The notes below the pieces were generated by a model. It saw only the letters and a list, made by a program, of their open reading frames with translations. It was not told the origin of the DNA and ran no database searches. 62,479 bases of DNA from Rhizobium sp. Q54. Lineage in GTDB: Bacteria; Pseudomonadota; Alphaproteobacteria; UBA2966; CAIVPW01. Location: NCBI GenBank assembly GCA_945889645.1, contig CAMDCA010000007.1:1-62479 (forward strand), in the 5' to 3' direction. Numbering within the stretch: position 1 is the first letter of the stretch; every line of letters begins with the position of its first letter. A program made the translations under genes and the position numbers. Positions 1-62,479 of this stretch are shown in pieces.

Positions 1-857
1 GGCCGTGCAAGGAAGCCTGGCGATCCTTGTAGGCGAAACTCGTCATAGTTCGGCAACAGATGGACCCGTGGCGCGGTCCGCCGTGGGAGGGTCGCGTTAT
101 CGGCCGACCAGTAGCCGGTGCCGTCAATCGATTCGTGGTCCAGTTGATCGGCCACCAGTGCCACGCCGCGCTTGCCGTCGGCTTGAGTCAATCCGGACCA
201 CCAACCGAAGTCCGCCAGAGACGCCGGGCCGTGTCCGGTGAAGTAGAGCAGCGTCAGCTTGGCGAGGGCTTCCTCCTCGCTGAGCACAGGCGCCGCGGGC
301 GCGCGCTCATCGACAAGCGCGTATGTGAACTGCTTCCCGCGCAGCGGCCCGCTAAACACAATCGCGTCGAGCTCGGCATGCATCACGAGAAGCCCGAGGC
401 GCTGTCCGCTCGCCTCAATGCCGGCCGCTGAAAGTGCTCTGCCGATGTCGGCGCGCGTGACCGACGTTCCGCGCAGCGCCCCATTGAGGACGGTACGGCT
501 GCGCTTGCGCGTTGCCGCATCGATCTCGAACTGGCGATCGTAGTACGCCGCCAGCTTACGCACACGCGGTGCAGTCACCTGAAGCAACCAGCGGATGTCG
601 GCGGGCAGCACGAAGTGCCACGTCGGTCGCAGTACGTGGGTGCGCAGGATGGTGCCGGCGTTGAATGCCGCGTCGAGATCGGCGCTGGTGATTGCGCCCT
701 TAGTGCGCTGCGCGAGTGCCCACTTGGCGCCGAGGTAGTCCTGGGACTGGACGGCACCGAGCGAGAGGACGACCGCTTCCGGCGACGCTGCCGGTTGCCC
801 CGCCAGACGTTGGGTACGCAGGCGACGTGCGGCGACCGCGGCGGGGGTCGCTGCCAC
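1..857 (-). CDS. Winged-helix DNA-binding protein (HTH_42 / AlkZ-like), 3' end off the window, probable frameshift
   Basis: The minus strand is open from a GTG at 857 to the window edge (about 285 codons). Recognisable family words are QSQDYLGAKWAL, LRTHVLRPTWHFV, YFTGHGPASLADFGWW and LLPNYDEF, in the order usual for the winged-helix HTH_42 family that includes AlkZ/YcaQ-type DNA glycosylases. The GTG is 22 bases after the stop of the RodZ-like gene, so the two probably share a transcript. Near the window edge the frame goes wrong: after YDEF the expected AYKDR appears in another frame, with about five bases missing. The gene may be a pseudogene, or the sequence may hold an error close to a contig end. 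Function in repair is only inferred from the family. Confidence 0.7.
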   Translation of the reverse strand, partial: MAATPAAVAARRLRTQRLAGQPAASPEAVVLSLGAVQSQDYLGAKWALAQRTKGAITSADLDAAFNAGTILRTHVLRPTWHFVLPADIRWLLQVTAPRVRKLAAYYDRQFEIDAATRKRSRTVLNGALRGTSVTRADIGRALSAAGIEASGQRLGLLVMHAELDAIVFSGPLRGKQFTYALVDERAPAAPVLSEEEALAKLTLLYFTGHGPASLADFGWWSGLTQADGKRGVALVADQLDHESIDGTGYWSADNATLPRRTAPRVHLLPNYDEFRLQGSPGFLAR

Positions 858-879
858 GCGAAGCGAAAGAACGGAGGGC

Positions 880-2364
880 TTAGGGCTGAACGGCGGTGCC
901 GTTCAGCAGCTTCTCGGCCGACAGAGAGACATTGCGGCGCACCGTGCCCGGCGGACCGAGCGGCGGGATCACCTTGCCGTCCACCGACACCTCAAGGGCG
1001 CCAGCATTGCCGGTCATCATCACGAGGTCTTCGCGAGCCGGCGCGATGTACTTGTCGCCGGCGCGCAAGATGCGGGTGAGCAGCAATTCGCCGGCAGCAC
1101 CGGTGATCTGCACCCAGCTGTCCTGGTGCGCCAGCACGACGACGCGGCCGCTCGTTGCACCAAAGATTTGGCCTTCGCGGTTGGCGAGAACGAGATCGAC
1201 GGGTGCGGCGGGCGGCACGATCGGCGCGACCATCGGCAGCGGCGGCGCCACGGCGGCGGCGACTTGCGGCGCGGGCGGCGCAAGGATGGTGGGGGTCGTC
1301 ACCAGCGGCTCGGCGGCCACGACTGCGGCAGCGGCAGCAGCGGGCGGCGTGAACTCTTCGACGACGGCGACCGGCTCGGCCGGCGCGGGCGCGGTGGGCG
1401 ACGGAACCGGATCGAGCGCGGCAATCTCAGGCTCGCGCGCGGCCTCAGGCGTTGCGGGTGCGGCGGCGACGTCCGGCGTTGCGGCCGGAGGCGTGGTGAC
1501 AACGGCAGTCTCGACCGGTGCGGGCGTCGCCGCAGGAATGGCAGGAGCAGGCGTCGCGGCAACGTTGGGTGCCGGCGCCCGCGGAGTTGCGGGCGGAGTC
1601 GCGGCAGCCGGCGGCGTTGTCGTGCGTGGGGCGGTGGCGGCGGGCGGTGGCGCGGCCTGCACCGGTTGCGTCACCGGCAATACGCCGAGCACGCGGCCGA
1701 TCGCCGGATCCAGCGTCTGCCCCGCCGGAGCGGCGGGGGCCGTCTGTGGAATGGCGGGCGGGTCGATGCGCGGCGCGGTCACCGCGTTGGCGGCGCGGAC
1801 GTCGATGACGCCGAGGTTTCCGCCGGTGATCGTATTCGGGTTGGCAGCGGCGACGGCGCGATCCACCGGCGGCGACGGCACGCGATCGACCAACGACACA
1901 CCGGTACGCTCGGCGTAGTACCAGGCGCCGAACACGACAGCGGCGAGCACCGCCGACATGCCGAGCAGCCAGCCGCGCGGAACGCGCTCGACCGGTTCAG
2001 CGGTCGGGAACACGAGGGGCGTGCGGCGGCGCGACGTGCTGGTCTCTTGCTTGAATGCTTCGACCGCGGCAGCTGGGTCGAGTCCGAGGTAGTCGGCGTA
2101 CGAGCGCACGAAGCCGAGCGCGTATGCTGGCGCCGGCAGATCGCCGAAGCGGCCTTCCTCGATGGCGGCGAGATGTTCCTTGCGGATGCGCAGCGTCGTC
2201 GCGACCTGCACGACGTCCACGCCGGACTGTACGCGTGCAGCGGCGAACTCGGTGCCAATCCCTTGGTAGCGCTGACTGCGATCATCGGGCACACCGCGCA
2301 AATGCAGGCGGCGATCCGGGTCGCGGCGGTTCGGGTCGAGATCGAGCGGCGTGATATTGGTCAT
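880..2364 (-). CDS. rodZ: RodZ-like protein: N-terminal HTH, one membrane helix, Ala/Pro-rich linker, DUF4115
   Basis: The 494-residue product has the RodZ layout. A cytoplasmic HTH_25 domain (about 36-100, with LRIRKEHLAAIEEG and ALGFVRSYADYLGLD) is followed by one membrane helix (about 131-151). A long periplasmic Ala/Pro/Thr linker of about 200 residues follows, then a C-terminal DUF4115 domain (VVLAHQDSWVQI to RRNVSLSAEKLLNG). RodZ anchors MreB and helps keep rod shape. I chose ATG 2364 rather than the upstream GTG-type frame start because GGAG lies nine bases before it and the family starts close to the HTH. The repetitive linker is the cause of long shadow frames on the plus strand. Confidence 0.8.
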   Translation of the reverse strand: MTNITPLDLDPNRRDPDRRLHLRGVPDDRSQRYQGIGTEFAAARVQSGVDVVQVATTLRIRKEHLAAIEEGRFGDLPAPAYALGFVRSYADYLGLDPAAAVEAFKQETSTSRRRTPLVFPTAEPVERVPRGWLLGMSAVLAAVVFGAWYYAERTGVSLVDRVPSPPVDRAVAAANPNTITGGNLGVIDVRAANAVTAPRIDPPAIPQTAPAAPAGQTLDPAIGRVLGVLPVTQPVQAAPPPAATAPRTTTPPAAATPPATPRAPAPNVAATPAPAIPAATPAPVETAVVTTPPAATPDVAAAPATPEAAREPEIAALDPVPSPTAPAPAEPVAVVEEFTPPAAAAAAVVAAEPLVTTPTILAPPAPQVAAAVAPPLPMVAPIVPPAAPVDLVLANREGQIFGATSGRVVVLAHQDSWVQITGAAGELLLTRILRAGDKYIAPAREDLVMMTGNAGALEVSVDGKVIPPLGPPGTVRRNVSLSAEKLLNGTAVQP

Positions 2365-2629
2365 GGAATCGAACTCCGCCCCGCATCCCCACGGGGCCCG
2401 CACGAATCTCAACTGCTTATGGTTAAGGAAGGGTTACTAGGCAGCGCAGGGCTGGTGCGCACCACCCGTCCCTTCCCCGCAGAATGCTGATCGCGCAAGA
2501 GCCAGTAAACCAGAAATCCCGTAGGCGCCGCAACGCGTTGGGCATTGTCTCGGATGTGGACGGCATCCGCGTTCCGTTTTCGTTCGCGATTTCCGCGCGT
2601 TGCTGATCGCCGCGCACACTGTTTGCGGT

Positions 2630-3682
2630 TTAGCCCCGTCGAGCCAGCGCGTCGACCGCGTCAGACACGAGTTCGTCGATGATCGCCGCTGTCGGCTCGA
2701 TGCGCCTCACCATCCCGACGCTTTGACCGGCCATCAGCGAGCCGTTTTCGACGTCGCCGTTGATGACGGCATTGCGCAACTGGCCGGCCCAGAAGTGTTC
2801 GATCTTCAGCCGCGCGGCAGACTGGTCGATCTTGCCGGCGCGGAATTCGTCGAGCACCTCGCGCTGGAACTGCATGAAGCGGCGCGTGCCGGCGTTCTGG
2901 ATAGCGCGCACCGGAATCACCGGGAGCTGCGGATCGAGCTGCACGCTGGGCACCGCGTCGCGCGCGGCGGCGTTGATGAAGGCCTGCTTGCACTTCGGAT
3001 GCGCGATCGACTCGGTGGCGCACACGAAGCGCGTGCCGAGCTGACAGCCGGCCGCCCCCATCTCCAGGTACATGGCGATGGCGGCGCCGCGGCCGATTCC
3101 GCCGGCGACGAACACCGGGATGTCGCGCAGCTGCGGCAGCAGCTCCTGCGCCAGCACCGAGGTCGATACCGGGCCGACGTGTCCGCCGGCTTCATTGCCT
3201 TCGATGATGATGCCGTCGGCGCCGGCGCGTGTCAGGCGGTGCGCCAGCGCGATTGCCGGTGCGAACGCCAGCGCGCGGGCACCGCCGTCCTTGACGCGCT
3301 TCACGTCGGCTGTCTTGGGCACGCCACCCGCCAGCACGACGTGGCTGACCTTGCGCTCCAAACACACGTCGATGAGCGCGTGCAGGTCGGGATGCAGCGT
3401 GATGAGGTTGACGCCGAACGGCTTGTCGGTGAGCGCAAAGGTCGCGTCGATCTCGGCCGCCAGTTGGGCGGGCGACATGGAGCCGGTGGCGAGCACGCCG
3501 AACGCGCCGGCGTTCGACATGGCGGCGACCAGATGGCGTTCGGACACCCACGTCATCGCGCCGCCCATGATGGCGTAGCGCGTGCCTAGCAGGGCCCGGC
3601 CCTTGGCCCAGAGATTGTCGAGCAGGACCTGGGCGCGCCCTAGGTCTTTGGCGGAGAGTTGCGACCGCTCAGGAAGCATCCA
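2630..3682 (-). CDS. Nitronate monooxygenase (2-nitropropane dioxygenase family)
   Basis: This FMN-dependent TIM-barrel enzyme oxidises alkyl nitronates such as propionate 3-nitronate. The sequence shows the early GTRYAIMGGAMTWVS segment, the central GADGIIIEGNEAGGHVGP segment with the conserved histidine, and the phosphate-binding part FVAGGIGRGAAIAMYLEMGA followed by GTRFVCATES. The length of about 350 residues is normal. The start is uncertain: ATG 3682 overlaps the end of lysC by 14 bases, and an ATG at 3736 lies deeper inside lysC. It is transcribed after lysC. Close relatives include enoyl-ACP reductase FabK, but the GGH motif favours nitronate monooxygenase. Confidence 0.82.
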   Translation of the reverse strand, partial: WMLPERSQLSAKDLGRAQVLLDNLWAKGRALLGTRYAIMGGAMTWVSERHLVAAMSNAGAFGVLATGSMSPAQLAAEIDATFALTDKPFGVNLITLHPDLHALIDVCLERKVSHVVLAGGVPKTADVKRVKDGGARALAFAPAIALAHRLTRAGADGIIIEGNEAGGHVGPVSTSVLAQELLPQLRDIPVFVAGGIGRGAAIAMYLEMGAAGCQLGTRFVCATESIAHPKCKQAFINAAARDAVPSVQLDPQLPVIPVRAIQNAGTRRFMQFQREVLDEFRAGKIDQSAARLKIEHFWAGQLRNAVINGDVENGSLMAGQSVGMVRRIEPTAAIIDELVSDAVDALARRG

Positions 3683-4889
3683 GCCCGTAGGCGGTGTGCA
3701 GAGTGCGCAGCGCGAGTTCGGTGTATTCCTCGGCAATCAGCACGCTGACCTTGATCTCGGAGGTCGAGATGGTCTGGATATTGATGCCCTTGTCGGCCAG
3801 CGCCTGGAACATGCGGTAGGCGATACCGGCGTGGCTGCGCATGCCGACGCCGATGACCGACACCTTGACCACGTCGGCCGCCGCGATGACGCGGTCGAAA
3901 CCGATCTGCGCCTTGGCGCCTTCGATCACCTGCAGCGTGCGCTTCAGGTCGCTGCGTCCGACGGTGAACGTCAGGTCGGTGCTCTTGCCGTCCTCCGACA
4001 CGTTCTGAACGATCATATCGACGTTGATGTTGGCGTTGGCGAGCGGGCCAAAGATGCGCGCCGCGACGCCGGGCCTGTCGGCGACCTTGACCAAGGTGAC
4101 CTTGGCCTCGTTCGGCGAGTACGCAATGCCACTGACGAGTTCGTCTTCCACACCATCCTCCTCGTCGACAACCAACGTGCCGGGCGCGTCGCTGAAACTG
4201 GAAAGGACCTGCACGACGACCTTGTGCTTCATCCCCATCAGCACCGAACGGGTCTGTAGCACTTTCGCGCCCAGCGACGCGGCCTCGAGCATTTCCTCGA
4301 AAGTGATCTTATCAAGCTTGCGCGCCTTGGTAACGATGCGCGGGTCGGCGGTGTAGACACCGTCGACGTCAGTATAGATGTCGCAGCGATCCGCCTTGAG
4401 CGCCGCTGCCAGCGCCACCGCCGAGGTGTCCGAGCCGCCGCGGCCGAGCGTCGTGACGCGGCCGTCGGAGCCCAGCGCCTGGAAGCCCGGCACCACGGCA
4501 ACTTCGCCGCGCTTGAAGCCGGCAAGGATCTTTTCGGTGTCGATGGAAGTGATGCGCGCCTTGCCGTGCGCGGCGTCGGAGCGGATGGCAATTTCCCAGC
4601 TTGGCCACGAGCGCGCCTTGAGGCCGACTTCCTGGAGCGCCAGCGCCACCAGGCCGATGGTGACCTGCTCGCCCGTCGCCACGACGACGTCGTACTCGGC
4701 GTCGTCCACCTTGGAGGACACGGCGTCAACCAGCTTCACGAGGTTGTCGGTGTGGCCGGACATGGCCGAGACCACGACCGCAACTTCGTTGCCGGCATCG
4801 ACCACCTTTTTTACGCGGCGGGCGACGTTCTTGATGCGGTCGACGTCACCGACGGACGTACCGCCAAACTTGAGCACCAGGCGTGCCAT
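3669..4889 (-). CDS. lysC: Aspartate kinase
   Basis: Aspartokinase phosphorylates L-aspartate, the first step to lysine, threonine, methionine and diaminopimelate. The 406-residue protein begins with the substrate/ATP motif KFGGTSVGD (7-15), carries GRGGSDTSAVALA in the kinase domain, and ends in two ACT domains (about 265-400, starting at ATLVKVADRPG and VSVIGVGMRSHAG) that normally bind feedback amino acids. The length fits the single-function alphaproteobacterial enzyme. It is divergent from ubiG across a 117-base gap, the usual alphaproteobacterial arrangement. The stop lies inside the 5' end of the nitronate monooxygenase frame. Confidence 0.95.
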   Translation of the reverse strand: MARLVLKFGGTSVGDVDRIKNVARRVKKVVDAGNEVAVVVSAMSGHTDNLVKLVDAVSSKVDDAEYDVVVATGEQVTIGLVALALQEVGLKARSWPSWEIAIRSDAAHGKARITSIDTEKILAGFKRGEVAVVPGFQALGSDGRVTTLGRGGSDTSAVALAAALKADRCDIYTDVDGVYTADPRIVTKARKLDKITFEEMLEAASLGAKVLQTRSVLMGMKHKVVVQVLSSFSDAPGTLVVDEEDGVEDELVSGIAYSPNEAKVTLVKVADRPGVAARIFGPLANANINVDMIVQNVSEDGKSTDLTFTVGRSDLKRTLQVIEGAKAQIGFDRVIAAADVVKVSVIGVGMRSHAGIAYRMFQALADKGINIQTISTSEIKVSVLIAEEYTELALRTLHTAYGLDAS

Positions 4890-5006
4890 GGAGTTCCCAG
4901 CAGAAGCCCGCGCCGCGCCGCGAAACGGCAGAATTGCGGCGCCGAAGGCGCGTATACATACTCAATCGTCCCCAGGTCCCGCAACGCCCGCCGTCCAGGC
5001 CCCGCC

Positions 5007-5741
5007 ATGAACGCCCGCAGCCAGCCACCCCGTGTCGACGCGGCCGAAATCGGCAAGTTCTCCGCCCTGGCGCCGCAGTGGTGGGACCCCACGGGCCCGA
5101 TGGCGCCACTGCACGCCATCAACGCCACCCGGGTCCGCTATGTACGGGACCGTACCTGCGCGCACTTCGGCCGCGCCGTCGCGGGCAGGGCGCCGCTGCA
5201 TGGCCTGACCGTACTCGACGTCGGGTGCGGAGCCGGTCTGCTGGCGGAACCCCTGGCCCGCCTCGGCGCCCAGGTCACCGGGATCGACGCCTCGGCCGAA
5301 GCGATCGAAGCGGCGCGCGAGCACGCGGCCGGCGGCGGCCTGTCGATCGACTACCGCGTCGGAACGGCCGGCAACGTGGCCGGACCGTTCGATGTCGTCG
5401 CCGCCATGGAGGTCGTCGAGCACGTGCCCGACCTTGGCGCATTCGTCACCGAGGCCACCGCGGCGATGGCGCCCGGCGGCCTGTTCGTCGCCGCAACGCT
5501 AAACCGCACGCCGAAGGCGTACGCACTGGCGATCGTCGGCGCCGAATACGTGCTGCGCTGGTTGCCGCGCGGCACCCACGACTGGAGCAAGTTTGTGCGC
5601 CCGGCCGAGTTCGCCCGCGCGCTGCGCACCACCGGCATTCGCGTGCGCGACGTCACCGGCGTCACCTTCGAGGCCGCGACCGGAACGTTCGCGCTGTCGC
5701 GCGACGTGGACGTGAACTACTTGGTGAGCGCGAGCCGGTAG
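5007..5741 (+). CDS. ubiG: Ubiquinone biosynthesis O-methyltransferase
   Basis: UbiG makes both O-methylations in ubiquinone synthesis using S-adenosylmethionine. The 244-residue protein has the SAM-binding motif VLDVGCGAG (69-77), followed by VTGIDAS, MEVVEHVPD and the UbiG-specific WLPRGTHDWSKF and C-terminal DVDVNYLV. I chose ATG 5007; the open frame extends upstream, but nothing before this matches the family, which begins at DAAEIGKFSALAPQWWDP. A weak promoter (TTGCGG at 4934, CATACT at 4957, 17 bases apart) lies in the lysC-ubiG gap. Divergence from lysC is a common alphaproteobacterial order. Confidence 0.93.
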   Translation: MNARSQPPRVDAAEIGKFSALAPQWWDPTGPMAPLHAINATRVRYVRDRTCAHFGRAVAGRAPLHGLTVLDVGCGAGLLAEPLARLGAQVTGIDASAEAIEAAREHAAGGGLSIDYRVGTAGNVAGPFDVVAAMEVVEHVPDLGAFVTEATAAMAPGGLFVAATLNRTPKAYALAIVGAEYVLRWLPRGTHDWSKFVRPAEFARALRTTGIRVRDVTGVTFEAATGTFALSRDVDVNYLVSASR

Positions 5742-5749
5742 CAAGCAGT

Positions 5750-5824
5750 CTGGATTGCTTCCTCGCTACGCTCCTCGCAATGACCACTCAAATGTCATTG
5801 CGAGCCGAAGGCGAAGCAATCCAG
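5750..5824. repeat. Interspersed palindromic repeat, two-arm copy
   Basis: A left arm at 5750-5784 (starting CTGGATTGCTT and ending CGCAATGAC) is followed after nine bases by a right arm at 5794-5824 (GTCATTGCGAG to GCAATCCAG) that is nearly its reverse complement. It lies in the 123-base gap between ubiG and the convergent DUF1178 gene. This is the well-known extragenic palindromic element of many alphaproteobacteria. A one-arm copy lies at 32659-32687. It could form a long stem in the RNA and act as a bidirectional 3' end for ubiG and the DUF1178 gene. Confidence 0.8.
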
Positions 5825-5864
5825 GAATGTTCGTGAAGCGCGGTGGCACTTTTTTTTCGCGACG

Positions 5865-6278
5865 CTACGCATCGCTCCGGGGCCGCCAGGGAATCTCGCC
5901 GAACTCGATTCCCTCGTCTTTCAGTTCGGCCGCTTCCTGGTCGGTGGCGCGGCCATAGATATTGCGCGCGTCGCGTTCGCCGTAGTGGATCTTGCGCGCT
6001 TCTTCGGCGAAGCGGCTGCCGACGTTGTCGGCGTTCTTCTCGATAAACGACTGCATGTTGGTCAGCATGTGCATCACGTGCGCGGCGGCGCGGCGATGCT
6101 CGGCCTCGCCCTTGCCGGTCGAGACGTTGGGCGCCATCGGCGCGCGGGCAACGCGCACGTCGCCGCACACCGGGCACGAAATCTCGCCCGCCTTCGCTTG
6201 CGTGTCGAAGGCCCCAGAGTCCGGAAACCACGCCTCGAAGACGTGGTCGTGTGAGCAGCGAATGTCGTAGACGACCAT
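5865..6278 (-). CDS. DUF1178 family protein
   Basis: The 137-residue product starts MVVYDIRCSHDHVFEAWF and has the pair CPVC about 25 residues later, followed by VARAPMAPNV, which is the DUF1178 pattern. The C-terminal half is helical and includes GERDARNIYGRAT and a final GIEFGEIPWRP. Its function is unknown; the cysteines suggest metal binding by analogy only. I chose ATG 6278 because the family begins at this residue; ATGs at 6293 and 6356 would add non-conserved residues. It follows the nitrilase-type gene on the same strand, a frequent alphaproteobacterial pairing. Confidence 0.85.
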   Translation of the reverse strand: MVVYDIRCSHDHVFEAWFPDSGAFDTQAKAGEISCPVCGDVRVARAPMAPNVSTGKGEAEHRRAAAHVMHMLTNMQSFIEKNADNVGSRFAEEARKIHYGERDARNIYGRATDQEAAELKDEGIEFGEIPWRPRSDA

Positions 6279-6374
6279 GCGAACCCCGCGCATCAAGTCG
6301 TAGTCACCATCGAAATACCGCGCGGACGGCCCCGCGGCAAGGCGCGCGGCACACAAAAGTGTGTCCCGCCCTCG

Positions 6375-7205
6375 TTAACCCTGGCCGCCGGGTGCGGCAA
6401 ATGCGCGGTCGTGGCTAAGGGCCGGGATGCGGCCGCGCGCCTCGGCGACGCGCGCCGGATCGATGACGGCGGTCACCACGCCGGGCGCCTCGCCACCGTC
6501 GGCCAGCACTTCGCCCCAGGGCGCGACAATAAGCGAATGCCCAAACGTGTGGCGGCCGCCGGGGTGCGCGCCGACCTGGGCGGGTGCCACGACGAAGCAT
6601 CCCGTCTCGATTGCCCGCGCGCGCAACAGCACGTGCCAATGGGCGCGGCCACTGAACTCGGTGAAGGCCGAAGGCACCACCAGCAATCCGGCGCCCGCCT
6701 TGGCGAGCGCGCGATACAGCTGTGGAAAGCGCACGTCGTAGCACACCGAAAGGCCAAGCTTGAGCCAAGGCAGGTCGGCCACCACCGCCGCGTCTCCGCC
6801 GCGGAAGGTCTGCGACTCGCGATAGCTGCGATCCGGCAGATCGACGTCGAACAGATGGATCTTGTCGTAGCGCGCCGCCACAGCGCCGTCGGGCGCCAGC
6901 AGCAGCAGGCGATTGGCGACCTTGCCGTCGCTCGCGCGCACGGCGAACGACCCCGCCAGCAGCCACCGCGCCACGCGCTTTGCTGCGGCGCGCAACGCCG
7001 CAACACCGGCGTGAGAGTCTTCGTCCACCGCCTCGCTGCCGGCGCGCACCGAGTCGGCCGGCATGCGCGTGACGTTCTCCGGCAGCGCAATGAAGTCGGC
7101 GCCGCGCGCCACCGCCGCGTCGATGCCGGCGACCGCGGCAGCGATGTTCACCGCCTCGTCCTCGCCCGCATTCAACTGCACGCACGCCGCGGTGAACGTG
7201 GTCAT
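6375..7205 (-). CDS. Carbon-nitrogen hydrolase (Nit-type amidase)
   Basis: This is a nitrilase-superfamily amidase of the Nit1/Nit2 branch, which hydrolyses deaminated glutathione or omega-amides. The full catalytic triad is visible in the 276-residue product: Glu43 in ALPENV, Lys115 in YDKIHLFD and Cys155 in SVCYDVRFPQLYR. The C-terminal GHSLIVAPWGEVLAD is typical. The ATG at 7205 overlaps the comF stop by four bases (ATGA), so translation is probably coupled to comF. In relatives a glutaredoxin gene (grxC) often sits between comF and this gene; here it is absent. Confidence 0.88.
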   Translation of the reverse strand: MTTFTAACVQLNAGEDEAVNIAAAVAGIDAAVARGADFIALPENVTRMPADSVRAGSEAVDEDSHAGVAALRAAAKRVARWLLAGSFAVRASDGKVANRLLLLAPDGAVAARYDKIHLFDVDLPDRSYRESQTFRGGDAAVVADLPWLKLGLSVCYDVRFPQLYRALAKAGAGLLVVPSAFTEFSGRAHWHVLLRARAIETGCFVVAPAQVGAHPGGRHTFGHSLIVAPWGEVLADGGEAPGVVTAVIDPARVAEARGRIPALSHDRAFAAPGGQG

Positions 7206-7984
7206 GCCGCGCCGTCGCGAATTGCCCGCGCCAGGGTCAGGACGTCGACGTGGGCCGCGCCAGCCGACAGCAATACGGAGGCGCAGGCCTCGGCGGTCGC
7301 ACCGGTGGTCATCACGTCGTCGATCAGGACAATGCGGCGATCGCGCACCGCTGGCTCGCGCGCCGCGCGGACACGAAACGCGCCGCGCACGTTGGCGAAC
7401 CGCGCGGCTCGGGTCGCCCCCTGTGCCGGCGTGTTGCGCAGGCGTTGCAGCGCGTCGGGCAGCACCCGCACGCCAGCCGCACGCCCGGCGGCGCGGGCAA
7501 GCAATGCCGCCTGGTTGTAGCGGCGGCGGAACAGGCGCACGCGATGCAGCGGCACCGGCACAACCAAATCGGCCTCCGCCAGCATCGTCGCACCGGCGCG
7601 CGCCATCCAGGCACCGAACGCCGGCGCCGCGTCGGTACGGTCGCCATGTTTGAAAGCGAGGATGCCGGCGCGGCTGCCGTCGTCGTACGCCATCACCGCG
7701 CGTGCCCTGCGATAGCGGCGCGGTTCGGCGACGCACACCCCGCACAACAGGGCGCCGCCGCCGAGTTCCGCTTCGAACGGGAATGGCAACCCGCAGCACG
7801 CGCACAATGGCTCGGCGAGAAACCGGATCGCCCGCCAGCAGGTGCCGCACAACTGGCTTTGGCTGTTGACGCTGGCGTCGCACGCCAGGCAGCGTGGCGG
7901 CAGAACGGCGTCGAGCACCAGGCGGCCGGCACGTGCCAGCCAGCCCACACCGAACCGTTCCCCGGAGGCGTTGCCCATCGTCAT
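7202..7984 (-). CDS. ComF family protein (double zinc ribbon / phosphoribosyltransferase)
   Basis: The 260-residue protein has the N-terminal cysteine clusters of ComF (CLACDAS, CGTCW, CACCGLPF, CGVC) and a C-terminal phosphoribosyltransferase fold with the PRPP-binding motif VLIDDVMTTGATAEAC. The segment VVPVPLHRVRLFRRRYNQA is also diagnostic. ComF proteins are linked to DNA uptake or purine handling, but their exact activity outside naturally competent bacteria is unclear. Start candidates ATG 7984 and ATG 7978 are six bases apart and neither has a clear ribosome site. It is divergent from the methyltransferase gene by 60 bases and leads the comF / nitrilase / DUF1178 run. Confidence 0.88.
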   Translation of the reverse strand: MTMGNASGERFGVGWLARAGRLVLDAVLPPRCLACDASVNSQSQLCGTCWRAIRFLAEPLCACCGLPFPFEAELGGGALLCGVCVAEPRRYRRARAVMAYDDGSRAGILAFKHGDRTDAAPAFGAWMARAGATMLAEADLVVPVPLHRVRLFRRRYNQAALLARAAGRAAGVRVLPDALQRLRNTPAQGATRAARFANVRGAFRVRAAREPAVRDRRIVLIDDVMTTGATAEACASVLLSAGAAHVDVLTLARAIRDGAA

Positions 7985-8044
7985 GCGGCGATTATAGAGC
8001 CGTCCCCTCTCCCTTTGCAGCGAGAGGGAGGCCAATATGGGCCC

Positions 8045-8902
8045 ATGCAGGAACCGTTCGATCGCCGCGCCGTGCGGCGCCATCGCGACCGCGCCGCCGC
8101 CACCTTGGCGCGCCACGACTTCCTGTTGCGCGAGGCCGTCGAGCGGTTGGCCGAGCGCCTGAGCGAAGGCGAACGGCACTTCTCGTCTGCCTTGGTACTG
8201 GGCGCGGGCGGCGGCCTGTTGCGCACCGCGATTGCGCCGTTTGCCGACAGCATCCTTGAGGCCGACCTGTCGCTGCCGATGCTCGGCCGCCAGGGCGTGG
8301 TGGCGAGCGAAGAGCTGTTGCCGTTTGCGCCGGCCGCGTTCGATCTGGTGGTCAGCGCCCTGGTGCTGCACTGGGTCAACGACCTGCCCGGCGCGTTGGT
8401 GCAGATCCGCCGCAGCCTACGCCCCGGCGGCCTGTTCCTCGGCACCATGCTGGGCGGCGAGACGCTGCGCGAGTTGCGCGCCGCGCTGCTCACCGGCGAG
8501 GCGGAAGCGCGTGGCGGCGCCAGTCCGCGCGTCGCACCATTCGCCGACGTGCGCGATGCCGGCAGCCTGTTGCAGCGCGTCGGCTTCGAGCGTTCGGTCG
8601 CCGACTTCGACACTGTGCGCGTCACCTACGCCGATCCGGCGCAGCTGATGACCGAGTTGCGCGGCATGGGAGAGACCAATGCGCTGGCCGAGCGCCGCCG
8701 CACTTTCACGCCGCGCGCCACCCTCGCCGCGTCGGCCGAGGCCTATCGCGAGCAGTTCGCCGACAGCGACGGCCGCGTGCGCGCCACGTTCCAGCTGCTC
8801 ACCCTTACTGGGTGGGCAGCACCGCCGCGTACGCCGCCAGAGGCGCCAGCAGGGGAACGTCCGCCGGCGGCAAGAGTGCCGCGTCGATTGCAGCAGGGCT
8901 GA
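8045..8902 (+). CDS. SAM-dependent methyltransferase, NDUFAF5/BioC-like
   Basis: The product is about 285 residues long. It starts with the family word FDRRAVRRHRDRAA, carries a class I SAM fold with VLGAGGGLL, and has LVVSALVLHWVNDLPGAL and SLRPGGLFLGTMLGGETLREL, which place it with the NDUFAF5-like methyltransferases. In eukaryotes NDUFAF5 acts in complex I assembly; the bacterial role is not settled. The gene is divergent from comF. Its last 98 bases overlap the 3' end of mutT on the other strand; the family core ends at TLTGW, so most of the overlap encodes a Pro/Arg tail. Confidence 0.85.
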   Translation: MQEPFDRRAVRRHRDRAAATLARHDFLLREAVERLAERLSEGERHFSSALVLGAGGGLLRTAIAPFADSILEADLSLPMLGRQGVVASEELLPFAPAAFDLVVSALVLHWVNDLPGALVQIRRSLRPGGLFLGTMLGGETLRELRAALLTGEAEARGGASPRVAPFADVRDAGSLLQRVGFERSVADFDTVRVTYADPAQLMTELRGMGETNALAERRRTFTPRATLAASAEAYREQFADSDGRVRATFQLLTLTGWAAPPRTPPEAPAGERPPAARVPRRLQQG

Positions 8903-9224
8903 TCCACTGCAACCGCTGGCCTTCGCGCGGCTGCGGCGTACCGCTCCACACGCGGCACAGGTACAACGGCATCAGCAGGTGAAAATCGGCGTAGGCGTGC
9001 GACGCAAACGTCATCGGCAGCAGCGCGTCTCGGGCCACCGCGATGCCGAGCTCCTCGTCGAGCTCACGCACTAGCGCCGCCTCGGGCGTCTCGCCGTCCG
9101 CAACTTTGCCGCCGGGAAACTCCCACAGACCGGACATCGACTTGCCCTTCGGCCGCTCGGCCAGCAGCACGCGCCGCTCTGCATCGAACAGCGCGGCCGC
9201 GGCGACGAGGACGAGGCGGGTCAC
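8805..9224 (-). CDS. mutT: MutT-type Nudix hydrolase (8-oxo-dGTP diphosphatase)
   Basis: MutT removes oxidised 8-oxo-dGTP from the nucleotide pool. The Nudix box is complete: GGKVADGETPEA followed by RELDEELGI. The GTG start at 9224 gives 139 residues, the usual MutT length, and lies eight bases after the argJ stop; the longer open frame would begin inside argJ. It follows argJ on the same strand, a common alphaproteobacterial pair. The 3' end overlaps the convergent methyltransferase gene by 98 bases. The terminal residues LAPLAAYAAVLP match the family tail, so this overlap is not caused by a wrong mutT stop. Confidence 0.88.
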   Translation of the reverse strand: MTRLVLVAAAALFDAERRVLLAERPKGKSMSGLWEFPGGKVADGETPEAALVRELDEELGIAVARDALLPMTFASHAYADFHLLMPLYLCRVWSGTPQPREGQRLQWISPAAIDAALLPPADVPLLAPLAAYAAVLPTQ

Positions 9225-9232
9225 GCGCGCCG

Positions 9233-10468
9233 CTACGACCGATAGGACGCGTTGATGCGGATGTAGTCGTAGCTGAGGTCGCACGTCCACGCCGTGAACT
9301 TGCCCGCACCGACGCCGACATCGACGAACAGGTCGAGTTCCTGGCCCTTCATGTACTCGGCCACCGGCGCCTCGACGTAGCCCGCCACCACCGCGCCCTT
9401 GGCCGCCACCGGATGCGGGCCGAAGCGGATGGTCAGCTTGTCGCGGTCCGCCTTTTCGCCCGACTTGCCGACGGCGGCGACGACGCGGCCCCAGTTGGGG
9501 TCCTGGCCGTGCAGCGCCGTCTTCACCAGCGGTGAATTGGCGATCGAGAGTGCGATGGTCTTGGCCGCCTTGGTCGAGGCGGCGCCGGACACATGGACTG
9601 CAACGAACTTGGTCGCGCCTTCGCCGTCGCGCACGATCTGTTGTGCCAGGTCGAGCATTGCCTCGCGCAACGCGCGCTTGAAATCGCGCAGGTGCGGATC
9701 GTTCGCCGACTTCACCGCCAGATGCTTGGCACCCTGGCCGGTGGCGAACATCAGCAGCGTGTCCGACGTCGAGGTGTCGGAGTCCACCGTGATGGCATTG
9801 AACGTCGTCGCGTTGATGCTGCTGACCAGCGTCTGCAGCACGTCGCGCGGAATGCGCGCGTCCGTGTAGAAAAACGCGAACAGCGTCGCCATGTCCGGCG
9901 CGATCATGCCGGAGCCCTTGGCGATGCCGTTGATGGTCACCGTCGCCGCGCCGATGCGCGCGCTGCGCGTCACGCCCTTGGCGAACGTGTCGGTGGTGCG
10001 GATGGCGTTGGCGGCGTCTTGCCAGCCAGTGTCGGTTAGCTTGGCGACGGCGCCCGGAATCGCTGCCTCGATGCGATCGACCTTGAGCGGCTCGCCGATG
10101 GTGCCGGTGCTGGCGATGAATACGTCGCTTGCCTTGCAGCCCAGCGCTTTGGCGGTGGCGTCCGCCGTGCGCTTCACCGCCTCGACGCCGGCCTTGCCGG
10201 TGAAAGCGTTGGAGTTGCCGGCGTTGGCAACCAGCACGCGGCCCTGCCCGCGCTCAAGCCGCGCCCGGCACCACAGGATCGGCGCCGACGCGGTCTTGGA
10301 ACGCGTCAGCACGCCGGCGACCTGGGTCTTGGGCGCCGCCTCGATGATCAACAGGTCTGAGCGCTGCTTGTAGCGCACGCCGGATTCGGCCACGGCCAGG
10401 CGGACCCCGGCGATGCGCGGCAGGCTGGGAAACCCGGCGGGAGCGAGCGGCGACGGCGTTGGCGGCAT
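9233..10468 (-). CDS. argJ: Bifunctional ornithine acetyltransferase / N-acetylglutamate synthase
   Basis: ArgJ transfers acetyl from N-acetylornithine to glutamate in the cyclic arginine pathway and can also use acetyl-CoA. The 411-residue precursor has the self-cleavage site KGSGMIAPDMATLF, where Thr195 becomes the N-terminal nucleophile of the beta chain. Other marks are NAGNSNAFTG (82-91), STGTIGEPL and the C-terminal DLSYDYIRINASYRS. The length and both halves are intact. It is followed eight bases later by the GTG start of mutT. The region 10469-10565 upstream shows no gene. Confidence 0.95.
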   Translation of the reverse strand: MPPTPSPLAPAGFPSLPRIAGVRLAVAESGVRYKQRSDLLIIEAAPKTQVAGVLTRSKTASAPILWCRARLERGQGRVLVANAGNSNAFTGKAGVEAVKRTADATAKALGCKASDVFIASTGTIGEPLKVDRIEAAIPGAVAKLTDTGWQDAANAIRTTDTFAKGVTRSARIGAATVTINGIAKGSGMIAPDMATLFAFFYTDARIPRDVLQTLVSSINATTFNAITVDSDTSTSDTLLMFATGQGAKHLAVKSANDPHLRDFKRALREAMLDLAQQIVRDGEGATKFVAVHVSGAASTKAAKTIALSIANSPLVKTALHGQDPNWGRVVAAVGKSGEKADRDKLTIRFGPHPVAAKGAVVAGYVEAPVAEYMKGQELDLFVDVGVGAGKFTAWTCDLSYDYIRINASYRS

Positions 10469-10565
10469 GGAACGGACCCCTGGTCAGGTGCGGGCGGTCT
10501 TGTACTGCCCGGCATCCGGCGCGGCAAGGCGCGGCGGGGACGCCTCGGGGCCGCCCATGGGACGC

Positions 10566-11291
10566 CTAGACCGGCACGTTGGGCCGCAGGATGCACAGCA
10601 CCCCGGTCCAGATCAGCCACACGGTCAGCACCAGGTAGCCGGCCAGCGCGCTAAGGCCAAAGAGGCCCGGATCGAAGGGCACGACCGTCGCCAACCCTTC
10701 CACGACTCCGAGCAGCAAAATCACGCCGCCGATCAGTCCGATCCACGGCAGGGTGCCGCGAAAGCGCGGATGATTGCGCTGCGCCAGCGCAGCGCCAAGC
10801 AGCCAGAAGCCGGTGAGCGTCTGCCCGATGGCCTCGCCGATGCCGACGCCGGCAAACTGATGCAGCGTGAGGAAGGTGGTCTCGATCGAGGCGCGCAGCG
10901 CGCTGTCCGCCGCACTCGCCTGCCATGCCGCGGCCAGACCCGGCACGGCATAGACCCACCGCGACAGGCCGATCGCTTGCGTAATCCCGGCGGCAACGCC
11001 GAGGCCAGCAACGGCGGCGGATGAGTCGCGGGGACGCCGCGTGACCACGGCGACGCCGACGGCGATCGGTGCAAACAGCAGCGCAGCCAGCGCGAACGCT
11101 GCCCAGGTAAGCACTAGTCCGGTGCCACCGGCATTGAACGCCGCCAGGATCGTACCGGGTGGCTGGCGCAGGATGTCTGGGTACTCAAAGCTCGCCGCCA
11201 GCATCGCGTAGGGAACGTTGAATGCGATGGCGAACACGATGAACGCGACGCCGAAGAACTGCGTCAGCCGCACTTCATTCGATCCAGACAT
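10566..11291 (-). CDS. DUF4386-type integral membrane protein
   Basis: The 241-residue product has six or seven hydrophobic segments (for example near 10-30, 50-75, 85-105 and 190-230) and the stretch FEYPDILRQPPGTILAAF, which is typical of DUF4386 proteins. Function is unknown. The ATG at 11291 has a G-rich stretch (GGGGGATG) upstream. It lies on the same strand as, and about 80 bases after, the broken sigma factor remnant, so the two may once have formed a sigma factor / membrane protein unit. That link is inference. Confidence 0.6.
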   Translation of the reverse strand: MSGSNEVRLTQFFGVAFIVFAIAFNVPYAMLAASFEYPDILRQPPGTILAAFNAGGTGLVLTWAAFALAALLFAPIAVGVAVVTRRPRDSSAAVAGLGVAAGITQAIGLSRWVYAVPGLAAAWQASAADSALRASIETTFLTLHQFAGVGIGEAIGQTLTGFWLLGAALAQRNHPRFRGTLPWIGLIGGVILLLGVVEGLATVVPFDPGLFGLSALAGYLVLTVWLIWTGVLCILRPNVPV

Positions 11292-11370
11292 TTCCGCATC
11301 CCCCGCGACATAGAGTGCATCCAGTGTGCGCACTCCACCGGTGCCGGGAGAAGCAGAAAAGCAGCCCGCG

Positions 11371-11684
11371 TCAGTTCGCTCGCCGCTGGCGCAGCGCAGC
11401 TTCCACCCGGTCGGCGAGGGGCTCGCAGCGCGCCCCATCGAACGGAAACAGGTCGGCAAACCCGAGACCGAGTTGCCCGTGCAGCGATCCACGCACCAGC
11501 CCGCGCGCGCGGTGCAGCCGCGTCTTCACGGTCTCCGGCTTGATGGCGAGCAGCGCTGCCGTCTCGGCGACGGAGATCTGCCCGACGTCACGCATCAGGA
11601 ACACGCGCGATAGATGTCGGGGAGCGCGGCAATCGCACTCGCCAGCATGGCCCGCACCTGGGCGGCGGATTCGGTGCGTTTCAT
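11371..11684 (-). pseudogene. Remnant of an ECF sigma factor: region 4 only, with a one-base frameshift
   Basis: Two minus-strand frames join into one sigma-70 region 4. The first starts at ATG 11684 (AGAGG upstream) and reads to SAIAALPDIYRA; the second continues FLMRDVGQISVAETA, then KPETVKTRLHRARGLVRG, ending at 11371. The join near 11604 lacks one base in a CGCGC run, so the first frame stops at TGA 11595. Region 2, which every working ECF sigma factor needs for -10 binding, is absent upstream. The remnant therefore cannot be a normal sigma factor even if the frameshift is a sequencing error. It might survive as a short region-4 protein of about 105 residues. Confidence 0.7.
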
Positions 11685-11729
11685 GGGGGAAACCTCTGAA
11701 TTGGGCGCGTCCGAGCAGCGCCGTCCCCC

Positions 11730-11758
11730 ATTGGATGCGCCGCCGGCGAAAAGGTTCC
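11730..11758 (-). promoter_or_regulatory. ECF-type promoter in front of the sigma remnant
   Basis: Read on the minus strand, GGAACC (11758-11753) and TCCAAT (11735-11730) are 17 bases apart. GGAAC is the usual -35 class read by ECF sigma factors, which often control their own gene. It would start transcription about 40 bases before the remnant's ATG at 11684. No matching ECF element was found for the divergent ferritin-like gene. Confidence 0.45.
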
Positions 11759-11883
11759 CGCGCCGCACATCGACGCCAATGTCAGCCATTTGGGGGCGCC
11801 CTATCGCAACGATAGGTAGACGGGGAGGCCGCGTGACCGCGACCCTCCGCGCCTTGCCAGTATGGGTCCGGAGGACTTTCCAC

Positions 11884-13233
11884 GTGAGCAACGAACAGGA
11901 TCAACTGCGTCGCTACGCAGCCGGCCCGCGCAAGTCCGTGGTGCGCACCAGCGACTCGCCCGGCATCGGACGGCGCACATTTCTCCACGGGGCAGCCACC
12001 CAAGGTCTGGTCGCCGCTGCGGCAGCGATCGCACCGATCGCCGCCGCGGTGCAACACGCCGAAGCGCAGGTCGCGGCGCCGGGCGTGGCGCGTGCTCCCG
12101 TCGTCCTGCGTGAGTTCCGTGATCCGTACATCGAGCTCATCCGCCTGCTGCGCGAGGCGTCCGAGGTCGAGCACGCGTTGATGCTGCAGTACCTGTACGG
12201 CGCGTTCTCGCTTAAGCCGACATATGCGGCGCTGCGCGGCACCGGCGCGCCCAACTCAAACGACTTGCTCGGCATCGCCGTGCAGGAGATGCAGCACCTC
12301 GGCGCGGTGAACCGTCTGCTGGTAGCGCTCGGCGCCGCACCGAACCTGATGCCGCAGGATTTTCCCTACGAGCCGGACATCTACCCGTTCGCGTTCAACC
12401 TGGAGCCGCTAAGCCGGCACAGCCTGGCCAAGTACATCTATGCGGAGGCACCGGCAGGGGCGATGAGCGACCTGCGCCCTCCCGAGTTGCGCGTCGAAAT
12501 CGAAACGGCCCTCGGCCGCGGCGTGCGGACCAACCAGGTCGGCAGCCTGTACGACGCCGTCCTGGCGGCAATGGGCCAATTGGAGGCTGAAAACCGCCGC
12601 CAGCGCCTGCCGCGCGAGGTCGATTTCGGCTATTGGCGCACGCAACTCACCCGCATCAGGTCCGAGGGCGAGCTTGAGCACTATCGCTTCTTCCGCAGCG
12701 TGTTCTCCGGCACCCACACCGCCTTCGGCCTGCGCCTGAACGCCTGGGCGCTGCCAGTCACCCATCCCAACTATCCGGCGCTCGCCGTGCCGACCAACCC
12801 GAGCGCGTTGGCCGGGCACCCGAACCAGATCGCCGAGCCGCGCGCTCTGCAGATGGCCTGGCTGGGCAACTTGCACTACTGGACCGTGCTCGGCCTCCTC
12901 ACCCAGGGCTACAAGACCGAGACACCGGCGTTCATCCACCTGGCCGAAGCACACATGCAGGGGCCGATCGCTTCGATCGCCATGGCCCTGGCGGCGCGCG
13001 GCGCCGGGATGCCCTTCGAGCAACTCAGCATCGGCTATTCCCCGGCCCTCGACGACCAGCAGGCGATCTACTTCTTCACGCGCCTACTGCGCGAGATGCA
13101 GGCAGTGGAATCCGACCTGAAAGGCGACCTGCCCGCGGACTATCCGCGCGGGGTGGCGGCCGCCAGCCTGGAAGAGCTCACGGGATTGTGGGCGGCCACA
13201 CAGAAGCTGCGGGATTTCCGCCTGCGCGGGTAG
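11884..13233 (+). CDS. Tat-exported ferritin-like protein (VioB / iminophenyl-pyruvate dimer synthase type domain)
   Basis: The 449-residue product starts at GTG 11884, nine bases after a strong GGAGG. It has a twin-arginine signal (GIGRRTFLHG, Arg30-Arg31) followed by an Ala-rich helix and cleavage near AEAQVAA. The mature protein begins with a ferritin-like domain: EVEHALMLQYLYGAFSL supplies Glu94-x2-His97 and VQEMQHLGAVNRLL supplies Glu135-x2-His138, the paired ExxH ligands of a di-iron site. This domain is found in VioB-type proteins, which act in pigment synthesis, but no other such genes are near. Substrate is unknown. Export of a folded, metal-loaded enzyme to the periplasm fits the Tat signal. 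It is divergent from the sigma remnant. Confidence 0.75.
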   Translation: MSNEQDQLRRYAAGPRKSVVRTSDSPGIGRRTFLHGAATQGLVAAAAAIAPIAAAVQHAEAQVAAPGVARAPVVLREFRDPYIELIRLLREASEVEHALMLQYLYGAFSLKPTYAALRGTGAPNSNDLLGIAVQEMQHLGAVNRLLVALGAAPNLMPQDFPYEPDIYPFAFNLEPLSRHSLAKYIYAEAPAGAMSDLRPPELRVEIETALGRGVRTNQVGSLYDAVLAAMGQLEAENRRQRLPREVDFGYWRTQLTRIRSEGELEHYRFFRSVFSGTHTAFGLRLNAWALPVTHPNYPALAVPTNPSALAGHPNQIAEPRALQMAWLGNLHYWTVLGLLTQGYKTETPAFIHLAEAHMQGPIASIAMALAARGAGMPFEQLSIGYSPALDDQQAIYFFTRLLREMQAVESDLKGDLPADYPRGVAAASLEELTGLWAATQKLRDFRLRG

Positions 13234-13324
13234 ATGCCGCCGGGCAGGCAAGAGGGGGCGGTTCCCTAGGCCGCCGGGCAGCCCGACCTTGGGCCGGGAA
13301 GCGGCAGACCGGGCCGTCGTTGCG

Positions 13325-13353
13325 TTGACAGGTGGGGGGCTGGCGCTTATCTG
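13325..13353 (+). promoter_or_regulatory. Likely sigma-70 promoter of secA
   Basis: A perfect -35 box TTGACA (13325-13330) is followed 17 bases later by TATCTG (13348-13353), about 45 bases before the secA ATG. Between the ferritin-like gene and this promoter the sequence is G/C-rich and contains a 12-base direct repeat (13236-13247 and 13270-13281) but no gene. Confidence 0.55.
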
Positions 13354-13397
13354 AAGGGAACGTCTTCTCCGGCCCTCCCTCCTTCCCCAGCGGCACC

Positions 13398-16100
<2,703 letters not shown>

Positions 16101-16113
16101 ACATCCAGCTTTC

Positions 16114-16141
16114 TTGCCGCTCCGGGCCGGGATGCTATGAT
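16114..16141 (+). promoter_or_regulatory. Likely promoter of the tandem exported-protein genes
   Basis: TTGCCG (16114-16119) and TATGAT (16136-16141) are 16 bases apart, shortly after the secA stop. Transcription would begin about 100 bases before ATG 16251. The leader contains no obvious gene. Confidence 0.45.
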
Positions 16142-16250
16142 CTTGGCAGGGGGACGCTTCGCTTCTGGTTCGTAGCGCGACACTCGATTTCTCGAGCATC
16201 GCAGCGATGCCGGGGCTTCGACGGCGCTGCGGCGCCAAGCAGCGCAACCG

Positions 16251-17873
16251 ATGGCGCCAGCACAACTCGTACGGCGGCTCCCGAGTCTCATTGCCGCTGG
16301 CACTCTAGCCCTGAGTTTCGCCGCTTCCGCGCAGGAAGCGCCGCGCGGATTCGCGCTGCCGGACGTCGCCGGCATCGTCGCCACCTGGCCGTTCACCGAT
16401 CGCGCCTTCCGCACCGGCGGCGGTGAGGGCGGCAACGGCGCGCAAGAGGCCACCGTCAAGGCGCTGGCCGACGAGATCGCCTACTCCGCGCGCTTCCTGC
16501 CGCGCACGCCGGCCCCGCAAATCACCCTCGACGCCGCCGAGCGGCCGCCACCCGACACGACGTTGTGGCCCGAGGCGATCGCCGCCGACGTGTTCGCGCG
16601 CCCGGCGTCGCGCAATGACGCCGGGCAGTGGAATCTTTCTGCGCGCAGCGACGCCGCGCTGCACCAGGCCAACCGCTCCTCGCTGCTGGCGCTGCGCGGT
16701 GCGATCGAACGCACCGCGCCTGCCGACGTCGCGCTGGTGTGGCCCGACCAGGACATTGTCATCCGCACCGCCGGACGCGCAGTCATCAGTGCGCTGGAAG
16801 CCCGCCTGCGCCAGCGCAATGAGCGCGAGCAGTGCAGCGAGGCGTGGTGCGGGGTGCTCGACGCGGTCGAGAAGAAAGCCGCCGCCGACGCGGCCACCGC
16901 GCCGGTCGAGGATGCCGTCGCCAACTTCTTCTTCGAAGCCGCCGTGGGCGGGACCTACGCCCCCACCACGCGCCAGCAACGCACCGAGCGCAGCGCGCGC
17001 GCCACCGAGCGCGCCGGACTTGGCTTCACGCCGGTCGTCACCACCACCGTGGCCGGCGGCACTCTGCCGTGGGAGATGCGGCTGCTGCTGGCTGCCGTCG
17101 TCGCCGATCTGCGCGAGCTGGAAAGCCCGGTGCCGGCGTGGCCGGTACGCCTGTCGCCCGCCGCCCTCAATAGCCTGCGCGGCCAGCGCGGTAGCCTCGG
17201 CGGGTTCGACCTCGCCGGCGTTTCGGTCACGCGCTACGGCGTCGCCTCTGCCGGCACCAGCGCCGTGTTCGAATTCTCCGGCGCACTGACCTTCGTCGAC
17301 AGCGTCGCGCGCCGCGCTTCGTATTCGGTGATCCTGCGCTTCTCGTTTGAAGGCGACGGCATCGTCGTCGCCGCAGCCGACGTCGCCCCGATCGCGCCCG
17401 AGCGTCCCGCCGTCCACATGGCCTTCGTGGCGGCCACCGAGCTCGGCCGGCTCAACCGCGGCGCCGGCCTTGGCCCCGCGCTTCTGCGCTCGATCGCCGC
17501 CGCCGCCGACCGGCGCGGCACCGGCGTACCGGCCGAGTACTACGCGTTCGCCATCGTCCTCGATCGCGCCAGCTCCGAGGCGCGCGTCGGACTGCGTACG
17601 GCCCTGGAACCGGCCGGCGTTGCCGGCTATCCCGGCATGCCGACGGTGCTCGATTTTGACGGCTGGCGCGTGCTGATCGAGCGCGCGACGTTCGCCCTCG
17701 CCGCCCATCCGGCGTTCCACTTCAAGACGATCTACCAGGCGGCCGCCGACGCGTCGCCCGTGCTGCTGGGCGCCACCTCGACTCTGCTGGGCGCAGCCGG
17801 TGCCGGGACGCTCGCACCGGTGTCGGTGCGCACCTCGCCGCCGGCCGCCTTCCCCAATCGGGTGCGGCCATGA
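16251..17873 (+). CDS. Exported protein of unknown function, first of a paralogous pair
   Basis: The 540-residue product begins with a signal peptide (RRLPSLIAAGTLALSFAASA, cleavage after ASA-Q). I recognise no family. The middle holds WPDQDIVIRTAGRAV and an Arg/Glu-rich helix around CSEAWCGVLDAVEKK. The C-terminal 250 residues resemble the C-terminal part of the next protein: FVDSVARRASYSVILRFSF, then VLDRASSEARVGLRT and VLDFDGWRVLI have clear counterparts there. It is coupled to the next gene by an ATGA overlap, so the two products are probably made together and act together in the periplasm. Role is unknown. Confidence 0.7.
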   Translation: MAPAQLVRRLPSLIAAGTLALSFAASAQEAPRGFALPDVAGIVATWPFTDRAFRTGGGEGGNGAQEATVKALADEIAYSARFLPRTPAPQITLDAAERPPPDTTLWPEAIAADVFARPASRNDAGQWNLSARSDAALHQANRSSLLALRGAIERTAPADVALVWPDQDIVIRTAGRAVISALEARLRQRNEREQCSEAWCGVLDAVEKKAAADAATAPVEDAVANFFFEAAVGGTYAPTTRQQRTERSARATERAGLGFTPVVTTTVAGGTLPWEMRLLLAAVVADLRELESPVPAWPVRLSPAALNSLRGQRGSLGGFDLAGVSVTRYGVASAGTSAVFEFSGALTFVDSVARRASYSVILRFSFEGDGIVVAAADVAPIAPERPAVHMAFVAATELGRLNRGAGLGPALLRSIAAAADRRGTGVPAEYYAFAIVLDRASSEARVGLRTALEPAGVAGYPGMPTVLDFDGWRVLIERATFALAAHPAFHFKTIYQAAADASPVLLGATSTLLGAAGAGTLAPVSVRTSPPAAFPNRVRP

Positions 17874-18943
17874 TACGCGCGATCGTGTCGCTCGCTTTGA
17901 CGGTCGTGCTGCTGACCGCGTGCGCCGCGCCGGAGGAGGCAGCCGCGCCGCCGCCGGCCCCGGTCCTCACACCGGTCGCGCCAATCGCACCGCCGCCCGC
18001 GCCGGTCGTGGTCGAAGCACCACCGCCCGCTCCGGCCCGCGCGCCTGACGTCGTCGCCATCATGCCGGCGATGCCGCCCGCCGCCGTCGTGGTGGACGCG
18101 GGCCCGCCCGTGCCGCCGGCGAAGTATCCGTTGCCCGCGCCACTGGCCACGACCCAGACCAACATGCCGATCGACGCCGTGCGCGTCGCCGCCGCCATCA
18201 TCGATCGCCTGAGCGGCGGCAGCGGGTTGGCCGCCGGTGTGGTGTTCAGCGATGATGCGGGCGCCAAGGTGGACGCCTCGCGCGCCGCATTGCCCGGCTT
18301 GGATTGGCGCGACTCCAAATTGCTGCAGTACGCGCCGGTCGAGTACACGCCGCGCGTCGCGCCGCAGGGCCGCGTCGTCGCCGGTCAGCTCGAGTTCGCC
18401 GACACCCTCGACCGCCGCGCCACGATCCTGTTCTCGGTCGAGTACTCGGTCGCCGACGAACCGATCTCGGTGCTCAACATCGAGATCGCGCCGATCTTCG
18501 CCCTCAATCCCGCCATCGAGTTGTTCGTCGTCGATGCCGCTGACGTGCCGGATATCGCCGGTGCGTTGCGCGCCTCCCACGCCGACCTGTTGAAGCTGGC
18601 GCTCGACAAGAGTGTGCGCTGGCGCGCCGCGCCGCCCGAGGGCCCGCGCGACTGGCTGGTGTTCGCCTTTCTCATGGAACGCGTGTCGCCGTCGTCGCGC
18701 CTCCGCCTCGGCGTCACCGAGCAACCGAACGGCGCCGCGATGTTCGACGCCACGACGCGCGTGCTGGACGACGCCGGCTGGCGCGTCGCCGTCATCCCCG
18801 GCCGCTTCTCGCTCTACAATGCCGGCGTGTGGGCCCGCGCCGAATTCGCGCCGGGCGTCGAAGCAGACCCCGACGCGCGCCAGTTGCGCACCATCGGCCT
18901 GTTCCCGCTGTCCGTGACCACCGCGCGCGCCGACGCGCGCTGA
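17870..18943 (+). CDS. Lipoprotein of unknown function, second of the paralogous pair
   Basis: The 357-residue product has a lipoprotein signal with lipobox LTAC (Cys at about 18), a Pro/Ala-rich spacer to about residue 90, and a folded domain. That domain shares segments with the preceding protein: FADTLDRRATILFSVEYSV, FLMERVSPSSRLRLGV and VLDDAGWRVAVIPGRF line up in the same order. The start ATG overlaps the previous stop (ATGA). The pairing of a soluble exported protein with a membrane-anchored homologue suggests a two-part envelope complex, but no function can be assigned. It is convergent with accA, with a 13-base gap. Confidence 0.7.
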   Translation: MIRAIVSLALTVVLLTACAAPEEAAAPPPAPVLTPVAPIAPPPAPVVVEAPPPAPARAPDVVAIMPAMPPAAVVVDAGPPVPPAKYPLPAPLATTQTNMPIDAVRVAAAIIDRLSGGSGLAAGVVFSDDAGAKVDASRAALPGLDWRDSKLLQYAPVEYTPRVAPQGRVVAGQLEFADTLDRRATILFSVEYSVADEPISVLNIEIAPIFALNPAIELFVVDAADVPDIAGALRASHADLLKLALDKSVRWRAAPPEGPRDWLVFAFLMERVSPSSRLRLGVTEQPNGAAMFDATTRVLDDAGWRVAVIPGRFSLYNAGVWARAEFAPGVEADPDARQLRTIGLFPLSVTTARADAR

Positions 18944-18956
18944 TCGGCCGGGTGGC

Positions 18957-19922
18957 CTACGCCAGCCCGACCTTGCCCATGTCGAGGAACTTCTTGCGCC
19001 GCAGGGCGCGGAAGTCGGCGTCGTCGCCCAACGCGTCGAGATCGTCGAACGCCGTCGCGATGGCGGCGCCGACACGCTTGACCATCTCCTGCGGGTGGCG
19101 CTGGGCGCCGCCCGTCGGCTCCGAGATGATCTGATCGATGACGCGCAGCTTGTAGAGATCCTGCGCCGTGAGCTTCAGCGCCTCGGCCGCTTCCTTGGCC
19201 TTGTCGGACGAGCGCCACAGGATGGCAGCGCAGCCTTCGGGCGAGATCACCGAATAGATCGAGTGCTCGAGCATCATCACCTTGTTGCCGATGGCGAGCG
19301 CCACCGCCCCGCCCGAGCCGCCCTCGCCGAGGATCACCGAGACCACCGGTACGCGCACGTCGAGGCCGACCTCGATGGTGCGCGCGATTGCTTCGGCCTG
19401 GCCGCGCTGCTCGGCGCCGACGCCGGGGTAGGCGCCTTGGGTGTCCACCAACGTCAGGATCGGCAGGCTGAACCGGTCGGCCATCTGCAGCAGCCGCGTC
19501 GCCTTGCGATACCCTTCCGGGTGCGCCATGCCGAAGTTGTGGGCGATGCGGCCGTCGGTGCCGATGCCTTTCTCGTGGCCGATCACCATCACCGAGCGGC
19601 CGCGGAAGCGCCCCGGCCCGCCCAGGATGGCACGGTCGTCGCCAAACACGCGGTCGCCGGCGAGCGGCGTGAAGTCTTCGATCAGGCCCTGAACGTAGTG
19701 GGTGAAGTGCGGCCGGTCGAGATGGCGCGCCACCAGCGTCTTCTGCCACGCCGTCAGTTGCGAGTACGTCTCGGTCAGCAACTGGTCGGCGCGGGTCTGC
19801 AGCTTGCCGACCTCGGCGGTGATGTCCATCTCGCCCGAGTCGGACAGATGCCGCAGCTCCTTGATCTTGCCTTCGAGCTCGGCGATCGGCTTCTCGAATT
19901 CGAGAAACGTTTCCATGGCCAT
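18957..19922 (-). CDS. accA: Acetyl-CoA carboxylase carboxyltransferase, alpha subunit
   Basis: AccA, with AccD, transfers carboxyl from biotin to acetyl-CoA to make malonyl-CoA for fatty acid synthesis. The 321-residue protein has the usual start FLEFEKPIAELEGKI, then HEKGIGTDGRIAHNFGMAHP, LVDTQGAYPGVGAEQRGQ and ILGEGGSGGAVALAIGN, the crotonase-fold acyl-CoA site. It ends FRALRRKKFLDMG. It follows the malyl-CoA lyase gene on the same strand after a 34-base gap, so both may be transcribed together. Confidence 0.96.
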   Translation of the reverse strand: MAMETFLEFEKPIAELEGKIKELRHLSDSGEMDITAEVGKLQTRADQLLTETYSQLTAWQKTLVARHLDRPHFTHYVQGLIEDFTPLAGDRVFGDDRAILGGPGRFRGRSVMVIGHEKGIGTDGRIAHNFGMAHPEGYRKATRLLQMADRFSLPILTLVDTQGAYPGVGAEQRGQAEAIARTIEVGLDVRVPVVSVILGEGGSGGAVALAIGNKVMMLEHSIYSVISPEGCAAILWRSSDKAKEAAEALKLTAQDLYKLRVIDQIISEPTGGAQRHPQEMVKRVGAAIATAFDDLDALGDDADFRALRRKKFLDMGKVGLA

Positions 19923-19956
19923 GGGAAGAACGCTCCTTCGCTCGCGGGACTACAGG

Positions 19957-20955
19957 TTACGCCCGGCCGGCGCGGTTTGCCTTGGCGCCGATCAGCTCGG
20001 CCTTGGCCACCATGACTTCCGCCTGGCGCACCGAGGCCGCGTCGATCATACGCCCATCCAGGGTTATCGCACCGCGGCCCTGCGCCTGGGCTTCCTTCAT
20101 CGCGGCCAGGATGCGGCGGGCGCGATCGACTTCCTTGGCCGGCGGGTTGTTGGCTTCGTTGGCGAGCGCGATCTGGCTCGGGTGGATGGCCCACTTGCCT
20201 TCGCAGCCCAGCGTCGCGGCGCGCATCGCCTGGGCGCGGAAGCCGTCGGCATCCGCGATGTCGCCGAACGGGCCGTCGATGGCGCGCAAGCCATTGGCGC
20301 GCGCCGCCACCACCACGCGGGCGATGGCGTAGTGCCACATGTCGCCCCAATGGGTCTGGCGCGAGCCGTCCGCGGCCGGGTCGGTCAGCACGACGTAGTC
20401 GCGGTTGGGTCCGCCGATGACGGTGGTGCGCGCGCCGGTCGACGCCGCGTAGTCGGCCACACCGAAGTGTAGCGACTCGTTGCGCGGGCTCGCCGCGGCA
20501 ATCGCCTCGACGTTCTGCATGCCCAGCGCGGTCTCGATGATCAGCTCAAAGCCGATCTGCTTCTTGCGCCCGATGGCGGTTTCGATCTGCGTCACCATCA
20601 TGTCCACCGCGTAGACGTCGGACGGCGTGCCGACCTTGGGAATCATGATCATGTCGAGGCGGTCGCCGCCCTGCTCCAGGACGTCCACCACGTCGCGGTA
20701 CATATAGTGCGTGTCGAGGCCGTTGATGCGCACCGACACCGCCGACTCACCGAAGTCGAGGGTGCGCAGCGCCTTGATGATGTTGGCGCGCGCCACGACC
20801 TTGTCGTCCGGCGCCACCGCGTCCTCAAGGTCGAGGAAGATCACGTCGGCGCCGCTGGCTGCCGCCTTCTCCATCATCTTCGGCTGCGAGCCGGGCACCG
20901 CCAGCTCGCAACGATTGACGCGTGGAACGGCCCGGCGTGAGAGCGTGAAGCTCAT
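19957..20955 (-). CDS. mcl1: L-malyl-CoA / beta-methylmalyl-CoA lyase
   Basis: This HpcH/HpaI-type CoA lyase cleaves (2R,3S)-beta-methylmalyl-CoA and L-malyl-CoA to glyoxylate plus an acyl-CoA, a step of the ethylmalonyl-CoA pathway and related routes. The 332-residue product closely follows the Rhodobacter Mcl1 pattern: PRVNRCELAVPGSQPKMMEK, DVIFLDLEDAVAPDDK, SVRINGLDTHYMYRDVVD, then DGPFGDIADADGF and GKWAIHPSQIALANE. Acidic metal ligands in LDLEDAV and the arginine in VRINGLDT are present. It lies between xerD and accA. Citramalyl-CoA lyase is a possible alternative, but length and motifs favour Mcl1. Confidence 0.83.
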   Translation of the reverse strand: MSFTLSRRAVPRVNRCELAVPGSQPKMMEKAAASGADVIFLDLEDAVAPDDKVVARANIIKALRTLDFGESAVSVRINGLDTHYMYRDVVDVLEQGGDRLDMIMIPKVGTPSDVYAVDMMVTQIETAIGRKKQIGFELIIETALGMQNVEAIAAASPRNESLHFGVADYAASTGARTTVIGGPNRDYVVLTDPAADGSRQTHWGDMWHYAIARVVVAARANGLRAIDGPFGDIADADGFRAQAMRAATLGCEGKWAIHPSQIALANEANNPPAKEVDRARRILAAMKEAQAQGRGAITLDGRMIDAASVRQAEVMVAKAELIGAKANRAGRA

Positions 20956-21029
20956 CGTGAATCCCCAATCGAGCGGCCGGCCGCCAATCCCCCTGGATGG
21001 GCGGCCGCGCGCCCCGCAAGGGCGGGAAC

Positions 21030-21920
<891 letters not shown>

Positions 21921-21952
21921 ATGGCGGTCAGCCGGAACCTTATTCGCGCTCC

Positions 21953-23788
21953 TCAAATCCCGTGGCCCAAGGCGGCCTCGACGGCGATGGCGCGGGCTTC
22001 GTCGTTCAGGCCGATGGCGCGCAGTGCGGCGATCGCCTGGGTCAACGCGGCGCCGCCGGCCTCGTCGGGTCCGCCGTCGCCGATGATCATCAACGTCAGC
22101 AGGACGGTTTCGGCGATGCGCTTGGCGGCAGCGGCTTCGGCGAGCGCGTTCTGCAGCGCCGGCGCCGGCGCGTTGCCGCTCAACAGCGCGGGACCGTACA
22201 GCAGCGGCTCCCACGCTTCGCGCGGCAACGGCGTGCCCATCGCCGCATACAACGTGTAGAGCAGCGCGCGGCGATCGGCGTCCGTGCCTTCGACCGGCTT
22301 CGGCAGATCCTGCCACCATGTACCGGTGCGTGCGACGGAGCGCGTCGCAGCGCCGGCCGGGTCGGCAAGCTGCAGCAGCGGCCACAGCTGCGCCACCATG
22401 GTGATGGCCTGAGAATTGGCGCCCTGCGGCGAGATGCTGCCCGCCGCGCGCAGCGCGACTTCGAGCCAGCGCCACGCTAGCGGCAGGTCGCCGGCAGCGA
22501 GTGCCGCGCGCGCCGCTTCGCCGGCAACCGGCAGACGATCGGGGGACGGCTCCAACGCGCGCAGTGCCGCGAGGTTTACGCGCGCGGCAGTGGCGAACAA
22601 ACCGTCGGTGCGGCCTGCCTTCCACGCTGCCTGCAACGCGGCCGCCCGCTGCGCCGGATCGGTCCAGACCTGGGCCGCCTGGTACAGCAGCGCGTTGACG
22701 CGCGGACCGCGCTCCTTGGCTGCGGTATCCAGCGCCGCGGCGATCTGCGCGTCGGTGTAGGACATGGCGGAATAGATTTCGGCCAGCGTGTCGGTGGCGA
22801 GCGCGCCCGCGGCCTCGGCGCGCTCGGCGGCCTCCAGAACTTCAACCGGAATGGCCGCCGCGTCCTTGGGCGCCGTCGCGATCGCCCACAGGATCGCGGG
22901 CTCCGCGCCGGCCACCGCGTCGGCCGGGACCGGCTGGTTGGCGGCACGCAACATGGCCAGGTGCAGCGGCGTCGGATCGACCAGGCTGGTGATTGGCGGG
23001 CCGCCGGCGCCGCCCGGCAGGGCTGCGATCAACGCAAAGAATGCCTCGTCGCCGACCTGGCCCTGGTCGCGCAACAGTGCGGTCGCCAGCGTGACGGCGG
23101 CGGTGTCGCGGTCCAACGCGCGGCAAAAGGCGAGAGTCTTGAGCCAGTGCGGCGCCGGTTCGTCCTGCACCAGCGCCGGCACGCGCCCGCAGGCGCCGCC
23201 GTAGTCACCGGCCAGCAGCATGGCGTCGATTTCGGCTCGCGACAGCGCCGGATCATCGACCGGTGCGGCGGCGATGCGCAGCAGTTCGTTGACCTCGGAG
23301 ATGCGTCCGCCGGCCATCAGCCGCTCGACGCGCAACCCGATCAGGCTCGGTGCGATGGGGGCGCCGGCCGGCACCACGGCGGTGGTGAGCAATAGGCGCG
23401 CCGCGAGATCCTGCATGGCGGGCGAGAACGTGCCCATCGGCAGGCGCGGCAGCAGCATCTCGACGCGGGCGCGCGGCGTACCGCGCCACATCTGGATGCC
23501 AAGACCGCCGTGCGGATCGTCGAGCAGCCCGACCACCGAGGGGTCAACGTCGGTCAGCACGCCGACTTCGATCGGCGCCTCCGAACCGCGGGCTGGCGCA
23601 ATGGGCTGGCGCGGTGCCTGCAGCGGCGTCGGCCGCGGCGGGTCAAACGGCGCGTCCAGCTGGCCGACCAGCGGTTGCGGTTGGGGAGCGACCTGCGCAG
23701 CCGCCGGCATGGCGGCACACGCCAGCAGCGCGGCGACGGTGACGGCGCGACGCAACAAAAAGAAGTTGCCGCTGCAGGGCGCGTGCAT
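21953..23788 (-). CDS. Long exported alanine-rich helical protein, conserved next to xerD-aroK
   Basis: The 611-residue product has a signal peptide (LLRRAVTVAALLACAAMPAAAQ) followed by a Pro-rich stretch. The rest is nearly all Ala/Leu-rich helix with repeat-like character, for example around ALLYQAAQVWTDPAQRAAAL and AARAALAAGDLPLAWRWLEVAL, which looks like an alpha-solenoid of the TPR/SEL1 kind without a clear consensus. I do not recognise a function. ATG 23788 was chosen because it starts just before the signal peptide; an upstream start would overlap the small membrane protein gene. From memory, similar proteins lie at this place in Rhodospirillales. Confidence 0.7.
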   Translation of the reverse strand: MHAPCSGNFFLLRRAVTVAALLACAAMPAAAQVAPQPQPLVGQLDAPFDPPRPTPLQAPRQPIAPARGSEAPIEVGVLTDVDPSVVGLLDDPHGGLGIQMWRGTPRARVEMLLPRLPMGTFSPAMQDLAARLLLTTAVVPAGAPIAPSLIGLRVERLMAGGRISEVNELLRIAAAPVDDPALSRAEIDAMLLAGDYGGACGRVPALVQDEPAPHWLKTLAFCRALDRDTAAVTLATALLRDQGQVGDEAFFALIAALPGGAGGPPITSLVDPTPLHLAMLRAANQPVPADAVAGAEPAILWAIATAPKDAAAIPVEVLEAAERAEAAGALATDTLAEIYSAMSYTDAQIAAALDTAAKERGPRVNALLYQAAQVWTDPAQRAAALQAAWKAGRTDGLFATAARVNLAALRALEPSPDRLPVAGEAARAALAAGDLPLAWRWLEVALRAAGSISPQGANSQAITMVAQLWPLLQLADPAGAATRSVARTGTWWQDLPKPVEGTDADRRALLYTLYAAMGTPLPREAWEPLLYGPALLSGNAPAPALQNALAEAAAAKRIAETVLLTLMIIGDGGPDEAGGAALTQAIAALRAIGLNDEARAIAVEAALGHGI

Positions 23789-23805
23789 GGCGGGCGCTGT
23801 CCGCG

Positions 23806-24030
23806 CTACTTCGGGAACCGGTCGGTGGACAGGATCTGCTCGATGCGCTGCGACGGCGCCGGTATGTCCCACATAAGAAGGAACACCGCGCCGGCGACGA
23901 TGGCGATCAGGAACACGGCCAGCAGCCCGCCCAGGAACCGCGAGCCAGTGCCGCGTTCGGACGGGGTGGGGCGCTGCAGTCGATTGAGTGTGGGCGTGGG
24001 ATTTGTCCCTTGGGTTCCGAGGCGAATCAC
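23806..24030 (-). CDS. Small single-pass membrane protein
   Basis: The 74-residue protein has a basic Pro/Arg-rich N-terminal part, one membrane helix (about 33-53, GGLLAVFLIAIVAGAVFLLM) and a conserved-looking tail WDIPAPSQRIEQILSTDRFPK. The short tail after the helix, ending in a Lys or Arg, resembles small proteins encoded at the same place in relatives. It lies 17 bases before the long exported protein gene on the same strand and is divergent from aroK. Function unknown. Confidence 0.65.
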   Translation of the reverse strand: MIRLGTQGTNPTPTLNRLQRPTPSERGTGSRFLGGLLAVFLIAIVAGAVFLLMWDIPAPSQRIEQILSTDRFPK

Positions 24031-24216
24031 GGCTGCTGCGGGGCGGAAACGCTGGTTTGCGCTTCCGGAGGCGCGCTAACCGCGGGCCGGGTGCCTATGA
24101 TATGAGGATACGCTGAGGAATATGGCAAAGATGGGACAGTCTATCGGCCGGTCCGTTGCGGGACAACGGCCGCAGCCAAGCCATTGCGCTGGAGGCGCGA
24201 CGCGCCTGAGCACCCG

Positions 24217-24768
24217 ATGAATGGCGGCCGCGGCACGTCTCAGCGCACCATCGTCCTGGTCGGACTGATGGGCGCCGGCAAGACCAGCATCGGGCGGCGC
24301 CTGGCCACCCGCCTGGGCGTGCCGTTCATCGACGCGGACGCCGAGATCGAGGCCGCCGCCGGCGAATCGATTCCCGACATCTTCGCGCGCCACGGCGAGC
24401 AGGCGTTCCGGGACGGCGAGCGCCGGGTGATCGCCCGGCTGCTGGAACGGCCGGCGCACGTTCTGGCCACCGGCGGCGGGGCATTCATGGACGCCGAGAC
24501 GCGCGAGCGGATCGTCACGGTCGGGACGTCGGTATGGCTGCGCGCCACCATCGAGACCTTGGTGCGCCGCCTGGAAAAGAGCCGCACCCAGCGGCCATTG
24601 CTGGCCCAGGGCGACCTGCGCGAGCGCGTGCAGCAACTGATGGATGAGCGCTATCCGACCTATGCCCAGGCCGACATTGTCATCGATACCGGCGAAGGCC
24701 CGCACGAGCCGGTGGTTGACGCCATCCTGGCCGCGCTCAAGGGCGCTCCTGCCCCGGCCGGGGCGTAA
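24217..24768 (+). CDS. aroK: Shikimate kinase
   Basis: AroK phosphorylates shikimate at the 3-hydroxyl. The 183-residue protein has Walker [10 protein letters not shown] (16-24), the shikimate-binding FIDADAEIE and TGGGAFMD, and the lid region [10 protein letters not shown] chose ATG 24217; the open frame extends to 24184, but family members begin near the P-loop. A GGAGG at 24191 is too far away to serve this ATG, so the start has some doubt. The divergent gap to the small membrane protein gene (24031-24216) holds AT-richer sequence around 24095-24130 but no clear promoter. aroB follows after nine bases. Confidence 0.93.
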
Positions 24769-24777
24769 GGCATCGAC

Positions 24778-25896
24778 ATGAGCGTGTTCGGAACGGTTCG
24801 AGTCGCGTTGGGCGAGCGTGCGTACGACGTCGTGGTCGGCCGCGGCCTGTTGGCTGAGGCGGAAAAGCACATAGGACCGCTGCTGGCGCGGCCGCGGGTG
24901 GCCATCGTCACCGACAGCAACGTCGAAGGATTGCACCTGGCTACCCTGACTGCGGCACTGGCGCGCGGCGGCATCAGCGCCAACACCATCGTCCTGCCGG
25001 CCGGCGAGGAGACCAAGAACTTCCGCCAGCTCGAAGCCCTGCTCGACCGCCTGCTCGACGCGCGCATCGAGCGCAGCGACACGATCCTGGCCCTCGGCGG
25101 CGGCGTCATCGGCGACATCGCCGGCTTTGCCGCCGCGACGTTGCGCCGCGGCACACCCATCATCCAGATTCCCACCACCCTGCTGGCCCAGGTGGACGCC
25201 GCCATTGGCGGCAAGACCGCGGTGGACACGCGCCACGGCAAGAACCTGGTCGGCGCCATCCATCAGCCGCGCTTGGTGCTGGAGGACATCGGAGTCCTCG
25301 ACACCCTGCCGCGCCGCGAAGTGCTGTCCGGCTACGCCGAGGTGGTGAAGTACGGGCTGCTCGGCGACGCGCGCTTCTTCGAGTGGTTGGAAGCAAACGG
25401 CCGCCACGTCATCATCGGCGACCCGGCGGCACGCAACTACGCGGTACTGACCAGCGCCCGCATGAAAGCCGAGGTCGTGGCCGGCGACGAACGCGAGTCG
25501 GGCGCCCGCGCGCTCCTCAACCTGGGCCACACGTTCGCCCACGCCCTCGAAGCCGAGCTTGGCTACGACGGCCGTCTGCTGCACGGCGAAGCCGTGGCCG
25601 CCGGACTGGTGCTGGCGTTCGAGTTGTCGCAGCGCCGCGGCCTGGTGACTGCGGCCGAGACGGGGCGCGTGCGCCGCCATCTGGCGCAGATCGGACTGCC
25701 AGCAGGCCTGCCGCTCGCGGCCCCCGCCACCGGCTGGGATCCTCGCCGCCTGCTGGAACACATGCGCCAGGACAAAAAGGTGAAAGCCGGCAAGTTGGGC
25801 TTCATCCTGGTCAAGGGTCTGGGCAACGCATTCGTCAGCCGCGACGTCGATGAGGCCGACGTGTTGGGCGTGCTCGACGCGGAACTCGCGGCGTAA
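24778..25896 (+). CDS. aroB: 3-dehydroquinate synthase
   Basis: AroB converts DAHP to 3-dehydroquinate with NAD and a divalent metal, the second step of the shikimate pathway. The 372-residue protein has LPAGEETKNF, LALGGGVIGDIAGFAAAT (NAD site), PTTLLAQVDAAIGGKTAVD, SGYAEVVKYG (metal-ligand Glu) and NLGHTFAHALE with the metal-binding histidines. The start ATG is nine bases after the aroK stop, with AAGG between them. Gene order aroK-aroB is standard. Confidence 0.96.
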   Translation: MSVFGTVRVALGERAYDVVVGRGLLAEAEKHIGPLLARPRVAIVTDSNVEGLHLATLTAALARGGISANTIVLPAGEETKNFRQLEALLDRLLDARIERSDTILALGGGVIGDIAGFAAATLRRGTPIIQIPTTLLAQVDAAIGGKTAVDTRHGKNLVGAIHQPRLVLEDIGVLDTLPRREVLSGYAEVVKYGLLGDARFFEWLEANGRHVIIGDPAARNYAVLTSARMKAEVVAGDERESGARALLNLGHTFAHALEAELGYDGRLLHGEAVAAGLVLAFELSQRRGLVTAAETGRVRRHLAQIGLPAGLPLAAPATGWDPRRLLEHMRQDKKVKAGKLGFILVKGLGNAFVSRDVDEADVLGVLDAELAA

Positions 25897-25898
25897 CC

Positions 25899-27176
25899 AT
25901 GCAGTCCGCACTCATCGTGTCGCTCGTCGCGATCTTCTTGCTGTTGGTGGTGGGAGCATTCTTCTCGGCCGCCGAGACGGCGCTGACGACGGCCAGCCGC
26001 GCCCGCCTGCGTCACCTCGAAACCAAGGGCAACCAGCGCGCCGGCATCGTCGCCGCGCTGAACGAGCGGCGCGAGCGCCTGCTCGGCACCGTGCTGATCG
26101 GCAACAACGTCGTCAACATTCTGGGCTCGGCGCTCGCCACCAGCGCGTTGATTCGCATCTTCGGCGACGCGGGCGTGGTTTATGCCACCGCGATCATGAC
26201 GGTCTTGGTGCTGGTCTTCGCCGAGATCCTGCCCAAGACGTACGCGTTGCTGCACGCCGATCGCGTCGCCCTGGCGGTCGCACCGATCCTGCGCGTCGTC
26301 GTCGCGGTCGTCGGCCCGGTGAGCAACGCCGTCGATTCCGTGGTTCGCGTCATCCTGCGGATGTTCCGCGTGCGCTCGGCCGCGGGCGGAGAGATGGCGC
26401 AGGAGGAGATTCGCGGCGCCATCGACCTATACCAAGAAGCCGGCGGCACGCGCGGTGAGCGCCAGATGCTGGGTGGCATCCTCGACCTCGCCCACGTTGA
26501 TGTGTCCGAGATCATGATCCATCGCAAGAACATGTTCGTGCTCAACGCCGAGGAGCCGCCGTCCAAGATCCTGGCTGGCGTGCTGGACGCCCAGTACACG
26601 CGCGTGCCGGTCTATCGCGGGGCGCAGGACAACATCGTCGGCATCCTGCACGTCAAAGACGTGCTGCAGGCGGTCACCGCCCACAAGCAGGACATCGCCA
26701 CCCTCGACATCGCCGGGCTGGCCAAAGAGCCGTGGTTCGTCCCCAACACGACCACCCTGCGCGAGCAGCTGACTGCCTTCCGCCGCCGCAAGGCGCACTT
26801 CGCGCTCGTCGTGGACGAGTACGGCGTGCTGATGGGCCTCGTCACCCTGGAAGACATTCTCGAAGAGATCGTCGGTGACATTTCCGACGAGTTCGACGTC
26901 GCGGCGGCGGGCATCCGGCCGCAGCCCGACGGCTCGTACATCGTCGAGGGCACGACGACCATCCGCGACATCAACCGCCGCCTGGAATGGAATCTGCCCG
27001 ACGACCAGGCCACCACCATCGCCGGCCTGGTCCTGCACGAGGCGCAGACCATCCCCGAGGCGAAGCAGGTGTTCACGTTCCACGGTTATCGCTTCGAGGT
27101 GCTGCGCCGCCAGCGCAACCAAATCACGCTGCTGCGCGTCTCGCCGCCGCAACGCCCCGCCGAACCGACTCAGTAA
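25899..27176 (+). CDS. HlyC/CorC-family transporter (CNNM, CBS pair, CorC_HlyC domain)
   Basis: The 425-residue membrane protein has an N-terminal DUF21/CNNM domain with several membrane helices and the word FFSAAETALTTASRARL, then GNNVVNILGSALATSAL and FAEILPKTYA. A CBS pair follows (VSEIMIHRKNM to GLVTLEDILEEIVGDI), and a C-terminal CorC_HlyC domain starts at DGSYIVEGTTTIRDINRRL. Such proteins take part in Mg2+/Co2+ export or resistance. It starts two bases after the aroB stop and is probably co-transcribed. Confidence 0.9.
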   Translation: MQSALIVSLVAIFLLLVVGAFFSAAETALTTASRARLRHLETKGNQRAGIVAALNERRERLLGTVLIGNNVVNILGSALATSALIRIFGDAGVVYATAIMTVLVLVFAEILPKTYALLHADRVALAVAPILRVVVAVVGPVSNAVDSVVRVILRMFRVRSAAGGEMAQEEIRGAIDLYQEAGGTRGERQMLGGILDLAHVDVSEIMIHRKNMFVLNAEEPPSKILAGVLDAQYTRVPVYRGAQDNIVGILHVKDVLQAVTAHKQDIATLDIAGLAKEPWFVPNTTTLREQLTAFRRRKAHFALVVDEYGVLMGLVTLEDILEEIVGDISDEFDVAAAGIRPQPDGSYIVEGTTTIRDINRRLEWNLPDDQATTIAGLVLHEAQTIPEAKQVFTFHGYRFEVLRRQRNQITLLRVSPPQRPAEPTQ

Positions 27177-27203
27177 CGTGCCGCAGCGATCGAGACGCAC
27201 TCC

Positions 27204-28076
27204 ATGATCGAGGTGCTGGTCTCGGTCATGGCGCCGGTGGCGCTGATTCTGGCGGTCGGCGCGCTGTGGGACCGGCTGCGCCAGCCGTTCGACGCCGCGT
27301 TCGCCGGCGGCCTCGTCTACTACATCGGCGGACCGTGCCTGACGTTCTCGACCCTGGTCGACTACGACTTCTCGTCCGGCGTCCAGCGCATCGCCTTGGC
27401 AACCGTCGCGGCGTTCGCCTTCTTTGGCGTCGTGGGCGCCGTCGCGCTGCGGATGCTGGGCTGGTCCCAGCGCAGCTACCTGAATTCGATTCTGTTTCCC
27501 AACCTCGGCAACATGGGCCTGCCGCTCGCCTTGTTCGCCTTCGGCGACGAAGGCCTGGCCGTGGCCGTGGTGATCTTCACCATCGGCTCGGTGGCGCACT
27601 CGTCGGTCGGCATCTGGATCGTGTCGGGGCGCCTGTCGCCGTCCGAAGTGATCAAGGCGCCGCTGCTCTACGCCACACTCCTGGCGCTCGGCACCCACAG
27701 CCTGGGCCTGGAGTTGCCGTCGTTCGCGCTGCGCGCGGCCGACATCCTGGGCGGGCTCACCATTCCGCTCATGCTGCTGTCGCTGGGGGTGTCGCTGTCG
27801 CGGCTGAAGATCAGCAACACCGGCCGGGCGGCGATGCTGGCGTTCCTGCGCATCGGGATCGGACTGGCGGGCGGCCTCGCGGCCGTCACACTGTTCGACC
27901 TGTCGCCGCTGGAGCGCGGCGTGTTGTTGCTCGACGCGGTGATGCCCGCGGCGGTTTTCAACTACCTGTTGGCGGAAAGGTTCAAGACATCGCCGGAAGA
28001 CGTCGCCGGCGGAGTCGCGCTGTCGACGCTGGCCGCATTCGCCGTGCTGCCGGTCGTGCTGGCGTTCGTGATGTGA
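27204..28076 (+). CDS. AEC-family (auxin efflux carrier-type) transporter
   Basis: The 290-residue protein has about ten hydrophobic helices in two halves, with VYYIGGPCLTFSTLV in the first half and FPNLGNMGLPLALFAFG in the middle, the conserved AEC signature. The second half has TIPLMLLSLGVSLSRL and DAVMPAAVFNYLLAERF. AEC carriers export organic acids or similar anions; the substrate here cannot be read. It follows the CorC-like gene by 27 bases. The last 115 bases overlap the 3' end of the ribbon-helix-helix gene on the other strand. Confidence 0.88.
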   Translation: MIEVLVSVMAPVALILAVGALWDRLRQPFDAAFAGGLVYYIGGPCLTFSTLVDYDFSSGVQRIALATVAAFAFFGVVGAVALRMLGWSQRSYLNSILFPNLGNMGLPLALFAFGDEGLAVAVVIFTIGSVAHSSVGIWIVSGRLSPSEVIKAPLLYATLLALGTHSLGLELPSFALRAADILGGLTIPLMLLSLGVSLSRLKISNTGRAAMLAFLRIGIGLAGGLAAVTLFDLSPLERGVLLLDAVMPAAVFNYLLAERFKTSPEDVAGGVALSTLAAFAVLPVVLAFVM

Positions 28077-28351
28077 AGCAGAGGCTTCCGCTCGGCCGGA
28101 TTCGCCTGGCCGCGGAAGTAGCCCATGATGAAGACGCGCAGGTTGGACGTGAAGCCGCCGTCAGGCCGACTCGCCGCAACGTGCGTGCAGATTTGATTGA
28201 GCGTTGCGCTCTCGCGCTGGCAAATGTCTACCAGTGCTTCCCATATCTCTCGTTCCAGCCGCACACTCGTGCGCCGTCCCGCGATGCGCACGTTCCTGCT
28301 GACCAGCGAACTCGGCAAGGACTCCCCCACGCACGTGTCCGTGATTACCAT
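27962..28351 (-). CDS. Ribbon-helix-helix domain protein
   Basis: The 129-residue protein has the alphaproteobacterial ribbon-helix-helix pattern RNVRIAGRRTSVRLEREIWE, then LVDICQRESATLNQICTHV and LRVFIMGYFRG. This domain (PF13467 type) is a small DNA-binding fold usually found in regulators. After about residue 85 the sequence is Ser/Thr/Ala-rich and unconserved; this tail is the part that overlaps the AEC transporter gene by 115 bases. An ATG at 28351 starts the frame. The bolA gene lies upstream on the same strand, 97 bases away. Confidence 0.72.
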   Translation of the reverse strand: MVITDTCVGESLPSSLVSRNVRIAGRRTSVRLEREIWEALVDICQRESATLNQICTHVAASRPDGGFTSNLRVFIMGYFRGQANPAERKPLLHITNASTTGSTANAASVDSATPPATSSGDVLNLSANR

Positions 28352-28364
28352 GATTCAGAGATTG

Positions 28365-28408
28365 AGTGCTATCCCCGGTTGTAGCACTCGTACAGATTGA
28401 AAAATCTG
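28365..28408. other. Two small perfect hairpins between bolA and the RHH gene
   Basis: AGTGCTA (28365-28371) pairs with TAGCACT (28382-28388), and CAGATT (28393-28398) pairs with AATCTG (28403-28408) around a GAAA loop. Neither is followed by a T-run on either strand. They could be processing or operator sites in front of the RHH gene. I see no gene in 28352-28448. Confidence 0.4.
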
Positions 28409-28448
28409 CATGCGGTTGTAGGCGACCGGTTGCAGACCGTGCGATGCG

Positions 28449-28769
28449 TCACGCCGTCGTTGCGTTTTCACCCGGTGCAAGTGCGCTCAGCGCGAGCGCG
28501 TGGACGCGATCTGCGAGTTGCGCAGCGAGCACGCGATGCACACGCCGCTGCCGTTCAACGCGCGAAACACCAGCGAACGCGGCCGATACGATCTCAATGC
28601 GGAAGTGCGTCTCGCCGCCGGGGCGCGATCCGCTGTGGCCTTCGTGGCGGTGCGACTCATCGATGATCGTCAAACTCTCCGGCGCGAACTCCCGGCGCAG
28701 ATTCTGTTCAATGGCGGCGCGGACGGTTCCCGCGGCGAGCGGCGGCTGTGGCGATGGCGATTGGGACAT
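28449..28769 (-). CDS. bolA: BolA family protein
   Basis: The 106-residue protein matches BolA: AAIEQNLRREFAPESLTIID, DESHRHEGHSG, GGETHFRIEIVSAAFAGVSR and RVHRVLAAQLADRVHALAL. BolA proteins bind monothiol glutaredoxins and [2Fe-2S] clusters and influence cell shape and iron handling. The start MSQSPSPQ at 28769 is preferred because the open frame extends far into divergent rmuC. The divergent gap to rmuC is 58 bases and holds no clear promoter. Confidence 0.87.
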   Translation of the reverse strand: MSQSPSPQPPLAAGTVRAAIEQNLRREFAPESLTIIDESHRHEGHSGSRPGGETHFRIEIVSAAFAGVSRVERQRRVHRVLAAQLADRVHALALSALAPGENATTA

Positions 28770-28827
28770 GGCGTCAACTTGGGAGCGGCGGCTGTGAGCG
28801 TCAAGCCGCGCGGTGTACCTTCCTTTG

Positions 28828-29901
28828 ATGGAACCTTCTGATTGGATGCCGATCGCCGCCATCGCCGCCGCGGTCGCGAGCCTGATCGCGGTCGTTGTCG
28901 TCGTGGTGGTTGCCGTCGGCCGCATGGGCCGCCTGCGCGACATGTTCATCGAGCTCGGCGCCTCGCAGGAGGTCATCCACAACACCGTCCGCGAGCGCCT
29001 CAACGAATTGGGCGTGCGGGTCGGAGACGGGCTCAATCGCTCGGATCGCACCATTGGCGAGATCCGCGAGCGGCTCGCGGTGATCGATACCGCACAGAAG
29101 AACCTCATCGAGCTGTCCACCCAGGTGGTCGGACTGCAGGACATCCTGTCCAACAAGCAGGCGCGCGGTGCTTTTGGCGAGGTCCAGCTCAAGGACATCA
29201 TCGAGGCCGCGCTGCCGCCGTCGGCCTACGCGTTCCAAAAGACCCTGTCGAACGGCAAGCGGGCCGACTGCCTGATCCTGCTGCCCAACCCGCCGGGGCC
29301 GATCGCCATCGACTCCAAGTTCCCGCTGGAAAGCTTCCAGGCGCTGCGCAACGCCAAGGACGACGGGGCGCGGGTCAACGCGGCGCGGCAGTTCACCCGC
29401 GACGTCAACACCCACATCGCCGACATCGCGGAGCGCTACATCGTGCAAAACGAAACGGCCGAGTCGGCGCTGCTGTTCCTGCCGTCCGAGGCGATCTATG
29501 CCGAGTTGCACAGCAACTTCCGCAACTGCATCGAGGAGTCGTACCGGCGCCGCGTGTACATCGTGTCGCCCACCACACTGTGGGCAACGTTGAATACGAT
29601 CCGCGCCATCCTGCGCGATGTCCGCATGCGCGAGCAGGCCGAAGTCATCCAGCGCGAGGTGCTGGTGCTGCTGACGGACGTCCAACGCCTGGATGAGCGC
29701 GTCACCAAGGTCGGCAACAACTTCGACACGACGACCAAGAGCTTCGCCGACGTCCGCATCTCGATCGACAAGATCCTGCGCCGGGCCGAAAAGATCCAAG
29801 AGGTGGAACTGAAGGTGCAGGACGGGACGGTGACTCCGGAGCGCGGCCTGCAGGCGAAGGTGCCCGATCCGCACGCACCAACTTTGTTCCCGCGGCCCTA
29901 G
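28828..29901 (+). CDS. rmuC: DNA recombination protein RmuC
   Basis: RmuC proteins carry a membrane helix and a PD-(D/E)XK-type nuclease-like domain, and limit recombination at short inverted repeats. The 357-residue product has a membrane helix near the N-terminus (about 10-30, Val-rich), a coiled part, then [47 protein letters not shown] and [15 protein letters not shown], all standard RmuC words. ATG 28828 is the natural start; a GTG five codons upstream is also possible. Its TAG stop shares the palindrome CTAG with the convergent recR stop. Confidence 0.92.
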
Positions 29902-30503
29902 CCGACGGGCCGCCGGGACTTGACGGCCCAGCCCAAGGTTCCGTCGTCGAGGTAATCGAGTTCACCACCCATCGGCATGCCGTGGGCGAGCGCGGTGACC
30001 TTGACGTCGGTGCCGACCAGGCAATCGGCGATGTAGTGCGCCGTGGTCTGGCCTTCGACCGTGGCGTTGGTGGCGAGGATGACCTCGCGCACCTCGTCTA
30101 GGCGCGCGCGCGACAGCAGCGCCGGGATGCTGAGGTCGTCGGGATTGACGCCGTCGAGGGCCGACAGCGTGCCGCCGAGCACGTGGTAGCGGCCGCGATA
30201 GGCGCCGGCGCGCTCCAAGGCCCACAGGTCGGCGACGTCTTCGACGACGCATAGCTGCGAGACGTCGCGGCGCGTGTCGCGGCAAATGGCGCACGGGTCG
30301 GCCGAGTCGAGATTGCCGCACACACCGCAGCGCCGCACGTTGACGGCGGCGCGTGTCAGCGCATCAGCGAGCGGGATCAGCAGCGCGTCCCGCTTGCGCA
30401 CCAGGTACAGCGCGGCGCGGCGGGCGGATCGGGGCCCTAGGCCGGGCAGCTTGGCGAGGAGCTGCATAAGGCGGTCGAGGTCGGTGGAGCCGAGGTCAGA
30501 CAT
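29898..30503 (-). CDS. recR: Recombination mediator RecR
   Basis: RecR works with RecF/RecO to load RecA on gapped DNA. The 201-residue protein has the helix-hairpin-helix [18 protein letters not shown], a four-cysteine zinc finger ([16 protein letters not shown]) and the Toprim segment [14 protein letters not shown] to [15 protein letters not shown]. Length is normal. It follows ybaB by 24 bases, completing the usual dnaX-ybaB-recR set. Confidence 0.96.
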
Positions 30504-30527
30504 TCGACAGGCGAGTGCGTTCGCCGA

Positions 30528-30854
30528 TTACATCGGCAGGCCGAAACCCGGGGGCAGGCTGAGGCCGCCGGTGGCTTTGCCGATTTCGTCGTGGACGATC
30601 TCGGCGACCTTGGTGCGGGCGTCGTTGTGGGCGGCGACGATGAGGTCGTTGAGCATTGCCTTGTCCTCGCCGTCGAGCAGCGACGGGTCGATCTTGAGGC
30701 GGCGCATCTCGCCCTTGCCGGTGAGGGTGATCTCGACCAGGCCGCCGCCGGAGGTGCCGGTCGCTTCGGTCAGGGCGATCTTGGCCTGGGCTTCCTCGAT
30801 GCGGCCCTGGATGTCCTTCGCCTGGCGCATCATCTGGCCGATGTTCTTCAGCAT
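30528..30854 (-). CDS. ybaB: YbaB/EbfC nucleoid-associated protein
   Basis: The 108-residue protein has MLKNIGQMMRQAKDIQGRIE, then GGGLVEITLTGKGEMRRLKID and LNDLIVAAHNDARTKV, which match YbaB/EbfC. It binds DNA as a tweezer-like dimer and is co-transcribed with dnaX and recR in most bacteria. The ATG at 30854 is preceded by GAGGA; the 3' end of dnaX lies 10 bases upstream. Confidence 0.94.
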   Translation of the reverse strand: MLKNIGQMMRQAKDIQGRIEEAQAKIALTEATGTSGGGLVEITLTGKGEMRRLKIDPSLLDGEDKAMLNDLIVAAHNDARTKVAEIVHDEIGKATGGLSLPPGFGLPM

Positions 30855-30864
30855 CTGCGGGTCC

Positions 30865-32625
30865 TCAAAAGATGTCTTCGTCGCTCGGCGGCGGGATGTC
30901 GTCGCTGGGCGGCGGCTCGGGAGTTTTCTCGACGTCGCGCACTTCGCGGATCTCGGCACCGGGGAAGGCGGCGAGGACCGCCTGCACGGCCGGGTCCTGC
31001 TTGGCCTCGGCGACGCGCTGGGCCTTACGGGCAGTTTCGCGCTCGGCCAGGGTCGGGGCGCCGCCCTCTTTGGCTGCGACCACCGACCAAGACTGACCGG
31101 TCCATCCATTGAGGGCGCGCTGCAGTCGGCCGGGGAGGTCCTTGGCGGCGTTGGTAGCCAGGCGGAACTCGATGGCGCCGGGGGCGTACGAGATCAGGTG
31201 GACGCCGCTGATGAGTTCGGCGCGGAGCTTGGGCTCACCGCGCTCGCCGGCGAGGGCCACGACAGAGTCGAAGTCGGGGATGGCGAGCAAGGGCCGCGTC
31301 TGTTGAGGCGGCGCCGCGGCACGCGTCGTGATGATGGGCGCCAGCGGCGGGCGGTTGGGCTTGGGGTGGTCGCGCGGGTCGAGGTGGGCGCGGAGGTCGC
31401 GGATGATGGCTTGGGGCGGCGGGATCGGGGCGCTGCGCACCGGGCGGGCCATGATCTCGGCGCTGGTGCGCTGGGTGAGCTTTTCGACCACCTCGGCGGG
31501 GCTGGGCAGCTCGGCGACGTAGGCCAGGCGCACCAGGACCATTTCGATGGCGGCCATAGGATCGGGAGCCTGCCCGGCTTCTTCGAGGCCCTTGAGCAGC
31601 ATCGACCAGGCGCGCGCCAGGGTCGGCATCGACACCTTGGTGGCGACGGCGCGGCCGCGTTCCTGTTCGGCGGCGGTGCGCGCGTTGCGCTCGGTGATGT
31701 TGGGGACGGCTTTGAGGCGCGTCAGCCAGTGCACGAGATCGAGCAGGTCTTGCAGCACCAGCACCGGGTCGGCGCCGAGATCGTACTGGCTGCGCAGGTT
31801 GCCGAGCGAGGCCGCGACGTTGCCGGCCAGCAACGAGTCGAGCAGGTCTAGCGTGGCGCCGCGGTCGGCGAGGCCGAGCATCTCCTGCACCAGTGCGGGA
31901 GTGACGCCGTCGGTAGCGAGAGCCATCGCCTGATCGAGCAGCGACAGGCCGTCGCGTACGGAACCGTCGGCGGCGCGGCCGAGCATGGCGGCGGCCTCGG
32001 GCTCCAGCGTGACGTTCTCCTTGGCGGAGATATTAGTCAGGTGCTGGGCCATCAGGTCGGGCTCGACGCGGCGCAGGTCGAAGCGCTGGCAGCGCGACAG
32101 GATGGTGAGCGGCAGCTTGCGCGCCTCGGTGGTGGCGAACACGAAGGTGACGTGCGGCGGCGGCTCTTCCAGCGTCTTGAGCAGCGCGTTGAACGCCGCC
32201 TTCGACAGCATGTGCACTTCGTCGAGGATGTAGACCTTGGTGCGGGCGGCGGCCGGCGCATAGCGCGCGCCTTCGGTCAGCGCACGGATGTCGTCAACGC
32301 CGGTGTGGGTGGCGGCGTCCATCTCGAGGACGTCCACGGCGCGGTCGTCGGCGATCGACTTGCAGTTGTCGCACACGCCGCACGGCGTGACGGTGGGCCC
32401 GCCCTTGCCGTCCGGCCCGGCGCAATTGAGGGCGCGGGCGAGGATGCGGGCGGTGGTGGTCTTGCCGACGCCGCGCACGCCGGTGAGCAGGAAGGCGTGG
32501 GCGATGCGCCCCGACGAGAACGCATTGGTCAGCGTGCGCACCAGCACGTCCTGGCCGACCAGCTCGGCAAGGGTCGTTGGACGGTATTTGCGCGCTAGGA
32601 CGCGGTAGGAGGGTGCCTCAGGCAT
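30865..32625 (-). CDS. dnaX: DNA polymerase III subunits gamma and tau
   Basis: DnaX is the clamp-loader ATPase. The 586-residue product begins MPEAPSYRVLARKYRPTT, followed by Walker A GVRGVGKTTTARI, a zinc module (CGVCDNCKSI) and Walker B KVYILDEVHMLSKAAFNALL. The C-terminal third is the tau-specific, Pro-rich part. ATG 32625 is the right start: the frame stays open upstream, but that part crosses an interspersed repeat and the SRP RNA. I found no convincing slippery site plus stop for making gamma. Confidence 0.95.
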   Translation of the reverse strand: MPEAPSYRVLARKYRPTTLAELVGQDVLVRTLTNAFSSGRIAHAFLLTGVRGVGKTTTARILARALNCAGPDGKGGPTVTPCGVCDNCKSIADDRAVDVLEMDAATHTGVDDIRALTEGARYAPAAARTKVYILDEVHMLSKAAFNALLKTLEEPPPHVTFVFATTEARKLPLTILSRCQRFDLRRVEPDLMAQHLTNISAKENVTLEPEAAAMLGRAADGSVRDGLSLLDQAMALATDGVTPALVQEMLGLADRGATLDLLDSLLAGNVAASLGNLRSQYDLGADPVLVLQDLLDLVHWLTRLKAVPNITERNARTAAEQERGRAVATKVSMPTLARAWSMLLKGLEEAGQAPDPMAAIEMVLVRLAYVAELPSPAEVVEKLTQRTSAEIMARPVRSAPIPPPQAIIRDLRAHLDPRDHPKPNRPPLAPIITTRAAAPPQQTRPLLAIPDFDSVVALAGERGEPKLRAELISGVHLISYAPGAIEFRLATNAAKDLPGRLQRALNGWTGQSWSVVAAKEGGAPTLAERETARKAQRVAEAKQDPAVQAVLAAFPGAEIREVRDVEKTPEPPPSDDIPPPSDEDIF

Positions 32626-32658
32626 TGACGCGCAGTGTAATGGGATTCCCCGCCAGCC

Positions 32659-32687
32659 CTGGATTGCTTCGCTTCGCTCGCAATGAC
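32659..32687. repeat. Interspersed palindromic repeat, one-arm copy
   Basis: The 29-base stretch beginning CTGGATTGCTTCGC and ending CGCAATGAC matches the left arm of the two-arm copy at 5750-5784 with small differences. It lies in the dnaX leader, between the SRP RNA and the dnaX start. If translated on the minus strand it gives the familiar repeat peptide HCERSEAIQ. Confidence 0.75.
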
Positions 32688-32806
32688 GAGTCCCCAAGGC
32701 CCCGCGTCCCGGGGCCCCCGCGCACGGGTGTTGCAAGCGTCGTGCCCGTGGCGCGCCTGGGCGCGCCAGCGCCCGTCCCGGGCGACGTCGGGCGCGGGGA
32801 AGTTTA

Positions 32807-32907
32807 GGTGGGAGACTGGACGAACGACCCGGAGCCGGCTCGTTACGGTTGCTTCCTTCCGGACCTGGCCGGGTTGGCGAGGGTTCCGTCCGCCCGCCAG
32901 CCTCCCG
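32807..32907 (-). ncRNA. ffs: Signal recognition particle RNA (small bacterial 4.5S type)
   Basis: Read on the minus strand, the apical hairpin core of SRP RNA is present: GGCCAGGTCCGGAAGGAAGC around 32852-32871, with the conserved GGAAG and AGCA-type tetraloop and asymmetric loop region. The flanks pair over most of the length: GGGAGGCTGG at the 5' end (from 32907) with CCAGTCTCCC at the 3' end (to 32810). The size of about 100 bases is normal. It binds Ffh to target membrane proteins. It lies directly upstream of dnaX, as in many alphaproteobacteria. Ends are estimated from pairing to within a few bases. Confidence 0.9.
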
Positions 32908-32939
32908 GGGGGAGAAGTAGGGGGCGGGGGTAGCGCGAG

Positions 32940-33182
32940 TCAACGTGCAGGGACGCATGGCGAGACCCGGCGCGACGTTCGGCCGCCTACTTGCCTCTCA
33001 TCCAGCCAGTCTGCACGGATGCCGAGGTGGGTCAGCAGGATGCGGAACTTGAGGTCAAGGTCGGAGCTGACCATGCTGACGCGCGCCGTCTCGATGACCT
33101 GGGAGAGGGCCTGACCCTCCTGAAGGGGCGGCAGGGCGAAGCCGGCGGCCGAGCAGCCGCGTAGGTACTCATACGAGTACAC
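32940..33182 (-). CDS. Short hypothetical protein (doubtful)
   Basis: An 80-residue frame from a GTG at 33182 has acceptable composition in its first 60 residues (ETARVSMVSSDLDLKFRILL, then HLGIRADWLDER), which look like an amphipathic helical domain. The last 15 residues are Arg-rich and run toward the SRP RNA. I recognise no family and see no clear ribosome site. It may be a degraded gene. Confidence 0.3.
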   Translation of the reverse strand: MYSYEYLRGCSAAGFALPPLQEGQALSQVIETARVSMVSSDLDLKFRILLTHLGIRADWLDERQVGGRTSRRVSPCVPAR

Positions 33183-33247
33183 AAGTGGTCGCCAGTTGCG
33201 AATGCTGTGTTGGGTAGGCAGGAAACCGCTGGGTTGCGAGGTCGTAC

Positions 33248-33577
33248 ATGAAGGCAGGCAATCGAGTCAGGCCCACCGTGGAAGAATGCGAAGGGCAAGT
33301 CCGTGCCCTGTTGGAGTCCTGCTCGGCATGGCGCGCGCACGCCTCGAACCTGCGTCAATCCGCCGAAGAGGCGAGTGACCTTGGGTCGAGGAAGATGTTG
33401 ACGGGGATGGCCGAGGAATGGGAACGGCGCGCAGAGACGGAACGATCCAGAGCGAAAGAGTGCACGGCACTCCGAAATCGACCGGCCGAATGCGGCATGT
33501 CAGCGTGCCCTCTGGTGAACGACGGGGCGCATACAGTTCCCCTGGGTGCGTGCCAGCGTCACCAGTCGCGGCGATAG
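33248..33577 (+). CDS. Small helical hypothetical protein
   Basis: The 109-residue frame starts at ATG 33248 with GAGG ten bases before it. Residues 10-70 look like a real helical domain (ALLESCSAWRAHASNLRQSA, then KMLTGMAEEWERRAETERSR), similar in style to small alphaproteobacterial proteins with a conserved EEWERLA-type helix. The last 35 residues are Cys/Arg-rich and unlike it. The TAG stop is directly in frame with the next open frame, which suggests decay or loss of a longer gene arrangement. Confidence 0.45.
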   Translation: MKAGNRVRPTVEECEGQVRALLESCSAWRAHASNLRQSAEEASDLGSRKMLTGMAEEWERRAETERSRAKECTALRNRPAECGMSACPLVNDGAHTVPLGACQRHQSRR

Positions 33578-33580
33578 ATT

Positions 33581-33967
33581 GTGTGGTCGGTGCGCTACCC
33601 GTTCGGCTACGACTACGTCGAGCGGACGGTCACCACCGAGGTGGAGGAGGGCGCCGACTTGGTCGGCACCCTCATCGTGCTCGACGACGGCCCCGCCTGG
33701 TTCACCGGGCAAGGCATCACCAACGCCGACGCGACGCGTTTCCTGACGGAGACCAATGCCACGGCGTGGTTCGTCTCGGCCGGCGTGTTGGCGGCGGTGG
33801 AGTGGATCAAGTCGGCTCCCGACCGCGGCATCCTGTTTCCCGAGTTCGCGGACCATGCCGCGATCAACGACAACTTCCTGCGCTGGTGCGATCCGAAGGG
33901 ATTCACGTCCTACGCGGTGTCCAGGTACGTAGTCGTGCGGATTGGTCGCGCTGCGGATCGCCGGTAG
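33581..33967 (+). pseudogene. Possible C-terminal fragment of a homospermidine synthase-like protein
   Basis: The frame opens right after a TAG and reads VERTVTTEVEEGADLVGTLI, AWFTGQGITNADATRFL and NATAWFVSAGVLAAVEWIKS followed by GILFPEFADH. The order and spacing recall the C-terminal part of homospermidine synthases (a TTE segment, a YWYGSQLS-like segment, NAT followed by VLAGMVWAL). Full enzymes are about 480 residues; here only about 120 remain and no NAD-binding part is found upstream. It may be a short independent protein instead. The comparison is from memory of the family, not an alignment. Confidence 0.35.
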
Positions 33968-34028
33968 TCCCAATCCGGGACTTGGCAGCGGCTTCCTGCC
34001 GTTCATAGCGCCAACAAGGATTGTGACC

Positions 34029-34418
34029 ATGTCGCACTATCACGCTGTCGTTTGGATCGATCATGCGGAGGCCCGCGTCCAGGAGTTCTCCGGTGCAGTG
34101 ACCGAGCGCAAACACGTTCGCAACCAGCACCGTCGTCATTTGCACCACAAGTCGGGCGTTATCGGTTCCGGCAAGGCCTGCCCCGATCTTGCCTTTCTCA
34201 AGGATGTCGCCGCCAACCTGATGGATGCGGGCGAGATTCTTGTGCTCGGTCCGGGCAACGCAAAGCTCGACCTGTTGCGCTACCTGCACACGCATTTGCC
34301 GGCACTGGAGGCCAAGGTCGTCGGTATCGAGACGGCGGACCATCCTACCGACGCGCAGGTCGTGGCCCATGCGCGCGCATACTTCGCCGCCGCCGACCGG
34401 ATGCTGCCGCGCACTTAG
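34029..34418 (+). CDS. Small protein annotated in relatives as translational machinery protein (eRF1/host-attachment-like)
   Basis: The 129-residue protein begins MSHYHAVVWIDHAEARVQEF, has HHKSGVIGSG and GEILVLGPGNAKLDLLRYLH, and ends GIETADHPTDAQVVAHARAY then FAAADRM. This pattern matches a small family widely named translational machinery protein, related to the eRF1 N-terminal fold. No activity is proven. The ATG has AAGGA 11 bases upstream. It stands alone between small fragments. Confidence 0.72.
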   Translation: MSHYHAVVWIDHAEARVQEFSGAVTERKHVRNQHRRHLHHKSGVIGSGKACPDLAFLKDVAANLMDAGEILVLGPGNAKLDLLRYLHTHLPALEAKVVGIETADHPTDAQVVAHARAYFAAADRMLPRT

Positions 34419-34681
34419 TGGCCCCGGTCTGGAATCAATAGTCCCACCGGAGTCTTCTTCCGGCGGGGCCCATTCGATTCCGCGCCAGCGCGTTTAGTTC
34501 AGCTTCTCCGCCTGTGCGAGCTACGCCACCACGCCGCGTCATCGAAGGCTTGCTGGCGGTCGAGGATGAGCCCGCCGACGACCTGAAGAACATGCCGGAA
34601 GGCCTGCCGGTCGAGTCGGGGCGTTGCCAAAGGATCGCATCCGCCTCTCGCCGGCTCTAGCCGCGGCCGCCGCCGGGCGCT
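34419..34681. other. Intergenic stretch with a G/C hairpin, otherwise no gene seen
   Basis: A stem of CCC-CCGGA (34443-34451) and TCCGG-GGG (34459-34467) with one mismatch may end transcription after the preceding gene, but lacks a T-run. The rest has open frames in both directions without recognisable similarity. It may hold gene remains. Confidence 0.35.
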
Positions 34682-35344
34682 ATGCCTGCGGCCGTGGCCA
34701 AGCTTCCACCGGGCGTCCGTTGCAGCATCAGCGCCGACCTGCCGTCGCGTCGGCGGGCAGCGCTGCTGATCGACCGTGACGGCACGCTGGTGCGCGAGAT
34801 GCACTACCTGCACCGGGTCCGCGATCTGCGCCTGCAGGTGGGGTCGGCCGCCCTGGTCCGGGCCGCGAACGACGCCGGCCTGGGTGTAGCCCTGGTCAGC
34901 AACCAGTCGGGCATCGACCGCGGCATGTTCGGCTGGGACGCCTATGCCGCCATCGAGGCCGAGATCGACCGCCGCCTTGGGCGGGCAGGGGCCCACGTCG
35001 ACGCCCGGGTCGCCAACGCCTATCACCCCGATCACACCCTGCGTTGGGGCCGGGTCCAGGCCCTTTGGCGCAAGCCGGGGCCCGGCATGCTCCTGTGGGC
35101 AGTCGAAGCCCTGGGAGTAGCGCCGCGCCGGGCCTGGATGCTGGGCGACATGGCCAGCGACGCCGAGGCCGCCAAAGCGGCCGGCCTGGCGGGCTGCGTA
35201 CACCTATCTACCGGGCACGGCCGGGCACAGCGTCCGGCCGCCCTGGCTCTGGCGGGGAAGGGGTTCGCCGTCCTGCCCGCCGCCTCCATCGTCGAGGTCC
35301 ACGCCCTTCTGGCGGAACGCGGCATTTTGCCTACCCGCGGTTGA
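34682..35344 (+). CDS. HAD-IIIA phosphatase, GmhB / HisB-N-like
   Basis: The 220-residue protein has the HAD motif I LLIDRDGTLV (29-38), the motif II region VALVSNQSGIDRG, motif III Lys in WRKPGPGMLLWAVEAL and motif IV MLGDMASDAEAAKAAG. This matches D-glycero-D-manno-heptose 1,7-bisphosphate phosphatase and the N-terminal HisB phosphatase. The zinc-loop cysteines of classical GmhB are missing: AYHPDHTLRWGRVQALWRKP has none. It may therefore act on another sugar phosphate. It is followed by rpmJ 70 bases later. Confidence 0.72.
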   Translation: MPAAVAKLPPGVRCSISADLPSRRRAALLIDRDGTLVREMHYLHRVRDLRLQVGSAALVRAANDAGLGVALVSNQSGIDRGMFGWDAYAAIEAEIDRRLGRAGAHVDARVANAYHPDHTLRWGRVQALWRKPGPGMLLWAVEALGVAPRRAWMLGDMASDAEAAKAAGLAGCVHLSTGHGRAQRPAALALAGKGFAVLPAASIVEVHALLAERGILPTRG

Positions 35345-35414
35345 CTTGGGCCCGCCCGGCCGGTAAATGTCCCGCCCTCAGCCAAGAGCGCCGAAAAACG
35401 CCGGGAACTGTGCG

Positions 35415-35540
35415 ATGAAAGTTGTGAACTCGATCAAGACCCTGAAGACGCGCCACCGCGATTGCCGCGTCGTGCGCCGCAAGGGCCGCACCTACGTCAT
35501 CAACAAGACCAACCCGCGCTACAAGGTCCGCCAGGGCTAA
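35415..35540 (+). CDS. rpmJ: 50S ribosomal protein L36
   Basis: The 41-residue protein [20 protein letters not shown] (first 20 residues) continues [20 protein letters not shown] and is the cysteine-poor (C- type) form of L36 common in alphaproteobacteria. It belongs to the large ribosomal subunit. It stands as a single gene followed by a strong terminator. The upstream GmhB-like gene is probably a separate unit. Confidence 0.95.
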
Positions 35541-35576
35541 ACCCCAGGCCGAGGCCACGCCAAGAGGCCAATAGGG

Positions 35577-35611
35577 CGCCGCGAACTTCGGTTCGCGGCG
35601 TTGTCGTTTCT
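35577..35611 (+). terminator. Intrinsic terminator after rpmJ
   Basis: A perfect ten-base stem CGCCGCGAAC (35577-35586) and GTTCGCGGCG (35591-35600) closes a TTCG tetraloop and is followed by TTGTCGTTTCT. The stem plus T-rich tail makes it the strongest plus-strand terminator in the window. Confidence 0.85.
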
Positions 35612-35662
35612 ATGGCCCCCGCTGGCGCCCCACTGCGGCGCAAACCCCACTATTCTCACCCC

Positions 35663-37144
35663 ATGCTGATGCCGGTCCCCGACGCTGGTGTGATCGCTCG
35701 CCGCGAAGAGCTGGCGGCGGCGTTGCGCGCCGTCGTGCCCACGGTCCTGAGTGACGAGGACTCGCGCCGGCCGTACGAGACCGATGGCCTCACCGCCTAT
35801 CGCCAGATGCCGCTCTTGGTCGCCCTGCCGGAAACGACGGCCCAGGTCGCCGCGGCTCTCAAGATCTGCGGCGCGTTCGGCGCCAAAGTGGTGCCGCGCG
35901 GCGCCGGTACCTCGCTGTCGGGCGGCGCGCTGCCGCTTGGGGACGGCGTGTTACTTGGCCTCGCCAAGTTCAACCGTATCTTGGACATCGACTTCGCCAA
36001 CCGCTGCGTCGTCGCCCAGCCAGGCGTCGCCAACCTGTCGATCACCAAGGCGGTCGAGTCGCGCGGCTTCTATTACGCTCCGGATCCATCCAGCCAGGTC
36101 GTGTGCTCGATCGGCGGCAACGTCGCCGAGAACGCGGGCGGAGTGCATTGCCTCAAATACGGCATGACCACCAACAACGTCCTGGGAGTCGAAGCCGTGC
36201 TGATGAGCGGCGAGGTGGTTCGCCTCGGCGGCAAGCACCTCGACGCCGGCGACTACGACCTGCTCGGCGTGCTCACAGGGTCGGAGGGCCTGCTCGCCGT
36301 TGTCACCGAAGTCACCGTGCGCATTCTGCGCAAGCCGGAAACCGCGCGCGCACTTCTGATCGGCTTTGCCGCCGTCGAAGCGGCCGGCGAGTGCGTCGCC
36401 CGCATCATCGCCGCCGGCATCATTCCGGCCGGCATGGAGCTGATGGACCGGCCGGCGATCCATGCCGCCGAGGCATTCACCCACGCCGGCTATCCGCTCG
36501 ACGCAGCCGCCATCCTGATCGTCGAACTCGACGGTCCGGCTGTGGAAGCCGAGGAGCTGTCGCGGCGCGCCGCCGACATCGCGCGCGCGGTGGGTGCCAC
36601 CAGCGTGCGCGCCAGCGCCAACGATGCCGAGCGCGTCAAGTTCTGGGCCGGACGCAAGGCGGCGTTCCCTGCCGTCGGCCGCATCTCGCCCGACTACTAC
36701 TGCATGGACGGCACCATTCCACGCCGCAAGCTGCCCGAGGTTCTCGCCCACATCGCCACGCTGTCGCAGCACTACGGCCTTGGCGTCGCCAACGTATTCC
36801 ACGCCGGCGATGGCAACCTGCATCCGCTCATTCTTTACGACGCCAACAAGGCAGGCGAGTTGGAGCGTGCCGAAGCATTCGGTGCCGACATCCTCAAGCA
36901 GTGTGTCGCCGTTGGTGGCGTGCTGACCGGTGAGCACGGCGTCGGCGTCGAGAAGCGCGACCTGATGGGCGAGATGTTCGACCAGGCCGACCTTGACCAG
37001 CAGCAGATGCTCAAGTGTGCGTTCGATCCGGCCGGTGCCCTCAACCCGGGCAAGGTATTTCCGACCCTGCATCGCTGCGCCGAACTGGGCCGCGTGCACG
37101 TGCACGGGGGCGAAGCGCGCTTCCCCGACGTGCCACGTCTCTGA
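35663..37144 (+). CDS. glcD: Glycolate oxidase subunit GlcD (FAD-linked)
   Basis: GlcD is the FAD-binding catalytic subunit of the membrane-linked glycolate oxidase that makes glyoxylate. The 493-residue protein has the PCMH-type FAD fold with VVPRGAGTSLSGGALPL and SIGGNVAENAGGVHCLKYG, and the C-terminal FAD-linked oxidase domain with FHAGDGNLHPLILYD and GGVLTGEHGVGVEKRD. ATG 35663 was chosen; ATG 35669 is also possible, and the frame upstream crosses rpmJ. It begins the coupled glcDEF operon. D-lactate dehydrogenase is an alternative family reading, but the glcE-glcF neighbours settle it. Confidence 0.95.
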   Translation: MLMPVPDAGVIARREELAAALRAVVPTVLSDEDSRRPYETDGLTAYRQMPLLVALPETTAQVAAALKICGAFGAKVVPRGAGTSLSGGALPLGDGVLLGLAKFNRILDIDFANRCVVAQPGVANLSITKAVESRGFYYAPDPSSQVVCSIGGNVAENAGGVHCLKYGMTTNNVLGVEAVLMSGEVVRLGGKHLDAGDYDLLGVLTGSEGLLAVVTEVTVRILRKPETARALLIGFAAVEAAGECVARIIAAGIIPAGMELMDRPAIHAAEAFTHAGYPLDAAAILIVELDGPAVEAEELSRRAADIARAVGATSVRASANDAERVKFWAGRKAAFPAVGRISPDYYCMDGTIPRRKLPEVLAHIATLSQHYGLGVANVFHAGDGNLHPLILYDANKAGELERAEAFGADILKQCVAVGGVLTGEHGVGVEKRDLMGEMFDQADLDQQQMLKCAFDPAGALNPGKVFPTLHRCAELGRVHVHGGEARFPDVPRL

Positions 37145-38346
37145 TGCGCCCCACCACGGCCGACGCAGTCGAGGACGCCGTCGCCACCGCCGCCGCGCAT
37201 GGCCGCACCCTCGAGGTGCGCGCGGGAGGCAGCAAGGTTGGCCTTGGAAATCCGATCCAAGCGCACGATGTCCTCGATCTCTCCGCCCTCAGCGGCATCG
37301 TCGACTACGACCCAGCGGAACTCGTGCTGACCGCGCGCGCCGCCACGCCGATGTCCGAAATCGACGCGGCACTGCGCGCCCGCGGGCAGCACTTGGCCTT
37401 CGAGCCGCCCGACTATCGCCGGCTGCTTGGCGGCGGTGGCGCGCCGACGCTCGGCGGCGTCCTCGCCTCCAACCTGTCCGGTCCGCGCCGGATTGCGGCG
37501 GGCGCCGCGCGCGACCATTTCCTTGGCCTGCATGCAGTCTCGGGTCGCGGCCAAGTGTTTAAGTCTGGCGGACGCGTGGTGAAGAACGTCACCGGCTACG
37601 ACTTGTCCAAGCTGCTGGCGGGATCCTTCGGCACGCTGGCCGTTCTGACCGAAGTCACCGTGAAGGTCATGCCGGCCCCGGAAGACTGCTGCACCGTGCT
37701 GGTGCTCGGTCTATCGGCCGAGTCCGCCGTCGAATTGCTGTGCGCCATGACGGCGTTGCCGCTCGACATCACTGGCCTTGCCCACTTGCCAAACGGGTTG
37801 GCGGCCCGCAGCGGCGTGCGGTTGGTCGCCGGCGCCGAATGCCCCATCACTGCGCTACGCCTTGAAGGCATCGCCGTTTCCGTCGGCGCGCGCTTGCTGC
37901 GCCTGCGCGAGGCCATCGTCGAACGCGGCGCCCGCCACGACGACACCGCCATCCTCGGCCCCGAGGACACTGAGATGTTGTGGGGCGAGATTCGCGACGG
38001 CCTGCTGCTGCCGCCCGGCGTCGTGTGGAAGGTGTCGGTACCGCCGGCCGAAGGCGCGCGCGTCGCCGCCGCCATCGCCGCGCGACAGCACTGCGATGTT
38101 CTGTACGACTGGGCCGGAGGCCTTCTGTGGGTCGCGCTGCACGGCCAGTCGGCGTCGCCTGATTCGGTGCGTGGCGTCTTGGCCCGCAGCGGAGGTCACG
38201 CGACCTTGGTGCGTGCGCCGATGTCCGAGCGCGAGCGCTGTCCGGCGTTCCAACCGCTGTCGGGTCCGCTGCGCGCGCTGTCCCAGCGTGTGAAGCACGC
38301 GTTCGACCCGGTCGGCGTTCTCAATCCTGGCCGCATGGTCTCCTAG
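37144..38346 (+). CDS. glcE: Glycolate oxidase subunit GlcE (FAD-binding)
   Basis: GlcE is the second FAD-binding subunit. The 400-residue protein has EVRAGGSKVGLGNP, LGGGGAPTLGGVLASNLSGP and SGGRVVKNVTGYDLSKLLAG, and ends HAFDPVGVLNPGRM. Its ATG overlaps the glcD stop by one base (TGATG), which shows translational coupling. Length is slightly above the E. coli protein but within the family range. Confidence 0.94.
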   Translation: MRPTTADAVEDAVATAAAHGRTLEVRAGGSKVGLGNPIQAHDVLDLSALSGIVDYDPAELVLTARAATPMSEIDAALRARGQHLAFEPPDYRRLLGGGGAPTLGGVLASNLSGPRRIAAGAARDHFLGLHAVSGRGQVFKSGGRVVKNVTGYDLSKLLAGSFGTLAVLTEVTVKVMPAPEDCCTVLVLGLSAESAVELLCAMTALPLDITGLAHLPNGLAARSGVRLVAGAECPITALRLEGIAVSVGARLLRLREAIVERGARHDDTAILGPEDTEMLWGEIRDGLLLPPGVVWKVSVPPAEGARVAAAIAARQHCDVLYDWAGGLLWVALHGQSASPDSVRGVLARSGGHATLVRAPMSERERCPAFQPLSGPLRALSQRVKHAFDPVGVLNPGRMVS

Positions 38347-39635
38347 TGCAGACGAACTTCTCTACCGCGCAGCTGCAGGACTCGCACATCCGCGAGGCCG
38401 ACGGCATCCTGCGCTCGTGCGTCCATTGCGGCTTCTGCCTGTCGAACTGTCCGACCTACGCGCTGCTCGGCGATGAGCGCGATAGTCCGCGCGGCCGCAT
38501 CTACATCATTAAGGACATGCTGGAGTCGGGTGCGCCAGCGCGCCCCTCCGCCGTCACCCACGTCGACCGCTGCCTGTCGTGCCTCGGCTGCCTCACCGCA
38601 TGTCCGTCCGGCGTCGACTACATGCATCTGGTCGACCAGGCGCGCGCCTACATCGAAGATACGTATCAGCGCCCGTGGTTCGACCGCGTGCTGCGCGCGA
38701 CCCTGGCGTGGATGATTCCACGGCCCACCGCGTTCCGCCTGGCGATGCTGGCGGCGTGGCCGTTCCGCTGGTTGGCGCCGATCATGCCAGGCCGCCTGCG
38801 CGGTATGCTGCGCACCGTGCCGGCGCGCGTCGATTCTCCGTCGCCGGTGCATCAGCCGCAAGTGTTCGCCGCCGAGGGCACGCGGCGCAAGCGCGTCGCG
38901 CTACATACCGGCTGCGTGCAGACGGTGCTGGGCGCGCGCATCAACGAAGCGACGGTACGTGTGTTGCGCCGCAACGGCTGCGAAGTCGTCATCGCCGCGG
39001 GTGCCGGTTGCTGCGGTGCCGCGCCGCACCATCTCGGCCGCACCGAGCAAGCCAAGGAATGGGCGCGCGCCAACGTGCGCGCCTGGACCTCGATCGGCGA
39101 CATCGATGCTGTCGTCATCAACGCGTCCGGTTGCGGGACGACCGTGAAGGACTATGCCCACCTACTTGGCGATGACGCCGAGCTTGGCGCCGCCGCCCGC
39201 GCTCTTGCCGCCAAGACCCGCGACGTCACCGAGATTCTCACCGAGCTTGGCGCGCATCGCGCGGTGCAGGCGCCGAACGGCGTCGCCGTCGCGTACCACG
39301 ATTCATGCTCGCTGCAGAACGGCCAGCGCATCACGCGCGAGCCGCGTGCGCTGCTCGCCAACGCTGGCTACCACGTGCGTGAGGTCGGCGAGAGCCAGTA
39401 CTGCTGTGGCGCCGCCGGTACCTACAACATCCTGCAACCGGTGATCGCCGACCAACTGGGTACCCGCAAGGCCGGCAACATCGACGCCACCGGCGCCGCC
39501 GTGATGGCGTGCGCCAACCTCGGATGCATGCTGCACCTCGGCCGTTTCACCAACCTGCCGCTGGTGCACACAGTGGAACTGCTGGATTGGGCGGCTGGTG
39601 GACCCACGCCGCCCAGGGTTCCCGCGAGGTCGTGA
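38346..39635 (+). CDS. glcF: Glycolate oxidase iron-sulfur subunit GlcF
   Basis: GlcF carries two [4Fe-4S] clusters that pass electrons from the flavin subunits to the quinone pool. The 429-residue protein has CVHCGFCLSNCPTY and CLSCLGCLTACPSGVDY, followed by two CCG domains (GCCGAAPHHLG and YCCGAAGTYNILQP). It starts at GTG 38346, overlapping the glcE TAG by one base. The operon therefore contains glcDEF without glcG or a visible glcC regulator. Confidence 0.95.
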   Translation: MQTNFSTAQLQDSHIREADGILRSCVHCGFCLSNCPTYALLGDERDSPRGRIYIIKDMLESGAPARPSAVTHVDRCLSCLGCLTACPSGVDYMHLVDQARAYIEDTYQRPWFDRVLRATLAWMIPRPTAFRLAMLAAWPFRWLAPIMPGRLRGMLRTVPARVDSPSPVHQPQVFAAEGTRRKRVALHTGCVQTVLGARINEATVRVLRRNGCEVVIAAGAGCCGAAPHHLGRTEQAKEWARANVRAWTSIGDIDAVVINASGCGTTVKDYAHLLGDDAELGAAARALAAKTRDVTEILTELGAHRAVQAPNGVAVAYHDSCSLQNGQRITREPRALLANAGYHVREVGESQYCCGAAGTYNILQPVIADQLGTRKAGNIDATGAAVMACANLGCMLHLGRFTNLPLVHTVELLDWAAGGPTPPRVPARS

Positions 39636-39670
39636 TGCCGCGCTCGCCCCGGTCGCGCTATGATCGCTGC

Positions 39671-40234
39671 ATGCGGAACGCCCTTCTGGGCTTGATGTGC
39701 GCGGGTGCACTGGCCACTGGCGTTGCGGCCCTGCCGGCGCAAGCCGACCAGACCGATCCGCAGCTCAATTTCCTCTTCCAGCAGCTGTACGAAGCGCCCA
39801 ACGCCGCCACGGCGACGCGCTTCGAAAACAACATCCTGCGCGTCCTGTCCCAATCGGGCAGCGCCACCGCCGACCTCCTGCTGCAGCGCGGCACCGAGGC
39901 GATGAACAGGGGCGAGTTCGAGCTGTCTCTCACCACCCTCAACTCGCTCATCAAGCTGCAGCCGAATTTCGCTGAGGCATGGCACCGCCGCGCGACGCTG
40001 TACTTCCTGACGGGGCGCCTCGACGCCTCGATCGCCGATTGCGAGAAGGCGCTGTCGTTGGAGCCCCGCCACTTCGGCGCCTGGGCCGGTCTCGGGCAGA
40101 TCTACATCATCCTCAACCGCCGGAATGACGCGATGCGCGCCTTCCAGCGCGCCTTGGCGGCCAACCCGCACCTTGCCGGCGCGCGCCGCTATCTCGATGC
40201 CGTCCGCCGCATGGACGGAGGGCGCGAGATTTGA
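39671..40234 (+). CDS. Exported TPR protein
   Basis: The 187-residue product has a signal peptide (LLGLMCAGALATGVAALPAQA) and three TPR units: RGTEAMNRGEFELSLTTLNS, WHRRATLYFLTGRLDASIAD and WAGLGQIYIILNRRNDAMRA. It starts either at ATG 39671 or at ATG 39635, which overlaps the glcF stop as TGATG. The signal peptide favours the former, the coupling pattern the latter. Its role beside glycolate oxidase is unknown. Confidence 0.78.
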   Translation: MRNALLGLMCAGALATGVAALPAQADQTDPQLNFLFQQLYEAPNAATATRFENNILRVLSQSGSATADLLLQRGTEAMNRGEFELSLTTLNSLIKLQPNFAEAWHRRATLYFLTGRLDASIADCEKALSLEPRHFGAWAGLGQIYIILNRRNDAMRAFQRALAANPHLAGARRYLDAVRRMDGGREI

Positions 40235-40252
40235 GCGCCCGCCGCCGGCCGC

Positions 40253-40310
40253 TTGACCAAGCACACGCTGCGTCATATTCTCTAGTCAGCCGCTTAGGAA
40301 ACTAGAGAAT
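40253..40310 (+). promoter_or_regulatory. Rrf2 gene promoter with a perfect inverted repeat over the -10 and start codon
   Basis: TTGACC (40253-40258) and TATTCT (40276-40281) are 17 bases apart. The inverted repeat ATTCTCTAGT (40277-40286) and ACTAGAGAAT (40301-40310) is perfect over ten bases with a 14-base spacer. It overlaps the -10 box and reaches the ATG at 40309. Binding by the Rrf2 product would block its own transcription. Confidence 0.65.
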
Positions 40311-40767
40311 GCTTACCCAAAAGGCCAAGTACGGTCTGAAGGCGCTCGTCATGCTGGCGCAGCAGGACACGGGTGAGTTCACCTTGGTGGCGGAGATCGC
40401 GCAACGGCAGAAGATCCCGCGCAAGTACCTTGAGCTCATTCTCCTCGAGTTGCGTAAGCAGGGGATCCTGCACAGCCAGCGCGGCAAGAACGGTGGCTTT
40501 CGTCTGGCGCGGCCGCCGGCCGAGGTCACGTTTGGCCAGGTGATCCGGGTCCTAGACGGCCCGATCGCCCCGTTCCCGTGCGCCAGCCTGACTGGCTATC
40601 GCAAGTGCGAGGACTGCGCCGACGAGCAGGTGTGCGCTGTGCGCAAGGCGATGCGCCAAGTCCGCGATGCCATGGCCGAGATCATCGATTCAACCACGCT
40701 GGCGGATGCGGCAGCCCCTGCGTTGGTGCGTGATGTAACGGCGGAACCGGCGCAGGCAGCCGTCTAA
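40309..40767 (+). CDS. Rrf2-family transcriptional regulator
   Basis: The 152-residue protein has the Rrf2 winged helix (KAKYGLKALVMLAQQD, then IPRKYLELILLELRKQGIL and SQRGKNGGFRLARPP) and a C-terminal segment with Cys91, Cys100, Cys103 and Cys109 (CASLTGYRKCEDCADEQVC). The cysteines suggest an Fe-S cluster or redox sensing as in IscR or NsrR. It lies just upstream of the sulfate transporter genes, so control of sulfur uptake, as by CymR-type Rrf2 proteins, is a good inference. Its own promoter carries a perfect inverted repeat. Confidence 0.88.
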   Translation: MLTQKAKYGLKALVMLAQQDTGEFTLVAEIAQRQKIPRKYLELILLELRKQGILHSQRGKNGGFRLARPPAEVTFGQVIRVLDGPIAPFPCASLTGYRKCEDCADEQVCAVRKAMRQVRDAMAEIIDSTTLADAAAPALVRDVTAEPAQAAV

Positions 40768-40858
40768 CGCGGCGCGCGCCCGGCGCGCTGACCCGAGCTA
40801 GGCCCCAGCGGACGTACCGCGAACGTGCTCTGGAGTTGCCCGGAAGAGCCTCGGCTAT

Positions 40859-40886
40859 TTGTCTACTCTTTCGATTAGCATATATG
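40859..40886 (+). promoter_or_regulatory. Likely promoter of the sulfate transporter operon
   Basis: TTGTCT (40859-40864) and TATATG (40881-40886) are 16 bases apart in a locally AT-rich stretch, about 30 bases before the sulfate-binding protein ATG. The -35 region reads ATTTGTCTACT, which resembles one half of the Rrf2 repeat (ATTCTCTAGT). Confidence 0.5.
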
Positions 40887-40915
40887 TCAACTTGGCAGTG
40901 GACAGGAGCAGCAAA

Positions 40916-41950
40916 ATGGAGCGCAATAGTCGCATGGGAGGTCGGTTCCGCAATTGGATCGCAGCCGCGGTCGTTGCGCTGGGGGCTCTTTCGCCTGCTG
41001 GTGCCGGCGCACAAGCGCTGCTCAACGTCTCCTACGATCCAACTCGAGAGCTCTACGAGGCGATCAACAAGGCCTTCGTCGCCGACTGGAAGGCCAAGAC
41101 GGGCCAGACCATCACCGTTAACCAGGCCCACGGCGGTTCGGGCGCCCAGGCCCGCGCTGTGATCGACGGCCTCGAAGCCGACGTCGTCACGCTCGCCCTG
41201 GCCTACGACCTCGACGTGATTGCCGCCCGCGGCCTGTTCCCGGCCGACTGGCAGAAGCGCCTGCCGCAGAACAGCACGCCCTATACCTCGACCATCGTGT
41301 TCCTGGTCAAGAAGGGCAACCCGAAGGCGATCAAGGACTGGGGCGATCTGACCAGGGCCGGCGTCCAGGTCATCACGCCCAACCCCAAGACCTCGGGCGG
41401 TGCGCGCTGGAACTATCTCGCCGCGTGGGCGTGGGCGCTGAAGCAGCCGGGCGGCACCGAGGCCAAGGCCAAGGCATTCGTCCAGGCGCTCTATAAGAAC
41501 GTACCCGTGCTCGACACCGGCGCCCGCGGCTCGACCGTGACCTTCGCCCAGCGCGGCCTCGGTGACGTCCTGCTGGCGTGGGAGAACGAGGCGTTCCTCG
41601 CGCTGGACGAGTTCGGCAAGGACAAGTTCGACATCGTCGTCCCGTCGTTCAGCATTCTGGCCGAACCGCCGGTGGCCTTGGTCGACAAGAACGTCGACAA
41701 GCACAAGACGCGTGTACTGGCCGAGGCGTACCTGAACTTCCTCTACACGCCGGCGGCGCAGAAGATCATCGCGTCCAAGCACTACCGTCCGCGCGACACC
41801 GCGGCGGCCAACCCGGCCGATCTCGCCCTGTTGCCCAAGCTTGATCTGATCGCCATCGACGATCCGGTGTTCGGCGGCTGGGCCAAGGCGCAGGCAACCC
41901 ACTTTGCCGACGGCGGCGTGTTCGACCAGATCTACGCAGGCGCTCGCTAG
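40916..41950 (+). CDS. sbp: Periplasmic sulfate-binding protein
   Basis: The 344-residue product has a signal peptide ([20 protein letters not shown]) and then the sulfate-binding family words [66 protein letters not shown] and [19 protein letters not shown]. It delivers sulfate or thiosulfate to CysT/CysW. ATG 40916 has GGAG eight bases upstream. The open frame from a TTG at 40859 is inside the likely promoter and is not used. Thiosulfate-binding CysP is the alternative. Confidence 0.93.
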
Positions 41951-41955
41951 TCCTG

Positions 41956-42789
41956 ATGTTTGCGTTGCGACGTCCGAGCGTATTGCCTGGCTTTGGCCCG
42001 ACGCTCGGATTCGCACTTTTCTATCTCAGCCTCATCGTCCTGATTCCGCTGGCTGGACTGTTCTTCAAGTCGGCGGAATTGGGATGGGAGGGTTTCGTTC
42101 GCGCCGTCTCGACGCCGCGCGTTCTGGCGTCCTTCCGCCTCACCTTCGGGGCCGCGTTTCTCGCCGCGCTGCTCAACGCGTTCGTCGGTTTCCTCGTCGC
42201 CTGGGTGCTGACGCGCTATCGCTTCCCCGGGCGGCGCGTCATCGACGGCCTCGTTGACCTGCCGTTCGCCCTGCCGACGGCCGTGGCCGGCATCGCACTC
42301 GCGACGCTGTACGCGCCCAATGGGTGGATCGGCAGCATCCTCGACAAGGTGGGTATCAAGGTCGCCTACACGCCGGCCGGCGTCTGGGTGGCGCTGGTTT
42401 TCATCAGTTTGCCGTTCGTCGTGCGCACCATCCAGCCGGTGCTGCAGGACCTCGAGCCCGAGATCGAAGAAGCTTCGGCCAGCCTGGGCGCGCGGCGTTG
42501 GCAGACATGGCTCTACGTCATCATCCCGGTACTGCTTCCGGCGATGATTACCGGCTTCTCGCTGGCGTTCGCGCGCGCGCTCGGCGAGTACGGCTCGGTG
42601 ATCTTCATTGCCGGCAACCTGCCGTTCCGCTCTGAGATCGTGCCGCTGCTTATCTTCGTTCAGCTCGAGCAGTACAACTACGCTGGCGCCGCAGCGATCG
42701 CGACGGTCATGCTGATGGCGTCGTTCATCCTTCTGCTGATCATCAATGTGCTGCAGCGGTGGACCGCCCGCCGTCATGGAGCTGACTAA
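41956..42789 (+). CDS. cysT: Sulfate ABC transporter permease CysT
   Basis: CysT (CysU) is one half of the inner-membrane channel. The 277-residue protein has about six helices, DLPFALPTAVAGIALATLYA, the EAA loop segment EIEEASASLGARRWQTWLYV and ARALGEYGSVIFIAGNLPF, all typical. It starts five bases after the sbp stop and ends directly before the GTG of cysW. Confidence 0.94.
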   Translation: MFALRRPSVLPGFGPTLGFALFYLSLIVLIPLAGLFFKSAELGWEGFVRAVSTPRVLASFRLTFGAAFLAALLNAFVGFLVAWVLTRYRFPGRRVIDGLVDLPFALPTAVAGIALATLYAPNGWIGSILDKVGIKVAYTPAGVWVALVFISLPFVVRTIQPVLQDLEPEIEEASASLGARRWQTWLYVIIPVLLPAMITGFSLAFARALGEYGSVIFIAGNLPFRSEIVPLLIFVQLEQYNYAGAAAIATVMLMASFILLLIINVLQRWTARRHGAD

Positions 42790-43670
42790 GTGGGCCAGGC
42801 GACTCCGCGCTTGCTCCGGCCGCCGCCGCCCACCACCGAGCCCTTCGCGGTGAAGTGGGCGCTCATCGGCACGGCTGTGCTGTTTATGCTGCTGTTCCTG
42901 GTGATGCCGCTTGCCGCGGTGCTGTCCGAGGCGTTCAGCCGCGGCATCGGCACCTATTGGGCGGCGATCACCGATCCCTATACGCTCAAGTCGGTGCGGT
43001 TGACCCTGCTCGTCGCGGCCATTTCGGTGCCGCTCAACGTCGCCTTCGGCATGACTGCGGCGTGGGCGATCGCCAAGTTCGAGTTCGTCGGCAAGAGCGT
43101 GCTCATCACCCTGATCGACCTGCCGTTCTCGGTCTCGCCGGTGATCGCCGGCCTCATCTACGTCTTGATGTTCGGCGCCCAGGGCTGGATTGGCCCGTGG
43201 CTGATCGACCACGACATCCGGATCGTCTTCGCGGTCCCCGGCTTGATCGTCGCCACCACGTTCGTGACGTTCCCGTTCGTCGCCCGCGAAATGATCCCGC
43301 TAATGCAGGACCAGGGCACTGACGAGGAAGAGGCCGCGATCCTGCTCGGCGCCAGTGGCTGGCAGACCTTCTGGCGTGTGACGCTGCCCAACGCCAAGTG
43401 GGCGCTGCTGTACGGCGTTCTGCTGTGCAACGCCCGCGCCATGGGCGAGTTCGGCGCCGTCGCGGTTGTCTCCGGACACGTCCGCGGCGTGACCACCACG
43501 ATGCCGCTGCAGATCGAGATGCTTTACAACGAATACAAGTTCGCCGCTTCGTTCGCGGTCGCTTCGCTCCTGGCATTACTGGCTGTCGTGACTCTCGTAG
43601 TGAAGGCCACATTGGAGTGGCGCTTCGGCGAGGAGCTTGCCGCCGTGCACCGGGCGCCCGGAGGAAAAGT

Positions 43671-43674
<4 letters not shown>
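42790..43674 (+). CDS. cysW: Sulfate ABC transporter permease CysW
   Basis: CysW pairs with CysT. The 294-residue protein has [20 protein letters not shown], the EAA loop [20 protein letters not shown] and [19 protein letters not shown]. It begins at GTG 42790 with no gap after the cysT TAA and overlaps cysA by four bases (ATGA), so translation is coupled along the operon. An extra Pro-rich N-terminal stretch precedes the first helix. Confidence 0.94.
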
Positions 43675-44768
<1,094 letters not shown>

Positions 44769-44769
44769 A

Positions 44770-46254
44770 CTAGGCCGCTGGCCGCAGGGAAAGTCCGAAG
44801 AACCGGCAGATGCCGGCCAGGATGCGCTCCGCCACCGGCTTCACGTCCGCCGCCGCCACCGGGCCGCCTGCGGTGGCGCCTGGGTTGCTCATCATGGCCA
44901 CCTGACGCTGGGCCGTGACGTTGCTGATGACCTCGACGATCGCCGGGCGCGCGTTCAGCAATGGTGCAATGTCGTCCTTGCTGATCTCAAAGGCGACCGC
45001 GGCGCTCGCCGCCACCACCGTCGCCGAACGCGGATCGCCGGTCAGCAGCGACATCTCGCCGAAGAAATCGCCCGGACGAATGCGGCCGACGGTGATGGGC
45101 GTCGCGGTGCCGTCCTTGGCCGGCACCGACACTTCCAGCACGCCTTCGACCAGCACGAACATCGAACGGCCGGCGTCGCCGTGGCGGATCACCGCGTCGC
45201 CGCCGGTGAAGGTGCGCAGCACCATGGTGCGGGCCAATTCGGCGCGCTCCTCCTCGGTCAGGTGACGGAACAGGCTGACGCGGCTCAATAGTTGGGCGCC
45301 GTGGGCATGGTGATCGAGCAGACGCTCGGGCATCGGCGCCGAGAACGTGTCCTGCTTCGGATAGGCCGGCGTGAGGCCCGCCTTCTGCAGGTGGTGCAGC
45401 ACGTGGTCGAGCACCTGGTGGCGCATCTTGCCCGGACCGCCGCGGCGCGGATCGATGTGGTACTTGAGCTTGTAGCGCACGCCCGACTGGTCGATGCCGG
45501 CGATGCGGGCCTTGGGCGCCGGGTCGGCGAGGGGTCCGCTGGCGAGCACCGCCTCGCGCAGCGCACCGTCGAGGATGCGCAGCGCCCTCTGCGACTCGAC
45601 GTGGAAATCCAGCACCACCACGATCTCGAATTCCGACGTGTTAGTCGGACGCGAGAAGTTGGTGATGGTGCACATGCCGAGCACGCTGTTCGGGATCATC
45701 TGCAAGCTGTCCTCGGAAGTGAGAAGGCGCGTTGAGCGCCAGTTCACTTCCTCGACGCGGCCACCGCCGTGCACTAGGCCGCGCTCGGTGACGTGGATGT
45801 AGTCACCGATCTGGAACGGCCGCTCGATGTTCAGCGCGATGCCGGAGAACACGTCGCGGATCATGGTCTGCAGCGCGAGGCCGAGCACCAGACCCATGGC
45901 ACCCGATGCCGCGAGGATTCCGGTGAGCGACTGGTTGAAGACGATGCCGACGATGCCGAGCGCGGCGAGGAAGAAGATCGCCGCGCCGGAGATCTGCGTC
46001 AGCAGGCGCGGCGCCACCGTGCCGGTGAGGCGTTCGAACACCGTCTGCCACAGGAAGACGTTGACCACCCGGTTGGCGAAGAACGCCGCCGACAGCCAGG
46101 CGCCGACGCCGAAGAAGTACGGCACGTACGACCACGTGCGGCCGAGCGCGCGGCTGGAGAACTCGCGCAGCGCGTCGTTGCCGAACGCAAAGACCGACAC
46201 GAATACTGTGAAGATCAGCGCGGGCAGAATCAGCCTTCGTGCCGTGGCGGTCAT
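44770..46254 (-). CDS. Cyclic nucleotide-gated MscS-like channel
   Basis: The 494-residue protein has three or four membrane helices, the pore-lining MscS helix ILAASGAMGLVLGLALQ followed by MIRDVFSGIAL, and the MscS beta domain IGDYIHVTERGLVHGGGRVE. A C-terminal cyclic nucleotide-binding domain spans about 350-470, with GRIRPGDFFGEMSLLTGDPR then SATVVA as its phosphate-binding cassette. This matches the bCNG subfamily, which is gated by cAMP more than by tension. ATG 46254 has GGGGAGAC before it. It faces cysA tail to tail with a one-base gap. Confidence 0.87.
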   Translation of the reverse strand: MTATARRLILPALIFTVFVSVFAFGNDALREFSSRALGRTWSYVPYFFGVGAWLSAAFFANRVVNVFLWQTVFERLTGTVAPRLLTQISGAAIFFLAALGIVGIVFNQSLTGILAASGAMGLVLGLALQTMIRDVFSGIALNIERPFQIGDYIHVTERGLVHGGGRVEEVNWRSTRLLTSEDSLQMIPNSVLGMCTITNFSRPTNTSEFEIVVVLDFHVESQRALRILDGALREAVLASGPLADPAPKARIAGIDQSGVRYKLKYHIDPRRGGPGKMRHQVLDHVLHHLQKAGLTPAYPKQDTFSAPMPERLLDHHAHGAQLLSRVSLFRHLTEEERAELARTMVLRTFTGGDAVIRHGDAGRSMFVLVEGVLEVSVPAKDGTATPITVGRIRPGDFFGEMSLLTGDPRSATVVAASAAVAFEISKDDIAPLLNARPAIVEVISNVTAQRQVAMMSNPGATAGGPVAAADVKPVAERILAGICRFFGLSLRPAA

Positions 46255-46280
46255 GTCTCCCCGAACGACATGCAAATGCA

Positions 46281-46309
46281 CAAAAAAACGCCGTCTCCCC
46301 CGAGACGGC
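46281..46309 (-). terminator. Intrinsic terminator after purA
   Basis: On the minus strand GCCGTCTC (46309-46302 read as its complement partner) pairs perfectly over eight bases around a four-base loop and is followed, after one base, by seven T residues (46288-46282). It ends the serC-serA-hisZ-purA run and separates it from the channel gene. The stretch 46310-46433 holds no gene. Confidence 0.8.
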
Positions 46310-46433
46310 CGTTGCGGTTTCAGTCCCGTTCTAAGACGGCCCCGTTAGGGGGGGATTGGCACGACCATTCCCCATCCCGCGACTCTTTTGTCGCGATCTA
46401 CCCCTTTGTCCGCGGGCGGACCGGGGCATACCC

Positions 46434-47723
46434 CTAAGCGGCAAAGGGGTCTCTGACCAGGATCGTGTCCTCGCGCTCGGGGCTGGTGGACAGCAGGGTC
46501 ACGGGAGCCTCGATCAACTCCTCGATGCGGCGGATATATTTCACGGCCGTAGCGGGTAGATCGGCCCAGCTACGGGCGCCGCGCGTGCTCTGCGACCACC
46601 CCTCCATGCTTTGGTAGGACGGCCGCACACGGGCCTGGCGCGAGGCGCCGGCCGGCAGGTAGTCGAGCGGCTGGCCCTCCATCTCGTAGTGGGTGCAGAC
46701 CTTGAGCTCGCTCATCCCGTCGAGCACGTCGAGCTTGGTCAGGGCGATGCCGTCGATGCCGCCGATCTTCACCGCCTGCCGCACCGCCACGGCATCGAAC
46801 CAGCCGCAGCGGCGGCGGCGTCCGGTCACGGTGCCGAACTCGCGGCCGCGCTCGCCGATGCCGCGGCCGATCTCATCGTCCAGTTCGGTCGGGAACGGGC
46901 CCGACCCGACCCGCGTCGTGTAGGCCTTGGTGATGCCCAGCACGTAGTCGAGCGTCCCCGGCCCGACGCCTGCGCCGGTGGCGGCCGCGCCGGCCGTGGT
47001 ATTGGACGATGTGACGTACGGGTAGGTGCCCTGGTCGACGTCCAGCAACGTTCCCTGGGCGCCTTCGAACAGCACGCGCTTGCCGTCCTTGCGCGCCTGG
47101 TCGAGACGGCGCCACACTGGATCGGCGAACGGCAGAATCTTCGGCGCCAGTTCCTTCAGCGAGCGCACCAGCGCATCACCGTCCACCGACGGCTTGCCGA
47201 AGCCTTTGCGCAGCGCGTTGTGATAGTTGAGCAAGCGATCGACCTGCATGCCGAGTTGCGCGTCGTCGGCCAGGTCGCACACGCGTACCGCGCGGCGGCC
47301 GACCTTGTCCTCATATGCGGGCCCGATGCCGCGGCGTGTCGTGCCAAGCGGCTGGTTGGTGTTGTCCTCGCGATAGGTGTCGAGTTCGCGGTGCAGTGGC
47401 AGGATCAGGGTCGCGCTCTCGGACACCTTGAGGTTGTCCGGCGTGACCCTCACGCCCTGCTTGCCGATCGACGCGATCTCGCTCAGCAGCGCCCACGGAT
47501 CGACCACCACGCCGTTGCCGATGATCGACAGCTTGCCGGGGCGCACCACGCCCGACGGCAGCAGGCTCAGCTTGAACACCGTGCCGTCGATGACCAGCGT
47601 ATGGCCGGCGTTGTGACCGCCCTGGAAGCGCACGACGATGTCGGCACGCTCGCTCAGCCAGTCGACGATCTTGCCTTTGCCTTCGTCGCCCCACTGGGCG
47701 CCGATGACGACTACGTTGGACAT
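46434..47723 (-). CDS. purA: Adenylosuccinate synthetase
   Basis: PurA joins IMP and aspartate with GTP hydrolysis in AMP synthesis. The 429-residue protein starts [20 protein letters not shown], with the P-loop GDEGKGK and catalytic Asp13, then [12 protein letters not shown] with the catalytic His, [19 protein letters not shown] and [19 protein letters not shown]. It lies 17 bases after hisZ. A strong terminator follows. Confidence 0.97.
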
Positions 47724-47740
47724 AGTTGCTCAGGCGCTGC

Positions 47741-48889
47741 TCAACCGAGCGGCCGCGCCTGTCCCTCTGTGAAAATGTGGGTGCAGCCGCGCGCCTTGGC
47801 GGCGGCCGCCGGATCGTTGTCGCGTTCGAGAGCGGCGTGTGTGCGCCAGCCGGCGCCGTGCAGCTTGGTGCGCTCCGCCGCGGTGGTGCCGAACGGCAGG
47901 TAGAGCGCGCGCGTCGGCGTCGCCGGTGCCGCCGCCTGAATGAGCTGCTCCAGGAACAAGGTCGCACCCGTCGCCGGCTCGCCGTTGCCGAGCACATAGC
48001 GCCCGCCGCGGCCAAGCTCGCCAGCGACTGCGGCGGAAAAGATCGTGAAGCTGATGCCGGTCTGGTAGTCGAGGCCGCGGAACTCGACCGGATCGATGGT
48101 CAGCGCCAAGCCCGGCACCTGCTCGCGCACCAAACGCACAGCATCGCCGAGGTCGCGCACATGCTGCTTGGCAACCGGTGGCAGCGTCATCTTGGTCAGC
48201 GCGGCCAATCCGGTGTCGGCGGTTCCGGCGGTGCGCTGCAACGTTGCAAACGTCAGGCGCTGCTCGTCGGTCAGGCTCGCAACCGCCCGCAGAGCGCCTG
48301 CGTCCTTGCGGTCCAGGGCGGCGCGTACACGCGCGGTCGACTCAGCATCCAGATCCATGCCGGCGCAAATCAGCGGCACCAGGCGTGGCAGCGACAGGTC
48401 GAACGACGCCGCCGCAACTCCAATCGATGCCAGCGCATCGGCGGTTGCGACGATGACTTCGGCATCCGCCTGCAGCGATGCCGCGCCGATCAGCTCGATA
48501 CCAACTTGGGTGATCTCGCGCTCCGGCCGCAGCTGGCTGCCGCGCACCTGCAGCACCGCGCCGGCATACGACAGCCGCAGCGGCCGCGGCACGTTGGCCA
48601 GGCGCGTTGTGGCGATGCGCGCAATCTGCGGCGTGATGTCTGGGCGCAGGCCCATCATGCGCTGGGTGACCGGGTCCATCAGGCGGAACATCTGCGGCGC
48701 CACGGCGCCGCCCGGTCCGTCCATCAGACTTTCCTCGAACTCGGCCAGCGGCGGCTTGACGCGCTCGTAGCCGTAGCGCGCGAATGCCTCCAGCACACGC
48801 CGCTCCATCTCCGCCTCAATGGCGGCATGCGGCATCAGGGTATCGTTGAGGCCGTTGGGCAGCAGGGCCCGTTCGGTCGGTCCGGTCAT
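47741..48889 (-). CDS. hisZ: ATP phosphoribosyltransferase regulatory subunit
   Basis: HisZ is a catalytically dead HisRS-like protein that activates the short form of HisG in histidine synthesis. The 382-residue protein has the class II synthetase frame: PNGLNDTLMPHAAIEAEMER, RYGYERVKPPLAEFEESLM and MMGLRPDITPQIARIATTRL. It lacks the HisRS C-terminal anticodon domain. Its order before purA is common in alphaproteobacteria. hisG is not in the window. The 97-base gap to serA shows no gene. Confidence 0.92.
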   Translation of the reverse strand: MTGPTERALLPNGLNDTLMPHAAIEAEMERRVLEAFARYGYERVKPPLAEFEESLMDGPGGAVAPQMFRLMDPVTQRMMGLRPDITPQIARIATTRLANVPRPLRLSYAGAVLQVRGSQLRPEREITQVGIELIGAASLQADAEVIVATADALASIGVAAASFDLSLPRLVPLICAGMDLDAESTARVRAALDRKDAGALRAVASLTDEQRLTFATLQRTAGTADTGLAALTKMTLPPVAKQHVRDLGDAVRLVREQVPGLALTIDPVEFRGLDYQTGISFTIFSAAVAGELGRGGRYVLGNGEPATGATLFLEQLIQAAAPATPTRALYLPFGTTAAERTKLHGAGWRTHAALERDNDPAAAAKARGCTHIFTEGQARPLG

Positions 48890-48986
48890 GGCGCGGCAAA
48901 AAGGGGCTGGAGGAGCAGCGGCATCCTAACTTGTACGGGCGCCCCTGTCCTCAGGCTTTGGCGACCGGCGAGAGGCCGTGCCACGT

Positions 48987-50591
48987 TCACGCAGCGCGGG
49001 CGGTGCGCACCATGCCGGGGAAGCGCAGCGGCATCGCTTGCTTCACCAGGGCGAGCCGGCGCAGCTGCTCGATCACTGCCTCGGGCACGCCTTCGTCGAC
49101 TTCGATCAGCGCGATCGCATCGCCGCCGGCGCGGTTACGGCCCAGGTGGAAGGTGGCGATGTTGACGCGCGCGTTACCCAGCAGGGTGCCGAGGTTGCCG
49201 ATGAAGCCCGGCTTGTCCTCGTTGATCAGGAACAGCATGTGCGGCCCCAGCTCGGCCTCCAGCGCGATGCCGTCGATCTCCACCACGCGCGGCTTCTGGT
49301 TGGCGAACAGCGTGCCGGCGACCGTGCGGGTGCGGCCTTCCGACTCGACCGTGATGCGGACCAGCGACGTGTAGTCGCCGGCGCGCTCGTTGGTCGACTC
49401 GACGATCTCGATGCCGCGCTCGCGCGCCACCACCGGCGCATTGACCATGTTCACCGACGACATCAGGGGCGACAGCAGGCCCTCCAGCACCACCGCCGTC
49501 AGCGGCCTTGTGTTGAGACTGGCGACATGGCCCTGGAACTCGATGCGCACGGATTTCAGTCCGCTATCGGTGATTTGGCCGGCAAAGCCGCCGAGCTGTT
49601 CGGCGAGTCTCATGTACGGCCGCAGCTTGGGAGCGTCCTCGGCGCTGACCGACGCCATATTGAGGGCGTTGGTGACGGCGCCCAACAGCAGGAAGTCCGC
49701 CATCTGCTCCGCCACCTGAATGGCGACGTTCTCCTGCGCCTCGGTGGTGGAGGCGCCCAGGTGCGGCGTCGCCACGACGTTGGGCAGCTTGAACAGCGGA
49801 CTATCCTTGGCCGGTTCAGCGGCGAACACATCCAGGGCGGCACCGGCGACATGCCCCGCCACGAGTGCCGCGTGCAGCGCTTCTTCCACGATCAGCCCGC
49901 CGCGCGCGCAGTTGATGACTCGCACGCCCTTCTTGGTCTTGGCCAGCGCCTTGGCGTCCAGGATGTTGCGGGTCTGGTCGGTCAGCGGCGTGTGCAGGCT
50001 GATGAAGTCGGCGCGCGCCAGCAGGTCGTCGAGCTCGACGCGCTCGACGCCGATCTCCTTGGCGCGGTCGGCCGACAGGAACGGATCGTACGCCAGCACA
50101 CGCATCTTCAATCCCTGCGCGCGGTTGGCGACCACCGAGCCGATGTTGCCGCAGCCGATCTGGCCCAAGGACTTGTTCGCCACCTCGACGCCCATGAAGC
50201 GGTTCTTCTCCCACTTGCCGGCGCGGGTCGATTGGTCGGCCTCGGGAATCTGGCGGGCGAGGGCGAGCATCATGGCGATGGCGTGCTCGGCTGTGGTGAT
50301 CGAATTGCCAAACGGCGTGTTCATCACCACCACGCCACGCGCGGTGGCGGCCGGCACGTCGATGTTATCGACACCGATGCCAGCGCGGCCAACCACTTTC
50401 AGGTTGGTGGCGGCGTCCAGCACCTCGGCGGTGATCTTGGTCGAAGACCGCACCGCCATGCCGTCATAGCCGCCGACGATCTTGGCCAGTTCCTTGGGCG
50501 CTAGGCCCGGGCGCTCGTCCACCGTCAGGCCGCGCTCGCGAAGGATCTCCGCCGCGCGCGGGCTCATGGTGTCTGCGATCAATACCTTCAT
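48987..50591 (-). CDS. serA: D-3-phosphoglycerate dehydrogenase
   Basis: SerA oxidises 3-phosphoglycerate in the first step of serine synthesis. The 534-residue protein is the long form: a catalytic domain split around a Rossmann fold (SLGQIGCGNIGSVVANRAQG), the catalytic region VINCARGGLIVEEALHAAL and VVATPHLGASTTEAQENVA, an intervening domain, and a C-terminal ACT domain (LFLINEDKPGFIGNLGTLLG) for serine feedback. GAGGTAACACA precedes ATG 50591. It follows serC after 30 bases. Confidence 0.96.
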   Translation of the reverse strand: MKVLIADTMSPRAAEILRERGLTVDERPGLAPKELAKIVGGYDGMAVRSSTKITAEVLDAATNLKVVGRAGIGVDNIDVPAATARGVVVMNTPFGNSITTAEHAIAMMLALARQIPEADQSTRAGKWEKNRFMGVEVANKSLGQIGCGNIGSVVANRAQGLKMRVLAYDPFLSADRAKEIGVERVELDDLLARADFISLHTPLTDQTRNILDAKALAKTKKGVRVINCARGGLIVEEALHAALVAGHVAGAALDVFAAEPAKDSPLFKLPNVVATPHLGASTTEAQENVAIQVAEQMADFLLLGAVTNALNMASVSAEDAPKLRPYMRLAEQLGGFAGQITDSGLKSVRIEFQGHVASLNTRPLTAVVLEGLLSPLMSSVNMVNAPVVARERGIEIVESTNERAGDYTSLVRITVESEGRTRTVAGTLFANQKPRVVEIDGIALEAELGPHMLFLINEDKPGFIGNLGTLLGNARVNIATFHLGRNRAGGDAIALIEVDEGVPEAVIEQLRRLALVKQAMPLRFPGMVRTARAA

Positions 50592-50621
50592 TGTGTTACC
50601 TCGGGTCGCGCCAACGGCGCG

Positions 50622-51788
50622 CTAGTGCGCGCTTGCGCGCATTTCATCACGTGCGGCGCCGTAGGCCCAATCGAGCCACGGCAGCACGGCTGCAACGTCT
50701 GCCTTCTCCACGGTGGCGCCGCCCCAGATGCGGAAGCCCGGCGGCGCATCGCGATAGGCGCCCAGGTCATAGGCGACGCCTTCTTTCTCCAGCATCGCAG
50801 TGGCGCGCTTGATGATGGCGCCCTGCGCGGCAGCGTCGCGCCCCTGGAACCACGGGTCGGTGATCTTCAGGCAGATCGAGGTGCAGGACCGCGTCGCCTC
50901 GGTGGCGGCGAGGAATCCGGCCCAGCTCGACTTCGCCACCCACGCAGCGACGGCGTCCAGGTTGGCTTTGGAGCGCGCCATCGTGCCGGACAGCCCGCCG
51001 ATTTCCTTGGCCCACTTCAGCGCATCGAGCGCGTCCTCGACGCACAGCATCGACGGCGTATTGATGGTCTCGCCCTCGAAGATGCCGGCGACCAGCTTGC
51101 CGCCCTTGGTCATGCGGAACAGCTTTGGCATCGGCCACGCTGGCGTGTAGCTCTCGAGCCGCGCCACGGCGCGCGGGCCTAGCACCAGGATGCCGTGCTG
51201 CGCCTCGCCGCCCAGCACCTTCTGCCACGAGAACGTCGCCACATCGATCTTGGGCCATGGAATGTCCATGGCAAAGGCGGCCGACGTTGCGTCGGCGATC
51301 GTCAGACCTTCGCGCCGGTCGCTGATCCAATCGCCGTTCGGCACGCACACCCCCGACGTGGTGCCGTTCCACGTGAACACCACGTCGCGGTCGGGCGACG
51401 CCTGCGTCACGTCCGGCAGCGACCCGTACGGCGCGTTGAAGGTGCGGACGTCCTTGAGCTTCAACTCCTTGACGACGTCGTTGACCCAGTCTCCGCCAAA
51501 GCTCTCCCACGCCATCACATCGACGCCGCGCGCGCCCAGCAGGGACCACAGCGCCATCTCGACCGCGCCGGTGTCGGACGCCGGGACGATGCCGACACGC
51601 CAGCCCTCGGGCAGGCGCAGCAGTTCGCGGGTGAGGTTGATGACTTCGGCGAGCCGCGCCTTGCCCGCGGCGGAGCGATGCGAGCGGCCGAGCAGGGCTG
51701 ATTTCAGAACTTCCGGCGACCAGCCCGGACGTTTGGCGCAAGGCCCAGAGGAAAATAGGGGACGCGCGGGTCGAATGTTCGGTTTCAT
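50622..51788 (-). CDS. serC: Phosphoserine aminotransferase
   Basis: SerC converts 3-phosphohydroxypyruvate and glutamate to phosphoserine with PLP. The 388-residue protein is the alphaproteobacterial type: [57 protein letters not shown] and the PLP-lysine region [21 protein letters not shown] 51788 has the ribosome site GGAAGAGG. That site is folded into a hairpin of the leader, so translation may be regulated. serA follows. Confidence 0.95.
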
Positions 51789-51828
51789 GCCTCTTCCTTC
51801 CAGAAGAGAGCGGTCCGTTGGGGGACCG
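51789..51828 (-). promoter_or_regulatory. serC leader RNA: two hairpins, the second covering the ribosome site
   Basis: Read on the minus strand, CGGTCC and GGACCG (51828-51811, six-base stem) form the first hairpin. CTCTTC and GAAGAG (51808-51791, six-base perfect stem, loop TGGAAG) form the second. The second stem contains the GGAAGAGG ribosome site, two bases before ATG 51788. This is the layout described for the alphaproteobacterial serC leader, whose last stem overlaps the serC ribosome site. Confidence 0.65.
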
Positions 51829-51891
51829 TGGCCCGGGGCGGAGAATAGGCGTGAGCGCCGCGAAGTCAATTCGGCAGGCGCCGGGTTTGCC

Positions 51892-52512
51892 TTAGGCGAG
51901 CACACCGAGCGCCTTGAGGTCCGCCTCCAGCCGCACCGCCGATGTGAACGCGATCGCCTGCATCCTCAGCGCCTTGGCGGCCGTGATGTTGGCGGCGTTG
52001 TCGTCGATGAACACCAGCTGCTCCGCGGGCAGGCCGATCGCATCGAAGGCGAATTCGAAGATGCGGCGGTCGGGCTTGGCAACGCCGATCGCGCCGGACA
52101 GGAAGATGCGCTGGAAGCGCCCGAGTTCCGGATAGTCGTCGTGGACCAGCGGAAACGTTTCCAGGCTCCAGTTGGACAGCGCGAATAGCGCCACGCCTTG
52201 CGCCTCCAGGCGCTCGACGATGGCCGCGGTGCCCGGCACGCGCCCGCCGATCATCTCGGTCCAGCGCGTGCGGTAGGCGCCGATGGCATCGGCCCAATCC
52301 GGAAAGCGATCGGCGAGATCGGCGATGCAACTGGCGAACGATTCGCCCGCATCCAGACGCGCGTTCCATTCGGAGTTGCACACGTTGGCGAGGAACCATT
52401 CGACGCGTCTCTCGTCGCCGCCGAACAGCGGCCGGTAGACGCGACGCGGGTCCCAGTCGATGAGCACGCCGCCGAGGTCGAACACCACGGCGCCGACCGC
52501 GGCGCGCGTCAT
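51892..52512 (-). CDS. HAD-family hydrolase (haloacid dehalogenase-like, YihX type)
   Basis: The 206-residue protein has HAD motif [16 protein letters not shown], motif [11 protein letters not shown], motif III Lys in [14 protein letters not shown] and motif [22 protein letters not shown]. The cap lies between 20 and 95. This is the branch of small phosphatases such as YihX (alpha-glucose-1-phosphatase); the substrate is not readable. It follows the exported protein gene by 15 bases and precedes the serC leader. Confidence 0.87.
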
Positions 52513-52527
52513 CGCAGGAGCTGTGTC

Positions 52528-53061
52528 TTAGTTCTGATAGTCGAGCAGCTTGGCCATGCCATCGCGTGCCAGGTTGCCACCGGTCCCGGCCTTGTCGAGC
52601 TCAATCGCCTGGGCGAAGCGCACGGCAGCCGAGACTCGGTCGCCGGCGGCGACGTGGCAACTCGCCTCGTCCACTAGCGCCAACGACGCCCAGCCCTTCA
52701 GGCGACCGATCTCGCCCTGGATGGTGCCGAGGCCGCTGAGCCGTTCGATGGCGATCAGCTGCGACGCCATCTTGGACAATAGGTCGGCGGCGGCGATGGA
52801 CTTGTTGCGGAACTCCAGCAGCAGCGGCATCGCTTGCGTGCACTTGCTGGTGTCGATCGGCGTCAGTCCTTCGCCCGGCATGTAGAACTGCCCCAGGCGA
52901 TCACCTAGCGCGTCGATCTCCGACATCTTGGGGACGCCCACGATGCGCAGGTTGGGTTCGTAGTCGCCGGTCGGCGGCAACACCACCTGGGCCATGGCGT
53001 TCGCGCTCCACAGCATCGCGGCTCCGACGACCGCCATCCGCTTTGTCATCTTGCTCACCAT
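52528..53061 (-). CDS. Exported protein of unknown function
   Basis: The 177-residue product has a signal peptide (MAVVGAAMLWSANAMAQ, cleavage after AMA) and then a mostly helical mature part with CTQAMPLLLEFRNKSIAAAD and two mature cysteines that could pair. I recognise no family. ATG 53061 (MVSKMTKRM) was chosen; ATG 53049 is also possible. It lies between thiD and the HAD gene, on the same strand. Confidence 0.65.
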   Translation of the reverse strand: MVSKMTKRMAVVGAAMLWSANAMAQVVLPPTGDYEPNLRIVGVPKMSEIDALGDRLGQFYMPGEGLTPIDTSKCTQAMPLLLEFRNKSIAAADLLSKMASQLIAIERLSGLGTIQGEIGRLKGWASLALVDEASCHVAAGDRVSAAVRFAQAIELDKAGTGGNLARDGMAKLLDYQN

Positions 53062-53146
53062 TTCGAAGTCCCCCGGCGCGAATGGAATTGGCCGCAGCAT
53101 AGTGCGGAAGGGCGCCAGAGTCGTGTTCCGGTCGTGCGTTGGCCGC

Positions 53147-53941
53147 CTAGTTTTCCAGCGTGTGCGCGTGGTTCAGCGGGCCGTGGCCGGAGCCAAATCC
53201 AGGCGCCGTACGGATGGCCTCCTGCACGTAGTCGCGGGCCCGGCGCACGGCTGCCTCAACGGCCAGCCCTTGGGCGATCCCAGTGGCTATGGCTGAAGCC
53301 AGGGTGCAACCGGTGCCGTGGGTGTGGGTGCTGCTGATGCGCGGGCTTTCCATCCGGCTGGTGCGCTTCTCGGTCACCAGCAGGTCCACCACCGCCTTGC
53401 CCTCCAGGTGGCCGCCCTTCATCAGGACCGCCTTGGCACCGAGGGCCACCAGCGCGCGCCCCGCCTCCTGTACGTCGCGTGGGCTGGTGATGGGCCTGCC
53501 CCACAACAGCGCCGCCTCGGGGATGTTGGGCGTCAGGACGGTGGCGCGCGGCACCAGCTTGGAGCGGATGACGTCGACGGTTTCGGGTTGCACCAGTGCC
53601 GCACCGCCCTTGGCCGCCATGACGGGATCTACTACCAGCGGTAAGTCTGGCGCCAGGCGCGCCAGCACGTCCACCACGGTCCACAGCACGGCGGGCGAAT
53701 GCAACATGCCGGTCTTGATGCAGTCGGCGCCGATGTCGGCCAGGACGACCTCCATCTGTTGCGCGACGAACGCTGCCGGCACTTCGTAGATGGCGTGCAC
53801 GGTGTGGGTGTCTTGCGCAGTCAACGCGGTGATCGCGGTCGCGGCATAGCCGCCCAGCGCAGTGACCGTCTTAATGTCGGCCTGGATACCGGCGCCGCCG
53901 CCGGAGTCCGATCCGGCGACGATAAGAACGCGGCCCTTCAA
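53147..53941 (-). CDS. thiD: Hydroxymethylpyrimidine / phosphomethylpyrimidine kinase
   Basis: ThiD phosphorylates HMP and HMP-P in thiamine synthesis. The 264-residue protein has [60 protein letters not shown] and the anion-hole motif [14 protein letters not shown]. The start is a TTG at 53941, whose TTGA overlaps the glmM stop; no ATG or GTG fits the conserved N-terminus. The glmM-thiD order is known in alphaproteobacteria. Confidence 0.92.
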
Positions 53942-55290
53942 GTCGCGCGACTCGCGCGTTCCACCGCGTGCATGATGTCGTCCATGAGCGCCGCGACCAG
54001 CGCTTGGTCCTCGGCCTCGACCATGACGCGGATGAGCGGTTCGGTGCCGGACGGACGAACCAATACGCGGCCGGCCTTGCCGAGTCGCTTGCGTGCGGCC
54101 TCGACGGCCTTCGTCACTTCGGCATGTTCGTGCACGCGTCCGCCGGAATGGCGCACGTTGCGCAGCTGTTGCGGGATGTGGGACCACGCACGGCTAGCCT
54201 GGCTCACCGGCATCTGCTTTTCCACCAGCACGGCGAGAGTCTGCAGCGCCGCGATGAGCGCGTCGCCGGTGGTGCAGTAGTCGGTCAGGATGATGTGGCC
54301 CGACTGCTCGCCGCCAATGTTGAAGCCTCTGGCACGCATGTGCTCCACCACGTAGCGGTCGCCGACCGCGGTGCGCTCCAAAGTCAGGCCAAGGCCGCCG
54401 AGGTAGCGCTCGAAGCCAAGGTTCGACATGACAGTGGAGACGACGCCGTTGCCTTTCAGGCGCCCTTCGCGCAGCCACGACTCCGCGACAATGGTCATCA
54501 TCTGGTCGCCGTCGAGCATGGTGCCGGTTTCGTCGCACATTAGGATGCGGTCGGCATCGCCGTCCACGGCGATGCCGAGGTGCGCGCCGCTCGCGATGAC
54601 CTCTTCGCGCATGCGCTTGGTGTCGGTCGAGCCGCAGCCCTTGTTGATGTTGAAGCCGTCCGGTTCGACGCCGATCGGAATGACCTCAGCGCCCAGCTCG
54701 TACAGGACGGTGGGCGCGACCTTGTAGGCGGCGCCGTTGGCGCAATCGACGACGATCTTGAAACCGTCCAAGGTGCAGCGCGCCGGGAAGGTGCGCTTGA
54801 CGTACTCGATGTAACGCCCGGGCGCGTCTTCCAGACGCATGGCGCGGCCCAGGTCGTGCGGTCCGGCGCGGCCTTCGCTCAGGCCGTTGTCCATGCGCGC
54901 TTCGATTGCCTTCTCGACTTCGTCGGACAGCTTGTAGCCGTCGGGCCCGAACAGCTTGATGCCGTTGTCCTCGAACGGATTGTGCGACGCCGAGATCACC
55001 ACGCCGATGTCGGCGCGCAAGCTCTGGGTCAGCATGGCGACGGCCGGCGTCGGCATCGGGCCGACCAGCACCACGTCCATGCCGACGGCGATGAACCCGG
55101 CGGTCAGCGCCGGCTCCAGCAGGTAGCCCGACAGGCGCGTGTCCTTGCCGATGACCACCTTGTGTCGGTGATCGCCGCGGATGAATTGGCGCCCGGCGGC
55201 CATGCCGACCTTGAGGGCGACCTCCGCGGTCATGGGATCGACGTTGGCGGTGCCGCGAATGCCGTCGGTGCCGAAGTACTTACGGGTCAT
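53938..55290 (-). CDS. glmM: Phosphoglucosamine mutase
   Basis: GlmM interconverts glucosamine-6-phosphate and glucosamine-1-phosphate for UDP-GlcNAc. The 450-residue protein begins [20 protein letters not shown], has the phosphoserine loop [19 protein letters not shown], the metal loop [16 protein letters not shown] and the phosphate-binding [20 protein letters not shown] 55290 has AAGGCGGA upstream. It follows folP by 17 bases. Confidence 0.96.
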
Positions 55291-55307
55291 TCCGCCTTGT
55301 AACGCCT

Positions 55308-56453
55308 TTAGGCGGTCGCCGGAAGCAACCTTGGGTCGGCGGCGGTCGCAGCCACCGCCAGTGCCTGGCGCGTCTCGGCGACGTCGTGGACGCGCAGGAT
55401 TTGGGCACCCTGGGAGGCGCTCCATTGGGCCGCGGCAACCGAGCCCGGCAGGCGGTGGTCGGGCGGCTCGCCGGCAGAGAACTTGGCGATGAAGCTCTTG
55501 CGCGACACGCCCAGCAGAAGCGCGCAGCCAAGGCCGTGGAACAGGGCGAGCGATTCCAGGATGGCGGCGTTGTGGGCCGGCGTCTTGGCGAAGCCGATGC
55601 CCGGATCGACCACCAGGCGCTCGCGCCCAATGCCGGCCGCCTCGCAGCGCACCACGCGGGCCTCAAGGTACTCGTACACGTCGAGCACCACGTCGGCGTA
55701 ACGCGGGTTCTCCTGCATGGTGCGCGGATCAGCGTTCAAGTGCATCAGCACAATCGGAACCCCAAGCTTGGCCGCGCCCACCAGGCTACCTTCGCCCGCC
55801 AGCGCGCCGACATCGTTGATGATGGAGGCGCCGGCCGCAACCGCCTCGCGCATGATGCCGGCGTGGCGCGTGTCGATCGACACCACCGCGCCGTCGTTCG
55901 CCAGGGCCTGCACTACCGGAATGACACGCCGGCGTTCTTCGTCCCCGGTCACAGGTGTGGCGCCCGGCCGCGTCGACTCGCCGCCGATGTCGATGATGTC
56001 AGCGCCCTGAGTGCGCAACTCGCGTGCGCGCGCGATGGCGACGCTCGGATCGGCGTAGCGGCCACCGTCAAAGAAGCTGTCGGGCGTCACGTTGATGACT
56101 CCCATCAGCCGCGTCACGTCGACCGACACCTTGGCGATCGCCGCGCGCGGCCGTGACAGGCGATCGAGCGCCTTGGCCACCGCGTCCTGGATCGGCTTGG
56201 TCTCGGTCTTGGTCCACGCCCGCAGCGCCGGCAGCGGCAAGCTCACGCGCTTGGTCTCGCCCGCCACCGGCCGGGTGATGACCTCGACGGCCGAGAACGA
56301 TAGCGGGCCGCCGGCCAGAGGCAGGGCGGCGCCGGATTGCGCCAGGATGGTCGCGGTGCGCCCGCTTGTCAGGGCGATCGGCCGCAGGAACAGCTTCCCG
56401 GAAGCAGCAAAGCCTCGCGGGAAACCCGCGAGGCATTGGTCCTCGATCGGCAC
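55308..56453 (-). CDS. folP: Dihydropteroate synthase with an N-terminal extension
   Basis: FolP condenses para-aminobenzoate with dihydropterin pyrophosphate. The core (from about 110) has [58 protein letters not shown] and [20 protein letters not shown]. The first 110 residues are an extension seen in some alphaproteobacterial homologues. The only in-frame standard start is GTG 56453, which places a ten-base hairpin inside the coding region; the true start could be a rare codon nearer [11 protein letters not shown]. It follows ftsH. Confidence 0.9.
56412..56434 (-). terminator. Perfect hairpin at the ftsH-folP junction
   Basis: GCCTCGCGGG (56412-56421) and CCCGCGAGGC (56425-56434) pair over ten bases with a three-base loop. 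On the minus strand it is followed by CTTTGCTGCTT, so it is a weak terminator or attenuator after ftsH. It lies inside folP if the GTG at 56453 is the start. Confidence 0.5.
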
Positions 56454-56483
56454 GCGCGTGTGCCTTGTTGAGGGGTTAGACGG

Positions 56484-58415
<1,932 letters not shown>

Positions 58416-58512
58416 GATTGGGACACTCCGAACAGGGCGGTTGATGCAGCCATTGCTGCACGCCGCAATTCATAGGCCGGTACGCCGGCGGACAGGTTGA
58501 TTGATAGATAGG

Positions 58513-59883
58513 CTACCCCGCGCGGGAAACAACTGCAAAGGGCCTGAACGCAAGGGTTTGGCGCGCCCGAAGCATCACATCCAAGGCGGCGCCGCGGACC
58601 GAAAACCCCAGGTGCGGCGCCGCCAACAGGCGCCCGGCCTGGAACAGTGCCGGCAACGTCCGCACTACTGCCGCGGGATAGGGGCGGGGTCCGCGCCCGC
58701 GCATTTCGTCCGCCGCGGCATCCCCCAAAGAGGCCACTTGATAGGGAAGAGTCGGATCGCCGTGCGTGAGTTCGACGATGAATCGCCCGTCCCACACGAT
58801 GCGCTCGCCCGTCGCGATGGCGACGCGCGGCAGGTTGCGCGCCTCGCGACAGACGTCGGCGCCGCCGTCGCGCCGCCTGCGCACGACGCAGCCGTGCAAC
58901 GTGCGCGCGCCGCTCGCGGGCGACAGCAGCCAGCGCAGCAGGCGCTCAGTCGCTCGTCGCGCCGGCGGGTAGGTCTGTCCACCGACGACCGTTAGGACGT
59001 GCGCGACCGCCGCGTGCGCGAGCGCCGGCGGTGCCATGGCCAGGGTGGGTGCGTCCAACCGGCAGTTGCCGGCGGCTTCCGTCGTCACGCCTTCGGCCAG
59101 CAGGACGGAGAGGTGGGCCTCGTGCGTCGCACGGACCGCGCCAAACGCCTGTGCCGCCAAGGCCAAGGCATGCGGGGCCTCCGGCGCCACGGCGGCCAGC
59201 GCCGCCAAGCGCTGCCGGGTGGCGACGCGGGCGAAGCGCGGATTGGCGTTGGAGGGATCTTCAATCCACGGTTGTCCCGCCGCCCACAGGGTCGCGACCA
59301 AGCGGGCGCGTTCGACCCCGAGCACCGGCCGCAACAGGCGGATGCCGTCGCGCTCGACCACCGCGGCGATCCCGGCCAGCCCGAGCGGACCGCTGGCCCG
59401 CCCAAGCCGCATGGCAAACGTCTCGCTTTGGTCGCCGGCATGGTGCGCCAACAGGAGGTCGGCGCCGCCGTTGTCGCGGCACCAGGCAGTGAGCAGGCGG
59501 TAGCGAGCGTCGCGCGCCGCCGCCTGGATGCCGTGGCTCGGCTTGGCCCCATCCCAGTGCAGGGTGCGGTGGCGGATGCCGCGGGCCTGCATCCAGGCGC
59601 CGACCAGCGCCGCCTCGGCGGCCGACTCGGGCCGCAGGCCGTGGTCGATGGTGATCGCCGTCACATCCGCGTGACTTTGCTCCGCCCAGCGGGCGGTCAA
59701 CAGCGCGAGGGCCGTCGAGTCCGCACCACCCGACACCGCGACGGCGATGCGTCGGCCGGGCGCCAGTGCGCCCACAAGCTGGCGGAATTCCTCATGCCCC
59801 AGGGGCTGGCGGGCGCCGGCGCCCAGCCCTTCTGCCCACCCAGCGGGCGGCGGCGGGTCGAAGTGAGACGCTTGCGGGCACAT
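58513..59883 (-). CDS. tilS: tRNA(Ile)-lysidine synthase
   Basis: TilS puts lysine on C34 of the CAU-anticodon tRNA-Ile so that it reads AUA. The 456-residue protein has the PP-loop RIAVAVSGGADSTALALL (about 44-61), ITIDHGLRPESAAEA, ARDARYRLLTAWC and LLAHHAGDQSETFAMRL, followed by ATLWAAGQPWIEDPSNANPR. The C-terminal part is less conserved. It starts 50 bases from the divergent exported protein gene and is read toward ftsH. Confidence 0.94.
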   Translation of the reverse strand: MCPQASHFDPPPPAGWAEGLGAGARQPLGHEEFRQLVGALAPGRRIAVAVSGGADSTALALLTARWAEQSHADVTAITIDHGLRPESAAEAALVGAWMQARGIRHRTLHWDGAKPSHGIQAAARDARYRLLTAWCRDNGGADLLLAHHAGDQSETFAMRLGRASGPLGLAGIAAVVERDGIRLLRPVLGVERARLVATLWAAGQPWIEDPSNANPRFARVATRQRLAALAAVAPEAPHALALAAQAFGAVRATHEAHLSVLLAEGVTTEAAGNCRLDAPTLAMAPPALAHAAVAHVLTVVGGQTYPPARRATERLLRWLLSPASGARTLHGCVVRRRRDGGADVCREARNLPRVAIATGERIVWDGRFIVELTHGDPTLPYQVASLGDAAADEMRGRGPRPYPAAVVRTLPALFQAGRLLAAPHLGFSVRGAALDVMLRARQTLAFRPFAVVSRAG

Positions 59884-59933
59884 CGCCGCTAGCTTAGCCT
59901 TTCTGCGGCTGACAGGTTCATCGCGGAGGGCGA

Positions 59934-60530
59934 GTGGACACCAAGCGCATTGCGTTCGCGGCTTGTTTCTTTGCGTCTTCGGCCGTTGCGGCGCCGCTGC
60001 CCACGGCTATTGCTGCCCTTCCGGACGACACACAGACGGTCGCCATGCTGACGGTGGCGCCTCCGGCGATTCGCCGCCGGCCGGCCCAAATCCAGCAGCC
60101 CGGAGGCGGTGCCGACCAGCGCGTCGGCGGTGCGGTCATCCAGCGGGTCCGGCCCGAATTCCAGCTTGTGCGCATCATGGCGGCCGACGGAGCCGGCGTG
60201 TGTTCGATCCGCGTTACTGGCCACACCTTCACCCAGGACCGCTGGGGCGGCGCCGTGCGCTTCGCGTTCGATGCGGCGCAAGACCAGCTGACGGCGACCT
60301 ACGGCCCGCTGAGTGAGATGGTCGACAATCTGCGCATGGGCGCCTACTACGCCGACCCCGAGGAATGGGTCGAGGCGGTGTTCCGCAACGAGCGCGTCTT
60401 CGAAGCGGCCTGGGCGCCGCAGACCCCGCTCTACGACGACGTCACCGCCATCACGCTGACGGTGCGCGCGGTCAACAAGAACGACGCCTACCTGTCGCTC
60501 CAGTATCGCTTCGCCAACCACAAGTGCTGA
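59934..60530 (+). CDS. Exported protein of unknown function on the opposite strand of the pal-tilS run
   Basis: The 198-residue product has a signal peptide (IAFAACFFASSAVA) and a mature domain with VRIMAADGAGVCSIRVTGHT, RWGGAVRFAFDAAQDQLTAT and a C-terminal AITLTVRAVNKNDAYLSLQY. It starts at GTG 59934 with GGAGGG close before it. I recognise no family. It is divergent from tilS and convergent with cpoB, so it splits the usual pal-cpoB-tilS run. Two mature cysteines lie far apart. Confidence 0.65.
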   Translation: MDTKRIAFAACFFASSAVAAPLPTAIAALPDDTQTVAMLTVAPPAIRRRPAQIQQPGGGADQRVGGAVIQRVRPEFQLVRIMAADGAGVCSIRVTGHTFTQDRWGGAVRFAFDAAQDQLTATYGPLSEMVDNLRMGAYYADPEEWVEAVFRNERVFEAAWAPQTPLYDDVTAITLTVRAVNKNDAYLSLQYRFANHKC

Positions 60531-60563
60531 CGCGCCGTTCGGTGCGTTCGGCTACCTAAGACT

Positions 60564-61592
60564 TTACGCGCACGCCAGGCGGCGGCGTTCGGCGCTGGCC
60601 TGTTCGCGGATCGATGCGGTGGCGGTGGGGAATCGCTGGTTGAGTTCGGCCAGGGTCGCGCAGGCTTCCTGCTTCTGGTCCATGCGGCCGAGCGACATGC
60701 CGAGCTTCAGCAGGTTGTCGGCGGCCTTCGGACCCTGCGGCGCCTTCTGGTAACCGTCAAAGAACGTCACCGCCGCCTGCTGGTACTGCGCCCGGGCGTA
60801 GTAGGTCTCGCCCAGCCAATAGCGCGCATTGTTCGACAGGTCGTCGGCGCCGTGTTGGACCAGGAATTCGGTAAAGGCGCGCTCCGCCTCGGGGATGCGG
60901 AACTGCTGCAGCAGGCCGTAGGCGTAGTCGTACTGCTGCTTCACGGTGCCGCGCGGCGGCAGCGCCGTCGCGGGCGCAGCCGCCGCCTGCGGTGCCGGCG
61001 CCGCTGCGGCGGGCGTCGGAGCCGGCGCTGGTGCGCGCGCCTGCTCGGGCGTCAGGGTCCCCAGCACCTGGGTGCCCGGCGGACGGGCCTCGACCACGGT
61101 CGGAGCGGCCGCCGCCGTCGCGGGCCGCGGCGTTGCGGCGGGGGCTGCGGCGGGGGCCGTGATGGTCGGCGCCGCGGCTGTCTGCTGGTTGTTCAGCCGC
61201 TGCTCGATCGTGTTCAGGCGGAAGGTGACGTCGCCCTCGATCTTTTCGAGGCGGGCACGATTTTCCACCATCCCGCGTTCGATGCGCTCGAACGTGCCGA
61301 CCAGCGTGCGCAGCTCGTCTTCCAGACCTGCGAGACGCGTATCCATCTGGTTCGCCGCCTGGGTGTTGATGGCGGGCGTGGCCGGCGTGAGTGTCGCGGT
61401 GGGCGGCAGGGCCGGCGGCGTGCGGCCCTGGTAGTAGTCGCGCTGCATCAGCGAAAGATCGTCGCGCAGGCGCTGGATCTGTTGCGCCAGTGCGTTGACT
61501 TGGTTGTCCTGCGCGCGGGCCGGGCCGGCGGCAACGCCACCCAGCAGAAGGGCGGCGAGCGCCCCGACGATCCAACGAGATGCCATCAGCAT
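60564..61592 (-). CDS. cpoB: Cell division coordinator CpoB (YbgF)
   Basis: CpoB links peptidoglycan synthesis with Tol-Pal-driven outer membrane constriction. The 342-residue protein has a signal peptide (to about 28, ending GPARAQ), an N-terminal coiled coil with NALAQQIQRLRDDLSLMQRD, a second coiled region, a long Ala/Pro linker and C-terminal TPR units (QYDYAYGLLQQFRIPEAERA, RYWLGETYYARAQYQQAAVT). CAGGAG precedes ATG 61592. pal lies upstream on the same strand, 176 bases away. Confidence 0.93.
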   Translation of the reverse strand: MLMASRWIVGALAALLLGGVAAGPARAQDNQVNALAQQIQRLRDDLSLMQRDYYQGRTPPALPPTATLTPATPAINTQAANQMDTRLAGLEDELRTLVGTFERIERGMVENRARLEKIEGDVTFRLNTIEQRLNNQQTAAAPTITAPAAAPAATPRPATAAAAPTVVEARPPGTQVLGTLTPEQARAPAPAPTPAAAAPAPQAAAAPATALPPRGTVKQQYDYAYGLLQQFRIPEAERAFTEFLVQHGADDLSNNARYWLGETYYARAQYQQAAVTFFDGYQKAPQGPKAADNLLKLGMSLGRMDQKQEACATLAELNQRFPTATASIREQASAERRRLACA

Positions 61593-61710
61593 TGGGCTCC
61601 TGAAGACCTGGGTCCGACGCGGAACACCACCAATCGATTCCGCTCTGAACGTCGGACCGGGACGCCGATTAGGGGCGCAAATCCGGGCGTTTTTGCGGCC
61701 GCCTGAACGC

Positions 61711-61743
61711 CGAAGGGCACCGGGTGTCCCCCGGTGCCCTTCG
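61711..61743 (-). terminator. Long hairpin between pal and cpoB
   Basis: CGAAGGGCACCGG (61711-61723) and CCGGTGCCCTTCG (61731-61743) pair perfectly over 13 bases, 26 bases after the pal stop. No T-run follows on the minus strand, so it may stabilise pal mRNA or slow transcription into cpoB rather than end it. Confidence 0.65.
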
Positions 61744-61768
61744 AGTTTCTCAAATCGCCGTGCAGCGG

Positions 61769-62335
61769 CTAGTTGAAGACCGCGCCGCTCTGGACGACGG
61801 TCACGCCGCGGCGGTTCTGCGCCCACGAGGTTGCGTTCGAGCCGAGCGCGATCGGGCGCTCCTTGCCGTACGACACCGTCGCGATGCGGTTGGCGTTGAC
61901 GCCAAGCTGCACCAGGAAGGCGACGACCGCGTTGGCGCGACGCTCGCCGAGGGCGAGGTTGTACTCACGCGTGCCGCGCTCGTCGCAGTGACCCTCGACC
62001 GTGATGCGGGCGCTCGGGTACTGGCGCAGCCAAGCGGCCTGCCTTTCCAGCGTCGCGCGCGCCTGCGGGGTCAGCGCGAACTGATCGAAATCGAAGAACA
62101 CGCGGTCGCCGACTTCGAGCATGAACTGGTCAGCGGTGCCAGCGGCAGGGCCGGTCCGCGGGGCCGTAGCGGCACCGCCGCCGCCCGGAGCCGTCGTCAC
62201 TGGCGCCTGCGCGACACCCTGACCGGCGCCGGCGCCACCGCCGGCGTTCACCGCGTCCGCCGTAGTGCTCGGGCGGGATTGGCAAGCGGTGAGAAGAAGC
62301 AGGGCCGCAATCGAGGCCAGTATTTCACGACGCAT
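61769..62335 (-). CDS. pal: Peptidoglycan-associated lipoprotein
   Basis: Pal is the outer-membrane lipoprotein of the Tol-Pal system. The 188-residue protein has a lipoprotein signal with lipobox LTAC, a Gly/Ala-rich spacer and the OmpA-like peptidoglycan-binding domain: VFFDFDQFALTPQARATLER, RITVEGHCDERGTREYNLAL and GERRANAVVAFL. AAAGGAAC precedes the ATG at 62335. tolB is expected upstream beyond the window. Confidence 0.96.
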   Translation of the reverse strand: MRREILASIAALLLLTACQSRPSTTADAVNAGGGAGAGQGVAQAPVTTAPGGGGAATAPRTGPAAGTADQFMLEVGDRVFFDFDQFALTPQARATLERQAAWLRQYPSARITVEGHCDERGTREYNLALGERRANAVVAFLVQLGVNANRIATVSYGKERPIALGSNATSWAQNRRGVTVVQSGAVFN

Positions 62336-62377
62336 CAGTGTTCCTTTCAGAGGCGAGTAAGGGAGATTCTCTACCCC

Positions 62378-62439
62378 CGGGTATAGAAAATACCCGTATT
62401 CGCGGCGCCACCATAATCAGCGTGCCTGGGGGCAATCAA
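62378..62439 (-). promoter_or_regulatory. Upstream region of pal: candidate promoter and hairpin
   Basis: On the minus strand TTGATT (62439-62434) and TATGGT (62415-62410) are 18 bases apart and could serve pal. Downstream, CGGGTAT and ATACCCG (62378-62384 and 62390-62396) form a seven-base stem in the leader. No gene is seen in 62336-62479; tolB should end just outside. Confidence 0.4.
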
Positions 62440-62479
62440 GCCCAAGCTGTCACAAAGTTAAAGGACAATATGCAGGGAG

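Follow-up and report, generated by a model that had tools for sequence, protein, structure and literature searches.

The DNA in front of the rrf2 gene in the 62,479-nucleotide stretch analysed here (the window) carries what is, with good probability, an operator through which a CymR-like Rrf2 repressor of sulfate acquisition regulates its own gene; a second copy of this operator lies at the adjoining sbp-cysTWA genes. This reading draws on computed features, namely the anatomy and conservation of the site, its recurrence at sulfur genes, and the CymR-like fold and four invariant cysteines of the encoded protein. Since a shared site recurs before the neighboring genes of sulfate import and before sulfur genes of many other bacteria, it is very probable that the regulator governs sulfur uptake as well as its own expression. 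The coordinates of the features are collected in Table 1.

Table 1. Positions in the window of the rrf2 promoter, the candidate operator sites and the associated genes.
Feature	Position	Strand	Basis
-35 box TTGACC, rrf2 promoter	40253..40258	+	consensus scan
-10 box TATTCT, rrf2 promoter	40276..40281	+	consensus scan; TATTC kept in orthologues
O1, putative canonical 25-bp Rrf2 operator ATTCTCTAGTCAGCCGCTTAGGAAA	40277..40301		expectation-maximisation motif from orthologues, 16.9 bits
R, third, displaced consensus-like right half-site ACTAGAGAAT, overlapping the start codon	40301..40310		genus comparison
rrf2, CymR-like Rrf2 regulator with four invariant cysteines	40309..40767	+	Pfam PF02082, alignments, fold search
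O2, second putative operator copy TTTGTCTACTCTTTCGATTAGCATA, upstream of sbp	40858..40882		15.0 bits, same motif model
sbp, sulfate ABC transporter substrate-binding protein	40916..41950	+	NCBIfam NF008022, 477 bits
cysT, sulfate permease subunit	41956..42789	+	TIGR02139, above cut-off
cysW, sulfate permease subunit	42790..43674	+	TIGR02140, above cut-off
cysA, sulfate transporter ATP-binding protein	43686..44768 (start putative)	+	TIGR00968, above cut-off

The preliminary description had drawn attention to a perfect 10+10 inverted repeat over the -10 box and start codon of rrf2. This repeat is real and can be read directly in the sequence: its arms, ATTCTCTAGT (40277-40286) and ACTAGAGAAT (40301-40310), are separated by a spacer of 14, and the right arm overlaps the ATG of rrf2 at 40309-40311. 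In this GC-rich window, perfect 10+10 repeats are in themselves common (24 overlapping matches, versus 6.4 per Markov-simulated window); those with at least six A/T per arm appeared in none of 20 simulated windows, and the chance of a perfect 10+10 repeat in a 78-bp stretch of local composition is P = 0.0016. The genome (2.33 Mb) contains a single instance of the pattern ATTCTCTAGT-N(10-18)-ACTAGAGAAT. The placement of TATTCT 17 bases past TTGACC, also claimed previously, agrees with a direct check of the positions, and a promoter scan returned this pair as the sole sigma-70-like site between 40150 and 41000. TTGAC stands at the same position upstream of the orthologues in genus members and in several other families.

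The element that is conserved across families and phyla, as revealed by comparison of orthologues drawn from genomes of the genus, family and class and from named genomes, is a 25-bp pseudo-palindrome, ATTCtCTA-N9-TAGaGAAT, with a CTA-N9-TAG core and the usual Rrf2 geometry. Its representative at the rrf2 promoter is O1, whose left half L (40277-40286) is identical with the left arm of the perfect repeat and whose right half M (GCTTAGGAAA, 40292-40301) sits 9 bp ahead of the right arm. Other alphaproteobacterial families retain the left arm TATTCTCTAGT upstream of rrf2, and there the palindrome is complete after 25 bp, as exemplified by ATTCTCTAGTTACCCTATAGAGATT (L010) and ATTCTCTAGTGATCCTATCGGGAAT (L038). 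A test of spacings peaked at CTA-N9-T[AC]G, present in 15 of 39 sulfate-transport-linked rrf2 regions versus 1.2 in shuffles, and CTA-N9/10-TAG was found in 10 of 23 sbp regions versus 0.5 in shuffles. Expectation-maximisation on the sets of rrf2 and sbp regions yielded the palindromic motif ATTCtCTAtcaAnTtgaTAGaGAAT de novo. Two sites only, O1 and O2, exceed 9 bits in the window, the motif having been trained on sequences that included both of them; a Markov background gave 0.5 matches above 9 bits per 62 kb and a top score of at most 12.8 in 16 trials. The fit of the window to the canonical model is imperfect, because the right half of O1 is weak (5.5 bits) and the core of O2 is one base longer than canonical (N10). 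A pseudo-palindrome of about 25 bp at the regulator's own promoter, the form expected of an autoregulated Rrf2 operator, is found both as O1 and at the orthologous sites. The earlier proposal of such an operator, spanning the -10 box and start region, is well supported by comparison, whereas the exact site proposed is not: upstream of orthologous rrf2 genes the left arm is conserved and the right arm is confined to the genus of the window, and the 10+14+10 repeat was accordingly rejected as the conserved operator.

The perfect repeat exists because this genus carries a third consensus-like right half-site, R, downstream of the canonical one. When the ten bases ending in the AT of the ATG are treated as a right half-site, R scores 12.0, 13.1, 9.8, 8.4 and 13.1 bits across the five genus members and outscores the canonical right half in every one of them; the same position in 115 other rows (some redundant) has a median of -2.9, and the chance that a sequence reaches 8 bits in this way is about 0.5%. 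R is displaced past the canonical place by 9 bp, or by 8 bp in one relative (G004). Based on these scores and this position, the genus has three half-sites, L-M-R, of which L and R make up the perfect repeat, and in the window the copy of R is perfect while M is weak. By the same measure, the right arm of the preliminary description is not noise, reading as a near-consensus third half-site in all five genus members. A second register that uses R gives a 25-mer scoring 8.0 bits, and R may represent a wider operator, a second register or a constraint on the translation start. It is unlikely that the 34-bp L-R repeat, with its spacer of 14, is itself the operator of this genus, contacted by a wider-reaching dimer or by two overlapping dimers, with M merely a Shine-Dalgarno sequence. 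The superiority of R over the canonical right half would favor such an arrangement, as would the number of positions at which L and R agree, 10, 9, 6, 8 and 9 out of 10 across the five genus members. However, the spacer is 13 in G004, an R-type third half-site is absent both from the sbp sites of the same genomes and from the sites in other families, all of which use the 25-bp form, and covariation between L and R, considered as proof of a 34-bp dyad, was not significant (24 of 120 permutations were at least as good).

Turning to the second copy of the 25-bp operator, the expectation that sulfate-import genes adjoin rrf2 was borne out by NCBIfam and TIGR models for sbp-cysT-cysW-cysA. The order rrf2-sbp-cysTWA is conserved, and linkage of rrf2 to sulfate-transport genes is kept in many alphaproteobacterial families. 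A homologue of O2 precedes sbp, or in one case (G003) a stub of sbp, in all four genus relatives. The O2-type core CTANTNNNNNGATTAG was matched exactly once per genome, and always at sbp, in four of the five genus genomes; because the sites themselves supplied the pattern, this result speaks to specificity and not to discovery. Contig C182 of G003 (L033, L006) lacks most of sbp, a short 5' stub of which lies between the O2-type site and cysT. An imperfect inverted repeat, GTCAACTTGGCAGTGGAC, is located between O2 and sbp in the window (40886-40903) and is nearly unchanged in all five genus members. In G007, a member of the family, sbp is preceded by two operator-like sites some 85 bp from each other (L163:2002-2026 and 2087-2111), which suggest tandem operators.

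A wider regulon in the genus was considered and rejected, since pattern and covariance-model searches gave rrf2, sbp and one unexplained site in G003. No operator was found near cysK, cysI or cysH in the genus; with no site near cysK or cysI-cysH, the regulon there would be small. On contig C126 of G003, a 25.9-bit covariance-model match, TTAGTCTATCGAAATACTAGACAAT (L185:1501-1525), has a sigma-54 activator-like open frame nearby and no recognised sulfur gene beside it. The window also contains a near-perfect operator look-alike with N10 spacing, ATTCTCTACCCCCGGGTATAGAAAAT (62366-62391), just upstream of pal; it was rejected as an operator, relatives keeping parts of this promoter region without the palindrome.

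Recurrence of the motif in other bacteria was assessed in 52 loci outside the motif training set, with positions within 400 bp of rrf2 counted as near. Sites above 17 bits numbered 31 in the 62.6 kb near rrf2 versus 3 in the other 542 kb, a density some 90 times higher near the gene than further off, although redundant Rhizobium copies inflate this figure. A strong site near rrf2 is present in 29 of the 52 loci and absent from 23, and we count approximately eight independent lineages, because many of the sites are Rhizobium copies of a single one. Among the genes adjoining these outside sites are cysH, genes of sulfate transport and cysteine-synthase-like genes, and such neighbors occur in contigs with an Acidobacteria or Bacteroidota label as well. 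Sites in Rhizobium adjoin an APS/PAPS reductase and that in Rhodoblastus a cystathionine-beta-synthase-like enzyme; in a Bacteroidota-labelled MAG, whose contig label may be wrong, the neighbor is a DASS-type anion symporter, and in Pontibacter, Adhaeribacter and an Acidobacteria-labelled MAG (again, a label that may be wrong) the sites adjoin TonB-dependent receptors. Further operator sites occur at an SsuA-like protein, a porin, sbp and cysT. Predicted operators thus recur at genes of cysteine and sulfur acquisition, the class of genes controlled by CymR.

The protein belongs to the Rrf2 superfamily (PF02082, 139.5 bits; TIGR00738, 129.2 versus a cut-off of 73.3; fold matches) and reaches the cut-off of no equivalog. 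Behind the superfamily model, the highest-ranking NCBIfam equivalog is CymR (NF047409, 83.6 versus a cut-off of 195 bits); IscR (TIGR02010, 72.2 versus 207.55 bits), NsrR (NF008240, 59.8 versus 182 bits) and RirA (NF008886, 57.8 versus 193 bits) likewise fall below theirs. The four clustered cysteines reported previously are C91, C100, C103 and C109; the pattern C91-x8-C100-x2-C103-x5-C109 is invariant in 44 of 44 homologues and suggests a metal or Fe-S centre. Among PDB entries ranked by sequence, a Thermincola Rrf2 protein came first and CymR next, and an AlphaFold model (44 homologues; pLDDT 88.8) had B. subtilis CymR as its best fold match, structure 2y75 being the nearest solved fold (35% identity, TM 0.77/0.90). 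In the annotated plasmid records examined, these Rrf2 proteins carry generic annotation only.

The genome encodes at least one other Rrf2 protein, beside cysK. Its gene, which is devoid of the cysteine cluster, lies at L146:960-1418 (G000 contig C4), directly before a cysK open frame (1366-2412) that it overlaps, and the Rrf2-cysK pair is present in the other genus members too. That another regulator, for example this cysK-linked paralogue, uses the operators is very unlikely: the paralogue resides in the same genome and operator geometry can be common to Rrf2 proteins, yet it is the four-cysteine rrf2 gene that the motif accompanies from lineage to lineage, and no copy lies around the paralogue.

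The four-cysteine protein and its operator can be compared with several studied systems. CymR, the Rrf2 master repressor of cysteine metabolism in Bacillus subtilis and Staphylococcus aureus, provides the nearest solved fold and has sulfur-acquisition targets, but shows a gap where the protein of the window carries its four invariant cysteines; CymR uses CysK as a co-factor (PMC3828012). The Fe-S regulators IscR, RirA, NsrR, RisR and RsrR share the fold and have a cysteine cluster in the same region; they differ from the window's protein, which has C-x8-C-x2-C-x5-C spacing and targets predicted in sulfur uptake, not isc/suf or NO genes. Operator geometry agrees with studied Rrf2 systems, in that the thiol/quinone sensors HypR and SifR (operator TGTAA-N9-TTACA, PMC9218516) have the same 5+9+5 frame, with different half-site letters and target genes, and RsrR uses 25-bp full sites, and also half-sites (PMC5015018). 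The operator is unlike that of RisR, GAC-N7-GTC (PMC9973013), and the earlier remark that the half-site is not a familiar one for Rrf2 regulators such as IscR, NsrR, CymR or RirA fits this comparison, which covered the RisR and HypR/SifR operators.

Given the CymR-like fold and the sulfur targets, the simplest model would be repression when sulfur is sufficient, release on starvation and negative autoregulation. An Rrf2 homodimer would bind O1, over the -10 box and likely transcription start, and O2 would be bound likewise; as O1 covers both the -10 box and the likely start point, binding should exclude polymerase. When sulfur is plentiful, occupied operators would block RNA polymerase at the rrf2 and sbp promoters, and under sulfur limitation the protein would release the DNA, whereupon uptake and the regulator itself would rise. 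What we infer here is that the protein binds and represses, that sulfur is the signal and, if one exists, the metal or Fe-S centre. An mRNA hairpin of the two arms, which would mask the start codon in transcripts running through from the upstream glc/TPR genes and act on translation, is scarcely credible. In its favor, the segment 40272-40330 folds to -16 kcal/mol (z = -2.55), and a scan of 40150-41000 found nothing resembling a terminator. However, the left arm, which overlaps the -10 box, is absent from transcripts of rrf2's own promoter, and the hairpin was rejected on this ground. The structure without that arm is not beyond chance, and the arm is conserved in families that have no complementary right arm.

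As an extension of the repressor model, it is conceivable, if rather doubtful, that a separate CymR-like Rrf2 subfamily, with a metal or Fe-S centre on its four cysteines, acts as a widespread repressor of sulfur acquisition in Alphaproteobacteria and some other phyla, and that the three-half-site operator in the genus of the window provides two registers for different protein states.

Autoregulated Rrf2 repressors and the control of sulfur metabolism by CymR are already known. Within the literature searched, the novelty lies in the operator of the four-cysteine subfamily and in the way it recurs at sulfur genes of different phyla; that literature gave no description of the present regulator, and RegPrecise, which lay outside the search, may hold a prediction. 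CysB is the sulfur regulator of gamma- and betaproteobacteria and, to our knowledge, is not the usual one in Alphaproteobacteria. A defined operator found repeatedly at sulfate transporters, at cysH and at cysteine-synthase-like genes makes the regulon testable in a group to which Rhizobium and Azospirillum belong, and poses the question of whether a four-cysteine relative of CymR may link sulfur supply to Fe-S or redox status.
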